Shown here: positions 1 through 64,000 of the stretch, in pieces
Position numbering within the stretch: position 1 is the first letter of the stretch
How the letters are laid out: every line of letters begins with the position of its first letter
DNA from: Sideroxydans sp.
GTDB lineage: Bacteria; Pseudomonadota; Gammaproteobacteria; Burkholderiales; Gallionellaceae
Direction: 5' to 3'
Length of the DNA stretch: 64,000 bases
NCBI GenBank assembly: GCA_028707175.1
Contig: JAQTUV010000003.1
Location: 186,001-250,000, forward strand
Notes under the pieces: generated by a model
Databases searched by the model: none
What the model saw: the letters and a program-made list of their open reading frames with translations, nothing else
Told to the model about the DNA's origin: nothing
Made by a program: the position numbers and the translations under genes

Positions 1-750
1 CAAGAGGATGGCGAAGAGAAGGCGGGGAGTAAAAAGCCCTCGCGCGAAATTTCGGTCGATCAAATACGCAGCTTATCCAGCTTTGCCAATTTATCTGCTC
101 ACTGCGGGGGATATCGCATTGTTGTCATCTCCCCAGCGGAGTCGATGAATAACAACGCGGCCAATTCGCTACTGAAGACCTTAGAAGAGCCTAGCGAAAA
201 ATTGTTATTTTTGCTTGTTACTCATAAACCGCAGCAACTGCTTCCTACTATATTAAGTCGTTGCCTGAGTTTTAACATCAACACCCCATCGAGTGAGATG
301 GGGCTGACGTGGCTCAAGCAACAAGGCGTAAAGAATCCACAACAGGCACTTTCCCAAACAGGATTTGCCCCCTTGCAAGCCTTGAGTTGGGCTGAATTAG
401 GCGAGGGGGCGGAAGAGCGTAGCATTCTTCTGTCGGGCATTTACCACCCAAGCAAGATGGATGCACTTGGATTGGCTGAATCATTACAAAAAAGCCCAGC
501 CATCAATGTCATACATTGTTTGCAGCAATGGGTGCATGACCTTGCCAGTGCAAAATTGACAGGCACGGTGCGTTACTTTCCCGAACAAACTGAATTACTG
601 CTCAAACTTTCTGCTGGCACAGTAGTGCACGACTTATTGCGTTATCAAAAAGAATTGAAAGAAGCACGTCGAGCCGCATTTCATCCACTCAATCCAAAAC
701 TTGTCTTGGAAGGTCTATTGATCTCCTATCGTCAGCTCTTTGTAGCCTAG
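1..750 (+). CDS. holB: DNA polymerase III subunit delta' (C-terminal part; 5' end outside window)
   Basis: Frame is open from base 1 (QEDGEEKAGSKKPSREISVDQIRSL...) into AANSLLKTLEEPSEKLLFLLVTHKPQQLLPTILSRC, typical of delta'/clamp-loader AAA+; followed by tatD. Confidence 0.92.
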   Translation, partial: QEDGEEKAGSKKPSREISVDQIRSLSSFANLSAHCGGYRIVVISPAESMNNNAANSLLKTLEEPSEKLLFLLVTHKPQQLLPTILSRCLSFNINTPSSEMGLTWLKQQGVKNPQQALSQTGFAPLQALSWAELGEGAEERSILLSGIYHPSKMDALGLAESLQKSPAINVIHCLQQWVHDLASAKLTGTVRYFPEQTELLLKLSAGTVVHDLLRYQKELKEARRAAFHPLNPKLVLEGLLISYRQLFVA

Positions 751-757
751 AAAAATT

Positions 758-1531
758 ATGTTCATAGATTCCCATTGCCACCTAAATTTTCCGGCCTTAC
801 TTGATGATTTAGAATCAATTTTTGAGAACATGAGGCACAATCAGGTCACTCATGCGCTGTGTGTTTCAGTTGAAATAGCCACCTTTCCGGATGTGCTTGC
901 ATTAGCCGAAAGTCACAGGAATTTATATGCTTCCGTAGGGGTGCATCCTGACTATGAACTCGAGCAAGAGCCAACGCAGGCTGAATTAGTTAAGCTCGCG
1001 CAACATCCTAAAGTGATCGCCATCGGTGAAACTGGTTTGGACTATTACCGACTGACTGGCGACTTAGACTGGCAGCGTGAGCGTTTTCGCACCCATATCC
1101 GCGCAGCCAAGGAATGTGACAAGCCCCTCATCATCCACACCCGATCTGCTGCGGCTGACACACTTAGAATCATGTCCGAGGAAGATGCAGGCAAAGCCGG
1201 AGGGGTGATGCATTGTTTCACCGAGAATCTGGATGTGGCCTATGCAGCCATCGAACTTGGGTTCTATATTTCGTTTTCCGGCATCCTGACATTCAAGAAC
1301 GCGACACAGATCAAAGAGGTCGCCCAAAACATCCCGCTGGAAAAGATGCTGATCGAGACCGATTCGCCGTATCTAGCACCGACACCATACCGTGGCAAAA
1401 CGAATCAACCAGCCTATGTGAAGCACGTGGCTGAAGAGATTGCTAAATTGAGAAACATTTCTTTGCAGGAAGTTGGCGAAGCAACTAGTCACAATTTCAA
1501 TCAACTTTTCCATAAGCAAGTATCCAACTGA
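758..1531 (+). CDS. TatD family hydrolase/DNase
   Basis: MFIDSHCHLNFP..., GETGLDYYR, HTRSA, ETDSPYLAP motifs of the TatD family. Confidence 0.95.
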   Translation: MFIDSHCHLNFPALLDDLESIFENMRHNQVTHALCVSVEIATFPDVLALAESHRNLYASVGVHPDYELEQEPTQAELVKLAQHPKVIAIGETGLDYYRLTGDLDWQRERFRTHIRAAKECDKPLIIHTRSAAADTLRIMSEEDAGKAGGVMHCFTENLDVAYAAIELGFYISFSGILTFKNATQIKEVAQNIPLEKMLIETDSPYLAPTPYRGKTNQPAYVKHVAEEIAKLRNISLQEVGEATSHNFNQLFHKQVSN

Positions 1532-1568
1532 TGACATAGTGAAGATAACTTGCTCATGTTCTAGAACG

Positions 1569-2315
1569 CTATTCCGTGAGAACGTCCTTCAATAATTCTC
1601 GAGCGGGATCCAGTGAAGCAGAGTTAATTGCCTCAAGATTTTGAAATCCCAATTCGGTCAAAATTGCACGGCCTTTAGGGTCCGTATTCATACCGATTAG
1701 TACACTGCGTACTTGATCAATTCGATCCGCCCAAGTTGGCCCCACACAGAAACAGTGGAATGCAGTGCCATCACGGCTTTCTGAAAGTACTTCAAGTTCT
1801 GCTTTGGTTGTCGCCGACAAACCGCGCCAAGTTTCATTGAAAACAAAACCGGCATGAGCATCCCCCTTCAAAACGGCTTGCGCTGCCTTTAGATGCGTTC
1901 CTGTGTAGTGGTAACGTACTCTGGACTCTTCCAGCCCGATCTTTGGCAATAGGGTTCGCCCGAGCGGGTGAACGATCAATTTATCAGTAGCTGAGGCAAT
2001 CACCACCTCGCCCCCCTCGGGTATTCCCCTTTGTTTATGTACTACCAGCAGGGTTTCATCGTACAAATCAGAAGCTTTGGCGACAGGTAAAAATCCCTTA
2101 CGTTCAGCAAACATCAAAGCAGAGTAGGGGTTGGCATAAACTATTTGATAGTTACCATCCAGCACTGCATTGCGCTCTTCGATGAAGGTGTCAGATGGTT
2201 TGAAATTGATGTTCTCGCTAAGCATACGCTGCAAATAACTATTCAATACGAACCAGCCAAGCAAATTCTTCGCTGTGTCATGCGGACAAACGGATAGAAA
2301 TGAACTTGTGCTCAT
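1569..2315 (-). CDS. PhnD-like (phosphate/phosphonate-type) substrate-binding domain protein, no evident signal peptide
   Basis: ERNAVLDGNYQIVYANPYSALMF, LKAAQAVLKGDAHAGFVFNETW pattern of PhnD/SBP-like proteins; N-terminus MSTSSFLSVCPHDTAKN is not signal-like. Confidence 0.65.
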   Translation of the reverse strand: MSTSSFLSVCPHDTAKNLLGWFVLNSYLQRMLSENINFKPSDTFIEERNAVLDGNYQIVYANPYSALMFAERKGFLPVAKASDLYDETLLVVHKQRGIPEGGEVVIASATDKLIVHPLGRTLLPKIGLEESRVRYHYTGTHLKAAQAVLKGDAHAGFVFNETWRGLSATTKAELEVLSESRDGTAFHCFCVGPTWADRIDQVRSVLIGMNTDPKGRAILTELGFQNLEAINSASLDPARELLKDVLTE

Positions 2316-2445
2316 AACGTGGATAACTCCTGGTAAAGGTTGATTTAGTCAGTGGCAGATGGCTATTTTGTTTGCATGAAACAAGGCTAATTTAGGTGAG
2401 TTACTGCCTGGAATGTAGGCCGTACACTTTCCTCAGCGCAATGTT

Positions 2446-2808
2446 CTAAAGCAATTTAGCAAGGCTGTCGGATGCGCGACGAGCATCGAGGAAAATCAGC
2501 CCAAGTTTGGCTGTGGGGCGTGCCACCACCGACAATACAGCGTCCGGTCCGGCATGGGCCATCAGAATGTAGCCGTTCTTGCCTTTGACCATCACTTGTT
2601 CAAGTGCTCCGCACCCAAGTTCGGTTGAGCTTCGATCACCTAAGGTCAGCATGGCTGCATTCATTGCACCAACCCGATCCTCATCCAAATTGGCGGGTAA
2701 TAGGCTGGCAATAATCAATCCGTCTGTAGAGATTACGGCTGATGCAGTGATATCAGCGGAGCTTCCGTTCAATTCACTCAATACAGAACGTATCATTTCT
2801 TCACGCAT
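2446..2808 (-). CDS. Roadblock/LC7 domain protein (MglB-like)
   Basis: 120 aa; ITASAVISTDGLIIASLLPANLDEDRVGAMNAAMLTLGDRSSTELGCG...VMVKGKNGYILMAHAGPDAVLSVVA is a typical Roadblock/LC7 pattern. Confidence 0.88.
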   Translation of the reverse strand: MREEMIRSVLSELNGSSADITASAVISTDGLIIASLLPANLDEDRVGAMNAAMLTLGDRSSTELGCGALEQVMVKGKNGYILMAHAGPDAVLSVVARPTAKLGLIFLDARRASDSLAKLL

Positions 2809-2845
2809 TTCGATAACTCCTCAATAAAATTAAACATGCAAAAAG

Positions 2846-3496
2846 TTAAACTACCTGTGATTCTTTTGAATAGCGCCTGACCAGCCACCAGATAAAATTG
2901 GTAAATCCCTGTTGATTAAAAGTGGGGCTTCCTTTAATTAACAGTACAAATGCTTGTTGCGAAATTTGTATTGGCCAGTATCCAAGCTGGCTATTACCAG
3001 ATGCATCTACAGTAGCCCATCCAGATGATTGAATACGTAAATTATTGCGTACCATCAATTGATGTCGATGATTGATGCTAGCCATTTCTGCAGCAAGAAC
3101 AGAAAGTTCTTCGACAAGTTCGTGGGGGAACCCAAAGTTTGCTAAATAGAAACCTTCCGCATCTGAAAGCAAGGCGCAGCTTTCATCTGACAGCTTTCCG
3201 AGCAATGGCGGAACATCGATTTCCATGTTGAGTTCTGGTGCAACGCTCGGCTCATTTTTCCCCTCAATCCAGCCAACACTTTGCATGCGGTACAAGAGTT
3301 CAAGAGCATTTAAGCGGGGTTCTTTTGGGAAAAGTCTATTGAGCAATTCATCATCCAATAACGGAGATTTCTGTAATCTTAGTAATGCCTCGATTAAATT
3401 TTGAGCAGCATCATCTCTACTTCCCGTGGCGGCATAGTAGGCGCCTGATGGGGTGACGGTTACATACCTACCTGATACTAAAGAGTAATTAGACAT
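2846..3496 (-). CDS. Hypothetical protein; possible winged-helix plus Roadblock-like C-terminal region
   Basis: ORF from MSNYSLV; overlaps the upstream kinase-GTPase stop by 8 nt; CALLSDAEGFYLANFGFPHELVEELSVLAAEMASI resembles the Roadblock pattern of the neighbouring gene. Confidence 0.6.
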   Translation of the reverse strand: MSNYSLVSGRYVTVTPSGAYYAATGSRDDAAQNLIEALLRLQKSPLLDDELLNRLFPKEPRLNALELLYRMQSVGWIEGKNEPSVAPELNMEIDVPPLLGKLSDESCALLSDAEGFYLANFGFPHELVEELSVLAAEMASINHRHQLMVRNNLRIQSSGWATVDASGNSQLGYWPIQISQQAFVLLIKGSPTFNQQGFTNFIWWLVRRYSKESQVV

Positions 3497-4988
3497 TGTA
3501 ATCCTGTACTCCGGGGTCAATTGAATAAAGAAGTGCTTGAACTAGCATGGACATGTCTCGCTTACTCCGAGCATCTATTTCAAATACTGGGGGATTGATT
3601 TTAAATGGGCGCTTTTTATCCAAGAGAGCCCGGTGATAATCTTCTATCGTTGTTGCGCCCCCAGAGTCCATAAAATTCACTCCGATTACCACTTTCGTTT
3701 TTGCGATCAGTTCGCTAAAAACTTGGAGATAAAATTCCAAATCGTCCAAAGGCGATTTGCTTGAATTGTCAATTAATAGCACGAGCCCTAACGCCCCTTT
3801 TTGCAGAATATCCCACATAAAATCAAAACGCTCTTGCCCGGGGGTCCCAAAGAGATGGACGCGTTCAGTTTCATTTAATTTCATTATTCCGTAGTCCATT
3901 GCCACGGTTGTCGCCGCTTTCTTCAAGCGCGTCATATCACTGGCCATCTGGTCTGTTCCAATTACAGATGTGTCACTCAACACGGATATTGCAGTGGTTT
4001 TTCCTGCACCTACTGGGCCACAAAATACTATTTTGTGATTGCGCACAGCCTGTCTCGGCTTATAAGTGAATATTGAAGAAATAGTCACGCCGCTCAAAGT
4101 GACGCTCATCCGCTCAAGAAATTGTCCGACCGTCTGAGGACGAGCCTCTTGCTTGAGCGATAACGCCCAATCGATGGCTTTTAAGAATTCGGGATTGTAT
4201 TTACCTTTGGCAATCAAACTGGCTGGAGGCAATGGGTCAGTTTGGCCTCTCTGTAAAGCATTCAGTCGATTAACTGCATCAGCTGGCGTGCGGCCGGTAA
4301 CACATCGGTATAGCGTAGCTCCTACGCCATATAAATCTGACCATGGCCCCTGTATTCCGTCCGGTGCATATTGTTCTATAGGTGCGTAACCTGGTGTTAA
4401 TACACATTCCCCACTTTGGCTCGTGGAGCCAAACTCTAGTCTTGCCGCACCAAAGTCCAGCAATATGGGCGTGCCATCATTACGCAAATAGATATTGCTA
4501 GGTTTGATATCACGATGTAGATATTTTTTGCTGTGTACGCTACTTAATCCCTCGAGGATAGGAATAAAAATAGCGCGCAACCGATCTTCGCTTAGCGTTT
4601 CTTTATCTGTATTAAGATATTCGCTTAGGCTTCCACCATCCTCGTAATCCATAACGAAGTATGCTGTGCCGTTTGATGTAAAGTATCGCAATACCCTGAT
4701 TATATTGGAATGCTTAAACTGCGCGAGTATACGAACCTCTTCAATGAACGCATTAAGTCCAAATTGGTAGTAATCGACATCCTCTCCTGGCTTCGGCTTA
4801 ACTTGATTTCCTTCTCGCTCAACCAATTCAGAAGGAAAGAATTCTTTGATGGCGACAGGCGTATTGAGGTTGTTATCCCATCCCTTATAGGTAATTCCGA
4901 ACGTTCCTATCCCCAAAACTCGCTCCAGTCGGTATTCCTCAAGAATGAAACCTTCTGGCAGTGAATTGATAGTTGATGCATAACTCAT
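3489..4988 (-). CDS. Serine/threonine protein kinase fused to C-terminal small GTPase domain
   Basis: Kinase: GIGTFGITYKG, VAIKEFFP, HRDIKPSN, LLDFGAA, TPGYAPIEQY. GTPase: GPVGAGKT P-loop, HLFGTPGQERF (G3), VNFMD (G4-like). Confidence 0.93.
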   Translation of the reverse strand: MSYASTINSLPEGFILEEYRLERVLGIGTFGITYKGWDNNLNTPVAIKEFFPSELVEREGNQVKPKPGEDVDYYQFGLNAFIEEVRILAQFKHSNIIRVLRYFTSNGTAYFVMDYEDGGSLSEYLNTDKETLSEDRLRAIFIPILEGLSSVHSKKYLHRDIKPSNIYLRNDGTPILLDFGAARLEFGSTSQSGECVLTPGYAPIEQYAPDGIQGPWSDLYGVGATLYRCVTGRTPADAVNRLNALQRGQTDPLPPASLIAKGKYNPEFLKAIDWALSLKQEARPQTVGQFLERMSVTLSGVTISSIFTYKPRQAVRNHKIVFCGPVGAGKTTAISVLSDTSVIGTDQMASDMTRLKKAATTVAMDYGIMKLNETERVHLFGTPGQERFDFMWDILQKGALGLVLLIDNSSKSPLDDLEFYLQVFSELIAKTKVVIGVNFMDSGGATTIEDYHRALLDKKRPFKINPPVFEIDARSKRDMSMLVQALLYSIDPGVQDYNV

Positions 4989-6205
4989 GACAAGTACCTT
5001 CTCAAATGCCCCATCATTCGGCCCAATAGCTTGCGGTTATTTTGCTCAGTCAACTTGACTGGCTGCTCTATCAATAAGTCTGATTTACGCTTTGCCTCTC
5101 CCATAAGTCCAATCGTATGGGCTGCGCTGAAATACGCAAACACATGGCGTTGAGGGATCGCTAATGCTTCAGCAATACCTTGAAGCGTCATAGGATGCTC
5201 CTCAACGAGCAAAGCGGATATACGCATAGCATCGGGAAGTTCCAGTAGGCGTGTTAAGTTAGGCCAGTGTCGAAGGAAGACTCGATCCTGTAGTTTTATA
5301 CTGGAGGGAAGTTTGCCGCAATATGACCACGCCGATAACTTCCAAAGCAGTGACTCTATTGCTTCACTCGAAGCGTTATCCATCTCTGGAGGAGGAAGAG
5401 TCACTGGCTCTATTTGAAGGCTATCCGTTGGAAATTCCTTCCCGCAGAACCGTTGCAACATATCATCCTTGATGGTGCTCTTTATAGTTTGCTGCTGGGG
5501 TAATAGTAAAAACAGCGGAACACTTTTTAGTCTGATCAGCATTGGTTTTTGCTGGTGCAGGGCTTCCGTTTTTGCCTGTAAAACCGTCCCCAGCAGGCGA
5601 TTATCCATTGAAACAAAGAGACCTGAAACTTGTGCTTGATTTTCAAAATCAATGTCTTCAGCCTCTCCGCATACAGCCTTGAACTCTTCTGTGTGAGTTG
5701 GAAATGCCTTTAATTCCATGGTGATAGACATGTCTAAATCTTGTGCAAGAACATGCACCTTTTGGACTTCAGGTTCAGGCGTGATTGCCAATTCAATTGG
5801 CGAATCATTTACTGCAGCAAGCGTGGGTTGAAGCATCGGGGGGGGGCTAATACGCTGGACTGACTTTTCAGGCTGACTACGTAAGTGGTCTGACACCCGC
5901 TTCATAGTTGCGCAAAATTCGGGGATTTTGATGGGCTTGATCATCACCTCATCGGCGCTTTCAATATTCCCTTCTTTGACAGAAAGGGCAATTGCAAAGC
6001 GTTCTGGATTTTTGCTCCTATATTTTCTCAATAATTCTTGAGCCCCGACCGCATCCCAATCAATAATCACCGCAACAGCCGAATCATCTACGGATAACTG
6101 GCAAACATCTTTTGCTGGCCCCTTCATCACCATAACCAACGTATCTAACATTCGTTGGTTAAAACCAATGAGGTCAATTTTGATGGGTTCGCTATTACCC
6201 ATCAT
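4985..6205 (-). CDS. Hypothetical protein with degenerate receiver-like N-terminus and possible C-terminal winged helix
   Basis: AVIIDWDAVGAQELLRKYRSKNPERFAIALS...ADEVMIKPIKIPEF resembles REC strand 3 to the K-P motif; C-term PMTLQGIAEALAIPQRHVFAYFSAAHTIGLM is HTH-like; 4-nt overlaps with both neighbours. Confidence 0.55.
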   Translation of the reverse strand: MMGNSEPIKIDLIGFNQRMLDTLVMVMKGPAKDVCQLSVDDSAVAVIIDWDAVGAQELLRKYRSKNPERFAIALSVKEGNIESADEVMIKPIKIPEFCATMKRVSDHLRSQPEKSVQRISPPPMLQPTLAAVNDSPIELAITPEPEVQKVHVLAQDLDMSITMELKAFPTHTEEFKAVCGEAEDIDFENQAQVSGLFVSMDNRLLGTVLQAKTEALHQQKPMLIRLKSVPLFLLLPQQQTIKSTIKDDMLQRFCGKEFPTDSLQIEPVTLPPPEMDNASSEAIESLLWKLSAWSYCGKLPSSIKLQDRVFLRHWPNLTRLLELPDAMRISALLVEEHPMTLQGIAEALAIPQRHVFAYFSAAHTIGLMGEAKRKSDLLIEQPVKLTEQNNRKLLGRMMGHLRRYLS

Positions 6206-6894
6206 TGATGCCCCTTCAATCCTTCAAGTACATCATCCCAAAGTCTATTTACCTCGGTATTGGATATGTTCAGCTTGGGGCGAAGAAGTAGGGCGGCTTC
6301 GTAATTTTGCGACCGCCTATATATCTCCAGCAATTCAGTTGTTAGAGCCCAATTGTCTGGCTCATCCGTCAAAGCTTTTTCAAGTAGACACTGGGCAAGT
6401 TCAACTTGGCCGTTTTCAAGATAGTCACGCACCTCACCCAGTACATTAATCTCGTTTTTCTGAACCGCAGCATGGTGCCGGACAATCAAAGTTTCGGCAT
6501 ACGAGGTTCTGGAGACTTCATTCAGGGCGGCCTGACTCAACAGCATAGCTATCTGCTGAGATGAAAGCTTCGTATTACATTTTTCAAGCAACCCCATTCT
6601 CAGGCTTTCACCTTTTTCACCTAATACTTTGAATAAGCTTAATAAAGCCTCATACATTTGCTCCGTTTTCCCGTCGGCGAGTGTTAATGAAACTATTCGA
6701 ATATGCGAAAGCAAATCGAGAGGGTTTCTTGTGATGCGATGCCGTAAATAGCCGAGGTATCGATGGTGCAAATTGGCAGAGGGTAATTGGGGGCAAAGTT
6801 TATTTCCGCTGTCAAAGAACATCGGTTCCCAAAGATCCGTATAAAAATCTTCTGGTTTTAGGTTTTCACTTCGTACGAGCGAATAATTAGTCAT
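6202..6894 (-). CDS. Hypothetical helical/TPR-like repeat protein
   Basis: NGQVELAQCLLEKALTDEPDNWALTTELLEIYRRSQNYEAALLLRP is TPR-like; start chosen at MTNYSLV. Confidence 0.55.
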   Translation of the reverse strand: MTNYSLVRSENLKPEDFYTDLWEPMFFDSGNKLCPQLPSANLHHRYLGYLRHRITRNPLDLLSHIRIVSLTLADGKTEQMYEALLSLFKVLGEKGESLRMGLLEKCNTKLSSQQIAMLLSQAALNEVSRTSYAETLIVRHHAAVQKNEINVLGEVRDYLENGQVELAQCLLEKALTDEPDNWALTTELLEIYRRSQNYEAALLLRPKLNISNTEVNRLWDDVLEGLKGHQ

Positions 6895-7267
6895 GCTACA
6901 TCCCAATGATTATGGAGTAATTCACTATCCGTAGTGAATTAGCAACATTTTGTCCGTCTTTTGCTAACTTACCAAAAATCTGTACATTTCCCCAATCCTT
7001 AGGTCTGATTTATCAAACCGACAAGCGGAATGCTTAATAGATTTTAAGGAGTGTATATGTCAGGCTGAGGTAAATATCATATCTTAAATGCGCATAATGT
7101 ATATTATGTAAAATGAATAATAATGAGGTGGATTTTGATTGGACGAATACGAGTTTCAAGTATTCACCTAGGCACTCCTCGCTAAATTAGTTGCTTCAAA
7201 TTCCGAGTCTAGATAATATGAAGAACGGTCGTTCTGTATCGCATTACCACTAAAGTACATCGCAAAA

Positions 7268-9232
7268 ATGGCAAATAATAAATACGACGAATCTAGTTTT
7301 AAAGTTTTACGCGGTCTAGAACCTGTCCGCCAGCGTCCTGGGATGTACACCAATCTGGAATCTCCCAACCATCTCATCGCCGAAGTCGTGGATAACGCTT
7401 GTGATGAAGCCTTGGCGAATTTCGCCAAAAATATCAGTGTCATCGCCCATGCCGACGGTTCGGTATCTGTGCAAGATGATGGACGCGGCATTCCTGTGGG
7501 TATTCATGCCGAAGAAGGCATATCCGTCGTTGAGGTGGCTTACACCGTTCTGCACTCCGGCGGCAAGTTCGACAAGGATTCCGGCGGTGCTTATAAATTC
7601 GCAGGCGGCTTGCATGGGGTGGGTGTGGCAGTCACCAATGCCCTATCCCTCAAATTAGAAGTCACCGTACATCGCGATGGTGGCGAACACTTCATCCGCT
7701 TCATCAATGGGGTGGCGGCTGCACCATTAGCGCGTGTGGCGGATTGCCCTAAAAAACGTAGCGGCACGATGGTGCGTGCGTGGCCGGACTCGAAATATTT
7801 TGATGTGCCCAATGTCATTCTGCCGCAGCTGGAACGCGCCTTGCGTTCCAAGGCGGTTTTATTACCCGGCGTAAAGGTCAGCCTATTCACTGAAAAAACC
7901 GGCGAGACCCGCACTTGGACGTATCCCGATGGCTTGCGCGGCTACTTGAATGAAGCCATGGCAGAACAAGAAATGGCTGTGCCAATCTTTGCTATGGAGA
8001 AATTCATCCCTAAGGGCGGCGACAGTGGTTATGCCGAAGGTGAAGGGGCTGCTTGGGCAATCGTGTGGTCGGCTGAAGGTGCGATTGTGCGCGAATCCTA
8101 TGTCAACCTCATCCCCACTTGGTCGGGTGGAACACATGATTCCGGCTTGCGGGATGGCGTCTTCAATGCGGTGAAAAGCTTTGCCGAACTGCATGGCTTA
8201 TTACCTAAAGGCGTTAAATTAGTCCCAGAAGATGTGTTCTCACGCGCTAGCTTTGTGTTGTCTGCCAAGGTACTCGATCCACAATTCCAAGGCCAAACCA
8301 AAGACAAGCTGGTGTCGCGTGATGCCTTGCGACTAGTGTCTTTAATGGTGAAAGACCCGCTCGATTTGTGGCTGAACGAGCACATAGACTTCGGTAAACG
8401 CATCACCGAACTCGCCATTCAACAAGCGCAAACCCGACTCCGCTCGGCACAAAAGGTAGAAAAGAAGAAAGGCTCGTCCGTTGCTGTCTTACCGGGCAAG
8501 CTCACCGATTGCAGTTCCAGCGATTCCACGCGCACCGAACTCTTCTTGGTTGAGGGTGACTCTGCGGGTGGTTCTGCTAAACAAGGCCGCAACAAAGAGT
8601 TTCAAGCCGTCTTGCCCCTGCGCGGTAAAGTGCTCAACACCTTCGAAGTCGAAAAAGACCGTCTGTTTGCCAACAACGAAATCCACGACATCTCAGTCGC
8701 CATCGGGGTTGATCCACATGGCCCAGAAGACAAAGTCGACTTATCAGGCATGCGTTACAACGGCATCTACATCATGGCCGATGCCGATGTTGACGGCGCG
8801 CACATCTCCACCCTGCTGCTAACTTTATTCTTCCGCCACTTCTACCAAGTAGTGTTGGCGGGGAAAATCTATCTCGCGCAACCGCCCCTATTCCGCGTCG
8901 ATGTGCCTGCACATGGCAAAAAGCCCATTCGCAAGATTTATGCACTCAACGAAGGTGAACTCTCTGGCATCGAAGATCGCTTGCGCCAAGAAAAGGTGCG
9001 CGAAGGCAGTTGGAGCATCTCGCGCTTCAAAGGCTTGGGCGAAATGAATGCCGAACAACTGTGGGACACCACGCTCAATCCAGACACCCGCCGCTCATTG
9101 CGCGTTAATGTTGCTGCAGTGCCGTACCAAGAAAATATGGACATGTTCAACATGTTGATGGGTAAACACGAAGCCTCGACCCGCCGTGCCTGGTTGGAGT
9201 ATCACGGTAATGAAGTCGAGGGGGACATCTAA
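7268..9232 (+). CDS. parE: DNA topoisomerase IV subunit B
   Basis: GHKL ATPase and TOPRIM motifs (VDNACDEAL, GLHGVGVAVTNALS, LFLVEGDSAGGSAKQGR, DADVDGAHI). Confidence 0.96.
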   Translation: MANNKYDESSFKVLRGLEPVRQRPGMYTNLESPNHLIAEVVDNACDEALANFAKNISVIAHADGSVSVQDDGRGIPVGIHAEEGISVVEVAYTVLHSGGKFDKDSGGAYKFAGGLHGVGVAVTNALSLKLEVTVHRDGGEHFIRFINGVAAAPLARVADCPKKRSGTMVRAWPDSKYFDVPNVILPQLERALRSKAVLLPGVKVSLFTEKTGETRTWTYPDGLRGYLNEAMAEQEMAVPIFAMEKFIPKGGDSGYAEGEGAAWAIVWSAEGAIVRESYVNLIPTWSGGTHDSGLRDGVFNAVKSFAELHGLLPKGVKLVPEDVFSRASFVLSAKVLDPQFQGQTKDKLVSRDALRLVSLMVKDPLDLWLNEHIDFGKRITELAIQQAQTRLRSAQKVEKKKGSSVAVLPGKLTDCSSSDSTRTELFLVEGDSAGGSAKQGRNKEFQAVLPLRGKVLNTFEVEKDRLFANNEIHDISVAIGVDPHGPEDKVDLSGMRYNGIYIMADADVDGAHISTLLLTLFFRHFYQVVLAGKIYLAQPPLFRVDVPAHGKKPIRKIYALNEGELSGIEDRLRQEKVREGSWSISRFKGLGEMNAEQLWDTTLNPDTRRSLRVNVAAVPYQENMDMFNMLMGKHEASTRRAWLEYHGNEVEGDI

Positions 9233-11656
9233 ATGACTATCCAAAACAACGACCAACCCACCCTCTTCCCCGATGAAGAAGTGAATGTGATTGAAACAGA
9301 AACGCCTGAAACTGTGCCAGTTGCAGCAGAAGGCAATGGCGGTGGCAAACAATTCGCCCCCCTCGCCCCCTTCCCCGAAGGTGATGATGTGCCGATCTCC
9401 ATGTATGCCGAGCGTGCTTATTTGGAATATGCCATCTCCGTCGTCAAAGGCCGCGCCCTGCCCGATGTGTGCGATGGGCAGAAGCCCGTGCAGCGCCGTA
9501 TCTTGTACGCCATGCGTCAGATGGGATTGAGTCACGGCAACAAACACGTGAAGTCCGCCCGTGTCGTGGGTGATGTGCTGGGTAAATATCACCCGCATGG
9601 TGACTCTTCCGCCTATGAAGCGATGGTGCGATTGGCGCAGGATTTCTCGTTGCGTTACCCACTGGTCGATGGGCAAGGCAACTTCGGCACACGCGATGGC
9701 GACAATGCCGCCGCCATGCGCTACACCGAGGCGCGCCTCACGCCGCTGGCCGATTTGTTGCTGTCCGAATTGGATATGGGAACGGTGGATTTCGTGCCGA
9801 ATTACGATGGCGCGTTCCAAGAACCGGCCATGTTGCCGGCACGTTTGCCGATGGTGTTGCTGAACGGCGCATCGGGTATCGCGGTGGGGATGGCGACCGA
9901 GATTCCATCACATAACCTACGCGAAGTGGCTTCTGCTGCGGTGCAATTGGTACGCGATGCGAGCCTGTCTGATGAAGCACTACTCGCCTGCATTCCCGGC
10001 CCAGATTTTCCGGCGGGCGGGCAAATCATCTCCTCTCCGCGCGATCTGCGAGACAGCTATTTGAGCGGACGCGGCTCCATCAAAATGCGCGCGCGTTGGA
10101 ATGTAGAAGAGTTAGCGCGAGGCCAATGGCAGATCGTGGTGTATGAATTGCCGCATGGCGTTTCGACCAAAAAAGTGCTGGAAGAAATCGACGAGCTGAG
10201 CAATCCCAAAGTCCGCGCAAACAAAAAAAGTTTGTCGCCCGAGCAGGTTCAGAACAAACAATTGTTGCTGTCCGTGTTGGATGCGGTGGCGGATGAATCT
10301 GATAAATCACAAGCAGTTAGGTTGGTATTTCAACCTAAATCCTCACGTCAAACGCAAGACGAATTGATGAACGTCTTGCTCACCCACACCAGCTTGGAAT
10401 CCTCCACTTCGCTCAATCTCACCATGATTGGGCTGGATGGCAGGCCGCAACAAAAATCACTGCCGCAGATCATTCGTGAGTGGGTCACATTCCGTTTAGC
10501 CACCGTGCGCCGCCGCTGTGAACATCGCTTGATGCAAGTCAACGACCGCCTGCATATCTTAGAAGGACGCATGGTGGTGTTCTTGAATCTGGACGAAGTC
10601 ATCGCCCTTATTCGTGAATCCGACGATCCCAAGGCCGCATTGATCGCACGCTTTGAATTGTCCGAACGCCAAGCCGAAGACATCTTAGAAATCCGTCTGC
10701 GCCAACTGGCGCGTATGGAAGGCATTCGCATCGAGAAAGAAATCAAGCAACTCGACAAAGAGCGCAAAGACCTCACTCGCTTGTTATCAAAAGAGAGCGC
10801 CTTGCGCGAACAAGTCGCCATTGAGATCGATGCCGACATGCAAACTTTTGGTGATGAACGTCGCACCTTGATTCAAGAAGCGCAACGTGCCGCCCCCGTC
10901 AATACGGTGGTGGATGAGCCTGTTACTGTGCTGATCTCCAAAAAACATTGGGGACGTACGCGCCAAGGTCACGGTCTTGACCTGTCCAACTTACCATTTA
11001 AAGATGGTGATGGATTGCTGGCCAAGTTCGAATGTCGCACCACCGACCATTGCATCGTCATCTGCGATAACGGCCGCGCATGCAGCATTCCCATCGCACA
11101 ATTCCCGTCAGGACGGGGCGACGGCGTACCACTTGCCACTCTTATCGAGCTCGCCAGCGGCGCCAAGATTGCACATGTGATTTGCGGTAAAGCAGATCAA
11201 GCCGTGCTCATCTCCACCTCGGCAGGTTATGGGTTCACTGCCACCTTGGGTGACATGGTGGGCCGCAACAAGGCCGGCAAACAATTCATCAGCGTAGAAA
11301 AAGAAGCCATCCTGCCACCCGTCACCTACACCCCAACGGCACAATCTGTTGTGGCCGCTGCATCAAGCGATGGCCGCTTGTTGGTGTTCCTGTTGAGTGA
11401 GATGAAGCACCTGCAGAGCGGCGGTAAAGGTGTGATTGTGATGGGGCTAGCGGAAGGTGCAGAGCTGATAGTCACAGGCGTGATCAACCAAGCCAGGATC
11501 GAAGTCGCAGGTAAAGTTGGCACACGAGATCACATCGTCAAACTTGCGGGTGAGACATTGCAAAGCTTCTTTGGCAAACGTGCGCGGGGCGGCAAGAGCC
11601 TTCCTGCCAAGTTCAAACCCGAGTCCTTTGTGATGGTGGCAGAGAAAGAAGCGTAA
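9233..11656 (+). CDS. parC: DNA topoisomerase IV subunit A
   Basis: [48 protein letters not shown]; starts directly after parE stop (TAAATG). Confidence 0.96.
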
Positions 11657-11681
11657 GGCGCGCTGCTTCTTTCTCAGGGAA

Positions 11682-11713
11682 GCGATACCTCATTGATCAA
11701 TGAGGGGTATCGC
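11682..11713. terminator. Candidate bidirectional hairpin between convergent parC and tex
   Basis: GCGATACC-TCATTGA/TCAATGA-GG-GGTATCGC inverted repeat between convergent genes; no clear U-tract on + strand. Confidence 0.5.
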
Positions 11714-11756
11714 TCCTTATCCGACTTAAGCTGAATATCCGAAACGAACAACCAGA

Positions 11757-14126
11757 TTAACCCTTCAGCTTGGCGAACGCTGCCGCCATCGCACCACCTA
11801 CAGGCGCTGGGGCTGGCGCACGGTTCGCTGGTTTGCCGCTGGCGGGTCTTGCTTGTGGGCGATTGTCGCGTTGCTCACGCGGGGCGGCATCTGACCTGCT
11901 GCTCACCTGCCCTGCTGAATCAGTCAGTCGCATGGTCAGCGCGATGCGTTTGCGCTTCTCATCCACTTCCAACACTTTCACCTTTACCACCTGCCCTGCT
12001 TTCACCACGGTGTGCGGGTCTTTCACGAACTTATCGGCAAGGGCGGAGATGTGTACCAAGCCATCCTGATGCACGCCGATGTCCACGAACGCGCCGAACG
12101 CCGCCACGTTGGTCACCACGCCTTCGAGGATCATGTCCGGCTTCAAGTCGGACAATGCTTCCACGCCTTCTTTGAACGTCGCGGTGGTGAACTCGGGGCG
12201 CGGATCGCGACCAGGCTTCTCCAGTTCTTTCAGAATATCGCTGATGGTCGGGATGCCGAACTTCTCATCCATGTATTTCGCTGGGCTGAGTGACTTCAGC
12301 AGATTGCTGTTGCCGATGATGCCTTTGAGGTCTTGCTTGATGTCGGCCAAGATGCGCTGCACCAGCGGATACGATTCAGGGTGCACCGCCGAAGCATCGA
12401 GCGGATCGTTGCCGCCCATGATGCGCAAGAAGCCCGCTGCCTGTTCGAAAGTCTTATCGCCCAAACGTGGCACATCGCGCAGCTCGGCTCGGCTAGCGAA
12501 GCGGCCCTTCAAGTCACGCTGATTCACGATGGCCTGCGCCACGCTGCTGCTCAAGCCAGAGACGCGCGCCAGCAAAGGCACCGACGCCGTGTTCACATCC
12601 ACGCCCACTGCGTTCACGCAATCTTCCACCACCGCATCCAGCGAACGCGCCAACTGGAACTGGCTCACGTCATGCTGATATTGCCCCACGCCGATGGACT
12701 TGGGATCGATCTTCACCAACTCGGCCAGCGGATCTTGCAGGCGACGTGCGATAGACACCGCACCGCGCAACGACACATCCAACTCCGGCAATTCTTTGGA
12801 GGCGAACTCCGATGCGGAATACACCGACGCGCCCGCTTCGGATACCACGATGCTGGTCATGTTCAACTCTGGGCGTAGCTTGATGAGGTCGCGCGCCAGC
12901 TTGTCTGTCTCGCGTGAGGCCGTGCCGTTGCCGATGGAGATGACAGCCACTTTATGTTTCTCGGCCAACTTGCTCAGCGTGTGCAACGAGCCATCCCAAT
13001 CGTTACGCGGCTGGTGCGGATAGATGGTGGCGGTATCCACCACCTTGCCGGTCTCGTCCACCACCGCCACTTTCACGCCCGTGCGGATGCCGGGGTCCAG
13101 CCCCATCGTCACACGCGGACCAGCGGGTGCGGCCAGCAACAAGGCTTTCAGATTGAGTGCGAACACGTTGATGGCCTCGGTCTCGGCCTTGGCGCGCAAG
13201 GCGCTCATCAGTTCCGATTCCAGATGCATAAAACTCTTCACGCGCCATGTCCAGCGCACCGTGTCCAGCAACCAGCGGTCAGCGGCACGGTTCATGTCTT
13301 TGATGTTGAAGCGTGCGGCGATGCGTGCCTCGCAGGGATTGTGCGGCGCGCCCCACGTCGGTTTCTCTTCTTCGCTATCCAAGCGCAGTTGCACATCCAA
13401 CATCTCTTCGCGGCGACCACGGAACACGGCCAGCGCACGATGCGAAGGAATGGTGTTGATGGATTCGGAATAATCGAAATAGTCGGCGTACTTCTCCGCC
13501 GCCTCGTTCTTGCCTTCCAACACCTTGGACTGCACCACGCCATGTTGCTGCACATATTCGCGCAACGATTGCAGCAGGTTCGCATCCTCGGCAAAACGCT
13601 CCATCAAAATCTGCCGCGCGCCATCCAGCGCTGCCTTGGCATCCGCCACACCAGGGTTGGCATCGCCCGCCGCGCTGGTGAAGGCGGCACGCAGATACTT
13701 CGCCCCCTCATCTTCTGGATTCAACGTCGGATTCGCCAGCAGCGCATCCGCCAATGGTTGCAACCCAGCCTCCAGCGCGATCTGCGCCTTGGTACGGCGC
13801 TTCGGTTTGTAGGGCAGATACAAATCTTCCAGATGCGTCTTGTCTGTAGCAAGCGACACCGCCTTCAACAACTCCGGCGTCATCTTGCCCTGCTCGGTGA
13901 TGGACGCAATGATGGCCGCACGCCGATCTTCCAACTCGCGCAGATAACGCAAACGGTCTTCCAACATACGCAGTTGGATATCGTCCAATCCCCCCGTCGC
14001 CTCTTTGCGATAACGCGAGATGAATGGCACGGTCGCGCCTTCGTCCAACAGGGCGATGGCAGCAGCGATCTGAGCAGGTTTGGCCGCGATCTCGGCGGCA
14101 AGGCGTTGTTCTATTGATGGAAGCAT
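11757..14126 (-). CDS. tex: Tex family RNA-binding transcriptional accessory protein (S1 domain)
   Basis: [40 protein letters not shown]-terminal S1 domain ([27 protein letters not shown]). Confidence 0.96.
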
Positions 14127-14331
14127 ATTGAGTTTGGCTAGATTAAATCGGCCTCCGCATGGGAGGCCGATGGATGAAATTTACGAGGGGCGGATTATGC
14201 CAAGATGTGGAGATGACTCAAAGAATATTGCGATGCTGACCCCAATAGTTACGATTCAATCGTGAGCAAGTTTAGCCCAGAAAGTTATTTCGAGCCTGGC
14301 CCTTTTAGCTGTCTTTTGATGCGACGGGGTA

Positions 14332-15303
14332 TTAGGCATCAGGTGTATGTAATGATGAGATTGCCCCCGCAGATGTAAAGTCGTTAGCTAATGATTCAAG
14401 ATACTTCTGGTCGGAAGGAATTTTTGCCATAGTAAACAGTTCAAGACCTAATGTGCTCAGTGAGTAATACAGCACGCTTAATTTGTTGTCATTTATTTTG
14501 TCTGTTGTTTTTACACACAATACAAATCCGTTGTACCCAAAATGATATGGATCGTATTTTGAAAAATCTAATTCGGTCGTAATGTTAATGACCCCAGCAG
14601 TTGCCTGAGAGATTATTCCCAGCTCGCTCATTTTCTGAAAAAAATTCTTATCAAAATTGTTATTGACCAAGTAGCCTGTATCGTTTCCTACTCCTCTAAG
14701 GATCAAGTTGTTATTGGTCATTACAAATGAAAATATTTTCGAAATATCTTCAATCTCGCTTTTGCTTAATTTGTCGATAAAGTCTAGCAATCTGTAAGAA
14801 GTTGTTCCTGGATGTTTCACTTCTCCTGCCAGTACTTTGGCCCAAAGTTGCTGTATTTTGTCTTCGGAAACTTTTGAGGCAAACTCTTTCCATCTAAAAA
14901 GCCAATCGTCTGTTACTTGTTCGGCGGATGGCGCTTGTGAATCGTCTATTAGCTCGTTTTCTGCATAAACAATTGTTTTGGATAAATTGATCTCTTTGCG
15001 GATTGCATCGGTAATAATATTTTGATTCGCAACTTTCGCCACATGAGGAAGTAATAAATTATCTTCTAGGCCCAAAGTCTTAATCTCTGAAAGGGTGCCG
15101 TCTGGAAGTAGCTTCATTTGACCTGATCTTATTGAAGCCACATCGGCTTCAACTTGGGCAAGCATTAGAAGTTCTTGTCTTTTTACTTCTATTTCAGCTT
15201 TTCCTTCGCGCTGTTTTTGCCAAGGTTTTAAAAGTGAGCCGATCCCTTTATCCGCTATGGTTTCCCATAGTTTTATTAGCAGTTGTTCTCCAGGTGCATT
15301 CAT
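14332..15303 (-). CDS. DUF2806-like domain protein
   Basis: ELIDDSQAPSAEQVTDDWLFRWKEFASKVSEDKIQQLWAKVLAGEVKHPGTTSYRLLDFIDKLSKSE resembles DUF2806 proteins. Confidence 0.65.
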   Translation of the reverse strand: MNAPGEQLLIKLWETIADKGIGSLLKPWQKQREGKAEIEVKRQELLMLAQVEADVASIRSGQMKLLPDGTLSEIKTLGLEDNLLLPHVAKVANQNIITDAIRKEINLSKTIVYAENELIDDSQAPSAEQVTDDWLFRWKEFASKVSEDKIQQLWAKVLAGEVKHPGTTSYRLLDFIDKLSKSEIEDISKIFSFVMTNNNLILRGVGNDTGYLVNNNFDKNFFQKMSELGIISQATAGVINITTELDFSKYDPYHFGYNGFVLCVKTTDKINDNKLSVLYYSLSTLGLELFTMAKIPSDQKYLESLANDFTSAGAISSLHTPDA

Positions 15304-15321
15304 GTGATCTCTCGCTTAATC

Positions 15322-15498
15322 CTATTGTTCCTCTGTCTTTTCTTGTTGCGGCAGTGCTGCCATCAACATCTCTTCTCTCGATGCCGGAGTTTCTAGGCTG
15401 ATCCTTCCCAGCACGCCATCGCGATAGTAGAGAATCCCCGGGGTCAGGTCTTGCATTGACGCATCGAAAAAAGAGAATGTTGCATTGCAAGCCCCCAT
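15322..15498 (-). CDS. Candidate small protein (58 aa) not in the supplied ORF track
   Basis: Manual translation MGACNATFSFFDASMQDLTPGILYYRDGVLGRISLETPASREEMLMAALPQQEKTEEQ*; lies just upstream of the DUF2806-like gene, same strand. Confidence 0.4.
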   Translation of the reverse strand: MGACNATFSFFDASMQDLTPGILYYRDGVLGRISLETPASREEMLMAALPQQEKTEEQ

Positions 15499-15524
15499 AA
15501 TTCTGATTCGATTGATCTCTTTAA

Positions 15525-15830
15525 TTATCGCCTGCGCCTGAAACGCAAAGCTCGGTTTTGAGCATCATCGTCGTTCACAGCATTATTTTGCGGTTGCGCT
15601 ATTACTGCCGGGGCTGGGAGGGACTCAACAGGTGGCTTTGGATTGGCGGCAATAGAATGAACAGGAGTTTGAATATCGGTCACCAAGGGACAACTCCCTT
15701 TCCTCAGATAACTATACTGTCCGTTCGGATCGGTGCATCGCACCAACTCCACGCTATTCGCAAACAGGGGAAAACCGATTCCCAAGCCCAGTGCAAGTAC
15801 CTTTGAAAGATGCATGAAATTCCTTTTCAC
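15525..15830 (-). CDS. Small secreted hypothetical protein, DUF4124-like N-terminal region
   Basis: Signal-peptide-like N-terminus (VLALGLGIGFPLFANS) then VELVRCTDPNGQYSYLRKGSCP. Confidence 0.5.
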   Translation of the reverse strand: MKRNFMHLSKVLALGLGIGFPLFANSVELVRCTDPNGQYSYLRKGSCPLVTDIQTPVHSIAANPKPPVESLPAPAVIAQPQNNAVNDDDAQNRALRFRRRR

Positions 15831-16026
15831 TTAACATAAACGGAATTAAACGGGGACAAACCACGGTTTCCGCACTCATCTATCCCCTCCAATTATTAGT
15901 AATTATTAGGGTCAGGTTCGCAATAAATTCATCGCCCGATACATCCAAAATAATTTTCGTATTTCTAGCGTTGCTTCAACTTCCACCCTGTCCAAACAAC
16001 ACTAGTCGTTTCAGTGGGTTGCTACG

Positions 16027-16605
16027 TTAGTTTTTCGCTTGCTTATCAGCAGGTGCAGGATCTGAGCCATTGTTATTCCACCACGCTTGCACTCTGTTGC
16101 GATTGAAGGCTGGTAACGGTTCGGTGCGAATCTCTGTATTGCTCAATGCGGGGAAGGTTGATTTGAATGCAGCGAGATCTTCTGGTGCATCAACCACAGA
16201 GATGTCGAATGTGCTGCCAGACACGCCTGCAGCGGCTTGGTCGATGAGTGGGATAACGGGGCCCGCACGGAATTCATTTCCGATTCGGGGGCGCATGATG
16301 GCGTTCACTCGTCCAACATAGGTGACCGAGGTCGGTGCGACGTTAAGTTCCATCAAGAGTGGTGTACTAAAAGTGGCGATAAACGGAAATGCGCCTGCGG
16401 TTCCAAATATAGATTGAATCTCGTACTTGCCCGGCTCTAGCGCGAGACTTAACAGTAGTTTGTTGCGCAATTCGGAATCGGTTTTTCCAGCATCGGCATC
16501 AATAGAGTAGCTTTTGCTTTCTGCTTTACCTTGCGCATTTTTGGAAGAGATGATGATGGCGGTAGGGCGAGTATTATTTCTCCCTAATTTATTTATTTTG
16601 AGCAT
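16027..16605 (-). CDS. Hypothetical protein
   Basis: 192-aa ORF with plausible composition; family not recognised. Confidence 0.5.
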   Translation of the reverse strand: MLKINKLGRNNTRPTAIIISSKNAQGKAESKSYSIDADAGKTDSELRNKLLLSLALEPGKYEIQSIFGTAGAFPFIATFSTPLLMELNVAPTSVTYVGRVNAIMRPRIGNEFRAGPVIPLIDQAAAGVSGSTFDISVVDAPEDLAAFKSTFPALSNTEIRTEPLPAFNRNRVQAWWNNNGSDPAPADKQAKN

Positions 16606-16847
16606 GTTTTTTGCACGCCCTCTACGCTAACAATGATGCACTTTGAAGCGGGCGGGAAGCCTAACAGCAAGGAAAATTATTATCCATAACTAAGAATATA
16701 TAGGCCTACCCAAGCTGTTGATCTAAATTAATTTAATTTTTATCTTGGTTGGCACCGACCCTATTTTTCAATAGAGAATTTTAAAAATCCTATTCGATGC
16801 GCTCTGTTTTAGATCGGTTTGCAAAGCCTTTGTGGTTCTACAAAAAA

Positions 16848-17543
16848 CTAGAACTTATTGAAGTACGAGTCGTTGGTTCTGAAATTCCCATTGAAGGTTT
16901 TTGTCAGTGTCAGCACGTTGCCGTTGATTGTCTTACCTACTTGTGAAAATACAAGTGGGGTTAATCCGGTTGAGATTGGTGTGCCTCTACCAAATCGCTC
17001 GATTTTTCCGTACCAGTGTTTGCCACACGCAAATTTGACGCGGTATTCCCCCAAGGGGACGAGTTGTGTTTCGGCTGTATCACCCGCTTTGACGAATATC
17101 TCTAAGACGGGGTTTCCTCCTTGCCAAGTTTCCAACTTTACGACGCAGTTTGCGTCTTTCCCCTGATCGGAGGTGACGGTGAATTTGGCTGTGTCTTCGC
17201 TACTTTCTTGATAGCGGATAATTGATCCACTTGATGGGAACGGTAATTCCTCTGAGCTTATTCGATCAACCGATTGTGCTGGCGAAGTCTGCACTACAGT
17301 TTCTTCGGGTTGATTTGCGCTCGAAAGCTGTTTTATGAAATGAAATATCTCGCCCCTGAAATAAATCGCTAAGGCAATCATTGCGACGCTAAGGAAGGTG
17401 ATGATACGCAGTTGTGCCTGCTGCTTTTCTGCTAGCAGTCGCCAGTATTCATCTTCGATTGCTGAGTTAGACGACTGAATGCGAGAACTCGCTTTTCGGT
17501 ACGATTGAAGTTCATCGAGGTAGTCGCGATCATTAAGAGGCAT
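16848..17543 (-). CDS. Hypothetical single-pass membrane protein
   Basis: 231 aa; TM segment IITFLSVAMIALAIYF followed by extracytoplasmic region. Confidence 0.55.
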   Translation of the reverse strand: MPLNDRDYLDELQSYRKASSRIQSSNSAIEDEYWRLLAEKQQAQLRIITFLSVAMIALAIYFRGEIFHFIKQLSSANQPEETVVQTSPAQSVDRISSEELPFPSSGSIIRYQESSEDTAKFTVTSDQGKDANCVVKLETWQGGNPVLEIFVKAGDTAETQLVPLGEYRVKFACGKHWYGKIERFGRGTPISTGLTPLVFSQVGKTINGNVLTLTKTFNGNFRTNDSYFNKF

Positions 17544-17772
17544 TAGCTTGGTCAGGCAAAAATTGTAGGAATTATTTTGCCGCGAAGCCTATCAGGTATG
17601 CCTTTCACTCGATATATGCCAAAGGATATAGGCCTAGGTCTATATCTTTTCGATAAAGGTATAGACCTAAGCTGATTCTTCTCAACCGAATAGCGACAAA
17701 ATTTTCGGTACTCACTCTCGCTTGGTGAATGTGCTGCTACGGTGGTGGGACTAATTCAGTTCGTTGGCACTA

Positions 17773-18081
17773 TCAGGAGCGATGAAAAACAACCCCGCAT
17801 TGGTGGCATTTCCAGGACGCTTGCCAACGCATATATAAGCCCGGCCAGAATTTTGAATTGAATTGGTACGCTTTATATCCAAGGAAGCCTGAGCTCATTA
17901 GGGTGAGCACGCCAAAAACGATCGTGTCTCCCCCATTTGCTAATAGAAGCAGGCTAATAAAGATGCCGATACTCGGCCATTTGAGAGATCGCTTTGCAGG
18001 TGGCGCTTGTATCGGCGTAGCCGCATCAATGCTGTCTTCAAGGCGTTGTGTGTTGTTTGAACCGCATTTGCTGCATTCCAT
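17773..18081 (-). CDS. Small membrane protein with CxxC motifs at both ends (zinc-ribbon-like)
   Basis: MECSKCGSNN ... two hydrophobic segments ... WKCHQCGVVFHRS. Confidence 0.55.
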   Translation of the reverse strand: MECSKCGSNNTQRLEDSIDAATPIQAPPAKRSLKWPSIGIFISLLLLANGGDTIVFGVLTLMSSGFLGYKAYQFNSKFWPGLYMRWQASWKCHQCGVVFHRS

Positions 18082-18213
18082 TGAGCATTTCCTGATTAAT
18101 TAAATTACGCCGAAGACAATTATTAGAGGGGGATTCGCACGGGTAGCAAGCATTCTTCAACAAGAATCTCACTGAGTGAATGTGTTTTTCGTGTCCTCAT
18201 ATGACATCCAAGT

Positions 18214-18429
18214 TTAGCTCGGAATAAGTGCAAATCGCGGTACTTCCTTCCCCTCCACCTGCACCATTTCAAAGAACACGTCTTTCGGCCTCGCCCAAAT
18301 CGAACCGTTGTGTGAGCGGTAGATCATCATGGTGACGGTGGGGTCGGATTCCAATATGGCTTCGCACACGATTTCGTAGATGCCGCCTTTGTAGTGTTGA
18401 TATTTCATGGTTGCTTCCTTTTTGGTCAC
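18214..18429 (-). CDS. DUF1653 domain protein
   Basis: KYQHYKGGIYEIVCEAILES...TMMIYRSHNGSIWARPKDVFFEMVQVEGKEVPRF. Confidence 0.85.
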   Translation of the reverse strand: MTKKEATMKYQHYKGGIYEIVCEAILESDPTVTMMIYRSHNGSIWARPKDVFFEMVQVEGKEVPRFALIPS

Positions 18430-18459
18430 GAAAAATTCGATTTATTCGTTTGGGTTTTT

Positions 18460-18554
18460 TAGGTCGGGTTTTAACCCGACAGCCTTTATATATTCTGAGC
18501 GCTTTGTCGGGTTACCCGCTGGGGTTCTTGCACCCTTGGGTGAAACCCGACCTA
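18460..18554. repeat. 95-bp element with perfect 11-bp terminal inverted repeats TAGGTCGGGTT/AACCCGACCTA
   Basis: Direct inspection; internal GTCGGGTT/AACCCGAC copies. Confidence 0.7.
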
Positions 18555-18573
18555 CTAGAATCGGTGTGGCATT

Positions 18574-19710
18574 TTAATTAGGGGCAGTCTGTTTGAATGG
18601 GCTGCGTTCGTTCAATTCATCTACGTATTCAGTAATCGCGGAGGCTTCTTGCTGGAGATAGTTTTCCACCGCTTTTGAGAATTGTGGATGCGCCAGCCAA
18701 TGGGCTGAACGTGTGGTGACGGGCAAAAAGCCGCGCGACAATTTGTGTTCGCCACCTGCCCCGCCCTCAAATGTTTTGATGCCGTGGGTGATGCAGTATT
18801 CGATAGCTTGGTAGTAGCAGACTTCGAAATGCAGTCCCGAGTGGAATTCAAATGTGCCCCATGAGCGTCCGTACAAGGCTTGATCGGTTTTGTAATTGAG
18901 GGCGCTGGCGATGGGACGTCCTTCGCGTGAGGCGATGACGAGCAAGGTGTTTTTCGGTAATGCTTTGCCAAGACGTTGAAAGAAATCAGCGTTGAGTTGA
19001 TGGGGGGAGTTGTACAGCTGCGCGGTGTGCAGATAACAAGAGGCAAAGAACGCCCAATGTTCGGGTGTTGCTTCTTCTCCGCTGAGGCATTGCAGCTCGA
19101 TGCCCGCTTCTTGCACTTTGCGTCGTTCTTGTTGGATGCGCTTGCGTTTGTCGCGGCTGAGTGTGGCGAGGTATGCGTCAAAGTCTCGATAGCCGGGGTT
19201 CTGCCAATGGAACTGTACGTCTTGGCGCAACATCATGCCTTGCGCCTGCGCTTCGGTTAGATCGTTTTCATTCAAGAATAGACAATGCAGGGAAGATACG
19301 CCGATGTCTTTTGCATATTGCAATGCGTGCGTCAGCAACAAGCGGCGCATCTCGTGTGTCGTCGCCAAAAATCTTGCCCCTGTAACGGGGGTAAAGGGGA
19401 CGGCGCATAACAACTTGGGGTAATAACGTAAGCCGTGTTGTTGATAGGCATTGGCCCAAGCGAAGTCGAACACGTGTTCGCCAAAGGAATTCATCTTGAG
19501 GTAAAGCGGCATGGCGCCGACCAATTTGGCATCCTGCCATAAGGTGAGGAACTGCGATTTCCAGCCATACAGCGGCATGGCACAACCACTTTCTTGCAGG
19601 GCAAGGAAGAACGCGTGCGACAGCATCGGGTCGCCACCGGTCAACGCATCCCATTCAGCTGCGGGGATATGCGCGATGTCGTCGATGATTTTTAGGTTGG
19701 GGGGATGCAT
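18574..19710 (-). CDS. GNAT/peptidogalycan biosynthesis (FemAB-like, DUF482) family protein
   Basis: FFLALQESGCAMPLYGWKSQFLTLW...FDFAWANAYQQHGLRYYPKLLCAVPFTPVTGARFLA, GGAGGEHKLSRGFLPV. Confidence 0.88.
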   Translation of the reverse strand: MHPPNLKIIDDIAHIPAAEWDALTGGDPMLSHAFFLALQESGCAMPLYGWKSQFLTLWQDAKLVGAMPLYLKMNSFGEHVFDFAWANAYQQHGLRYYPKLLCAVPFTPVTGARFLATTHEMRRLLLTHALQYAKDIGVSSLHCLFLNENDLTEAQAQGMMLRQDVQFHWQNPGYRDFDAYLATLSRDKRKRIQQERRKVQEAGIELQCLSGEEATPEHWAFFASCYLHTAQLYNSPHQLNADFFQRLGKALPKNTLLVIASREGRPIASALNYKTDQALYGRSWGTFEFHSGLHFEVCYYQAIEYCITHGIKTFEGGAGGEHKLSRGFLPVTTRSAHWLAHPQFSKAVENYLQQEASAITEYVDELNERSPFKQTAPN

Positions 19711-19754
19711 TGCGAATTAGAGCGAAGGGGACGAATGTCCCCTCGCGATCAAGC

Positions 19755-20660
19755 TTACTTCTGTGTCTTTACGATGCTCATCGCCGCCGCGACCATGCTC
19801 CCCATGTCGGCCATATTGCCCGGCAGGATGAGGGTGTTGCCTTCTTTGGCGACATTGCCAAAGGCTTCGACATATTTCTCCGCAACCTTCAGATTAACAG
19901 CGTCCATGCCACCGGGAGATTGGATGGCTTGAGCTACTTGTTGAATCGCCTGTGCAGTAGCGGATGCCACCGCTTTGATGGCTTCAGCTTGGCCTTGCGC
20001 AGTGTTGATGGCGGCTTGTTTCTCGCCTTCCGAGCGTTGGATGAAGGCTTCACGTTCGCCTGTGGCGATGTTGATCTGCTCTTGTTTACGGCCTTCGGAG
20101 GCGGCGATCAAGGCGCGCTTTTCACGCTCGGCGGTGATCTGCGCTTGCATGGCGTGCAAGATCTCTTTGGGCGGTGTCAGATCTTTGATCTCGTAACGCA
20201 ACACCTTCACACCCCAGCTTGTTGCGGCTTCGTCTAGTGCAGCAACCACGGCACGGTTGATGTCATCGCGCTCTTCAAAAGTCTTGTCCAACTCCATCTT
20301 GCCGATGACAGAACGCAAGGTGGTTTGCGCCAATTGGGTGATGGCCATCACGTAATTGCTGGTGCCGTAAGAAGCCAGCTTGGGGTCGGTCACTTGGAAA
20401 TACAAAATGCCGTCCACTTGCAACTGCGTGTTGTCCTTGGTGATACACACTTGGCTGGGCACATCGAGTGGCACTTCTTTGAGCAGGTGCTTGTAGGCAA
20501 CGTTGTCGATGAATGGGATGACGATATTCAGCCCTGGGAGTAAGGCGGAATGAAATTTGCCGAGGCGTTCGACCACCCAAGAGTTTTGTTGTGGAACGAC
20601 TTTGAGTGCCTTGATGATAAAGATGACGGCAGCGATGACGACTAACAGTGCGACTTCCAT
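19755..20660 (-). CDS. SPFH/Band 7 (QmcA/paraslipin-like) protein
   Basis: VVPQQNSWVVERLGKFHSALLPGLNIVIPFID, ALDEAATSWGVKVLRYEIKDLTPP; start re-set to MEVALLVV. Confidence 0.93.
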   Translation of the reverse strand: MEVALLVVIAAVIFIIKALKVVPQQNSWVVERLGKFHSALLPGLNIVIPFIDNVAYKHLLKEVPLDVPSQVCITKDNTQLQVDGILYFQVTDPKLASYGTSNYVMAITQLAQTTLRSVIGKMELDKTFEERDDINRAVVAALDEAATSWGVKVLRYEIKDLTPPKEILHAMQAQITAEREKRALIAASEGRKQEQINIATGEREAFIQRSEGEKQAAINTAQGQAEAIKAVASATAQAIQQVAQAIQSPGGMDAVNLKVAEKYVEAFGNVAKEGNTLILPGNMADMGSMVAAAMSIVKTQK

Positions 20661-20673
20661 GTTGTTCTCCTGA

Positions 20674-21096
20674 TTAAGACGATGATTTTTGATGCGTGAT
20701 GACCAAACCGGAACCATGCATCGCTGCGATGTAGAACTGCCCATCACGCGGTGCATCCGCAGATTGCAATTCGGCGTCCCATTCTGCGCCACGATAGGCA
20801 ACCCGAGCGGTGCCGTTGTCATTCCAGTGAATGATCTTGACTGCTTGTCCTATGTCGAAGCTCGCTTCAGCGATTGGATCATTGGATGAGCGCTTGCGAC
20901 GGCGCAAGATGAATGTGCCTGCCACCACCGTGATGGCGCAGAGCAACAATTGCCATACGACACCCGCCCCCAACAATGCAGCCAAACCACCGACCGCCAT
21001 GCCGATGGCAACCATCAATAAATAGAACGTGCCGGTCGCCATTTCTAATCCCAGCAATATCAATCCCAACACGAACCAGTAAATATAACTTTCCAT
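20674..21096 (-). CDS. NfeD family protein
   Basis: Hydrophobic N-terminal half plus DIGQAVKIIHWNDNGTARVAYRGAEWDAEL; directly upstream of SPFH gene. Confidence 0.9.
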   Translation of the reverse strand: MESYIYWFVLGLILLGLEMATGTFYLLMVAIGMAVGGLAALLGAGVVWQLLLCAITVVAGTFILRRRKRSSNDPIAEASFDIGQAVKIIHWNDNGTARVAYRGAEWDAELQSADAPRDGQFYIAAMHGSGLVITHQKSSS

Positions 21097-21170
21097 GATG
21101 TCCTTTCAACTTTGCGTGAGCGTGTATGCAATCTAACAGCAAAGTCATCGCTTATCTACCGCACAAAGAG

Positions 21171-21195
21171 AAAGCTCCGCACAAGGCGGAGCTTT
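21171..21195 (-). terminator. Rho-independent-type terminator
   Basis: AAAGCTCCGC-ACAA-GGCGGAGCTTT palindrome with T-rich tail on minus strand. Confidence 0.7.
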
Positions 21196-21219
21196 CATGT
21201 CACTGAAGTAGGAGGAGAG

Positions 21220-21618
21220 CTACTCAGTGGCAATCTGTGCAAACAAAGTGGAAGCGGTCTGAGCGAGTAACGCGACATCTAGGGTGCCAATACACTCTTC
21301 AGCGACATCGATACCGTTCAATACATTGGGGCGCTCTGCTTCGGTGATCTCCCACACATCGGTGCTGTCTCCCCGTTCACGCACGGTAGCAAGTGTGGCA
21401 ATTGCGGTATCAAGGATGGTGATCGCTTCATGATATTGGGTGTTGTTTTGAACCAGTGCGGTTCGCACGACGGCGATCGCCGCTGCCAAGCGGCCAAATG
21501 CCAATACGCTGAAATGTCCTGAACACGCTGCCTGATAAGGCAAGTGCATGTCCATTGCGTAGATGTTCTTAAGACCTTGGGTGACGGGAACGCGTAGCGG
21601 GGTCTTCTTGGTTACCAT
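21220..21618 (-). CDS. Hypothetical protein
   Basis: Start at MVTKKTPLR; downstream terminator; family not recognised. Confidence 0.55.
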   Translation of the reverse strand: MVTKKTPLRVPVTQGLKNIYAMDMHLPYQAACSGHFSVLAFGRLAAAIAVVRTALVQNNTQYHEAITILDTAIATLATVRERGDSTDVWEITEAERPNVLNGIDVAEECIGTLDVALLAQTASTLFAQIATE

Positions 21619-21712
21619 GTTCTGATTTTCCTTATCAGCCTTTCGCCATCTGGCGAACATGCGTTAATTTAAGCCTGTTCGATGATTTGGAAAGCGCTGA
21701 TTAGGCCCCGTT

Positions 21713-23194
21713 TTACCCCTCTCCTATCTCGGGTGAAAACTTTCTCAGCGCCCTTCTCATTAACTTCCAATCACCGTCGAACTTTGCAACGATCTGCGCT
21801 CTATCTTGTTCGATGACATTACGAAGCTGCCTGATCGCAGTGCTCCGTGATCGTGTCTGCAAAGAATCTAGCAGTCGGTGCGCAACGCTGAGGTCATTCA
21901 ATCTGCCCAGTCGCTCTTGCATATTGGATAAGGCTTTTACCAACGATGCATGCTGCGCAATACCGATGATCTCAAGCGTATATCTCAATTTTTTGCATGC
22001 GATGCGCAGCGCATGTAAATCGTGTTCGTTCTGACTTGCAGCTTTCTCCCCGCTACTAACGACACATTTCAGCTGTTTCTTTAGGGTATGCCGAAGAAAA
22101 TGACGCATCGAATCACTTTCCGTTTCAGTTGGCAGTTGATGTAGCCAACTTCCCACCGCCAGATAGGTGCGCTGAATTTCGATGGATGACAGATGTTGTC
22201 GCGCAAGGATGCTTTGTGATTTGCGCTCTTGCTCACTGGCTTTAAGCAAAGTCGTCACGTCGATGTGTTTTACCGCAGCAACTAAGGTCTGATTAATGAA
22301 CACATCCCACTCGCGTAATTTGCCAAGTATGGCGTGTAACAGTTTGAACTGTTGGTTGAAATATTCGCTGTCCGGCCCTGTTCGCCATTGTTTAGCGACA
22401 CCGAAAAGAACGCGTAATCGACGCAAGCTGACCCGGGTTTGATGGATAGCTTCTTCATCGCCCTCTGCCAATACCGCTGCCACCTGAAATTGCACCTGTG
22501 CAAAACTAGCGCTGATGAGTTCTGGCAAGGTTGTATTCACAGCTTGATTTAAATCAAGGGTAGGCAGGTGAGGTTTCTTGGCAAGTGGGAAAGCCGGAGA
22601 AAAAAGACGGTAGCCGTATTCTGCTTTATTGGTGGTCTCAATTTGGAGGGGCACAATCTCCAGCAAGGCTTGAGCGAGTTTGAAGAGTTTGTCTGGTGTG
22701 CCTGATTTGAGCTCAAGCTCTATTTCTGAGAGAGGATGGCGCTTTTTGCCAGCGCGTATCTCACCACTGTCCATCCCTAATTCGATCTGCGCACCTTCAA
22801 AATCAATCAGGCGGGTGTGGCGCGTGAAGTCGGTAACGAACACGGCTTGTAAATGAGGCTTGACGCCTTTAGGGAGTTGCCCGCCTGTTGCTTTTAGAAC
22901 TTCAAAATCTAATGCTTCCGAAGGGACAGGCGCCTCCCATTCGTTGCGTTGATGTAGCCCCCCGCTTATCTTGCCGCCACCTTTTAGGGTTTGGATCCAC
23001 TGCTTACCCACGCGGCGCAAACGCAACGCCATCTTGTGTTGAATAAGTGTCAGCGTGGGGGTGTCGTAATAGATGCTGTAGAGCGGTTGGTTATATGCTC
23101 GTTGCAACGATAGGCTGCGCAGAAAGGGATGGCGCTTCAAGCGCCGCATGTCTTCAGGGGTGATGCGCAGTTTCAGTTCGGTTTCGATGCTCAC
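21713..23194 (-). CDS. CYTH and CHAD domain protein
   Basis: MSIETELKLRI (CYTH ExExK), C-terminal CHAD with HQTRVSLRRLRVLF and HALRIACKKLRYTLE. Confidence 0.92.
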   Translation of the reverse strand: MSIETELKLRITPEDMRRLKRHPFLRSLSLQRAYNQPLYSIYYDTPTLTLIQHKMALRLRRVGKQWIQTLKGGGKISGGLHQRNEWEAPVPSEALDFEVLKATGGQLPKGVKPHLQAVFVTDFTRHTRLIDFEGAQIELGMDSGEIRAGKKRHPLSEIELELKSGTPDKLFKLAQALLEIVPLQIETTNKAEYGYRLFSPAFPLAKKPHLPTLDLNQAVNTTLPELISASFAQVQFQVAAVLAEGDEEAIHQTRVSLRRLRVLFGVAKQWRTGPDSEYFNQQFKLLHAILGKLREWDVFINQTLVAAVKHIDVTTLLKASEQERKSQSILARQHLSSIEIQRTYLAVGSWLHQLPTETESDSMRHFLRHTLKKQLKCVVSSGEKAASQNEHDLHALRIACKKLRYTLEIIGIAQHASLVKALSNMQERLGRLNDLSVAHRLLDSLQTRSRSTAIRQLRNVIEQDRAQIVAKFDGDWKLMRRALRKFSPEIGEG

Positions 23195-23201
23195 GATGGA
23201 C

Positions 23202-23699
23202 TTACATCAGCACGGGGGCATCGGATAGTTCATTGCGCTTTTCACCCGTCTGCGGGTAATGCTGTGCAAGATGCCGTCCTACGCTTTGAATACCGGCAAT
23301 GACACCCGCCTCAAACTGACCTTGGCGAAATGCCGCTTCCATCTCTTGGCAGATGGCTTCCCACACATGTTGACCTAACTTGGCATGGATACCTCGGTCG
23401 GCCACGATCTCGACATCACGATCCGCTAGTAGCAGATAAATCAACACGCCATTGTTGTGCTCGGTGTCCCATACGCGCAGATTGGAAAATACGTCGATGG
23501 CTCGCTGGCGTGCGGACTGTCCTGCCCATAAGGGCGACCAATCCAATGCGTGCTCGACAGCAAAACGAATCTGTCCGCTACAACCCTGTTCAGCTTGGGC
23601 GATCGCACGCTCGATATTTTTCAACGCAGTGTGTGGGAAATGTCTGCGTAAGGCGACTTGTCCCGTAGCGAGGTGTTTGAAGGTACGTTTGAGTTTCAT
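23202..23699 (-). CDS. TPM domain protein
   Basis: IERAIAQAEQGCSGQIRFAVEHAL...RVWDTEHNNGVLIYLLLADRDVEIVADRGIH. Confidence 0.88.
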   Translation of the reverse strand: MKLKRTFKHLATGQVALRRHFPHTALKNIERAIAQAEQGCSGQIRFAVEHALDWSPLWAGQSARQRAIDVFSNLRVWDTEHNNGVLIYLLLADRDVEIVADRGIHAKLGQHVWEAICQEMEAAFRQGQFEAGVIAGIQSVGRHLAQHYPQTGEKRNELSDAPVLM

Positions 23700-24644
23700 T
23701 TACCAATCTCCCGAAGCACCGCCACCACCAAAATCTCCTCCTCCACCGCCCCCCCAAGAGCTGCCACCGCCGCCACTCCCCCAGCTTCCACCGCCTCCGC
23801 CCCAGCCCACGGGGAAAGAAGAGCCACCAGAACCACCACCACCGTTTCCACCAAACAATAAAGAGAAAATGAACGACACAATACCTGCGACGATAGCCAC
23901 ACCTAACGAGAGCAACATCAACCATGCCAAGCCCCCTATGATTCCGCCCACAATCAAACCTGTAGGTAATCGCCCGAGCATCTGACGAAAGAGGATGTTG
24001 CCCATCATGAACACAAGAAATCCGATGCCGATCAGATTGCCCAGACTTCCTCCAGCCTTAGCAGTCGAGCGCGAGGTGACCGGCGGGGGCAATGGTTCGC
24101 CATCGATGACTTTGATGATGGCAGTCAGTCCCGCATCGATTCCGCCATAAAAATCACCCTGCTTAAAAGCCGGGCTGATGATTTCAGCAACGATACGTTT
24201 CGCCGTGGCGTCATTGAGTGCACCTTCCAATCCATAGCCGACTTCGATGCGCAACTTGCGATCATCTTTGGCGACCAGTAGCAGCACACCGTCATCCACG
24301 TCTTTGCGTCCTAACTTCCACGCCTCGACCACGCGGATAGAGAACTGCTCGATGACCTCGGGTTGAGTCGTAGGCAATACGAGAACGGCGATCTGTGAGC
24401 CTTTGGCTTTTTCAAAGGCGGCGAGCTTGGCTTCTAGGGTTTGAATCTGGCTGGCATCGAGCGTCGATGTCAGATCGGTGACGCGCTGCTTGAGTGGCGG
24501 GACTGCGACTTCAGCTTGCGCCGTGTCAATGAGCAGTAAGGCAATCAACACGAATAGCAACCATTGCCATCCTTTGAAGAATCGTACAAAAACACCTTCC
24601 CCCATGTAGGGAGAAGGTGGGGGTTGAATCGTTGAGGTCATCAA
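23700..24644 (-). CDS. TPM domain protein with Gly-rich C-terminus (YgcG-like)
   Basis: RVTDLTSTLDASQIQTLEAKLAAFEKAKGSQIAVLVLPTT..., GGGGSGGSSF...GASGDW tail. Confidence 0.9.
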   Translation of the reverse strand: MMTSTIQPPPSPYMGEGVFVRFFKGWQWLLFVLIALLLIDTAQAEVAVPPLKQRVTDLTSTLDASQIQTLEAKLAAFEKAKGSQIAVLVLPTTQPEVIEQFSIRVVEAWKLGRKDVDDGVLLLVAKDDRKLRIEVGYGLEGALNDATAKRIVAEIISPAFKQGDFYGGIDAGLTAIIKVIDGEPLPPPVTSRSTAKAGGSLGNLIGIGFLVFMMGNILFRQMLGRLPTGLIVGGIIGGLAWLMLLSLGVAIVAGIVSFIFSLLFGGNGGGGSGGSSFPVGWGGGGGSWGSGGGGSSWGGGGGGDFGGGGASGDW

Positions 24645-24685
24645 CTTCTACCCCCTCCCTAGCCCTCCCCCTGCATGGGGGAGGG
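24595..24685. repeat. Double-palindrome dispersed repeat, copy A
   Basis: CCTTCCCCCATGTAGGGAGAAGG ... CCCTCCCTAGCCCTCCCCCTGCATGGGGGAGGG; near-identical element in inverse orientation at 44237-44333. Confidence 0.8.
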
Positions 24686-24706
24686 AATGTTTCCGCTGTG
24701 TTTCAT

Positions 24707-25306
24707 TTACTTGGCAGGAGCAGCCGGTGCGCCGAAATCGACTTTAGGGGCGGTCGAGACAGCCTTCTCATCTTCCACCGCAAAGGAAGGTTTGACTTCG
24801 TAGCTAAACATCATCGCAGTCAGATTGGTCGGGAAGGAACGGGCCAACACGTTGTATTCCTTCACGCCGTCGATGTAGCGTTTACGTGCCACCGTGATAC
24901 GGTTCTCCGTGCCTTCCAGTTGCGCTTGCAGATCGCGGAAGATGGCATCCGATTTCAACTGAGGATAGTTCTCCGTGACCATCATCAACTTGCTCAAGGC
25001 TTGCGTCAGTTCGCCTTGGGCTGCTTGGAACTGCTTGAATGCCTGCGCATCCTTGATCAGTTCAGGGGTCGCTTGGATGGTGCCGACCTTGGCACGTGCC
25101 TCGGTCACGCCAATGAGGACGTCCTTCTCTTGTTGGGCGTAACCTTTGACGGTGTTGACCAGATTAGGGATGAGGTCAAAGCGACGCTGGTATTGGTTCA
25201 GCACTTCTGCCCAATCCGCTTTCACTTGTTCGTCTTTGGCTTGGAAGTCGTTGTAGCCGCAACCGCTCAACAACAGGGTCAATAGTGCAATCCACAAGAT
25301 ACGCAT
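24707..25306 (-). CDS. lemA: LemA family protein
   Basis: Lipoprotein-like LLSGCGYNDFQ, then QVKADWAEVLNQYQRRFDLIPNLVNTVKGYA. Confidence 0.94.
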   Translation of the reverse strand: MRILWIALLTLLLSGCGYNDFQAKDEQVKADWAEVLNQYQRRFDLIPNLVNTVKGYAQQEKDVLIGVTEARAKVGTIQATPELIKDAQAFKQFQAAQGELTQALSKLMMVTENYPQLKSDAIFRDLQAQLEGTENRITVARKRYIDGVKEYNVLARSFPTNLTAMMFSYEVKPSFAVEDEKAVSTAPKVDFGAPAAPAK

Positions 25307-25332
25307 CGTCAATTCTCCTTCGTTAGAAACAT

Positions 25333-26526
25333 TCAAACCGCACAACCAGCGGCGTAGCCAGAAGCCCATGCCCACTGAAAATTATACCCGCCTAACTGGC
25401 CAGTCACGTCCATCACTTCACCCACAAAATAGAGACCGGCGACCTCATTGGCTCCCATCGTCTTGGACGACAGCGCTTTCGTATCCACGCCTCCGCAGGT
25501 CACTTCGGCCTTGCTGTAGCCCATCGTACCAGTGGGGGTGACCTCCCAGTTTTTCAAGCGACCCGCCAAGGCAGCTAGCACTTTGGGGGAATATTGGTTG
25601 AGGGGTTTGTTCTCGGCTATCCATTGTGTCGCCACGATGTCGGCCAGCTTTTTCGGCAGGTATTGCGCAAGGAAGTTGCTCAACAACAACTTGCTCTTGG
25701 CGTGTTCAAGGAACACGGCATGCATGTCTTGATCAGGTAGTAAGTCGATGGATAACGGCTGCCCTGCTTCCCAATACGACGATATCTGCAAGATGGCTGG
25801 GCCACTCAAGCCACGATGCGTGAACAACAGGTTCTCTCGGAAGCGTTGTTTGCCGAAGCTAACCACGGCATCCAAAGACGCGCCGGTCAGGTCTGCATAA
25901 GCAATCCATTCTTCTGGATGGAAAGTAAGCGGCACCAGCCCCGGTTTCAGCTTAGTCATGGGGATACCGAACTGCTCGGCGATCTTGTATCCGAACGGCG
26001 TCGCACCGATCTTGGGGATAGACAAGCCTCCGGTCGCGATGACCAGCGCATCGGATTCCAGCAAGCCGCGCGAAGTCATCACAGTGAACTTCGTACTGTG
26101 ACGCACCTCGCCCACTTCGCAAGGACGCATCCATTTCACGCCCGCATCGTCACATTCTTTTTTGAGCATGCTGATGATGGCTTCCGAACCCTCGTCGCAG
26201 AACAACTGCCCCAAGGTCTTCTCGTGATAGCCGATGTCATGTTTGTCCAACAGAGCGATGAAATGTTGCGGCGTGTAACGCGACAAGGCAGAGCGACAGA
26301 AATGCGGGTTGTGCGACAGGTAATTGTCAGGCTTAGTGTTGAGGTTGGTGAAGTTGCAACGCCCACCACCGGAGATGCGGATCTTCTCGGCCAGCTTGGC
26401 ATAGTGATCGAGTATCACTACCTTGCGACCACGCTGAGCGGCAGTCAGGGCACACAACATGCCGGCTGCACCCGCGCCAATGACGATCACGTCGAATGTG
26501 GCTACGACACTCTCTTTTTTAGTCAT
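25333..26526 (-). CDS. NAD(P)/FAD-dependent oxidoreductase (HI0933/YhiN family)
   Basis: VIVIGAGAAGMLCALTAAQRGRKVVILDHYAKLAEKIRISGGGRCNFTN; C-term GLYFVGEVMDVTGQLGGYNFQWAWASG. Confidence 0.95.
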   Translation of the reverse strand: MTKKESVVATFDVIVIGAGAAGMLCALTAAQRGRKVVILDHYAKLAEKIRISGGGRCNFTNLNTKPDNYLSHNPHFCRSALSRYTPQHFIALLDKHDIGYHEKTLGQLFCDEGSEAIISMLKKECDDAGVKWMRPCEVGEVRHSTKFTVMTSRGLLESDALVIATGGLSIPKIGATPFGYKIAEQFGIPMTKLKPGLVPLTFHPEEWIAYADLTGASLDAVVSFGKQRFRENLLFTHRGLSGPAILQISSYWEAGQPLSIDLLPDQDMHAVFLEHAKSKLLLSNFLAQYLPKKLADIVATQWIAENKPLNQYSPKVLAALAGRLKNWEVTPTGTMGYSKAEVTCGGVDTKALSSKTMGANEVAGLYFVGEVMDVTGQLGGYNFQWAWASGYAAGCAV

Positions 26527-27230
26527 TGTGCTTCAGCGCTAGCAAGACGCTTCCACAAACAAGCACCCTTGCTGGCTTTATCGATATCGTTCATTTGTGA
26601 TTCATGCAAGGCAAGTTCTTCTTCCGTGGGTGATAAAACGCGCACCTTCATTTGGATGCGCTGGCCTGATTCATCAAGTTGAATACAATCATCGTCGGAA
26701 CTTTCATCCCCCAGCAGGCTTTCTTGCCCGCGTGTCATCCCCAGATAAACTTCGGCTAGTAGCTCGGTATCCAGCAGAGCGCCGTGCAAGGTGCGGTGTG
26801 AGTTGTCGATGAAGTAGCGGTCACACAAGGCGTTGAGGTTATTCTTCTTGCCCGGATGTAGTTCTTTGGCAACCTTCAGTGTATCGATCACGGGATTACT
26901 CAAGGTCGGCAATCCCGCCAGCGCCAGTTCCGCATTCAAGAAGCCGATGTCGAACGGTGCGTTATGGATGATGAGCTGCGCCCCATCGATGAATTCCAGC
27001 AATGCCGGCGCGATCTCGGCGAACTTCGCTTCGTTTTGCAAACGCTCTAGTGTCAGCCCGTGGACGGCTGCCGCGCCCTCGTCGATCTCGCGCTCTGGAT
27101 TCAGATAACGATGAAAGGTACGGTCAGAGACCTTGCGACCATCCAACTCGATGGCGGCAACTTCGATGATGCGATGTCCCTGTTTAGGGTCAAGGCCGGT
27201 TGTTTCAGTGTCGAGTACGATCTGTCTCAT
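26523..27230 (-). CDS. dnaQ: DNA polymerase III subunit epsilon
   Basis: [57 protein letters not shown]. Confidence 0.96.
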
Positions 27231-27673
27231 GTCTTAGCCCTCAATTCTTCGATGCCTCGGTTGGCCAATTCATCGGCGCGTTCATTACCTTCGTGTCCTG
27301 CATGCCCCTTGACCCACACCCATTCAATCTGATGCCGCGTGACTGCCGCATCCAATCTGCGCCATAGGTCGTCATTTTTCACAGGTTGTTTGCTGGCTGT
27401 CTTCCAGCCGCGCTGTTTCCAACCGGGCAACCATTCGGTGATGCCTTGCAGCACGTATTTAGAATCGGTGTGCAAGCGTACTTCGCAAGCACGTGTCAGC
27501 GTTTCCAAGGCCATGATGGCGGCCATCAACTCCATGCGATTGTTGGTGGTGTGTTCTTCGCCACCGCACAATTCGCGCTCTTTGCCCTTGTTGCGCAACA
27601 ACGCGCCCCAACCGCCGATGCCGGGATTTCCCTTGCATGCGCCGTCACTGAATATATCAACCACTTCACTCAT
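27227..27673 (-). CDS. rnhA: Ribonuclease HI
   Basis: [45 protein letters not shown]. Confidence 0.97.
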
Positions 27674-28412
27674 TGTTCTCGACCTTCTGTATACCTTTGT
27701 TCAATTTCGGCGCAGCAGGCATTAGTTTTTGCACTAGCCCCTCGTTCCACTTTGGCTTGATGAGGCGCATGCCCGGTACACGTTTGATGGCATGGATGAA
27801 ATACACCCCGCCACTTCCGCGCCACCAGCGCCCCCCCGCCTTTTCCATAAAGGCGGCGCGTTCTAACCATTTTCGCTGACGGACTGGTGGTGCGTAGGCG
27901 GCGAAACTTACATCCACCACCTCGAAGCCTAGCAACGCCAACCAATCTTTCATTCGCGGCAGGGTGATGAATTGCCCGCTCCACGGATATCCTTGTCTCC
28001 GCCCCAAAGCGCGATGCATACCCCACAGACTGAAGGGATTGAAACCGCTGATGAGCAGGTTACCCTCGGGCATCAACACACGCTCCGCTTCGCGGATGAT
28101 CTGATGCGGGTTCTCAGCGAACTCCAACACATGCGGCAGCAACACCAGATCGAGGCTATCACCATCGAAGGGCAACTCGGAACAACATACCCTTACATCG
28201 TTACTAACTGAATTACCCGCCGTGAAGCGCAATGGCATGCGGCTGTTATGCAAGAAGTCTTGTTTGGGTAAGCCCAATTGCAATGCGTTATAACCGAACA
28301 GATCGCTCACCGCCTCATCGAAATATGCCTGCTCGCGCGCCAACACATAGCCGCCTTGCTCAGTGGCGAACCATTCACTTAGACTGTTGGCGATTACTTT
28401 AGAATTCGGCAT
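27666..28412 (-). CDS. SAM-dependent methyltransferase
   Basis: Class I MTase pattern [52 protein letters not shown]; start re-set to MPNSKV. Confidence 0.85.
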
Positions 28413-28430
28413 CTGCCCTTGAGACCTATC

Positions 28431-29180
28431 ATGTTGAACATCACAGCCATCCCAGCCCTGCGCGACAACTACATCTGGGCAATCCACGATGAGACCCATG
28501 TTGCCATCGTCGATCCCGGAGAAGCCGCACCTGTCTTCGCTTTTTTGGACTCCACAGGTTTGAAATTGACGGCAATCCTGTGTACCCATCGCCATAACGA
28601 CCACATCGGCGGCATCGCTGAATTGCGCGGAGTATATAACGTGCCGGTGCATGGACGAAGCCATCCGCGCAACCCGTATATCACCAATGACTTACGTGAG
28701 GGAGATGTACTAGAACTGGAAGCGCCGAGCATCCGATTCGACATAATCGAGACCCCCGGCCACCTTGAGGATCACATCGTTTTTATCGCAGCTGATGCTG
28801 TGTTTTGCGGGGACATCATGTTTGGCGCAGGTTGCGGCAACAACAGGGAAGGCACACTGGCCGACCTGCACCATTCCTTGATGCGTCTAGCCGCCCTACC
28901 CGACGACACAGTAGTCTATTGCGCGCACGAATACACCGAATACTGTCTGAGCTTTGCCAAGCTATGTGAACCCGAGAATCTTGCTATCCAACAACGTATC
29001 GCAGACACCAAGAGACTGCGTGCCGCAGACCTTCCATCTGTCCCATCGACCATCGCCCTAGAAAAGGCGACTAATCCCTTTATCCGTTGCTCCAGCCTAG
29101 AACTCATCCGCACCCTGCAAGCTCATGGCCTTAAAGAGACTGACGAACTGTCCGTTTTCATCGCTTTGCAGCATTTCTGA
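28431..29180 (+). CDS. gloB: Hydroxyacylglutathione hydrolase (glyoxalase II)
   Basis: TAILCTHRHNDHIGG, TPGHLEDHIVF, YCAHEYTEYCL; start re-set to MLNITAIPALRDNYIW. Confidence 0.95.
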   Translation: MLNITAIPALRDNYIWAIHDETHVAIVDPGEAAPVFAFLDSTGLKLTAILCTHRHNDHIGGIAELRGVYNVPVHGRSHPRNPYITNDLREGDVLELEAPSIRFDIIETPGHLEDHIVFIAADAVFCGDIMFGAGCGNNREGTLADLHHSLMRLAALPDDTVVYCAHEYTEYCLSFAKLCEPENLAIQQRIADTKRLRAADLPSVPSTIALEKATNPFIRCSSLELIRTLQAHGLKETDELSVFIALQHF

Positions 29181-29220
29181 TTGCCTCAAACAGCGTTCTA
29201 GTTTATTCTGCGCGCCCTTC

Positions 29221-29311
29221 GGAGAGGTGGATGAGTGGTTTAAGTCGCACGCCTGGAAAGCGTGTGTGGGTTTATAGCCCACCGCGGGTTCGAATCCCGC
29301 CTTCTCCGCCA
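29221..29311 (+). tRNA. tRNA-Ser (GGA)
   Basis: GGAGAGG...CTTCTCCGCCA acceptor pairing; CACGC-CTGGAAA-GCGTG anticodon arm; long variable arm; T-arm GCGGGTTCGAATCCCGC. Confidence 0.97.
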
Positions 29312-29320
29312 GTAAAAAAC

Positions 29321-29353
29321 AAAAAAGCCGCTAATGTATTAGCGGCTTTTTTG
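29321..29353. terminator. Rho-independent terminator
   Basis: AAAAAAGCCGCTAATGTATTAGCGGCTTTTTTG. Confidence 0.9.
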
Positions 29354-29387
29354 TTTTCAGCGTTTTGAACGATTACATGATTAATAG

Positions 29388-30128
29388 CTAGCTTGCATTG
29401 GCTCCGCAGCACTTCTTGAATTTTCTGCCGCTGCCACAGATACAAGGCGCATTGCGACTTATCTTTGGAATTTCATTCGCAGAAGAGTTACCGTTAATGA
29501 ATTGCTCCTCAGCACGCCGCTGAGGTGCCCAAAACTTAAAAATCCAGCCCACACTCGTGGGAATCGTCCTAGATAACTCTTCTCGTTGAATAGGTGTTTC
29601 TACTAGCTTTTCTTCTTCCTCTTTAACCTCTTCTGCTCCGAGTAAATAGATAGGGCGCAACATCTCTACGCCGTGCTTTGATTCAAACAATGACTTCCAA
29701 CTTTCACGATAACGGTCGACAGCGACCATGTATCCGTGTGCCCACATCTGACCATCAACGTATTCACGCTCATCATCCAAATAGACAGTTAAATCGAACA
29801 CGGGCTCGAAAGGTTCCTCTTCCTGTTGCAAATTCCAAACAATGGCCTTTAGATGTCGAATCATCAATCCAATGATTTTTTCTTCCTGTGCTTTTGTTTC
29901 AAATGCTGGAGTATCTTGATCAGTCGGCCCCCAAACTCTTGGTAGCCAATCTCTTTGATCCAATTTCACGGGACTTGAGGCAATTGCAGTTAGATAGCCA
30001 TCCAGACAATCCAGCAACATGACTTCATTTGTAGTTGCATCTGACATCAAAAAACAATCGAGTTCGTCCATTTCCTTATCTGAAAGGGCCGGCTCAATAT
30101 CTGCATGGTTATTAATTTTGTTTGGCAT
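29388..30128 (-). CDS. YecA/UPF0149 family protein with C-terminal SEC-C motif
   Basis: DELDCFLMSD...MLLDCLDGYLTAIASSP; RNAPCICGSGRKFKKCCGA. Confidence 0.92.
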   Translation of the reverse strand: MPNKINNHADIEPALSDKEMDELDCFLMSDATTNEVMLLDCLDGYLTAIASSPVKLDQRDWLPRVWGPTDQDTPAFETKAQEEKIIGLMIRHLKAIVWNLQQEEEPFEPVFDLTVYLDDEREYVDGQMWAHGYMVAVDRYRESWKSLFESKHGVEMLRPIYLLGAEEVKEEEEKLVETPIQREELSRTIPTSVGWIFKFWAPQRRAEEQFINGNSSANEIPKISRNAPCICGSGRKFKKCCGANAS

Positions 30129-30356
30129 AGAGGGTAATCATAAAAAATATTGTCTGTTACGAACTGGATATTTGAATACTACGAATCCTGAGCTCCGAAA
30201 ATCTATCCTGATTCAAGATTACGAGCATTTATCTAGGCGGCTTTTTACCCTTATTTAGACCGCACGTATAGCAACATTTCTGAGCATACCTGCTCAGCTT
30301 CATAAGCTAGTGGTAGCATTCTAAATACTCTCAACAATCGATAGATAGGTAGAAAT

Positions 30357-31169
30357 ATGAATATCAAGCGCACTGCCTTTTTCATCTCGGACCGTACCGG
30401 TATCACCGTCGAAAAATTAGGCCGCAGCATGTTAAGCCAGTTCGATGGGATTCAATTTAATCAGGTTACTCTCCCCTTTATAGATTCAGTTGAAAAGGCG
30501 CAGGAGGCAATGCGTACAATCAACGCTGCTGCACAACAGGATGGTAGCCGTCCAATTGTATTTAGCACGCTAATAGTGCCAGAGATACACGACATCATTG
30601 AACAAAGCGATTCGCTGATTCTCGATTTGTTCGAGAGTTTTATTGTGCCTATTGAAAATGAATTGGGCATCAGATCTTCTCACGCAGTAGGACGATCACA
30701 CGAGACAGGCGTCCACTATAACGAGCGTATGGATGCGGTGAATTACGCACTAAACCATGACGATGGTGGCGTTACCCGCGATCTTGGACGTGCTGAAATC
30801 ATTCTTGTGGGTGTATCTCGCTGTGGGAAGTCCCCTACTTCACTCTATCTGGCATTGCAGTTTGGTATCTTCGCTGCTAATTACCCCTTAGTGGCCGAAG
30901 ATTTTGAGAATGGCTCATTGCCAAGTGCCGTAAAACCGCTCATCAAAAAATTACACGGCCTCACTATTGATCCCGAGCGATTGTCGCAGATTCGATCAGA
31001 ACGAATGCCTAATAGTCGCTACGCATCACTCGAGAATTGTCAGAAAGAAGTAAAGCAAGCTGAAGAGATGATGCGTAGAGCAGGCATTCCGATGCTAGAC
31101 GTGACCACAATTTCGGTAGAAGAGATATCGACAACCTTATTACATTTGACTGGCCTGAAACGGAAATAA
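30357..31169 (+). CDS. ppsR: Phosphoenolpyruvate synthase regulatory protein (bifunctional kinase/phosphorylase, DUF299)
   Basis: RTAFFISDRTGITVEKLGRSMLSQF, DDGGVTRDLGRAEIILVGVSRCGKSPTSLYLALQFGIFAANYPL. Confidence 0.95.
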   Translation: MNIKRTAFFISDRTGITVEKLGRSMLSQFDGIQFNQVTLPFIDSVEKAQEAMRTINAAAQQDGSRPIVFSTLIVPEIHDIIEQSDSLILDLFESFIVPIENELGIRSSHAVGRSHETGVHYNERMDAVNYALNHDDGGVTRDLGRAEIILVGVSRCGKSPTSLYLALQFGIFAANYPLVAEDFENGSLPSAVKPLIKKLHGLTIDPERLSQIRSERMPNSRYASLENCQKEVKQAEEMMRRAGIPMLDVTTISVEEISTTLLHLTGLKRK

Positions 31170-31180
31170 TTTTAGGCATA

Positions 31181-31216
31181 AAAAAAACCGCCAACCTTTC
31201 GATTGGCGGTTTTTAT
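31181..31216. terminator. Bidirectional rho-independent terminator
   Basis: AAAAACCGCCAA-CCTTTCGA-TTGGCGGTTTTTATTTTT. Confidence 0.88.
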
Positions 31217-31219
31217 TTT

Positions 31220-31296
31220 TGGGGTGATCGATGGGGCTCGAACCCACGACAACTGGAATCACAATCCAGGGCTCTACCAACTGAGCTACGACCACC
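31220..31296 (-). tRNA. tRNA-His (GTG)
   Basis: Reverse strand GGTGGTCGTAGCTCAGTTGGTAGAGCCCTGGATTGTGATTCCAG...GGGTTCGAGCCCCATCGATCACCCCA; extra G(-1):C73. Confidence 0.96.
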
Positions 31297-31316
31297 GTTG
31301 AATCATTGAAGTCTGT

Positions 31317-31393
31317 TGGTGTGCCCGACTGGAATCGAACCAGCAACCCCCAGCTTAGAAGGCTGGTGCTCTATCCGGTTGAGCTACGGGCAC
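31317..31393 (-). tRNA. tRNA-Arg (TCT)
   Basis: Reverse strand GTGCCCGTAGCTCAACCGGATAGAGCACCAGCCTTCTAAGCTGG...TGGTTCGATTCCAGTCGGGCACACCA. Confidence 0.96.
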
Positions 31394-31433
31394 AATTCGG
31401 TCGGCATACTACAAACTTCTTACTACATGAACC

Positions 31434-31510
31434 TGGTCGGGGTGGAGAGATTCGAACTCCCGACATCCTGGTCCCAAACCAGGCGCGCTACCAGGCTACG
31501 CTACACCCCG
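31434..31510 (-). tRNA. tRNA-Pro (TGG)
   Basis: Reverse strand CGGGGTGTAGCGTAGCCTGGTAGCGCGCCTGGTTTGGGACCAGG...AGTTCGAATCTCTCCACCCCGACCA. Confidence 0.96.
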
Positions 31511-31544
31511 AGAGCCGCGCATTATACAGAGCGTTTCAAAAAAA

Positions 31545-32120
31545 TCAATTTCCATTTTGAGATTTTATTTTTGGTGCTGCCAACATCAGGTAATACACCA
31601 TTGACCACAGGGTAAGAACTGCTGCGAGATAAATTAACAAAGTACCGACCCACTGTGTAGAAACACCAAATAAAGGCTCGTGAAATAGCAGGAATTGAAT
31701 CGCCAACATTTGAAATACGGTCTTCACTTTCCCGATCATTGAGACAGCGACACTCTTACTTCCACCCAGTTGCGCCATCCATTCGCGTAGTGCGGAGATG
31801 GTCAACTCACGCCCGATAATAATGAAGGCGATGATGGCGTCTACATAACCAAGATTGAGCAAAATAACCAGTGCAGCGACAACCATCAGTTTGTCAGCGA
31901 CAGGATCGAGGAACGCACCGAAGGCCGAGCCTTGATTCAACATTCTCGCCAGATAGCCATCTAGCCAATCAGTGATAGACGCAAACCAAAAAATGGCGAA
32001 GCTCAGCATATGCTTGTGATGCGTGCTCAAGGTTTCGTCGGAAACATAAAAGACCGCGATAAAAACCGGGATCAATAAGATACGTAACCACGTCAGCAGA
32101 TTTGGAATATTTATAGGCAT
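31545..32120 (-). CDS. pgsA: CDP-diacylglycerol--glycerol-3-phosphate 3-phosphatidyltransferase
   Basis: MPINIPNLLTWLRILLIPVFIAVFY, SITDWLDGYLARMLNQGSAFGAFLDPVADKLMV CDP-alcohol motif. Confidence 0.95.
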   Translation of the reverse strand: MPINIPNLLTWLRILLIPVFIAVFYVSDETLSTHHKHMLSFAIFWFASITDWLDGYLARMLNQGSAFGAFLDPVADKLMVVAALVILLNLGYVDAIIAFIIIGRELTISALREWMAQLGGSKSVAVSMIGKVKTVFQMLAIQFLLFHEPLFGVSTQWVGTLLIYLAAVLTLWSMVYYLMLAAPKIKSQNGN

Positions 32121-32121
32121 G

Positions 32122-33930
32122 TCAATGTAAGCTCTGATAGATTTTTTCAGCGAGTGTGGGACTGATCCCTTCCACCCGCGCCAACTCGTCCACACTAGCC
32201 TGTTGCACACCTTTTAAACCACCAAAGTGCGTCAACAAATTACGGCGGCGCTTCTCTCCAACGCCTTCAATGTCTTCCAAACTGGAGGTGACTCGTGCCT
32301 TACCGCGTCGTGCTCGATGCCCGCTGATGGCGAAACGGTGGGCTTCATCGCGTACTTGTTGGATCAAATGCAGGGACGGACTGTCTGGTGGCAATTGTAA
32401 CGATATTTCTATACCGGGTCGGATTAATTGCTCCATCCCCGCTTTGCGCTCTACCCCTTTGGCGACACCAACAAGACTGATGTCGGACAACCCTAACTCT
32501 TCCATCACTTCTACTGCGATTCCTAACTGTCCTACGCCCCCGTCGATCAAAATCAGATCTGGGCGTTTACCTTCTCCCACCTGAAGTTTCTGATAGCGGC
32601 GCGTCAAGGCTTGACGCATAGCCGCGTAATCGTCACCAGGTGTGATGCCACTGATGTTGAAGCGACGATACTCTTGCGGACGGATGGCAAGGTCGTCATA
32701 CACTACGCAGGACGCAACGGTCGCTTCGCCCATGGTGTGGCTGATATCGAAACATTCGATGCGCTTCAAGTCCGGCAACGCTAACACCTCACGCAATGCC
32801 TCCAGTCGCAACGATTGTCCTGCCTCCAAACCAGCTTGTCTTTGTAGCGCTAGCAATGCATTCGATTGCGCAATGTCTAACCATTGACGACGTTCCCCAG
32901 TAACGGTGTGACGTATCTGCACCTTGTGCCCCGCCTGCTCAGTCAGCAACGCTTCAATCGTCTCATCGCTCACTTCAATATTCGTAATAATCAAAGGGGG
33001 AACACTGCGTTCCAGATAGTGTTGCGCAAGGAACGCTTCCAACACCTCGACACTATCTTGCCCTTGCACGTTGGCAGGAAAAAATTGTTTATCCCCCAGA
33101 TGACGGCCTCCGCGCACCACCGCAAGATTCAGACATAACGCACCTTCTGCCGCAATGACCGCGACGATATCCGCATCGGTATCTCGCCCACTTTCCACAA
33201 ACTGCTTTTCCTGCACCGCATGCAAGGCTTGCAACTGATCGCGCAAGGCGGCGGCCTTCTCGTAGTGTAGCGTCTCCGCCGCTTGCTCCATCGCGTCGCG
33301 CAAGCGTTTCTCCACCTCGTCATGTTTGCCCAGCAACAACAATCCCGCATTACGCACATCGGTCGCGTAATCCTCGGCACTGATGATGCCGACACAGGGA
33401 GCGCTGCAACGATGGATCTGATGTAGCAAACAAGGTCGCGTACGATTGTTGAACACGGCCTCTTCACATGTGCGCAGAAGAAAGACCTTCTGCAATAGAT
33501 TGATGCTTTCCTTCGCCGCTTGTGCATTGGGATAGGGGCCGAAGTATTGATGGCGCTTATCGGTTGCACCGCGATAGTAGGTCAGACGCGGCGACGGACT
33601 GCCAGTGAGCACGATGTAGGGGTAAGACTTGTCGTCGCGGAACAGGATGTTGTAGCGCGGTTTAAGCGACTTGATGAGGTTGTTCTCAAGCAGTAGCGCC
33701 TCCGCTTCCGAACGCGTCACCGTAACCTCAATGCGCGCGATATGCGACACCATCAGCCGGATGCGTGGAGACAGATTGCTGATCTGAAAATACGAGCTGA
33801 CACGCTTCTTGAGTTGGTTCGCCTTACCGACGTACAACACTTGCCCTGTCTCATCCAGCATGCGGTACACACCCGGTTGCAAAGGCAGACTGGCGAGAAA
33901 CGGCTTAGGATCGAACACGGACTCAGACAT
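32122..33930 (-). CDS. uvrC: Excinuclease ABC subunit C
   Basis: N-terminal GIY-YIG ([29 protein letters not shown]), C-terminal HhH ([18 protein letters not shown]). Confidence 0.97.
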
Positions 33931-33933
33931 GGC

Positions 33934-34572
33934 TCACATCAACGCTTGCAGACCACTGGAGAATTCCGTTGCCCCACCATTCGCTGGGTGACGAACCGCA
34001 CCGGTCACTTGCAACCCCATCTCACCCAACAAACCTTCTGCCTTCTTTCCGACTGCAACGACTTTTGCTCTCGGGAATGCCTCGATCAACAAACGCATAG
34101 CTGGTTCGCCCAACTTGATTTCCTCCGGCGTGGGCGTCCGATTCGACCACAATTCATCCGCACGATACGGATGCAGTTGCATCGCATTCCACAAGATAGT
34201 GCGCTCGGCAATACCAAGGCGATACAGCGTCTTCCACACAATAGTGGCGGAGGGCTCAGAGAACGGTAAGCGACGGTCAGACAGCCGTTCCTGCAATGCA
34301 GGGATGCGAGGAATAGCACCCTCACCCAACAGACGTTCGCTGGTAAAAGCAACACCGCTGTAACGGCAGCCCTGATACCCCGGCGCTTCGCCGACCAAGA
34401 TGAATTCAGGGTCACAATCCAGATGCTGTGACAGCCTCTTCAACTTTGCAGCAGGCCCATTACCCGCCGCATCATGCGGACAACTATCTTTCCATGGGTT
34501 GAATAAGCCTTCCAAGCCGGATGGCAAGGTGTCCACAAGATTTCTAGCGAGCGATTTCATACTCTTCTTCAT
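33934..34572 (-). CDS. Uracil-DNA glycosylase family protein
   Basis: FILVGEAPGYQGCRYSGVAFTSERLLGEG, TILWNAMQLHPYRAD, AKVVAVGKKAEGLL, VRHPANGG. Confidence 0.85.
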   Translation of the reverse strand: MKKSMKSLARNLVDTLPSGLEGLFNPWKDSCPHDAAGNGPAAKLKRLSQHLDCDPEFILVGEAPGYQGCRYSGVAFTSERLLGEGAIPRIPALQERLSDRRLPFSEPSATIVWKTLYRLGIAERTILWNAMQLHPYRADELWSNRTPTPEEIKLGEPAMRLLIEAFPRAKVVAVGKKAEGLLGEMGLQVTGAVRHPANGGATEFSSGLQALM

Positions 34573-34697
34573 GATTCACACGTGCAATTTGATATGGGAG
34601 ATTCTCGCAGTCCGCACGCGATGTCGCAATCGATGATATCGGAACCAGCAATGAAAAGCCCCGCACTAGGCGGGGCTTGTCGCGGCGATGAGTTGCC

Positions 34698-36806
34698 TTA
34701 TTCAGCAGCAGGTGCAGCGGCTTGTGCCAACAGCGCCTTCATGCTCAACTTCATGCGGCCCTTGTCGTCCACTTCCAGCACTTTGACCTTAACGATTTGG
34801 CCTTCTTTCAGATGGTCCGCAACGTTCGCGATACGCTCGTGCGAGATCTGAGAGATGTGCAGCAATCCGTCTTTGCCTGGCAGGATGTTGATCAGTGCGC
34901 CGAAGTCCAACAGCTTGACCACTGGACCTTCGTAGATCTTGCCCACTTCGACTTCAGCCACGATGTCTTCGATACGTTTCTTAGCTGCCTCACCTGCCTC
35001 GCCGCTCACGCAGGAGATGGTGACATTGCCTTCATCGTCGATATCGATCGTTGTGCCAGTCTCTTCAGTCAGCGCACGAATGACCGCGCCGCCCTTACCT
35101 ATCACGTCACGGATCTTGTCTGGATTGATCTTCATCTTGATCATGCGTGGTGCGAAGTCAGACACTTCTGGACGCACTGACGGCATTGCCTCTTTCATGA
35201 TGCCGAGGATGTGGATACGGCCTTCTTTAGCTTGGCTCAGCGCGACTTGCATGATCTCTTTGGTGATGCCATTGATCTTGATGTCCATCTGCAAAGCGGT
35301 GATGCCCTTGTCAGAACCGGCCACCTTGAAGTCCATATCGCCCAAGTGATCTTCATCACCCAAGATGTCGGTCAGCACAGCGAAACGTCCGCCGTCTTTG
35401 ATCAAGCCCATGGCGATACCTGCCACGTGATTCTTCATCGCAACGCCTGCGTCCATCAACGACAAGCAGCCACCGCACACAGAAGCCATGGAGCTGGAGC
35501 CGTTGGACTCTGTGATCTCGGAGACCACACGCATCGCGTAGCCGCATTCATCTTCGCTCGGCAACACAGCAACCAACGCGCGTTTAGCCAAACGACCGTG
35601 ACCGATCTCACGACGTTTTGGTGTACCTACACGGCCTGTTTCGCCAGTGGCATACGGAGGGAAGTTGTAATGCAACATGAAGCGGTCAGAGAACTCGCCT
35701 TGCAATGCATCGATCTTTTGTGAATCGCGCATCGAACCCAGCGTTGCGACGACCAACGCTTGTGTCTCGCCGCGTGTGAACAATACGGAACCATGGGTAC
35801 GTGGCAACACGCCGGTGCGGATGGTGATCGGACGCACAGTGCGTGTGTCACGACCGTCGATACGTGGCTCGCCGCTCAGGATTTGGCCGCGTACGATCTT
35901 GGCTTCCAATGCACTGAACAATTCACCGATTTCATTCTTAGAGACGTTCTCGAACTCTGGTGTCGCTAGAGCTTCAGAAACTTTGGCACGGATCGCATCC
36001 ACTTGATGGGTACGAGCTTGCTTCTCACGCACTGCGTAAGCTGCCTTCAGGTCGCTCTCAGCCAATGCGTTGATCTTAGCAATCAGCGCTTCGTTCTTAG
36101 GTGCGGGTGTCCAATCCCAATCGTCTTGACCAACCGCATCAGCCATCTCGTTGATGGCATTGATAACGGCTTGCATCTGTTCGTGACCGAATACGACCGC
36201 GCCCAACATAACTTCTTCGGACAATTCTTGTGCTTCAGATTCGACCATCAGCACAGCCTTGGCTGTACCTGCGACGACCAAGTCCATCTGCGAAGTGACC
36301 AACTCATCTTTGGTTGGGTTCAACAGATATTGACCATTGGCATAACCCACACGAGCCGCACCGATTGGGCCATCAAAAGGAATACCAGAGATCGCCAACG
36401 CAGCAGATGCGCCGATCATGGAAGGGATGTCGGAATCGATCTGAGGATCAGAAGATACGACAGTCGCCACGATCTGCACTTCGTTGTAGAAGCTTTCAGG
36501 GAACAGAGGGCGCAATGGACGGTCGATCAGGCGAGAAGTCAGGATCTCTTTCTCGCTTGGACGGCCTTCACGCTTGAAGAAACCACCAGGAATCTTGCCG
36601 CCCGCATAAGTACGCTCTTGATAGTCAACAGTGAGTGGGAAGAAATCTTGATCAGGCTTTGCATCTTTACGTCCAACCACGGTGACCAGCACCACGGTGT
36701 CGCCCAAACTAACCATCACCGCACCACTAGATTGACGCGCGATTTCGCCCGTTTCCAATGTCAGTTGTTGATTACCGTAACTCAGTGTTTTTTTATAGTG
36801 ACTCAA
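34698..36806 (-). CDS. pnp: Polyribonucleotide nucleotidyltransferase
   Basis: RNase PH repeats, KH ([27 protein letters not shown]) and S1 domains. Confidence 0.97.
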
Positions 36807-36830
36807 GATAGTCTTCTCCCAATGTGAGTG

Positions 36831-36848
36831 GCTGGCCGAATGGCCAGC
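36831..36848 (-). promoter_or_regulatory. Hairpin in the rpsO-pnp intergenic (pnp leader) region
   Basis: GCTGGCC-GAAT-GGCCAGC perfect inverted repeat upstream of pnp start. Confidence 0.5.
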
Positions 36849-36871
36849 GCACTAATACGACACCCAAAACG

Positions 36872-36897
36872 AAGCGGGCCGCTTTTGCGACCCGCTT
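36872..36897 (-). terminator. Hairpin downstream of rpsO (terminator/attenuator)
   Basis: AAGCGGGTCGCAAAAGCGGCCCGCTT on minus strand just after rpsO stop. Confidence 0.6.
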
Positions 36898-36906
36898 AAA
36901 TCTTAA

Positions 36907-37176
36907 TTACTTACGCAGTTCCAAGCGTTGAATCAGCTCTTTGTAACCGGCTTCATTCTTACTCTTCAGGTAGTCCAACAACTTGCGACGACGACTTACC
37001 AAACGCAACAAACCACGGCGTGAGTGATGGTCTTTGTTGTGCTCTTTAAAGTGATCAGTCAGATAATTGATACGAGCCGTCATCAAAGCAACTTGCACTT
37101 CAGGGGAACCTGTGTCGCCCTTGGCACGTTGATAATCAGTCACGATTTGCGATTTTTGTGCAGCGGTAATAGACAT
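36907..37176 (-). CDS. rpsO: 30S ribosomal protein S15
   Basis: [58 protein letters not shown]. Confidence 0.98.
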
Positions 37177-37233
37177 TTACTTACTCTCTCCAAATAAAAA
37201 GTGCGGCATTCTAACCTTGAACGGGGTATCCAC

Positions 37234-38193
37234 TCAAGCTGAATTAGGGATGGCGGCAGCCTTAGCAATACTAGACAACAAACGACTAGGAGAGAGTCTG
37301 CCACCGACCAATTCCCCAAGCCCCATAAAACAACCGTCTGAATACAAGCGGCGCGGGCCGTCTGGATGATTATCCGACCAGCCTAAACGCTGCCCGCGCG
37401 CCATGCGAGTAGCTTGAACGCTATCTAACTCTAAGGCGGGCAAGTTGCTAACCAAGCGATCAACCCTCATCAACAACTCATCTCGTTGCTCCTCGGACAT
37501 TTCGTTCAGTTCCGACAAAGAGTGCGCCCCGCTCACATCAAATTCGCCAATGCCCGTGCGCCTCAATGCGATTAAATGTCCACCACACCCCAACGCCTCG
37601 CCAATATCTTCAGCCAAAGTACGCACATAAGTACCTTTGCTGCATAACACGCTGAATTCCAATTCATCACCATCAAGACGATGCAAAATCAATTCATGAA
37701 TGCTGATCAGGCGCAACTCGCGCTCAATCGTTTCTCCATTGCGGATGTATTCATACAGCGGCTTGCCTTGATACTTGAGGGCGCTGTGCATAGGGGGGAG
37801 TTGCTTAATCTCACCAAGAAAGCTTTGCATCACAGATAAAACTGTTGCTTCATCCACTATCACAGGGCGCGTTTGAGTCACCTCCCCTTCCGCATCGCCT
37901 GTGGTGGTGCATTGGCCTAACTTTATCGTTGCTCGATAGCGCTTATCCGCGTCCAACAAAGCCAATGTGTATTTAGTGGCTTCGCCAAAACAAATAGGTA
38001 GAAGGCCCGAGGCCAGAGGATCAAGCGTGCCGGTATGGCCCGCTTTCTCTGCGCCAAACAAGCGCCTCACCTTTTGCATCGCAACGTTGGAACTTAACTC
38101 CAAGGGCTTATCGAACAGCAAAACGCCATTCAATTGCCTTTTGATACGAGTAGGACGGTTATTGTTTTGAATCGCTGGCAACGGCTTGATCAA
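37234..38193 (-). CDS. truB: tRNA pseudouridine(55) synthase
   Basis: [54 protein letters not shown]. Confidence 0.97.
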
Positions 38194-38515
38194 TCAACTG
38201 GGAAAGATGAGCGCCTCGTTCTACAGAAGCGTCATAAACAAAGTGAAGCTGTGGTGTGATGCGTAACTTCATAGCTTTGGCCAATTGGCTACGCAAAAAT
38301 CCAGCCGCACGTTCGAGACCTTGCAACAGATTCTCGCTATTTCCGTCCAGCGAAGTATAAAAAACTTTCGCATGAGAATGGTCATTAGTGACTTCCACAC
38401 CTGTGATTGTCACCTTTCGTACTCGCGGATCTTTTAACTCAAGGCGAATTAGCTCAGCTAATTCGCGTTGAATTTGCTCTGCGATACGATCTATGCGCGA
38501 AAAATCTTTAGCCAT
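38159..38515 (-). CDS. rbfA: Ribosome-binding factor A
   Basis: [50 protein letters not shown]; operon context. Confidence 0.96.
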
Positions 38516-41190
38516 TAGAGTGCGCGCGCGATCTCAACGATCTCGAACACTTCCAAGAAATCGCCCACTTCTAAATCGTTGAAGCCACGCAAGGATAAGC
38601 CGCACTCGAAGTTAGATTTAACTTCTTTTGCGTCATCCTTGAAGCGTTTCAAGGAATCCAACTCGCCTGTGTGGATAACCACATTGTTGCGCAGCACACG
38701 TACGCTGGAACCGCGTTTGACCATACCTTCGGTGACGTAGCAACCCGCGATGGTACCAACCTTGGAGATGGTGAACACCTGACGGATCTCGACCATACCG
38801 ATGATGCTCTCCTTCTTTTCAGGAGCCAGCATGCCGGACAGCGCCGCTTTGATCTCATCGACCATCGAGTAGATGATGTTGTAGTAGCGGATATCCACGC
38901 CAGACGATTCTGCCAATTTACGCGCCGTTGCATCTGCACGTGAATTGAAGCCGATGATGATGGCTTTGGAAGCCAGCGCCAAGTTGACATCAGACTCGGA
39001 AATCGCACCCACACCACTGTGAACCAAAGTGACTTTAACTTCAGATGTCGAAAGTTTTTGCAACGAACCTGCAATTGCTTCGAGTGAGCCTTGAACGTCT
39101 GCCTTAACAATAACGGACAGAGAACGCACTTCGCCCTCACCCATTTGTTCGAACATATTTTCCAATTTGGCGGCTTGCTGTTTCGCTAACTTCACGTCAC
39201 GGAACTTGCCTTGACGGAACAAAGCGATTTCGCGAGCTTTCTTCTCGTCAGCTAATACCAAGAAATCTGCACCTGCCACAGGCACTTCGGACAGGCCTTG
39301 AATTTCGACAGGAATAGATGGGCCAGCCTCATTAATTGCTTTGCCGTTCTCATCCAACATAGCTCGCACGCGACCAGAAACCGAACCAACCAAAATGGCA
39401 TCGCCGCGTTTCAAGGTGCCAGACTGAACGAGCAAAGTCGCCACTGCGCCTTTGCCTTTATCCAAGCGGGCTTCAACCACAACGCCTTTAGCGCTACTAT
39501 TTTTAGATGCAGTTAGTTCCAACACTTCTGCTTGCAGCAAGATGCCTTCCAGCAAAGTGTCAATGCCTTGACCAGTCTTGGCTGATACCTCGACGAACAT
39601 GCAATCACCGCCCCAGTCTTCTGGAACGACACCTTCAGTGACCAACTCTTGGCGCACGCGCTCCGAGTTCGAATCTGGCTTATCTATCTTGGTGATTGCG
39701 ACCACGATTGGCACTTCTGCCGCTTTCGCATGGTGAATCGCTTCTTTCGTTTGCGGCATCACGCCGTCATCCGCAGCAACGACCAGAATAACGATATCGG
39801 TCGCTTTCGCGCCACGTGCACGCATCGCGGTAAACGCTTCGTGACCTGGCGTGTCGAGGAAAGTAATCATGCCGCGCGGTGTATCCACGTGATACGCACC
39901 AATGTGCTGTGTGATTCCACCTGCTTCACCACTCGCCACACGAGTGCGTCGAATGTAGTCCAGCAAAGATGTCTTACCGTGGTCAACGTGACCCATCACG
40001 GTAACAACAGGCGCACGCGCTTCCATCACGGCATCTTCATGCTCCGCCGCATCCATCAGGAATGCATCAGGATCATCCGGCTTAGCTTGAACCGCTTTAT
40101 GCCCCAACTCTTCAACAATGATCATCGCTGTTTCTTGATCGAGCACTTGGTTAATAGTCACCATCGAGCCCATCTTCATTAGCGCCTTGATGATCTCTGC
40201 CGCTTTGATGGACATCTTCTGAGCCAACTCGGAAACAGTGATCGTCTCAGGAATCATCACTTCCTGAATAATCGCTTCAGTAGGCAATGTGAATGCATGT
40301 TGCGCGGTATCGTGTTGCTTACTGTGCTTGTCATGACGGCCCGTACGTAAGCTTGCACCAGTACGTGCGCCTGTGCTTGGGCGAGTGTCTAAATTACGTG
40401 AAGGTGGGCGTTTCTTATGTCCGGCTTCATCCCATGGGCTGTCTTTAACGGGTGCTTTTTCCACCTTTTTGCTAGACGGCTTGGGCACTTTGTCACCTGG
40501 GCGCATTGCTGGCTTATGCAAAGTACCGTCTTGTGTATCTTTTGGCGCTTGAGCAACGGGTGCTGCAACAGCTTTTACCTCAACCACAGGCTCAACAACG
40601 GGAGCTACGACTGGAGCCGGAGCTGCGACAGGCATTGCGGCAGCAACTCTGCGTTTTTGGCGTGCTTGTTTCGCTTCGATCTCCGCAGCCTGACGTGCCG
40701 CCAATTCTGCTTGAACACGAGACTCTTCTTCGCGAAGCTTCTGTTCTTGTTCACCCAAAATTGACTTAGGTTTAGCAACCGGTGTCGCAACAGGCGCGGG
40801 TGCAGGTGCAACTGCAACTGGAATTTCAATCACTGGCTCTGGAACAGGTGCTTTCACCTCAACAACAGGAGCAGCAACCACTACTTCAGGAGCAATTGAG
40901 GGAGGCGCGATAATGCGCTTCTTACGCACTTCGACCTGAATGGAGCGTGCCTTGCCCGTGCTATCTGTCTTTTTAATGGCAGTCGTCTCACGACGTGTCA
41001 CGGTGATTTTACCCTTGCCCGAACCACCATGCGCAGTGCGCAAATGTTCGAGCAGCTTAGCTTTATCCTGCTCAGAGATCACATCGACGTCAGCTTTTTT
41101 CTCCACACCAGCTGACTGCAACTGTTCAAGTAGCAGTTCAACTGGAAGACCTAGCTCCCCCGCGAATTGAGCAACATTCATTTTTCCCAT
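38515..41190 (-). CDS. infB: Translation initiation factor IF-2
   Basis: [30 protein letters not shown], Ala/Val/Pro-rich N-terminal linker. Confidence 0.98.
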
Positions 41191-41223
41191 TACTATCCTT
41201 CAGTCCAGTGGACTATTTTTTAC

Positions 41224-42699
41224 TTATACGAACCAAGGCGCACGCGCCGTCATGATCAACTGATTCGCACGTTCAGCATCCATGCCTGTCAGTTCAATCA
41301 ACTCATCACCATCCAAATCGGCGAGTTGTTCTTGTGTGCCTACACCCTTGCTTGCCAGTGCGCGCGCAGTGTCTTCATCCATACCTTTGATTTTCAGCAA
41401 ATCTTCGATGTTATGTTCAACTTGCTCTTCGTTGACGATTGCCGCTGTCAACAAGGCATTGCGTGCGCGGCTGCGCAATTCATTTACAGTCGCTTCGTCG
41501 AGCGCTTCGATGGCAAGCATCTCTTCCAACTCAACGTAAGCCACTTCTTCCAATGTATTGAAACCTTCTTGCACCAAGATGTCAGCGACCTCTTCGTCTA
41601 CATCCAACTTAGCAACGAACAGATCACGAATCACTGCAAACTCTTGTTCATTCTTCTCAGCAGACTGTTCAACCGTCATCAAGTTGATCACCCAACCGGT
41701 CAGATCTGTAGCCAAGCGCACGTTCTGACCGCCACGACCAATCGCTTGAGCTAAGTTCTCTTCTTCGATAACGACATCCATGCTGTGTTTATCTTCATCG
41801 ACCATGATGCTGCTGACTTCAGCAGGTGCCAACGCATTGATCACAAAAGTAGCAGGATCGTCCGCCCACAAGATGATATCCACGCGCTCGCCCGCCAATT
41901 CATTGGTCACCGCCTGTACGCGCGAACCACGCATACCGACGCAAGTGCCGATTGGGTCAAGACGTTGATCATTGGTGCGTACAGCGATCTTGGCGCGAGA
42001 ACCTGCATCGCGAGACGCACTGACGATCTCCAAGATACCTTCTTCGATCTCAGGCACTTCCAATTCGAACAACTTCTTCAAGAATTCAGCAGTGATACGC
42101 GACAAGATGATCTGTGGCCCGCGAACGGTGCGATCCACACGCAACAGATAGGCACGTACACGGTCGCCCACGCGCAAATTTTCTTTCGGGATCATTTGAT
42201 CGCGAGGCAACAAAGCTTCGATCTTGCCGAACTCGACGATTGCGTTGCCGCGCTCGATACGCTTGATGGTGCCGGAGACCAGATGTTCGTTACGCTCCAT
42301 GAAGTCAGCCAAGATCTGTTCGCGCTCTGCGTCGCGGATCTTTTGGAAGATGACTTGTTTGGCAGCCTGTGCACCGATACGTCCAAAGTCGATATTTTCC
42401 AAAGGCTCTTCGATGAACTCTTCCAACTGGATAGCTGGATCACGTTTCTGCGCTTCTTCAAGCTTGATGTGCAACTCAGGCGTTTCGAATGTCTCGTCGT
42501 CCATCACTTGCCAGCAACGGAACGATTCGTATACGCCTGTTTGGCGATTGATACTCACGCGCACATCGGCCTCTTCATCAGAGAAACGTTTTTTTGTCGC
42601 AGAAGCCAAAGCGGATTCAAGCGCACCAAACACGATCTCCTTATCCACGTTTTTCTCACGCGCCAAGGCATCTACCAACAACAGAACTTCACGACTCAT
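41224..42699 (-). CDS. nusA: Transcription termination/antitermination protein NusA
   Basis: S1/KH architecture, [27 protein letters not shown]-terminal acidic repeats. Confidence 0.97.
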
Positions 42700-42715
42700 C
42701 GTTCTCTCCGAGACT

Positions 42716-43141
42716 TCAAAATACAGGCACTAAACGTGCCTTATCTAAATTCGACAATTCGAATGCAACTGAACTGCCCTCCAAATCCAACTGCAAAACA
42801 CCATCCTTCAACTCGCCGATAACACCGACAAAATTCTTGCTTCCATTCACAGGCGTACGCAACTTGAATTTAGCCTTCTGCCCTGCGAAACGCACGAAAT
42901 CAGATTCTTTCTTCAACACCCGATCCAAGCCAGGCGAAGAAATTTCAAGGCGCTCGTAAGCCACCCCTTCGACCGTGAACAGGCGCACCAATTGGTTGCT
43001 CACGCGCTCACAATCTTCAACAGAAATTCCTTCCGGCTTATCCATGAACACGCGCATTAACCCGCGCCCAGAGACTTCCAGATCAACCAACTCGTATCCC
43101 ATACCAGTCAGCGTCGTATCAACCAGCTTTGCCACATCCAT
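42716..43141 (-). CDS. rimP: Ribosome maturation factor RimP
   Basis: [37 protein letters not shown]; start re-set to MDVAKLV. Confidence 0.93.
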
Positions 43142-43271
43142 ATTCGTACCCACAAATAAAAAACGGGCTCGAAGCCCATCTGAAAACGGCGCGGATTGTA
43201 CCAAAGGAATGCACTAATGGAAACAGGTATTTAAGGTAAATCTAAAAGATCCCCACCCTCAATCCTTCCCT

Positions 43272-43310
43272 CCCTATGGGAGAGAGAAGTAAAACTCTCC
43301 TCCCATAGGG
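43272..43310. repeat. Palindromic repeat, related GC-rich type
   Basis: CCCTATGGGAGAGAG-AAGTAAAA-CTCTCCTCCCATAGGG hairpin between mtnA and rimP. Confidence 0.6.
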
Positions 43311-43387
43311 GGCGCTAGAAGTGCGCTGTGGTTGTAGGTGGCTAACACACTGACAAATCAGGGAAAACTTTATAAATCACAACAACA

Positions 43388-44539
43388 CTATGAGGAAGCC
43401 ACATCCGCCATCAACTTCCGAATGCTTTGCACATCCGGCTGTAACACCACACCCCGCTCAGTGATCAAGCCAGTCACCAGCTCCGCAGGCGTCACATCGA
43501 AAGATGGATTACGTATCTTTACCCCCTCCGCCGCCCAGTGGGTGTCGCGGAAGCCCTTCACTTCATCTGCCGAGCGTTCCTCGATGGGGATGTCTTTGCC
43601 AGACGCGATACTCAGATCGATGGTCGAGAGTGGACAGGCCACATAGAACGGGATGTTGTGGCGCTTGGCCAGCACCGCGACCATATAAGTGCCGATCTTG
43701 TTCGCCACATCACCGTTGGCCGCCACCCTATCCGTCCCCACCACCACCGCATCCACCTCGCCCTGCGCCATCATGTATCCCGCCATATTGTCGGTGATGA
43801 GCGTCACTGGGATGTTCTCCTGCACCATCTCCCAAGCCGTTAGCCGCGCGCCTTGCAGGAAAGGTCGCGTCTCATCCGCGATGACCGATATCTTCTTACC
43901 CGCCTCCACTGCTGAACGGAACACCCCCAGCGCCGTACCCCATCCAGCCGTCGCCAATGCGCCCGCGTTGCAATGCGTCAATACCCGCGCCCCATCCTTA
44001 AGTAAGGCCGCGCCGTGCGCGCCCATCGTTTTGTTAATGCGTATGTCCTCTGCCAATATCTCATGAGCCTCGGCCAGCAGACGCTGCGCTATCTCCTGTG
44101 GGGATTGTGTCGCGACGCCCTCCCAAACCTTGCGCATACGCTGCAAGGCCCAGAATAGATTCACCGCCGTCGGGCGACTGGCCGCCAGCACGGTGAAGCC
44201 AGCTTCCATGCCAGTCTTAAAATCCACCGAACTATCCCCTCCCCCATGCAGGGGGAGGGTTAGGGAGGGGGTAGAAGTGTCAAGACTCAACGACTCTACC
44301 CCCATCCCAACCTTCCCCCTGCATGGGGGAAGGAGTTGAGACAACCTCAACGCCTCCAGCGCCACTCCATAAGCCGCCGCCACCCCAATGGCCGGCGCCC
44401 CACGCACCACCATACTGCGGATGCCCTCCGCCACCGAAGCAGCCGTGTAGTAACTCAGGTATTCAAAGGCAGCCGGCAGGATGCGCTGATCCACCATCTC
44501 CAGCCTGTTGTTGAACCAGCGTAGGGTTTCGACTTTCAT
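43388..44539 (-). CDS. mtnA: S-methyl-5-thioribose-1-phosphate isomerase, containing a repeat-derived in-frame insertion
   Basis: MVVRGAPAIGVAAAYGVALEAL, SRPTAVNLFWALQRM, THCNAGALATAGWGTALGVFRSA, GTDRVAANGDVANKIGTY; insertion SQLLPPCRGKVGMGVESLSLDTSTPSLTLPLHGGGDSSV. Confidence 0.94.
   Translation of the reverse strand: MKVETLRWFNNRLEMVDQRILPAAFEYLSYYTAASVAEGIRSMVVRGAPAIGVAAAYGVALEALRLSQLLPPCRGKVGMGVESLSLDTSTPSLTLPLHGGGDSSVDFKTGMEAGFTVLAASRPTAVNLFWALQRMRKVWEGVATQSPQEIAQRLLAEAHEILAEDIRINKTMGAHGAALLKDGARVLTHCNAGALATAGWGTALGVFRSAVEAGKKISVIADETRPFLQGARLTAWEMVQENIPVTLITDNMAGYMMAQGEVDAVVVGTDRVAANGDVANKIGTYMVAVLAKRHNIPFYVACPLSTIDLSIASGKDIPIEERSADEVKGFRDTHWAAEGVKIRNPSFDVTPAELVTGLITERGVVLQPDVQSIRKLMADVASS
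44237..44333. repeat. Double-palindrome dispersed repeat, copy B (inside mtnA)
   Basis: Reverse complement CCTTCCCCCATGCAGGGGGAAGGTTGGG...CTTCTACCCCCTCCCTAACCCTCCCCCTGCATGGGGGAGGG aligns with 24595-24685. Confidence 0.8.
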
Positions 44540-44572
44540 AAATTACTCGGTATTAGTTGAAAAAAATTAGGG

Positions 44573-45418
44573 TTACACAGACTCAAAATATGCCCTATCG
44601 ATAAAAATCTCTTCGACGACTTTCTCCTTTACTTGCACGCCGATTCTTAGCTCTTTTAGCTTCTGTGCCAAGGCCTCACCATCAATCAAATCAATTGGTG
44701 GCGCACCATCACGCTGAGCTTCAATACGCGCATCCTTCGTAAAGGTTCCTGTTGTAATCAATAACCCCTTGTCGGCTCGACCAACCATCGCACCACGAAA
44801 ATCTCGTACAACAGGTGATGAAACGCTACCTTGATAACGCTTGCACTGAAAAATCACATGGAATGAAAGTAGTCCGCCAATGCGCACAACCCCCTTACCG
44901 TCAATCCCACCATCATTTGACTTTCCAGTTACTTCAACTTGAATAAAGCCAGATTCTCGCAATAGGCGCTGACACAGCCTTTCGAAAGCATCAGGAGAAA
45001 TTCCTTTAACCACATCAAGCAAGTCATCCTCCCATTCGCTTTCACGAAGCTCGTCAGAATCTGTTGCTTTTTCAATATTGTTAGGAATTTCTTTCGAGGT
45101 TGAAATAAATGACTGAACAACTTTTTTTACCTCGCTTTTGTCTAGGTTGTTAATTTGCTTACCCTTGGCTGTTAATGCCCAAACGCCGCGAGAAGAATTG
45201 TCGATAACACCATATCTTTTTAGATAATTTCTTGCCCATGCCAATCGATAGCTAAACTTAGTACGATTACCTCGATGAATTTCAGAAACCTCTTCATCGG
45301 TCAACTTAAGGATATTTGCTACCTCGTCTTCCTGTTCGGAAATAGATGCAGAGCCACCAAGATTGTGGAGTGCTTGTAGTAGCGGGTTAAACAAACCATC
45401 GTATTTGGGCAGAGCCAT
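44573..45418 (-). CDS. Mrr-type restriction endonuclease
   Basis: N-terminal Mrr_N-like region; C-terminal FERLCQRLLRESGFIQVEVTGKSNDGGIDGKGVV...FQCKRYQGSVSSPVVRDFRGAMVGRADKGLLITTGTFT. Confidence 0.93.
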   Translation of the reverse strand: MALPKYDGLFNPLLQALHNLGGSASISEQEDEVANILKLTDEEVSEIHRGNRTKFSYRLAWARNYLKRYGVIDNSSRGVWALTAKGKQINNLDKSEVKKVVQSFISTSKEIPNNIEKATDSDELRESEWEDDLLDVVKGISPDAFERLCQRLLRESGFIQVEVTGKSNDGGIDGKGVVRIGGLLSFHVIFQCKRYQGSVSSPVVRDFRGAMVGRADKGLLITTGTFTKDARIEAQRDGAPPIDLIDGEALAQKLKELRIGVQVKEKVVEEIFIDRAYFESV

Positions 45419-45445
45419 GGGTTTACCTCTTTAAGATAATTCTTT

Positions 45446-45973
45446 TTAGTCGCCTTCAAATTCGCACAACGCAAACACTTTCTGCCCCAGCTTCTCCAAT
45501 CGTGCACGTCCACCGATATCTGGCAGATCGATGATGAAACAACACTCGACGATATTTCCGCCCATCTTTTCGATGAGGATGCAGGCGGCTTCGGCGGTGC
45601 CGCCGGTAGCGATGAGGTCGTCCACCAGCAATACCTTCTCGCCTTTCTTGATGGCGTCGGTGTGGATCTCGATGCGGTCGGTGCCGTATTCAAGTGCGTA
45701 GTCGTGGCCGATGGTCTCGGCGGGCAGTTTGCCTTTCTTGCGGATGGGCACGAAGCCTTTGCCCAAGGCATAAGCAAGCGGTGCGCCGAGGATGAAGCCG
45801 CGTGATTCGATGCCCGCGATCTTGTCTATCTTCACGTCTTTATAGCGCAGCACCAGTTCATCGATGGTGGCTCGGAAACCCTCAGGGTCTTTGAGCAGGG
45901 TGGTGATGTCGCGGAACTGGATACCTTGTTTGGGGTAATGGGGGACGGTGCGTATCTTGGATTTGATGGGCAT
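45446..45973 (-). CDS. apt: Adenine phosphoribosyltransferase
   Basis: [64 protein letters not shown]. Confidence 0.97.
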
Positions 45974-45980
45974 GGTTTTC

Positions 45981-46619
45981 CTAACTACGTTTCTTGTATT
46001 CGACGAATTTTTCTTTCACCGCGTGCATCTGTTGCGCCGTGAGTATCTGCGGCGTACCGGCTTGCAGGGTGCGCCAATAGATTTCGCACAGATATTCGAC
46101 TTCTTGCGCAACGGACAAGGCATCGGCCAAGTCTTTACCCAAAGCGATCATGCCGTGGTTACCCAGTAAGCAAGCCTTGCGGTCATGCAGTGCTTCGAGT
46201 GCCAAGTCAGAAAGGTTCTGCTCGCCAAAGATGGTGTATGGCGTGCAACGGATGCTGTCGCCGCCCGCGATGGCGATGTGGTAATGCACGGCAGGCACAT
46301 CCTTGCCCAAACAGGCGATGGTGGTGGCGAAGGTGGAGTGCATGTGCAGCACAGCGCCGATCTCGGGGCGGGCAATAAAAATGTCGCGGTGGAAGCGCCA
46401 TTCGCTGGAGGGCTTGCCGCCTTGCAGCACCTTACCTTCCAAATCCATACGCACCATGCTGTCGGTTGTCATCTCCGCCACCGGCAGCGCTGATGGCGTG
46501 ATGAGCATGCCATCGCCATGTCGCACCGAGGCGTTACCTGCGGTGCCGCGATTGAGACCAAGCTCGACTAGGCGGCGCGAGGTTTGCAGAAGTTGCAGGC
46601 GAATTACTTGTTCATTCAT
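45981..46619 (-). CDS. Class II aldolase/adducin family protein (candidate 5-methylthioribulose-1-phosphate aldolase)
   Basis: [51 protein letters not shown]; sits between mtnP and mtnA. Confidence 0.9.
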
Positions 46620-49600
46620 GATTGTTTTTTCGAAAAAGTCAGCGCTTCATCAAACTCTTGAGAAAAACGCCCTTCAATCCGCGCCAGCATAAGATGCATT
46701 TGTCTGACAATTTCACTCATTCGCCCCATGTCCCCGCCATTTTTTGTCTCCTGCTCCAGATCCCGACATAGTCCAGCCAATCGTCTCGCCCCCACCAAAC
46801 CGGCCGAGCCTTTATGGTGATGCACCAAAGCAGCCAGTTCGTTCAAATCGTGGCGCTGCAATGCGTCCTCGATCATGATTACACCACTTCGGGCTGACTC
46901 GATAAATTTCTGCGCAAACTCACGCATTTTTAATCGATTACCGTCAACCAAGTCGGCCAAATCGGCTAGGTCAATATCCTCTTCCTCTCCGCTCGGGGGC
47001 ATAACAAGCTCTAGCGGCAAGCGCTCCCCACCCTGCAACCATCTAGCTATCGTGGCGTAGAGCGTATCCGGCTTGAACGGCTTGCCAAGATAATCGTTCA
47101 TCCCTACTTCATAGCAGTGTTTGCGGTCGCCATCCCAGACATCTGCGGTCATAGCGATGATCGGAAGATGCAGCAAATCAGGATTGGCGCGAATCAGACG
47201 GGTGGCGGCAAAACCGTCCATAACGGGCATCTGGATGTCCATTAAGACGCAATCGAAAGATTTCCTGTCCAACAGTTCCAGCGCCTCCCTGCCATTTTCC
47301 GCAAGGTCTACTTGAGCACCAACCTTCCACAAAAATTCACACGCGATCTCCTGATTGAACAGATTATTTTCCACCAGCAGGATATGTGCACCGTTAAGCA
47401 CTTGCAAAGTATCGGGCGACATTGTCTGCGGACAACTTGGCATAGCACACGACAAATTACCTTTACCCAGCCGTGCGTGGAACCAAAAGGTGCTGCCTCT
47501 CCCGGGTTCACTTTCCACCCCGATTGCACCTTCCTCCATCAGATCCACCAATTGCTTGCTAATCGCAAGACCGAGTCCCGTTCCACCGTATTGCCGAGTG
47601 GTGGATGTATCCGCCTGCTGAAAAGGTTGAAACAGTTTGGCGTGTTCCTCAACACACATTCCGATACCTGTATCCCTGATTTCGAATCGCACCAGCACTG
47701 AACTTTCGTTCTCATCAAGTTTGCGGGCGCGAATACATACCTCGCCCCGCTCGGTGAACTTGATCGCATTGTCTGCAAAGTTAATCAGCACCTGTCCAAG
47801 CCGCAGGGGATCGCCGCGCAGATTGCGCGGCAAATCTGGGGCAATATCGAAATTAAGCGCCAACCCTTTTTTTACCGCCTTATCGGAAAACAAATCCTGA
47901 AGGTTACCCATCACTTTGCCCAGATCGAAATCCAGCGTTTCCATTTCCAGCTTACCTGCATCCAATTTTGAAAAATCTAGGATGTCACCGATGATGCCCA
48001 GCAGATGCTCACCAGAAAACAATACCTTCTCAAGGTAATTGCGGCTTTTCGGATCGTTCTCCTGTTTGAGCGCCAGTTGTGCCATACCGATGATGCTGTT
48101 CATCGGCGTGCGTATCTCATGGCTCATATTGGCAAGAAAATCGCTCTTTGCCCGGTTTGCTACCTCGGCTAATTGTTTTGCGTGTGCAAGCTCGCACGTA
48201 CGCTCTTCGACCCGCTTTTCCAGCCCCTCATTCAACTCGCTCAGCTTGTCATCAAACTGTTTCTGTTCGGTCATGTCGCGGATCACACCGACCAGAAATG
48301 GCTGTCCGTCGCCGGAGACAAACACGGTTTTCTTGGTCTGTATGAAGAGCGATTTTCCATGCGTGCCGGTAATCACCTCATCGTTGATATTGGTTACTTT
48401 GGAAGAAAAAACGAGCTCGTCTTTTGCCCAGAACACATCCGCCTGCTCCTTGGGCATAAAGTCGTAATCCGATTTGCCGATCAGTTTTTCGCGAGGCTCG
48501 CCTATCAATGCGCAAAATTCGTCGTTAAGCAATATCCAGCGATGTGCGCGGTCTTTGACGAAAACGGGGTCGTTGATGGAATTGACCACCTGATCAAGAA
48601 AATCATGAGCTACTTCTATTTCGGACTGCATCCGTTTTAATTCACTGATGTCTCGGCCGATCGCCAGCGCCCCAATGATTTCCCCCCTCTCATTTCGCTC
48701 GGCAACATAGCGAATATGGTGAACATGCCTTTCGCCACTGGGATGCGGCACCGACATTTCCCGAGTGGCGTCTTCCCCTGTCGCAATCACCTTCTCGATC
48801 ATGCGCTGAATTTCAGCCACAGCTTCTCTGCCGGGCATAGACTCCACCATGGTTTTGCCCAATTCTGGCAATGAGCCCGGCGCAAGGCTGGAAGTGATCG
48901 CCGGATTCAAATAGCGCGCCCTGCCTTCCAGATCATAGCGAATGACGTTGTCGGGAAGGTTCTCGGCTAGCGTGCGAAACTCATGTTCACGCCGAGCAAG
49001 CACCTCTTCCAGCCGCTTGCTGTCGGTAATGTCACGGCCAACCGCCAGTGCCCCTATAACATGGCCGCGATCATCCCGTTCCGCAGTGAAACGCACGTGA
49101 TGGTAAATCCCGTGCTTTGAACGGCCTGGGACCACGAACTTGTAATCGGCGCTTTCTCCGCTAGCAATCACTTGACTGAGTACGGCCTCATAGTTATCAA
49201 AACCGCCGGACGGATCATGTTCTGTCGGCTTTTTCCCCAACAATTCAGCGTAAGATTTCCCCAGCGTGGTTTGAAGCTGAAAATTGACATATGTAGTGCG
49301 GCACTGACTGTCATAACGCGCAATGTTGTCCGGCAGATTTTCTGCCAAGCTGCGAAACTCTCTCTCGCTCGCATTCAAAACCGCTTTGCTACGTTCGCGC
49401 TCCAATTCTGCAGCAGCGCGAATCGACATGATTTCCAGCAATTGTTTAACGGCCCTCTCATCAGACAAAGGTTTGCTATCCAGCACGGCAATCAATCCTA
49501 TCGCCTGTCCGGCGGAATCCCACAGGGGGATGCCGGCATAACTCTCCGCCCCCATGCCGACCAACATGGCATCCTCAGGGAACAGCTGTTGCACGCCCTG

Positions 49601-49936
49601 CGGATAACAACAGAAATTCGCCCCCATGACGTTTTCGCACGGCGTTCCTTTGAGGCTGTATATCATGTTGGAAGCGATAGTCCCTTTGGCGAACAAGGCA
49701 ACCGTTTCCGCGTTGTGCGATTCTTTGCCCACCTTGTCGACAATGACGTAATCCACGCCCAGCGCTTTTCCCAAATGTCGCGCCAGCGCATCGAAAAAAT
49801 GCTCCTCGTGATTCATCCATCCACGTTGCACCACAAAGCTCAGCGCTTCTTCCACCCGTTTATGTTCGGCCTCGCTGCTTCCCAAAAACGGCGGCATTGA
49901 TTCCGTCGAACGACAGTTCTGATGCGTCATGCTCAA
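46616..49936 (-). CDS. Hybrid sensor histidine kinase (GAF-like, three PAS, HisKA/HATPase, REC, HPt)
   Basis: [22 protein letters not shown]-box, [13 protein letters not shown]-box, [42 protein letters not shown] HPt. Confidence 0.95.
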
Positions 49937-50808
49937 CTCCCGAGTACCCGCCCCGCTATCGCTTGCAGCTTCTGCCTCATTGCTTCATCACGCGCTTCTG
50001 GCGCGGTAATGAGTGCGTATTGCAACGCGCTGCGGCAACCGCAATCACAGGCTTTGGCATCAGAACCTACACGCGGCACGACTTGTTTCACCAGCGTCTT
50101 GGCTTTGTCTGCATTCTCCAACAACACTTTGATGATCTGATCGACCGTCACGTGGTCGTGGTCGGGATGCCAACAATCGTAGTCAGTGACCATCGCCACA
50201 GTGGCGTAGCAAAGTTCGGCTTCGCGGGCAAGTTTGGCTTCGGGCATGTTGGTCATGCCGATGACGTCACAACCCCATTGGCGATACAGCTCGGACTCGG
50301 CGAGGCTGGAGAACTGTGGGCCTTCCATCACCAGATAGGTGCCACCACGCAAGGCATTGATGCCCGCCTCTTTCGCTGCTGCTTCGATATGGTCTCCGAG
50401 ACGTTTGCACACGGGATGCGCCATGGAGACATGTGCTACCAAACCTGTGCCGAAGAAAGACTTGTTGCGAGCAAAGGTACGGTCAATAAATTGATCGACG
50501 ATGACGAAGGTGCCGGGTTTCAGATGTTCGCGCAAAGAGCCGACCGCGCTGACCGAGATGACATCGCTCACCCCTACTCTTTTCAGTGCATCGATGTTGG
50601 CGCGGAAGTTGATCTCAGATGGCGGTATCTTGTGGCCGCGACCGTGGCGCGGCAGGAAGGCTAGCTTCACACCATTGAGTTCACCAAACAGTAATTCATC
50701 CGATGGCTCACCGAAAGAGGACTCCACCTTCTCCCAGCGTTTGTTCTCCAACCCAGCGATGTCATAGACCCCACTACCCCCGATGATGCCGATGCTTGCC
50801 TGCGCCAT
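49933..50808 (-). CDS. mtnP: S-methyl-5'-thioadenosine phosphorylase
   Basis: IGIIGGSGVYDIAGLENKRWEKV, FLPRHGRGHKIPPSEINFRANIDALKRVGVSDVISVSAVGSL, GGTYLVMEGPQFSSLAESELYR; start re-set to MAQASIG. Confidence 0.95.
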   Translation of the reverse strand: MAQASIGIIGGSGVYDIAGLENKRWEKVESSFGEPSDELLFGELNGVKLAFLPRHGRGHKIPPSEINFRANIDALKRVGVSDVISVSAVGSLREHLKPGTFVIVDQFIDRTFARNKSFFGTGLVAHVSMAHPVCKRLGDHIEAAAKEAGINALRGGTYLVMEGPQFSSLAESELYRQWGCDVIGMTNMPEAKLAREAELCYATVAMVTDYDCWHPDHDHVTVDQIIKVLLENADKAKTLVKQVVPRVGSDAKACDCGCRSALQYALITAPEARDEAMRQKLQAIAGRVLGS

Positions 50809-50957
50809 ACTGCCCCCGTTGAATGAGGCTGGGATTGAAACAGGAAACCCCGCCCATCTCAAGGTCAAAACAGAACTTTGTGATTTTTCTCACAGACCAC
50901 CCCACCATTCCAACATAATATGCGCTCCCTTTTCATCAATCATTCAAGGAGTACACC

Positions 50958-51152
50958 ATGAAAGCAAACGTTGGCGGTATCGACCGCATCCTGCGTATCG
51001 TAGTTGGCCTAGCCCTCATCGGCGTCGCATTGGCTGGCATCAGCGCATGGGGTTGGGTTGGCCTCGTATTCGTGGCAACAGGCGTATTCAAATTCTGCCC
51101 GTTCTACCCATTGCTCGGCATGAACACCTGCCCAATGGACGAGAAGAAGTAA
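50958..51152 (+). CDS. DUF2892 (YgaP transmembrane-like) small membrane protein
   Basis: MKANVGGIDRILRIVVGLALIGVALAG...FKFCPFYPLLGMNT. Confidence 0.92.
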   Translation: MKANVGGIDRILRIVVGLALIGVALAGISAWGWVGLVFVATGVFKFCPFYPLLGMNTCPMDEKK

Positions 51153-51170
51153 GCCTGTTCTACTCAAACA

Positions 51171-51195
51171 ACGCCCGATCATATCGGGCGTTTTT
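51171..51195 (+). terminator. Rho-independent terminator
   Basis: ACGCCCGATCATATCGGGCGTTTTT. Confidence 0.85.
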
Positions 51196-51211
51196 CATTC
51201 AGGAGATATCT

Positions 51212-51787
51212 ATGCAAAAGAAAATCATCATCGCTTCGTTACTGCTCATCAGCGCTTTTTCCGCTCATGCCGATAACAAGCTCGACGCATTGAAGGACGA
51301 GACTCGTGCAGCAGCTATGCCTTTCATGAAAGCATTGATGGAAGAGAACAAGAAAGCGGTTCAGGATGGCGGTCCAGAATCCGCAGTTAAAGTATGTAAG
51401 GACATCGCCCCTAAAATGGCCAGTGAACTTTCACGCCAAAAAGGTTGGAAAGTAACCCGCGTCAGCACCAAGGTGCGCAATCCAATGATTGGCACGACGG
51501 ACGAATGGGAACAAAAAGCATTGAAAAAGATGGAGGCACGTCTTGCTAAAGGGGAAAAACCCGAGACCTTAGAAGTCGCCGAAATCATCAAGGGAAAAAA
51601 TGGACAAACCTTCCGCTACATGAAGGGCATCGTATTGCAACCTGGTTGCGTGAGTTGTCATGGCAAGCCAGAAGAAATTTCAGATGCAGTCAAAGCCAGC
51701 TTGGCTGCGGAATATCCTCACGACCAAGCAACAGGTTACACACCTGGACAGCTACGCGGCGGCTTAAGTATCTCTCGTCCGTTGTAA
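51212..51787 (+). CDS. DUF3365 (Tll0287-like) heme-domain protein with CxxCH
   Basis: Signal peptide-like MQKKIIIASLLLISAFSAHA; GIVLQPGCVSCHGKPEEI; start re-set. Confidence 0.85.
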   Translation: MQKKIIIASLLLISAFSAHADNKLDALKDETRAAAMPFMKALMEENKKAVQDGGPESAVKVCKDIAPKMASELSRQKGWKVTRVSTKVRNPMIGTTDEWEQKALKKMEARLAKGEKPETLEVAEIIKGKNGQTFRYMKGIVLQPGCVSCHGKPEEISDAVKASLAAEYPHDQATGYTPGQLRGGLSISRPL

Positions 51788-51806
51788 TAACGGCATTAAA
51801 CACTCA

Positions 51807-51840
51807 GCCGAATGTTCCCTAATGTTAAGGGGCATTCGGC
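51807..51840 (+). terminator. Hairpin terminator upstream of copA
   Basis: GCCGAATG...CATTCGGC followed by TTATTTATT; overlaps the start codon of the ORF-track version of copA. Confidence 0.7.
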
Positions 51841-51880
51841 TTATTTATTACAGAGTTTCCAGATGAATTCTGGTAAATTC

Positions 51881-54121
51881 ATGGTTACTATGACCGACAC
51901 CTCCCAACACACTGAATTGCAAATTACTGGCATGCGTTGCGCTTCTTGCTCTTCGCGCCTAGAGACTTCTCTCAATCAACTCCCCCAAGTCAATGCCGTA
52001 GTTAATCTGGCGACAGAAAAAGCCAGTGTCACTTACGACGCCACGTTGACCAACGTTGATGAAATCATCAAAGCGGTACAAGAAATCGGCTTTGATGCTC
52101 ATATTGCAAGAGATTTTGCAGCAGAAAAACTCAGTCGAGACGCTCAATTCGAACAAGAGAAAAAGCAGCTTCTCATTGCGGCAGCGCTGATTGCTCCATT
52201 GTTATTGGATATGTTTTTGATGCTCTTCGGAGTTCACCTAGACCTGCCAGTATGGTTTGAGTGGTTATTAGCGACGCCAGTGCAATTCTGGATAGGACAA
52301 CGTTTTTATAAAGGGGCTTGGGCCAGCATCAAACACGGCACTGGCAACATGGATCTGCTCGTGGCGCTAGGTACTAGCGCAGCCTATTTGCTGAGTGTTG
52401 GAATAATGGTGTTCGGTCTTCATCAGCCCGTCTATTTTGAGGCAGGCGCAACGCTGATCACCTTAGTGTTGCTTGGTAAATTATTGGAAACCAACGCAAA
52501 ACGTAAAGCGACATCCGCTTTAGAGGGACTCATTAATCTACAACCCAAGATTGCCCATGTCGTACGTGATGGACAGGAGATAGATGTTCCCCTGGGACAA
52601 TTCCGCCCTGAAGATATTTTCATCGTCAGACCTGGCGAAAGTGTCCCCGTGGATGGCGTAGTTTTAGAAGGCACTTCAAGCATGGATGAAAGCATGCTGA
52701 CGGGCGAGAGTTCGGCACAAGTAAAAGTGGCGGATGACAAAGTCTACGCAGCAACGATTAACCAAAAGGGAATTCTGAGGTGTCGGGCAATCGCAGTGGG
52801 TAGTCGTACTCAATTAGCTGCGGTGATTCGCTTAGTCGAACAAGCTCAGGGATCAAAAGCCGATATTCAACGAATTGCCGATAAGATATCGGCAATCTTC
52901 GTGCCGATCGTTTTGGCTCTTGCTGCTGCAACCTTCATTTTCTGGCTTCTGTTGGAAGGTGATTTTTCTTTTGCATTGATCAACGCTGTATCTGTCTTGG
53001 TCATTGCTTGCCCTTGTGCCCTTGGCCTAGCCACTCCCATCACCATCGTTGTGGCAAGTGGCTTGGCTGCTAAGAATGGCATCTTGGTAAAAGATGCTTC
53101 AGCTCTAGAAAGAGCCAACAAACTTTCCATCTTGGTACTCGATAAAACAGGTACCTTGACCAACGGCAAGCCTTCTGTTGTTGAGGTTCTTCCTAGCGCC
53201 TCCAGCAGTGTCGGAGAGCTATTACGTATCGCAGCCAGTTTGGGGAAACACTCAACCCACCCGCTGTCTACTGCGATATTGGATTACGCGCTAACACAAG
53301 ATGTCATTCCACTCCCTATTATCGATTTAGTCGATATACCTGGAAAAGGCATCAACGCGACCTTGGAGGGAGAAAACTATCTACTGGGCTCCCCTGCTTA
53401 TCTTATTGAGCAAGGTGTCAAGATTGATACACCATCTATCTATGCTTTGCAGCAACAGGCTAAATCATTAATTTCTGTAGCCCATGGCCATGCCTTACTT
53501 GGGCACATCACCTTCTCAGATGAACTACGTTCAACGAGCGTTCAAGCTATTGAGCGACTCCGTGACATGAATATCCGAGTCATTATGCTCAGTGGCGACA
53601 ACCAAGCCACCGCAGAAGCGGTGGCACTACAGGCTGGTATCACAGAGGTGGTTGCTGGCGTGTTGCCACAAGATAAAGCCAGTTTTATTAACTCGCTCAA
53701 ATCAGCCAAGCAAGTCGTTGGTATGGTAGGCGATGGCATCAACGATGCCCCAGCCTTGGCCGCCGCAGATATTAGCTTTGCCATGAAAAGTGGCAGTGAC
53801 ATCGCAGTTGAAGCTGCCGATATCACATTAATGCGTAACGATCTAAACAGTGTTGCCGACGCCATCGACCTATCACGTGTCACGCTCAGTAAGATAAAGC
53901 AAAATCTTTTCTTTGCTTTCGCCTATAACATTCTGGGGATTCCTTTAGCTGCAATGGGTATGCTCAACCCCATCATTTCAGGCGGTGCAATGGCAATGAG
54001 TTCGCTCTCCGTTGTCAGCAATGCGTTGCTTCTTAAACATTGGAAGCCTGGGCACAGAAAAAATGAACCGAATCGCAATAATGCAATCGAAACGGCATCC
54101 GCACCAGCGGCCCAAAAATAG
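51881..54121 (+). CDS. copA: Heavy-metal (Cu+-type) translocating P-type ATPase; exact start uncertain
   Basis: GMRCASCSSRLE HMA motif, CPCALGLATP, DKTGTLT, HP motif (KHSTHPLS), GDGINDAPAL. Confidence 0.94.
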   Translation: MVTMTDTSQHTELQITGMRCASCSSRLETSLNQLPQVNAVVNLATEKASVTYDATLTNVDEIIKAVQEIGFDAHIARDFAAEKLSRDAQFEQEKKQLLIAAALIAPLLLDMFLMLFGVHLDLPVWFEWLLATPVQFWIGQRFYKGAWASIKHGTGNMDLLVALGTSAAYLLSVGIMVFGLHQPVYFEAGATLITLVLLGKLLETNAKRKATSALEGLINLQPKIAHVVRDGQEIDVPLGQFRPEDIFIVRPGESVPVDGVVLEGTSSMDESMLTGESSAQVKVADDKVYAATINQKGILRCRAIAVGSRTQLAAVIRLVEQAQGSKADIQRIADKISAIFVPIVLALAAATFIFWLLLEGDFSFALINAVSVLVIACPCALGLATPITIVVASGLAAKNGILVKDASALERANKLSILVLDKTGTLTNGKPSVVEVLPSASSSVGELLRIAASLGKHSTHPLSTAILDYALTQDVIPLPIIDLVDIPGKGINATLEGENYLLGSPAYLIEQGVKIDTPSIYALQQQAKSLISVAHGHALLGHITFSDELRSTSVQAIERLRDMNIRVIMLSGDNQATAEAVALQAGITEVVAGVLPQDKASFINSLKSAKQVVGMVGDGINDAPALAAADISFAMKSGSDIAVEAADITLMRNDLNSVADAIDLSRVTLSKIKQNLFFAFAYNILGIPLAAMGMLNPIISGGAMAMSSLSVVSNALLLKHWKPGHRKNEPNRNNAIETASAPAAQK

Positions 54122-54131
54122 GAGAAACGAT

Positions 54132-54590
54132 ATGAACACAAAATTAATGCTAGGTATCGCCGCCACTTTGACCCTCACCGCATGTGCGACAGGGAAATCT
54201 GGCGACGTATATACACGTGACCAAGTACGTCAAATACAAACCTACAAGGTGGGCGTGATCGAGCAGGTTAATAAAATTCGCATTGAAGGTACTAAGAGTC
54301 AGATTGGAACGGCAGCCGGCACAATTGCTGGAGGTATCGCAGGAAGCAGCACCGCTAATGGAAAAGTGGGCGAAGTGGCCAGCGTTCTGGGCGCTGTCGT
54401 AGGCGGCATGGTCGGTGCAGCAGCTGAAGAAGCTTACACTCGCGAGAATGGCATCGAGATGGGGATCAAGTTGGAAAATGGGGACCGCATCTCTATCGTT
54501 CAAGCACAATCAGTCAACGATGCGGAATTTAAAGTCGGCGAAAAAGTCCGCATTATTGAAAGTGGCGGCGTCACACGCGTAACTCATTAA
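54132..54590 (+). CDS. SlyB-like glycine-zipper outer-membrane lipoprotein
   Basis: Lipobox LTLTACATG; GTAAGTIAGGIAGSSTANGKVGEVASVLGAVVGGMVGAAAEE; start re-set to MNTKLML. Confidence 0.88.
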   Translation: MNTKLMLGIAATLTLTACATGKSGDVYTRDQVRQIQTYKVGVIEQVNKIRIEGTKSQIGTAAGTIAGGIAGSSTANGKVGEVASVLGAVVGGMVGAAAEEAYTRENGIEMGIKLENGDRISIVQAQSVNDAEFKVGEKVRIIESGGVTRVTH

Positions 54591-54603
54591 ATCAATATTC
54601 TTC

Positions 54604-54639
54604 AAAAAAAACGGTGGAATTGAATTCCACCGTTTTTTT
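54604..54639. terminator. Bidirectional rho-independent terminator
   Basis: AAAAAAAACGGTGGAATTGAATTCCACCGTTTTTTT. Confidence 0.9.
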
Positions 54640-54657
54640 CGACCAGTAATTTAGACA

Positions 54658-56976
54658 CTACTTCACTGATGCAACAATGTCAGCAGGTTGTTCCAAATTG
54701 GTTGCCAATTTAAAGCTCGCCACTTCAAGCCCTACATTTTGGCTTACTCCTGCAGAGGGCTGCGAATGTACGATAGGTTTTGAAAGTGTCTGAGCTACAG
54801 CCACATCTGATAACGGTGTGGCGAACCACAATCCTGTGGTTACCGTCACAAGTAAAGCCATCAACCCAAATGAGATTTTGCTCACTCTATTAGCCTTACG
54901 CACTTTCGCCAAAAGCTCTTCCGTCTCTATTTGAGCTGAATTGCGCGCCAAGGCTGTTCGCAGGTCATCATTTTTATTGATATCCATACGCGCCAAGGTG
55001 AGTGTTGAGTCGTAAAGCCGACTTTGTAAGGCTAATTTTTCAGCCGCCGCTTCACGAGCTGTTTTCTCTAGTAGTCCTCGCTCCAATACTTTCTCTGCGA
55101 GTTCACGCTCTGCCTCGATTTTTGCTAAAGCTTCGGAAGATTCGAACGCTTGTGCATCAGCATGTTCTTTTTGCATCACAAGCAGCTGATCTCGAAGAGT
55201 ACTTAATAATTGCTCCAGTTCGATTCTGTTTGATTCTGCCAACTCTGCCTCTTGTTTCAAGAGTGTGGCATGTTCTAAATCCAAGCGCTGATTGTCATTC
55301 TCAATTTGCAACAAACTTGATGCATCAGCTTCATTTTTCAATGCGATACGCTGTCTTTCTTCGGCGATCTCTTGGCGTTTACGTAAGGCGATCACTGCAC
55401 GGGCTTCACTCTCTAATGTAGCTTGCTCAGCTGCAATAGCTTTTCTTAATGTGTCCTCTTTAACCTTTTCCATACTCAGAATACGAGAATCGAGCGCTTC
55501 TTTCTCTTGTTCCGCCTTAATTGTTGCTTGTATCTGTACGAGTTTGGCTGAAGCAACTTCTTGCGCAGAGACTTCGCGAGCAATACATTCGTTGTCGGAC
55601 TCGATTGCGCTTAACTCCATATCCATGCGTAAAGTGATGGCATCAATGGCGCGCTTTTCCGTATCTATTTTTTCTTGGGCAATGCGCAACGCATCTACTT
55701 CGAACTGATCGTGCAATTTAATTTGTTCAATCAATTCCAAATCAGCAGCGTACCGAGCTTGCTCAGCTTCGTAGCGTTTATTCTCACTGGCAACCCTTTC
55801 ATTAGCCATTTGTGTCGCACGTTCAGCCATTTCCTGAGCATGTTCGGCGCTAACAATCGCAGCTTGCTCAGTCGCCAGTTGTTGTTCAACAGCTTGTGCC
55901 GCCAACATCTCTTCTTCAGCACGCATCTGCGCTTGAACGACCAAACTCCGCTCAGCTTGTAAACGTATCTCCGCCGCTCGCTTAACTTGTTCTTCTGCAG
56001 CCAATAAATCTTTGGCTTCAGCTTCTGCCTTGACCTTCAAAGCGTTTGTTTCTTCACGTTCAATTGCAGCTAGCTGTTCGATCTTGACCCGTTCTTCCAT
56101 CAGTCGAATTGATTCTTGCTCAGCCTGCATCTTGCGCTCAGTCGCTACACGGTGAGCATGTTCCTGCTCAGACATCTGCCTCGCCACTTCGGCAGCTTGT
56201 AACTCCGAAGCTACGCGTGCGGCTATTTCCTCCTGTAATTGCTGCTCAGCGATTATTCTTTGCTCAGCGCTTTTTATGAGTTTCTGCTCCTCGTCACAGC
56301 GAGCCATGACAGCACGTTCTGCATCGAGTTCTACCGCTGTCCGCGCTTGAATCTCTGACAGTACCTGAGATTCGTTTCGTGATCGCATCTGCATCGCTTC
56401 AAGCGCTGACTGCTCAGCTGCTAATTTAGCGTTGAATAGCGCAATCGATTCCTTTTCTTTCTTCAATTTCTCTTGGGTGGTTTTAGTTAGCAACTCTTCA
56501 AGGTGCATATTCTCTTGAGCGGCTAGCATGGCAGCATGGTCTGCCTCAGCTCTGCGTTGAATCTCTTCACGAGTGTGTTGCTCGATAGCCAAGCGTTGTT
56601 CGATTTCAGCTTGAGCTGTTTTTTCCGCACGCAAGCGTTCGCCTATTTCATTCGCTAAGCGTTTCTCCAACTTAAGCTTCTCTTGAATAGACTCGGCAAG
56701 CGCCCGTTCAAATGCTAAGCGCGCATTAACCTCTGAAACTAATTGCTCCTCAGTCTGGTTTTTATTTTCAATCAGATTCGCAAGCGCATCTTCACGTTGA
56801 GCCTTACCATGTGCGATGGCCCTAGCTTGCGCTTCTGCACGTGTACGAGCTTGTGCCGCCAAATGCGCATCAATCTCAGCCTCTACACGCGCCCTTGATT
56901 GCAAAATAGCTTCTGATTCATCTTCACTAGCCTCGTTGCGGGAGGAAACTAAACGGATCTTATTGAGCGCTGACAT
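54658..56976 (-). CDS. Very long Ala/Glu/Gln-rich coiled-coil protein with C-terminal TM segment
   Basis: ~650 residues of uninterrupted A/E/Q/K/R heptad-like sequence then ISFGLMALLVTVTTGLWFATPL. Confidence 0.8.
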   Translation of the reverse strand: MSALNKIRLVSSRNEASEDESEAILQSRARVEAEIDAHLAAQARTRAEAQARAIAHGKAQREDALANLIENKNQTEEQLVSEVNARLAFERALAESIQEKLKLEKRLANEIGERLRAEKTAQAEIEQRLAIEQHTREEIQRRAEADHAAMLAAQENMHLEELLTKTTQEKLKKEKESIALFNAKLAAEQSALEAMQMRSRNESQVLSEIQARTAVELDAERAVMARCDEEQKLIKSAEQRIIAEQQLQEEIAARVASELQAAEVARQMSEQEHAHRVATERKMQAEQESIRLMEERVKIEQLAAIEREETNALKVKAEAEAKDLLAAEEQVKRAAEIRLQAERSLVVQAQMRAEEEMLAAQAVEQQLATEQAAIVSAEHAQEMAERATQMANERVASENKRYEAEQARYAADLELIEQIKLHDQFEVDALRIAQEKIDTEKRAIDAITLRMDMELSAIESDNECIAREVSAQEVASAKLVQIQATIKAEQEKEALDSRILSMEKVKEDTLRKAIAAEQATLESEARAVIALRKRQEIAEERQRIALKNEADASSLLQIENDNQRLDLEHATLLKQEAELAESNRIELEQLLSTLRDQLLVMQKEHADAQAFESSEALAKIEAERELAEKVLERGLLEKTAREAAAEKLALQSRLYDSTLTLARMDINKNDDLRTALARNSAQIETEELLAKVRKANRVSKISFGLMALLVTVTTGLWFATPLSDVAVAQTLSKPIVHSQPSAGVSQNVGLEVASFKLATNLEQPADIVASVK

Positions 56977-57584
56977 GGTTCACCTCGAATCAATCATCAA
57001 AGCCTGAAACAGGCACGAGGCTAAGTTAACAGTTGCAAGTGATATGCATCTGCCGAATAGATGGGAAAAAGTGAGGTATTTCTAGAAGGTAGCGCAATAC
57101 ACATCAAGAGATGTGTATTGCGTATGGGCAACTATGGATGATGCCGAGGAATTATTCCCACTCTATCATTTATGAGCGCCTAACCTATTTGATTCCATTG
57201 GAATTTTCATGACACAATTTCTTAAATACCATGAAAAATACCCTGTCTGAAATTCTTACTACTTTAGATTAACGGCTGGCGATTCAAATTTAGCGCCAGA
57301 ATGCTATCACAGTGCGTCAAGAGCATAGTGGTCGAGCGCTAGCTGCCGGTGGCGTTACGGCATCAGCGGTTCAAGCCTCCCTCCCCCCCATTTCTCTTCA
57401 TCTGCTAAGGATTAAATCACTTCTCGGTAATTGGCTGAGGGGAAACAGGCAGGTTCTCGGCCAAAGCCGCCCTTACAGATCGTTCTAGATGGTGACAGCT
57501 ATCCGGTTAATACCCGACCGTCCGAAGGCATGGACAGTGTTGGCATCCGCATTGCACCAACAGTTAGCACTGAAGTAAAACGCA

Positions 57585-58736
57585 CTAGTCGTCCTTATTT
57601 TGGAGGCTACCGATGGCTGGTGTGTGGATCACGTATTCCCCGTTGCCGGTTGCCATATGAAAGAAGCCTGCTCTTTGCTCATAATCAACAAGATCAATAT
57701 TGGCAATGTGATGCATGGCAGGAGCGACAGTGTCGGAATATAGAGAAAGATTGAGTTCATCTGTGTTTATCTCTACTACTAGCGCGGAGAAGTCATACTC
57801 ATAGCACTGCGCCAGAACCTTTAATTCCCTGGAAGGAAAATTTTTCTTGTAAATCTTGTTGTATTTCGGCTGAAAGTATCTGATGAGTGCCGCTTCTGCC
57901 AAGGAAATTTGCTGACCTTGCTTGAGATGGTTGTCAATGATGCTGATAAATCTCTTTTCGTCTCGCTCGTCTCCAATTGCTTCTTTGGCTCTGCCATCCA
58001 TGCTAGCTATGATGCGATACGGCTCGTACTCGATTATCAGGACCATGATCTCGCTGTCAGGTGAGTCGTAGCTTACCTCGGCTAGAATTTTTTGGAGAGT
58101 AGCGTGGCTGCGAAGCCGATCTATTGCCGTTCTGTTCCCGCCGCCGAAAGCTTGGCCGACATACAGTACCTTAAGTTTTCTAAAAAGATGATCTAGGTTG
58201 TGAGGATGTTGTTTGAAGCTAATTGCGCTCGCGGGAAGGTATCGGACGCACTCCCCGCTGCCGTTAAAAGTTTGTACTTCCCGATGTGGATAGTTGGATA
58301 GTCGTAACTCAACTGCGTCATCAAGTAGAGGGAACTCTTGCTCAAATGGGGTTTTGTGCTCAACACCTTCAATTTTGTGAACCAAGTTTCCTGTCAACTT
58401 TTCCCCGTCGTACGAGAAGCTACTTTTTTCGAAGCTCAGAGCAGGGCGTTCACATATTAGGTATATATGACAGTTCTTTGAAACCTTTGCCGCATCATTT
58501 GGCATTACTCCATCGGACGTGACTTGACTGGAGGGAATGAGTAGCCAACGTGAAGTGAACAAATTGACTGCAAACTCAGACAGGAATTTTCGTTGCGTTT
58601 TCTTCATCTTGATTGGCGCGATTTCTCGAAGAGTGAGATTGTCCAGGAATTTGTGTAAAACAGCCATTCCCCTCAATTGTTGAAAATGACTGCTTTGGCC
58701 GAATATCCGCCAATGCAAGCTTAACTGCGCATGCAT
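57585..58736 (-). CDS. Hypothetical protein with a GIY-YIG-like central/C-terminal region
   Basis: LKVLYVGQAFGGGNRTAIDRLRSHATLQKIL ... SLAEAALIRYFQPKYNKIYKKNFPS parallels Uvr[20 protein letters not shown] ... [28 protein letters not shown]. Confidence 0.6.
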   Translation of the reverse strand: MHAQLSLHWRIFGQSSHFQQLRGMAVLHKFLDNLTLREIAPIKMKKTQRKFLSEFAVNLFTSRWLLIPSSQVTSDGVMPNDAAKVSKNCHIYLICERPALSFEKSSFSYDGEKLTGNLVHKIEGVEHKTPFEQEFPLLDDAVELRLSNYPHREVQTFNGSGECVRYLPASAISFKQHPHNLDHLFRKLKVLYVGQAFGGGNRTAIDRLRSHATLQKILAEVSYDSPDSEIMVLIIEYEPYRIIASMDGRAKEAIGDERDEKRFISIIDNHLKQGQQISLAEAALIRYFQPKYNKIYKKNFPSRELKVLAQCYEYDFSALVVEINTDELNLSLYSDTVAPAMHHIANIDLVDYEQRAGFFHMATGNGEYVIHTPAIGSLQNKDD

Positions 58737-59131
58737 TACAAAATTTCCTTACCCACAGGCGCTCCGAAACTTACTTCGCCGTGCAAGTTGTCTGAAGTAA
58801 CGCCGCTGACTAGTCGATCACTGACCACTATCCGTTGCAGCGGTTTTATCTTCGGCATTGGCGCTTGTCTTGCCTGCCACAAATCAAACTGAGTTTGCAT
58901 CCCAAGCCATACGTCCGGCGTTGTGGCCAGCCATGCAGAAAGACGCAATGCTAGGCTCGCTGTAATACGGCCATTGCCGTTGAGAACCATGGATAAGGTA
59001 CTTCTCGAAACCTGCAATGTCCGCGCCGCTGTCGCAACAGTCATCCCTTCTGGGAGCCATTCACGCAAGACTTCGCCAGGATGTGGTGGGTTGTGCACCT
59101 TTGCCATATTCGACTTTAGTTGAGCACTCAT
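58736..59131 (-). CDS. HigA-family antitoxin-like XRE regulator
   Basis: VHNPPHPGEVLREWLPEGMTVATAARTLQVSRSTLSMVLNGNGRITASLALRLSAWLATTPDVWLGMQTQFDLW. Confidence 0.93.
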   Translation of the reverse strand: MSAQLKSNMAKVHNPPHPGEVLREWLPEGMTVATAARTLQVSRSTLSMVLNGNGRITASLALRLSAWLATTPDVWLGMQTQFDLWQARQAPMPKIKPLQRIVVSDRLVSGVTSDNLHGEVSFGAPVGKEIL

Positions 59132-59607
59132 GCCATGTTCGGCAATTTGATCATCAAAGTATAGGGATTGGCGTGCGATGGCTGGAAGCCTCGCTCAAGG
59201 TAGAACTGCTTGGCTTTTTCGTTGAGAGCATGAACCAGCAATGCGCGGATACCCACGTTTTCAGAAATACTGGTAGTACGTAGAAAAGCATCCCTCAGTA
59301 AAGCAGTGCCAAGTTTCTGGCCTTGGCAGGAGAGATCGATGGCCAGCCGCCCCAGCACCATGACTGGAATTGGATCTGGCATATTGCGACGCACCGAACC
59401 GACTGCATCGGCGTGAGCAATGGCACCAGCTGCCAGTGCATAGTAGCCCAGCACTTGATTGCGGTCGCCCACCAGCACAAACGTGCGGCTGGCACCGGTG
59501 ACTTGGTTGGCAAATGCTCGGCGCTTGAGCCAGTCATTCAGTATAGGTTCCCCACAATCGAACGCAGTGAGGTCATGGAGTTGCGCTAGCGGTTGTGGAG
59601 CCTGCAT
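59128..59607 (-). CDS. GNAT acetyltransferase toxin (TacT-like)
   Basis: FDCGEPILNDWLKRRAFANQVTGASRTFVLVGDRNQVLGYYALAAGAI, VMVLGRLAIDLSCQGQKLGTALLRDAFLR; partnered with DUF1778 gene. Confidence 0.9.
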   Translation of the reverse strand: MQAPQPLAQLHDLTAFDCGEPILNDWLKRRAFANQVTGASRTFVLVGDRNQVLGYYALAAGAIAHADAVGSVRRNMPDPIPVMVLGRLAIDLSCQGQKLGTALLRDAFLRTTSISENVGIRALLVHALNEKAKQFYLERGFQPSHANPYTLMIKLPNMA

Positions 59608-59611
59608 AAAC

Positions 59612-59878
59612 TCAATGGGATTCCCATGGGGCTTTGGTTGCCAGTAGACGCTCCAAACTAGGATTGTGCTTAACTGGCGCATCGAGCAATTCACTGAAAT
59701 GCTGGAAATCCTGCGCTTTCAGGGTAAAGAAAACCTGATCGAGCATTACACCCTGAGCTTTTTCACAAGCGGCATCAAGCATGAAGTCGGAACGATTCTT
59801 ACCTAGCAGGCGGGCAGCTTGGTCAATGAGGTCACGCTGTTCGACATGGGCACGCAGATTAATGGATGCATCACGCAT
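59612..59878 (-). CDS. DUF1778 antitoxin (TacA-like)
   Basis: DASINLRAHVEQRDLIDQAARLLGKNRSDFMLDAACEKAQGVMLDQVFFTL. Confidence 0.92.
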   Translation of the reverse strand: MRDASINLRAHVEQRDLIDQAARLLGKNRSDFMLDAACEKAQGVMLDQVFFTLKAQDFQHFSELLDAPVKHNPSLERLLATKAPWESH

Positions 59879-59898
59879 TTTAATATCTCCTGATGATA

Positions 59899-59936
59899 GA
59901 TACACAAGTGATACACACTCTGCCGGAATGTGTATC
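59899..59936. promoter_or_regulatory. Candidate TacA operator: three GATACACA boxes
   Basis: GATACACA at 59899-59906 and 59910-59917, inverted TGTGTATC at 59929-59936, just upstream of the DUF1778 start. Confidence 0.6.
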
Positions 59937-60544
59937 TATTGTCAACACACTGCGATTTCATGAGTAGCCACTATATGGGTTTGCGATTGATTTGGCACAA
60001 CTGACTTCTGCAGGACCCTTAGCACGACTGATATCAGACACTTATTAGCAAATCGGGTGTTAAGTTTTAACCTTCAATCGGTGCCGCCGTTGTCCTTAGC
60101 AGGACGGATTGCTTACCCGGTTCAGCGCGAACGGCCTGTTTGAATAGATATAACTTGGGTTCGGAATCGAGCTAGCCCGCCCCTTTGCAAGCTCCCTGCC
60201 AGTATTGATGGGTACATGTAACTTATCTCTAATATACCCTTCCTAAGAAAACACATATTCGATAGTTTACTGTTTGTTATATAACGCTATTTCAATAGCC
60301 GATACCCTTTTTAGCCCAAAATTCATGACAGGGTATTTCAGATACCAAAGTTGTCAGCAAAAACAAATACCCCGAACCATACCCTGTATAAATATTGATT
60401 CCCTGAAAAAATACTTGCTTGGTGTTGCTTGTTGTTGCGCGATATTGCCAGACAAAAAGAAAGGAACTCTTGTAAAAACAAGGTTCCTTGAGTTTATTCA
60501 GAGAATTTTTGCCAGTCCTTGCCTGATGTTGCCAGACGTCGCCG

Positions 60545-62128
60545 TCACTCCCACTCAATGGTTGCAGGGGGTTTTCCTGAGATGTCATAGACGACACGGT
60601 TAATACCGCGTACTTCATTGATGATGCGGTTGGAAACTTTGCCCAGCAGATCATAAGGCAGGTGCGCCCAATGTGCTGTCATGAAGTCTTGAGTTTGCAC
60701 TGCACGCAAGGAGACGACCCATTCGTAGGTGCGGCCATCACCCATCACCCCAACCGACTTTACAGGTAGGAACACGGTGAAGGCTTGACTGGTGAGGTCA
60801 TACCAGCTCTTGCCGCTGGCGTCTTTTGTATTGCGTAGCTCCTCGATGAATATGGCATCGGCTCGGCGCAGCAAATCGGCGTATTCGCGTTTCACTTCTC
60901 CAAGGATGCGCACACCTAGGCCGGGACCTGGGAAAGGATGGCGATACACCATGTCGGCTGGCAAGCCTAAAGCGACACCCAGTTCTCTCACCTCATCCTT
61001 GAACAACTCGCGCAAGGGTTCTAGCAACTTTAGATGCATGGATTCCGGCAAGCCACCCACGTTGTGATGTGACTTGATGGTATGTGCCTTTTTGGTCTTA
61101 GAACCAGCGGATTCGATGACATCAGGGTAGATGGTACCCTGTGCCAACCATTTCGCGCTCTTGAGCCTGGCGGATTCGCGCTGGAACACTTCAACGAACT
61201 CGCGTCCAATGATCTTGCGCTTCTGTTCTGGGTCAGTGACACCTGACAAGAACTTCAAGAATTCGCCGCTCGCATCCACGTGGATGACTTTCATCTTCAA
61301 GTTCTTGCCGAACATCTCCATCACCTGCTCACCTTCATTCAGACGGAGCAATCCATTGTCGACGAACACACAAGTGAGTTGATCGCCAATCGCGCGATGC
61401 ACTAGTGCTGCAGCTACTGAAGAGTCCACGCCGCCAGACAGTCCAAGGATGACTTCTTCATCCCCTACTTGCGCCTTGATCTTAGCGACTGCCTCGGCGA
61501 TGTAGTCAGGCATGTTCCAATCTTGTCCACAACCGCAGATGTCGTGTACGAAACGCCCGATGATGGCTTTACCTTGATGCGTGTGAGTAACCTCTGGATG
61601 GAACTGCACCGCATAGAAACGACGCGACTCGTCCGCCATCGCCGCGAACGGCGTAGCTTCATTGGATGCAATGGCGCTAAAGCCGTCCGGTAAGGCCGTG
61701 ACCTTATCGCCGTGACTCATCCACACATCGAGCAAGCCGTGACCTTGCGCGTTGGTTTTATCCTGAATACCGTCGAACAATTTGGAATGGCCGTGTGCAC
61801 GTATCTCGGCATAACCGAATTCGCGCACCTTGCCACTCTCAACTTTTCCACCGAGTTGAGCCGCCATGGTCTGCATTCCGTAGCAGATACCGAACACAGG
61901 TACTCCTAGCTCGAAAACCACTTGCGGCGCTTTAGGTGTCTCATCTTCATACACTGAATTCGGCCCACCAGACAGGATGATGCCTGTAGGAGCAAATGCA
62001 CGAATATCCGCCTCGCTCATGTCCCAAGGGTGCAATTCGCAGTAAACATGGGTTTCACGCACGCGACGCGCGATGAGTTGGGTGTATTGAGAACCGAAAT
62101 CGAGGATGAGGATTTTTTTATGGGACAT
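60545..62128 (-). CDS. guaA: GMP synthase (glutamine-hydrolysing)
   Basis: [56 protein letters not shown], ends PPATIEWE. Confidence 0.97.
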
Positions 62129-62168
62129 GTGAATGAACAAGGGCGCTTGCGCGCCCCGTTTTGTTTGA

Positions 62169-63629
62169 TTAATCGATGTGATAGTTTGGCGCTTCTTTGG
62201 TGATCTGTACGTCATGCACGTGCGATTCACGGATACCCGCAGAGGTGATCTCAACAAATTCCGCTTTGGCGTGAATTGTCGGAATATCTGGACAACCGAG
62301 ATAGCCCATGCTTGAGCGCAGACCGCCTAATAGTTGGTGAACCACAGCCAACGCACTACCCTTGTAAGGGACACGCCCTTCAACACCTTCAGGCACTAGC
62401 TTGTCGTTATTACCTTCCGTTTCTTGGAAGTAGCGATCCTTGGAACCCTGCTGCATAGCGCCCAGACTACCCATGCCGCGATAGGACTTGTAAGAGCGGC
62501 CTTGGTACAACTCGATTTCGCCCGGCGCTTCTTCTGTACCTGCGAACAAGCCACCTAACATCACCGCATGTGCCCCTGCCGCGATAGCTTTGGCGATATC
62601 GCCAGAGAAGCGTACGCCACCATCTGCGATCAGCGGCACACCTGTACCTGCCAGTTCATCCGCCACCAATTGGATAGCAGTGATCTGCGGTACACCTACC
62701 CCCGCAACTATACGAGTCGTACAGATCGAACCGGGGCCGATACCTACCTTGACACCATCAGCGCCATGATCGACTAGCGCACGTGCCGCAGTCCCTGTAG
62801 CAATATTGCCGCCAATAACTTCAACTTGCGGAAAGTTCTTCTTGACCCATTGAACGCGACTCAAGACACCTTGTGAATGGCCATGTGCTGTATCCACAAC
62901 CAATACATCGACACCTGCTTCTACGAGCAATTCGACACGTTCTTCAGTACCTTCACCGACACCAACTGCAGCGCCTGCGCGCAAACGACCTAGGCTGTCT
63001 TTGCAGGCCAAAGGATGCTCACTGGACTTCAGGATGTCTTTGACCGTGATCAAGCCGCACAACTCGAATGCATCATTCACCACCAAAACACGCTCGATGC
63101 GATGCTTGTGCATCAAATTTCGAGCTTCTTCACGATTGGCAGTTTCCTTTACGGTGATTAGGCGATCACGTGGCGTCATGATATTAGTGATGGACTGATC
63201 GAGATTGTTCTCGAAACGTAGATCACGGTTAGTCACGATGCCAACCAGCTTCTTGCCTTCCACCACAGGAAGTCCAGAAATCTTGTGTTGACGTGTCAAA
63301 TTGAGTACATCACGCACAGTCATATTGGGTGCGATGGTGATTGGATCTTTGACAACACCACTCTCGAAGCGCTTCACTTTGGAGACTTGAGCTGCCTGCT
63401 CTTTCGAGGTCATGTTCTTATGAATAATACCGATGCCACCTTCTTGTGCTAAGGCGATTGCAAGACGCGCCTCTGTGACCGTATCCATCGCTGCAGACAG
63501 CAAAGGAATGTTCAAATAGATGTTGCGGGTAAGTTGCGTGCGCAGACTAACGTCGCGCGGCAGGATGTTTGAATGTGCTGGCAATAAGAGCACATCGTCG
63601 AAAGTGAGGGCTTTTTGAGTGATACGCAT
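62169..63629 (-). CDS. guaB: IMP dehydrogenase
   Basis: [26 protein letters not shown] pair, [29 protein letters not shown]. Confidence 0.97.
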
Positions 63630-63713
63630 GGAATATTCCTCTGCAAAGAGTCAATTATATCAAAACTTATGACATTTCCAGAGAGGCTTACAAAGCAAAG
63701 AATGAGGAACTTG

Positions 63714-64000
63714 CTATTTTTTTCCCATCACATAAATGATGTGTTCAAAAAATAGATCACACCAACGCTGATCACTGCCTTTTAGCGTATCAAGCAGTTT
63801 TTTGACTTCACCTACGGGCCAATTGGGATTGAATTTGACGAGCATATCGCGCGAATAGAAAGGTAGTAACCCATCGAGTTTCTCTCCGCGTCGATTAATT
63901 TCTGACAGCATCAACTCAAGATCTTTATCAGAATCGATACCCGCAGTGAGGTCACCATAAGGTTTTGGATGGTTTTTTGTGTACTCAACAAATTCACTCA
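63714..64000 (-). CDS. Hypothetical protein, C-terminal part; open to window edge
   Basis: Minus frame open from 63998: SEFVEYTKNHPKPYGDLTAGIDSDKDLELMLSEINRRGEKLDGLLPFYSRDMLVKF...VMGKK*. Confidence 0.5.
   Translation of the reverse strand, partial: SEFVEYTKNHPKPYGDLTAGIDSDKDLELMLSEINRRGEKLDGLLPFYSRDMLVKFNPNWPVGEVKKLLDTLKGSDQRWCDLFFEHIIYVMGKK

Follow-up and report, generated by a model that had tools for sequence, protein, structure and literature searches.

A kinase-fused and extended variant of the Group 3 MglA system in a Sideroxydans genome

The analyzed window is a 64,000-nucleotide stretch of the Sideroxydans sp. genome (GCA_028707175.1, 2.89 Mb in 19 contigs), covering positions 186,001 to 250,000 of contig JAQTUV010000003.1. 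ORF calls and translations located six genes on the minus strand within positions 1569–6894 of the window, designated g1 to g6. The overlaps are exactly 4 nt between g1 and g2 (6202–6205), 4 nt between g2 and g3 (4985–4988), and 8 nt between g3 and g4 (3489–3496). Intergenic gaps of 37 nt and 130 nt separate g4 from g5 and g5 from g6, respectively. The six ORFs and overlaps listed in a preliminary description of this DNA were reproduced exactly in position and length. The same description had found no output gene adjacent to the operon, and this was confirmed: parE/parC lie upstream of g1 on the opposite strand, and holB and tatD lie downstream of g6 in convergent orientation, as read from their translations. 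The g4 reading frame at 2846–3496 starts with ATG, and the longest ORF starts upstream with TTG at 3520. A near-identical N-terminal peptide, M[TS]NYSLV, is common to g1 and g4 (at 6894 and 3496 of the window). Promoter and terminator scans gave equally good results on shuffled sequence.

The domains of the six products were analyzed using Pfam searches, alignments, AlphaFold2 models, and Foldseek comparisons. The g1 product (6202–6894, 230 aa) is a TPR-like protein with a weak match below the Pfam cut-off (TPR_16, 8.5e-5). The g3 product (3489–4988, 499 aa) contains a Hanks-type kinase domain at 4137–4934 (Pkinase, residues 19–284, 128 bits, 4.1e-37), followed by GTPase-type matches. The active-site motifs of the kinase are complete in the alignment, including the glycine loop, the VAIK lysine, HRDIKPSN, and DFG. 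The GTPase domain, assigned to 3504–4040 by alignment motifs and by the Group 3 definition in the relevant sections of PMC4316618, retains GPVGAGKTT, GTPGQER (in LFGTPGQERF), VNFMD, and DAR (in EIDAR). The g5 product (2446–2808, 120 aa) is a canonical Roadblock/LC7 protein of the MglB type with a DG pair (Robl_LC7, 55 bits, 6.8e-15). The g6 product (1569–2315, 248 aa) has a PhnD-like binding-protein fold (Phosphonate-bd, 104 bits, 1.2e-29) and appears to be a sensor-like accessory protein. A hydrophobic N-terminus, as expected for the signal peptide of periplasmic PhnD, was not found in g6 or in any of the homologues found, and g6 is therefore probably cytoplasmic.

The Pfam search of the window products gave no family for g2 and g4. 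The AlphaFold2 model of g4 (2846–3496, 216 aa), built from 33 relatives, reached a mean pLDDT of 92.6 and showed a helical, winged N-terminal part and a Roadblock-like C-terminal fold. Its best PDB matches in Foldseek were the Myxococcus and Thermus MglB proteins and other Roadblock proteins (E ~1e-4), and the Roadblock HMM also matched g4 homologues of other genomes. These models and matches identify g4 as a divergent Roadblock protein with a predicted N-terminal winged helix. The model of g2 (4985–6205, 406 aa) had a mean pLDDT of 84.9. Its N-terminal domain (5870–6205) adopted a receiver fold, for which the CpaE receiver was the best PDB match, with CheY and the CikA pseudo-receiver ranking next. 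The domain is best described as a pseudo-receiver, since in 27 relatives the KP motif and D51 hardly vary, residue 49 is variable (D in 18, N in 8), and there is no N-terminal acidic pair. After an HWPNLTR-type motif, the C-terminal segment of g2 (5090–5230) was predicted to form H326-335, H341-348, H352-364, and E368-371. This predicted secondary structure and weak wHTH-type HMM matches among family members support a winged-helix-like C-terminus. A relationship of the middle domain to PATAN/DUF4388 was also considered, and Pfam searches on the 27 members gave it no support. The domain assignments of the preliminary description, namely a receiver-like protein, a kinase-GTPase fusion, a wHTH/Roadblock protein, a Roadblock protein, and a PhnD-like protein, were thus borne out.

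In 274 genomes sampled from the class, g4 homologues were detected in 26, the GTPase in 47, and Roadblock domains in 48. A set of 28 loci was examined, chosen mostly through g4, so that the presence of g4 in them is by construction. The combination of g2, GTPase, g4, and Roadblock genes was found on one strand in 25 of the 28, which is also the number of loci that retain the GTPase; one of the 25 is L113, where a contig end cuts the locus. The order TPR, g2, GTPase, g4, and Roadblock was nearly constant across these loci from many families of the class, with the TPR gene usually first, which rules out a chance gene cluster. The genes had been read in the preliminary description as one operon, a reading that a lack of joint conservation would contradict; they were found to be conserved together. 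Optional genes occur after or within the block, with PAS and PhnD-like genes in 14 loci and a protoglobin gene in 6. A PhnD-like homologue belongs to the same module in 15 of the 28 loci; the window's module has the PhnD-like gene and lacks the PAS gene. Around the extended modules, no gene was conserved beyond the module itself.

A compact form, consisting of g2, GTPase, and Roadblock genes and often a second short Roadblock gene, is also common. The possibility that g4 corresponds to this short second Roadblock found no support, as a profile comparison gave no useful match. The window's own genome carries a compact Group 3 module on another contig (L166, 6698–8973, G000:C8), with a g2-like protein of 212 aa, a free GTPase, and a Roadblock protein. 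Ahead of this module lie genes for a PAS histidine kinase and a NarL-type regulator, and behind it one for a CZB zinc-binding protein with a single domain. Several other arrangements were observed. Loci L130 and L132–L136 represent a TPR and g4 type without the GTPase, several of them with Roadblock, protoglobin, and a long g2-like protein, and in L132 g4 and TPR form a single ORF. L131 and L123 are extended modules in which the GTPase is absent between g2 and g4, and L131 has a second PhnD-like gene. L190 (4143–5678) encodes a 511-aa chain that joins a g2-like protein to the GTPase, which makes it another type of fusion involving this GTPase.

The GTPase and its neighbours correspond to a known family. 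According to the sections on Group 3 MglA in PMC4316618 (Wuichet and Sogaard-Andersen, 2014), this group is marked by GTPGQ, a G4 motif often without lysine (NxxD), and DAR. It is described there as nearly confined to beta- and gamma-proteobacteria and as neighbouring one or two MglB genes and a protein with receiver-like and winged-helix parts. In g3, the G3 motif is GTPGQ instead of the Group 1 motif TVPGQ, and the G4 (VNFMD) and G5 (EIDAR) motifs follow the NxxD and DAR patterns. The G2 region, AATTVAMDYG, read by eye, has a threonine without an adjacent arginine, a Group 3 trait as opposed to Group 1. The receiver-like and winged-helix partner is represented by g2, whose winged helix was assigned from predicted structure and weak HMM matches, and the MglB neighbours are g5 by Pfam and g4 by fold. 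In a GTPase tree of the sequences collected in this work, g3 grouped with relatives whose motifs and gene neighbourhoods match its own. The window departs from the Group 3 systems described in those sections in that the GTPase is not a single-domain protein, with a kinase at the N-terminal side in g3, and in its added TPR, g4, and PhnD-like (or PAS/protoglobin) genes. Therefore, the operon is known in kind, as a variant of the Group 3 MglA system that is extended and carries a kinase fusion. The GTPase signature and gene neighbourhood rule out the undescribed system for which the preliminary description had considered this operon the best candidate.

The analogy drawn there to MglA/MglB and the conservons was upheld. 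The mgl locus of Snodgrassella is also assigned to Group 3 in PMC11112851, where mutation of an orphan mglB is tied to altered type IV pilus-dependent spreading. The Snodgrassella/Neisseria loci share a Group 3 MglA and coupled MglB with the window and are linked to pilus-dependent motility and gut colonization; they differ in consisting of mglA, two coupled mglB genes, and an orphan mglB, and the parts of PMC11112851 on this locus report no kinase. The Myxococcus xanthus MglA/MglB/RomR/SgmX system likewise combines a GTPase, a Roadblock GAP, a receiver-domain regulator, and a TPR effector. However, its MglA belongs to Group 1, with another catalytic signature and no kinase fusion, and mglA lies distant from the genes of its receiver-domain partners. 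The Streptomyces conservons (CvnA–D) resemble the window in having a GTPase, a Roadblock protein, and a kinase per operon and in the GTPGQ and DAR motifs. They differ in having a separate gene for the kinase, a membrane histidine kinase, and in lacking receiver-like, TPR, and winged-helix-Roadblock proteins among the core four. Neither the CvnA family nor the DUF742 family of CvnC was found by Pfam among the six products. Similarity to anti-phage defence systems was limited to the kinase domain, as general Hanks kinase similarity without a multi-gene match, and this assignment was rejected. The LRRK2/ROCO proteins carry a GTPase and a Ser/Thr-type kinase in one chain, as in g3. They differ in their Roc-COR architecture, in the GTPase family, and in having the kinase C-terminal to the GTPase; the comparison concerns only how such a protein works.

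Fusions with an intact kinase were found in eight loci (the window, L003, L004, L005, L006, L112, L124, and L192), with G396 and L003, which share a 204,854-base contig, counted once as the same genome, and a decayed fusion was found in L206. The fused kinases form one clade with 100/100 support. The fused GTPase domains also fall into one clade (97/96), which includes the duplicated free GTPase of L005. The simplest reading of both sequence trees is that the fusion arose once. The clade is small and scattered over several families, its kinase active site is kept, and the short linker contains a conserved basic stretch. In L005, the second, free-standing GTPase (10466–11023) directly follows the fusion, apparently through local duplication. 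The preliminary description had proposed a GTPase switch with a covalently attached kinase; the fusion is real in the window, but a free-standing GTPase is the rule in relatives. No report of a kinase-MglA fusion was found in the open-access papers searched.

The GTPase motifs are intact or nearly so in six of the eight fusions, all adjoining g4 and Roadblock genes. In the L006 and L192 fusions, the P-loop consensus and GTPGQ are gone and the kinase is intact. Whole-genome searches found neither a Roadblock domain nor g4 in these two genomes, of which that of L192 (G134) has a stated completeness of 98%. Such co-loss among eight fusions has a probability of ~0.036 (1 in 28) if the losses are independent, and the two loci may share an ancestor. 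This pattern suggests that the Roadblock proteins are required for GTP switching and that the kinase by itself is a useful output. L206 represents the opposite case, in which the kinase has decayed and the GTPase G3 motif is lost while the Roadblock protein is kept.

The target of the system was approached through gene neighbourhoods and co-occurrence. The compact modules L168 (4823–15001) and L171 (1–9355) adjoin CheW, MCP, Hpt, and receiver genes of the Pil-Chp type, an adjacency seen only in two sister lineages and for the compact form. Near L168 and L171, and also near L174, lies a gene for a conserved 530-aa protein; the L168 copy has no Pfam match. A strong PilT match was present in 47 of 47 GTPase-positive genomes compared to 232 of 274 overall above the cut-off, with a chance probability of 2e-4 when genome size and kinship are ignored. 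Many of the genomes without PilT are small, and PilT is present in the window's own genome. The compact module of this genome (L166) lies ~2.5 kb upstream of flhA/flhF. In Myxococcus, MglA-GTP promotes pilus formation via the TPR protein SgmX (PMC7519303), which may be a parallel for g1, by analogy only. Type IV pili or polarity are favoured as the output by this indirect evidence.

We propose, with a probability of about one half, that the operon is an extended Group 3 MglA-type switch in which the kinase serves as an attached effector and the likeliest target is the control of type IV pili and surface motility or of polarity. Signals would enter through the pseudo-receiver g2 and through cytoplasmic proteins of a sensor-like character, PhnD-like in the window and of the PAS or protoglobin type in relatives. 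The g5 protein and the winged-helix-Roadblock protein g4 would act on the GTPase domain of g3 as GAP or co-regulators, and the GTP/GDP state would set the activity or the place of the fused kinase. The TPR protein g1 may be an adaptor or effector. A more specific proposal is tentative and somewhat short of an even chance. Here, the two Roadblock proteins would set the nucleotide state of the Ras-like GTPase, which would gate in cis the Hanks-type kinase to which it is attached, and once or twice this arrangement would have decayed to a nucleotide-independent pseudo-GTPase-kinase after all Roadblock proteins were lost.

The direction of signalling could also be reversed. The kinase may be the input, phosphorylating itself, the GTPase, g2, or the Roadblock proteins to reset the MglA switch, with the GTP form as the output. 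Most relatives have a free-standing GTPase without a kinase, whose ancestral output was presumably effector binding, and the trees place the kinase as a later addition. However, L006 and L192 keep the kinase after losing the GTP motifs, which would be odd were the GTPase the output, and we regard this reversal as unlikely. Transcription regulation, with g2 and g4 as DNA-binding outputs, appears more doubtful still. The operon has two predicted winged-helix-like segments (in g2 and g4), and control of transcription through winged helices is suggested for Group 3 in the corresponding section of PMC4316618. Against this, proteins are frequent partners of winged helices, the genes around two of the compact modules suggest a link to pili, and inspection of the operon's own promoter region revealed no operator-like inverted repeat. 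It is quite improbable that the fusion is a mere tether that holds an unrelated kinase at the module, without allosteric coupling. The few scattered genomes with the fusion and the decayed kinase of L206 would fit such a tether, but several families keep the kinase active site together with the short linker and its basic stretch.

With the attached-effector switch as the preferred reading, the operon bears on a little-studied family that is widespread in beta- and gamma-proteobacteria, including pathogens. The g4, TPR, PAS, protoglobin, PhnD-like, and CZB parts provide candidate inputs for it. Since g3 holds the switch and the kinase in one soluble chain, it would allow a direct biochemical readout of kinase activity against nucleotide state and each Roadblock protein. 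The kinase-fused operon is thus a simple bacterial setting in which to ask if a kinase can be gated by a GTPase. If true, the cis-gated kinase would be a stripped-down counterpart, in principle, to the LRRK2-type kinase-GTPases and to Roadblock-scaffolded Rag switching.
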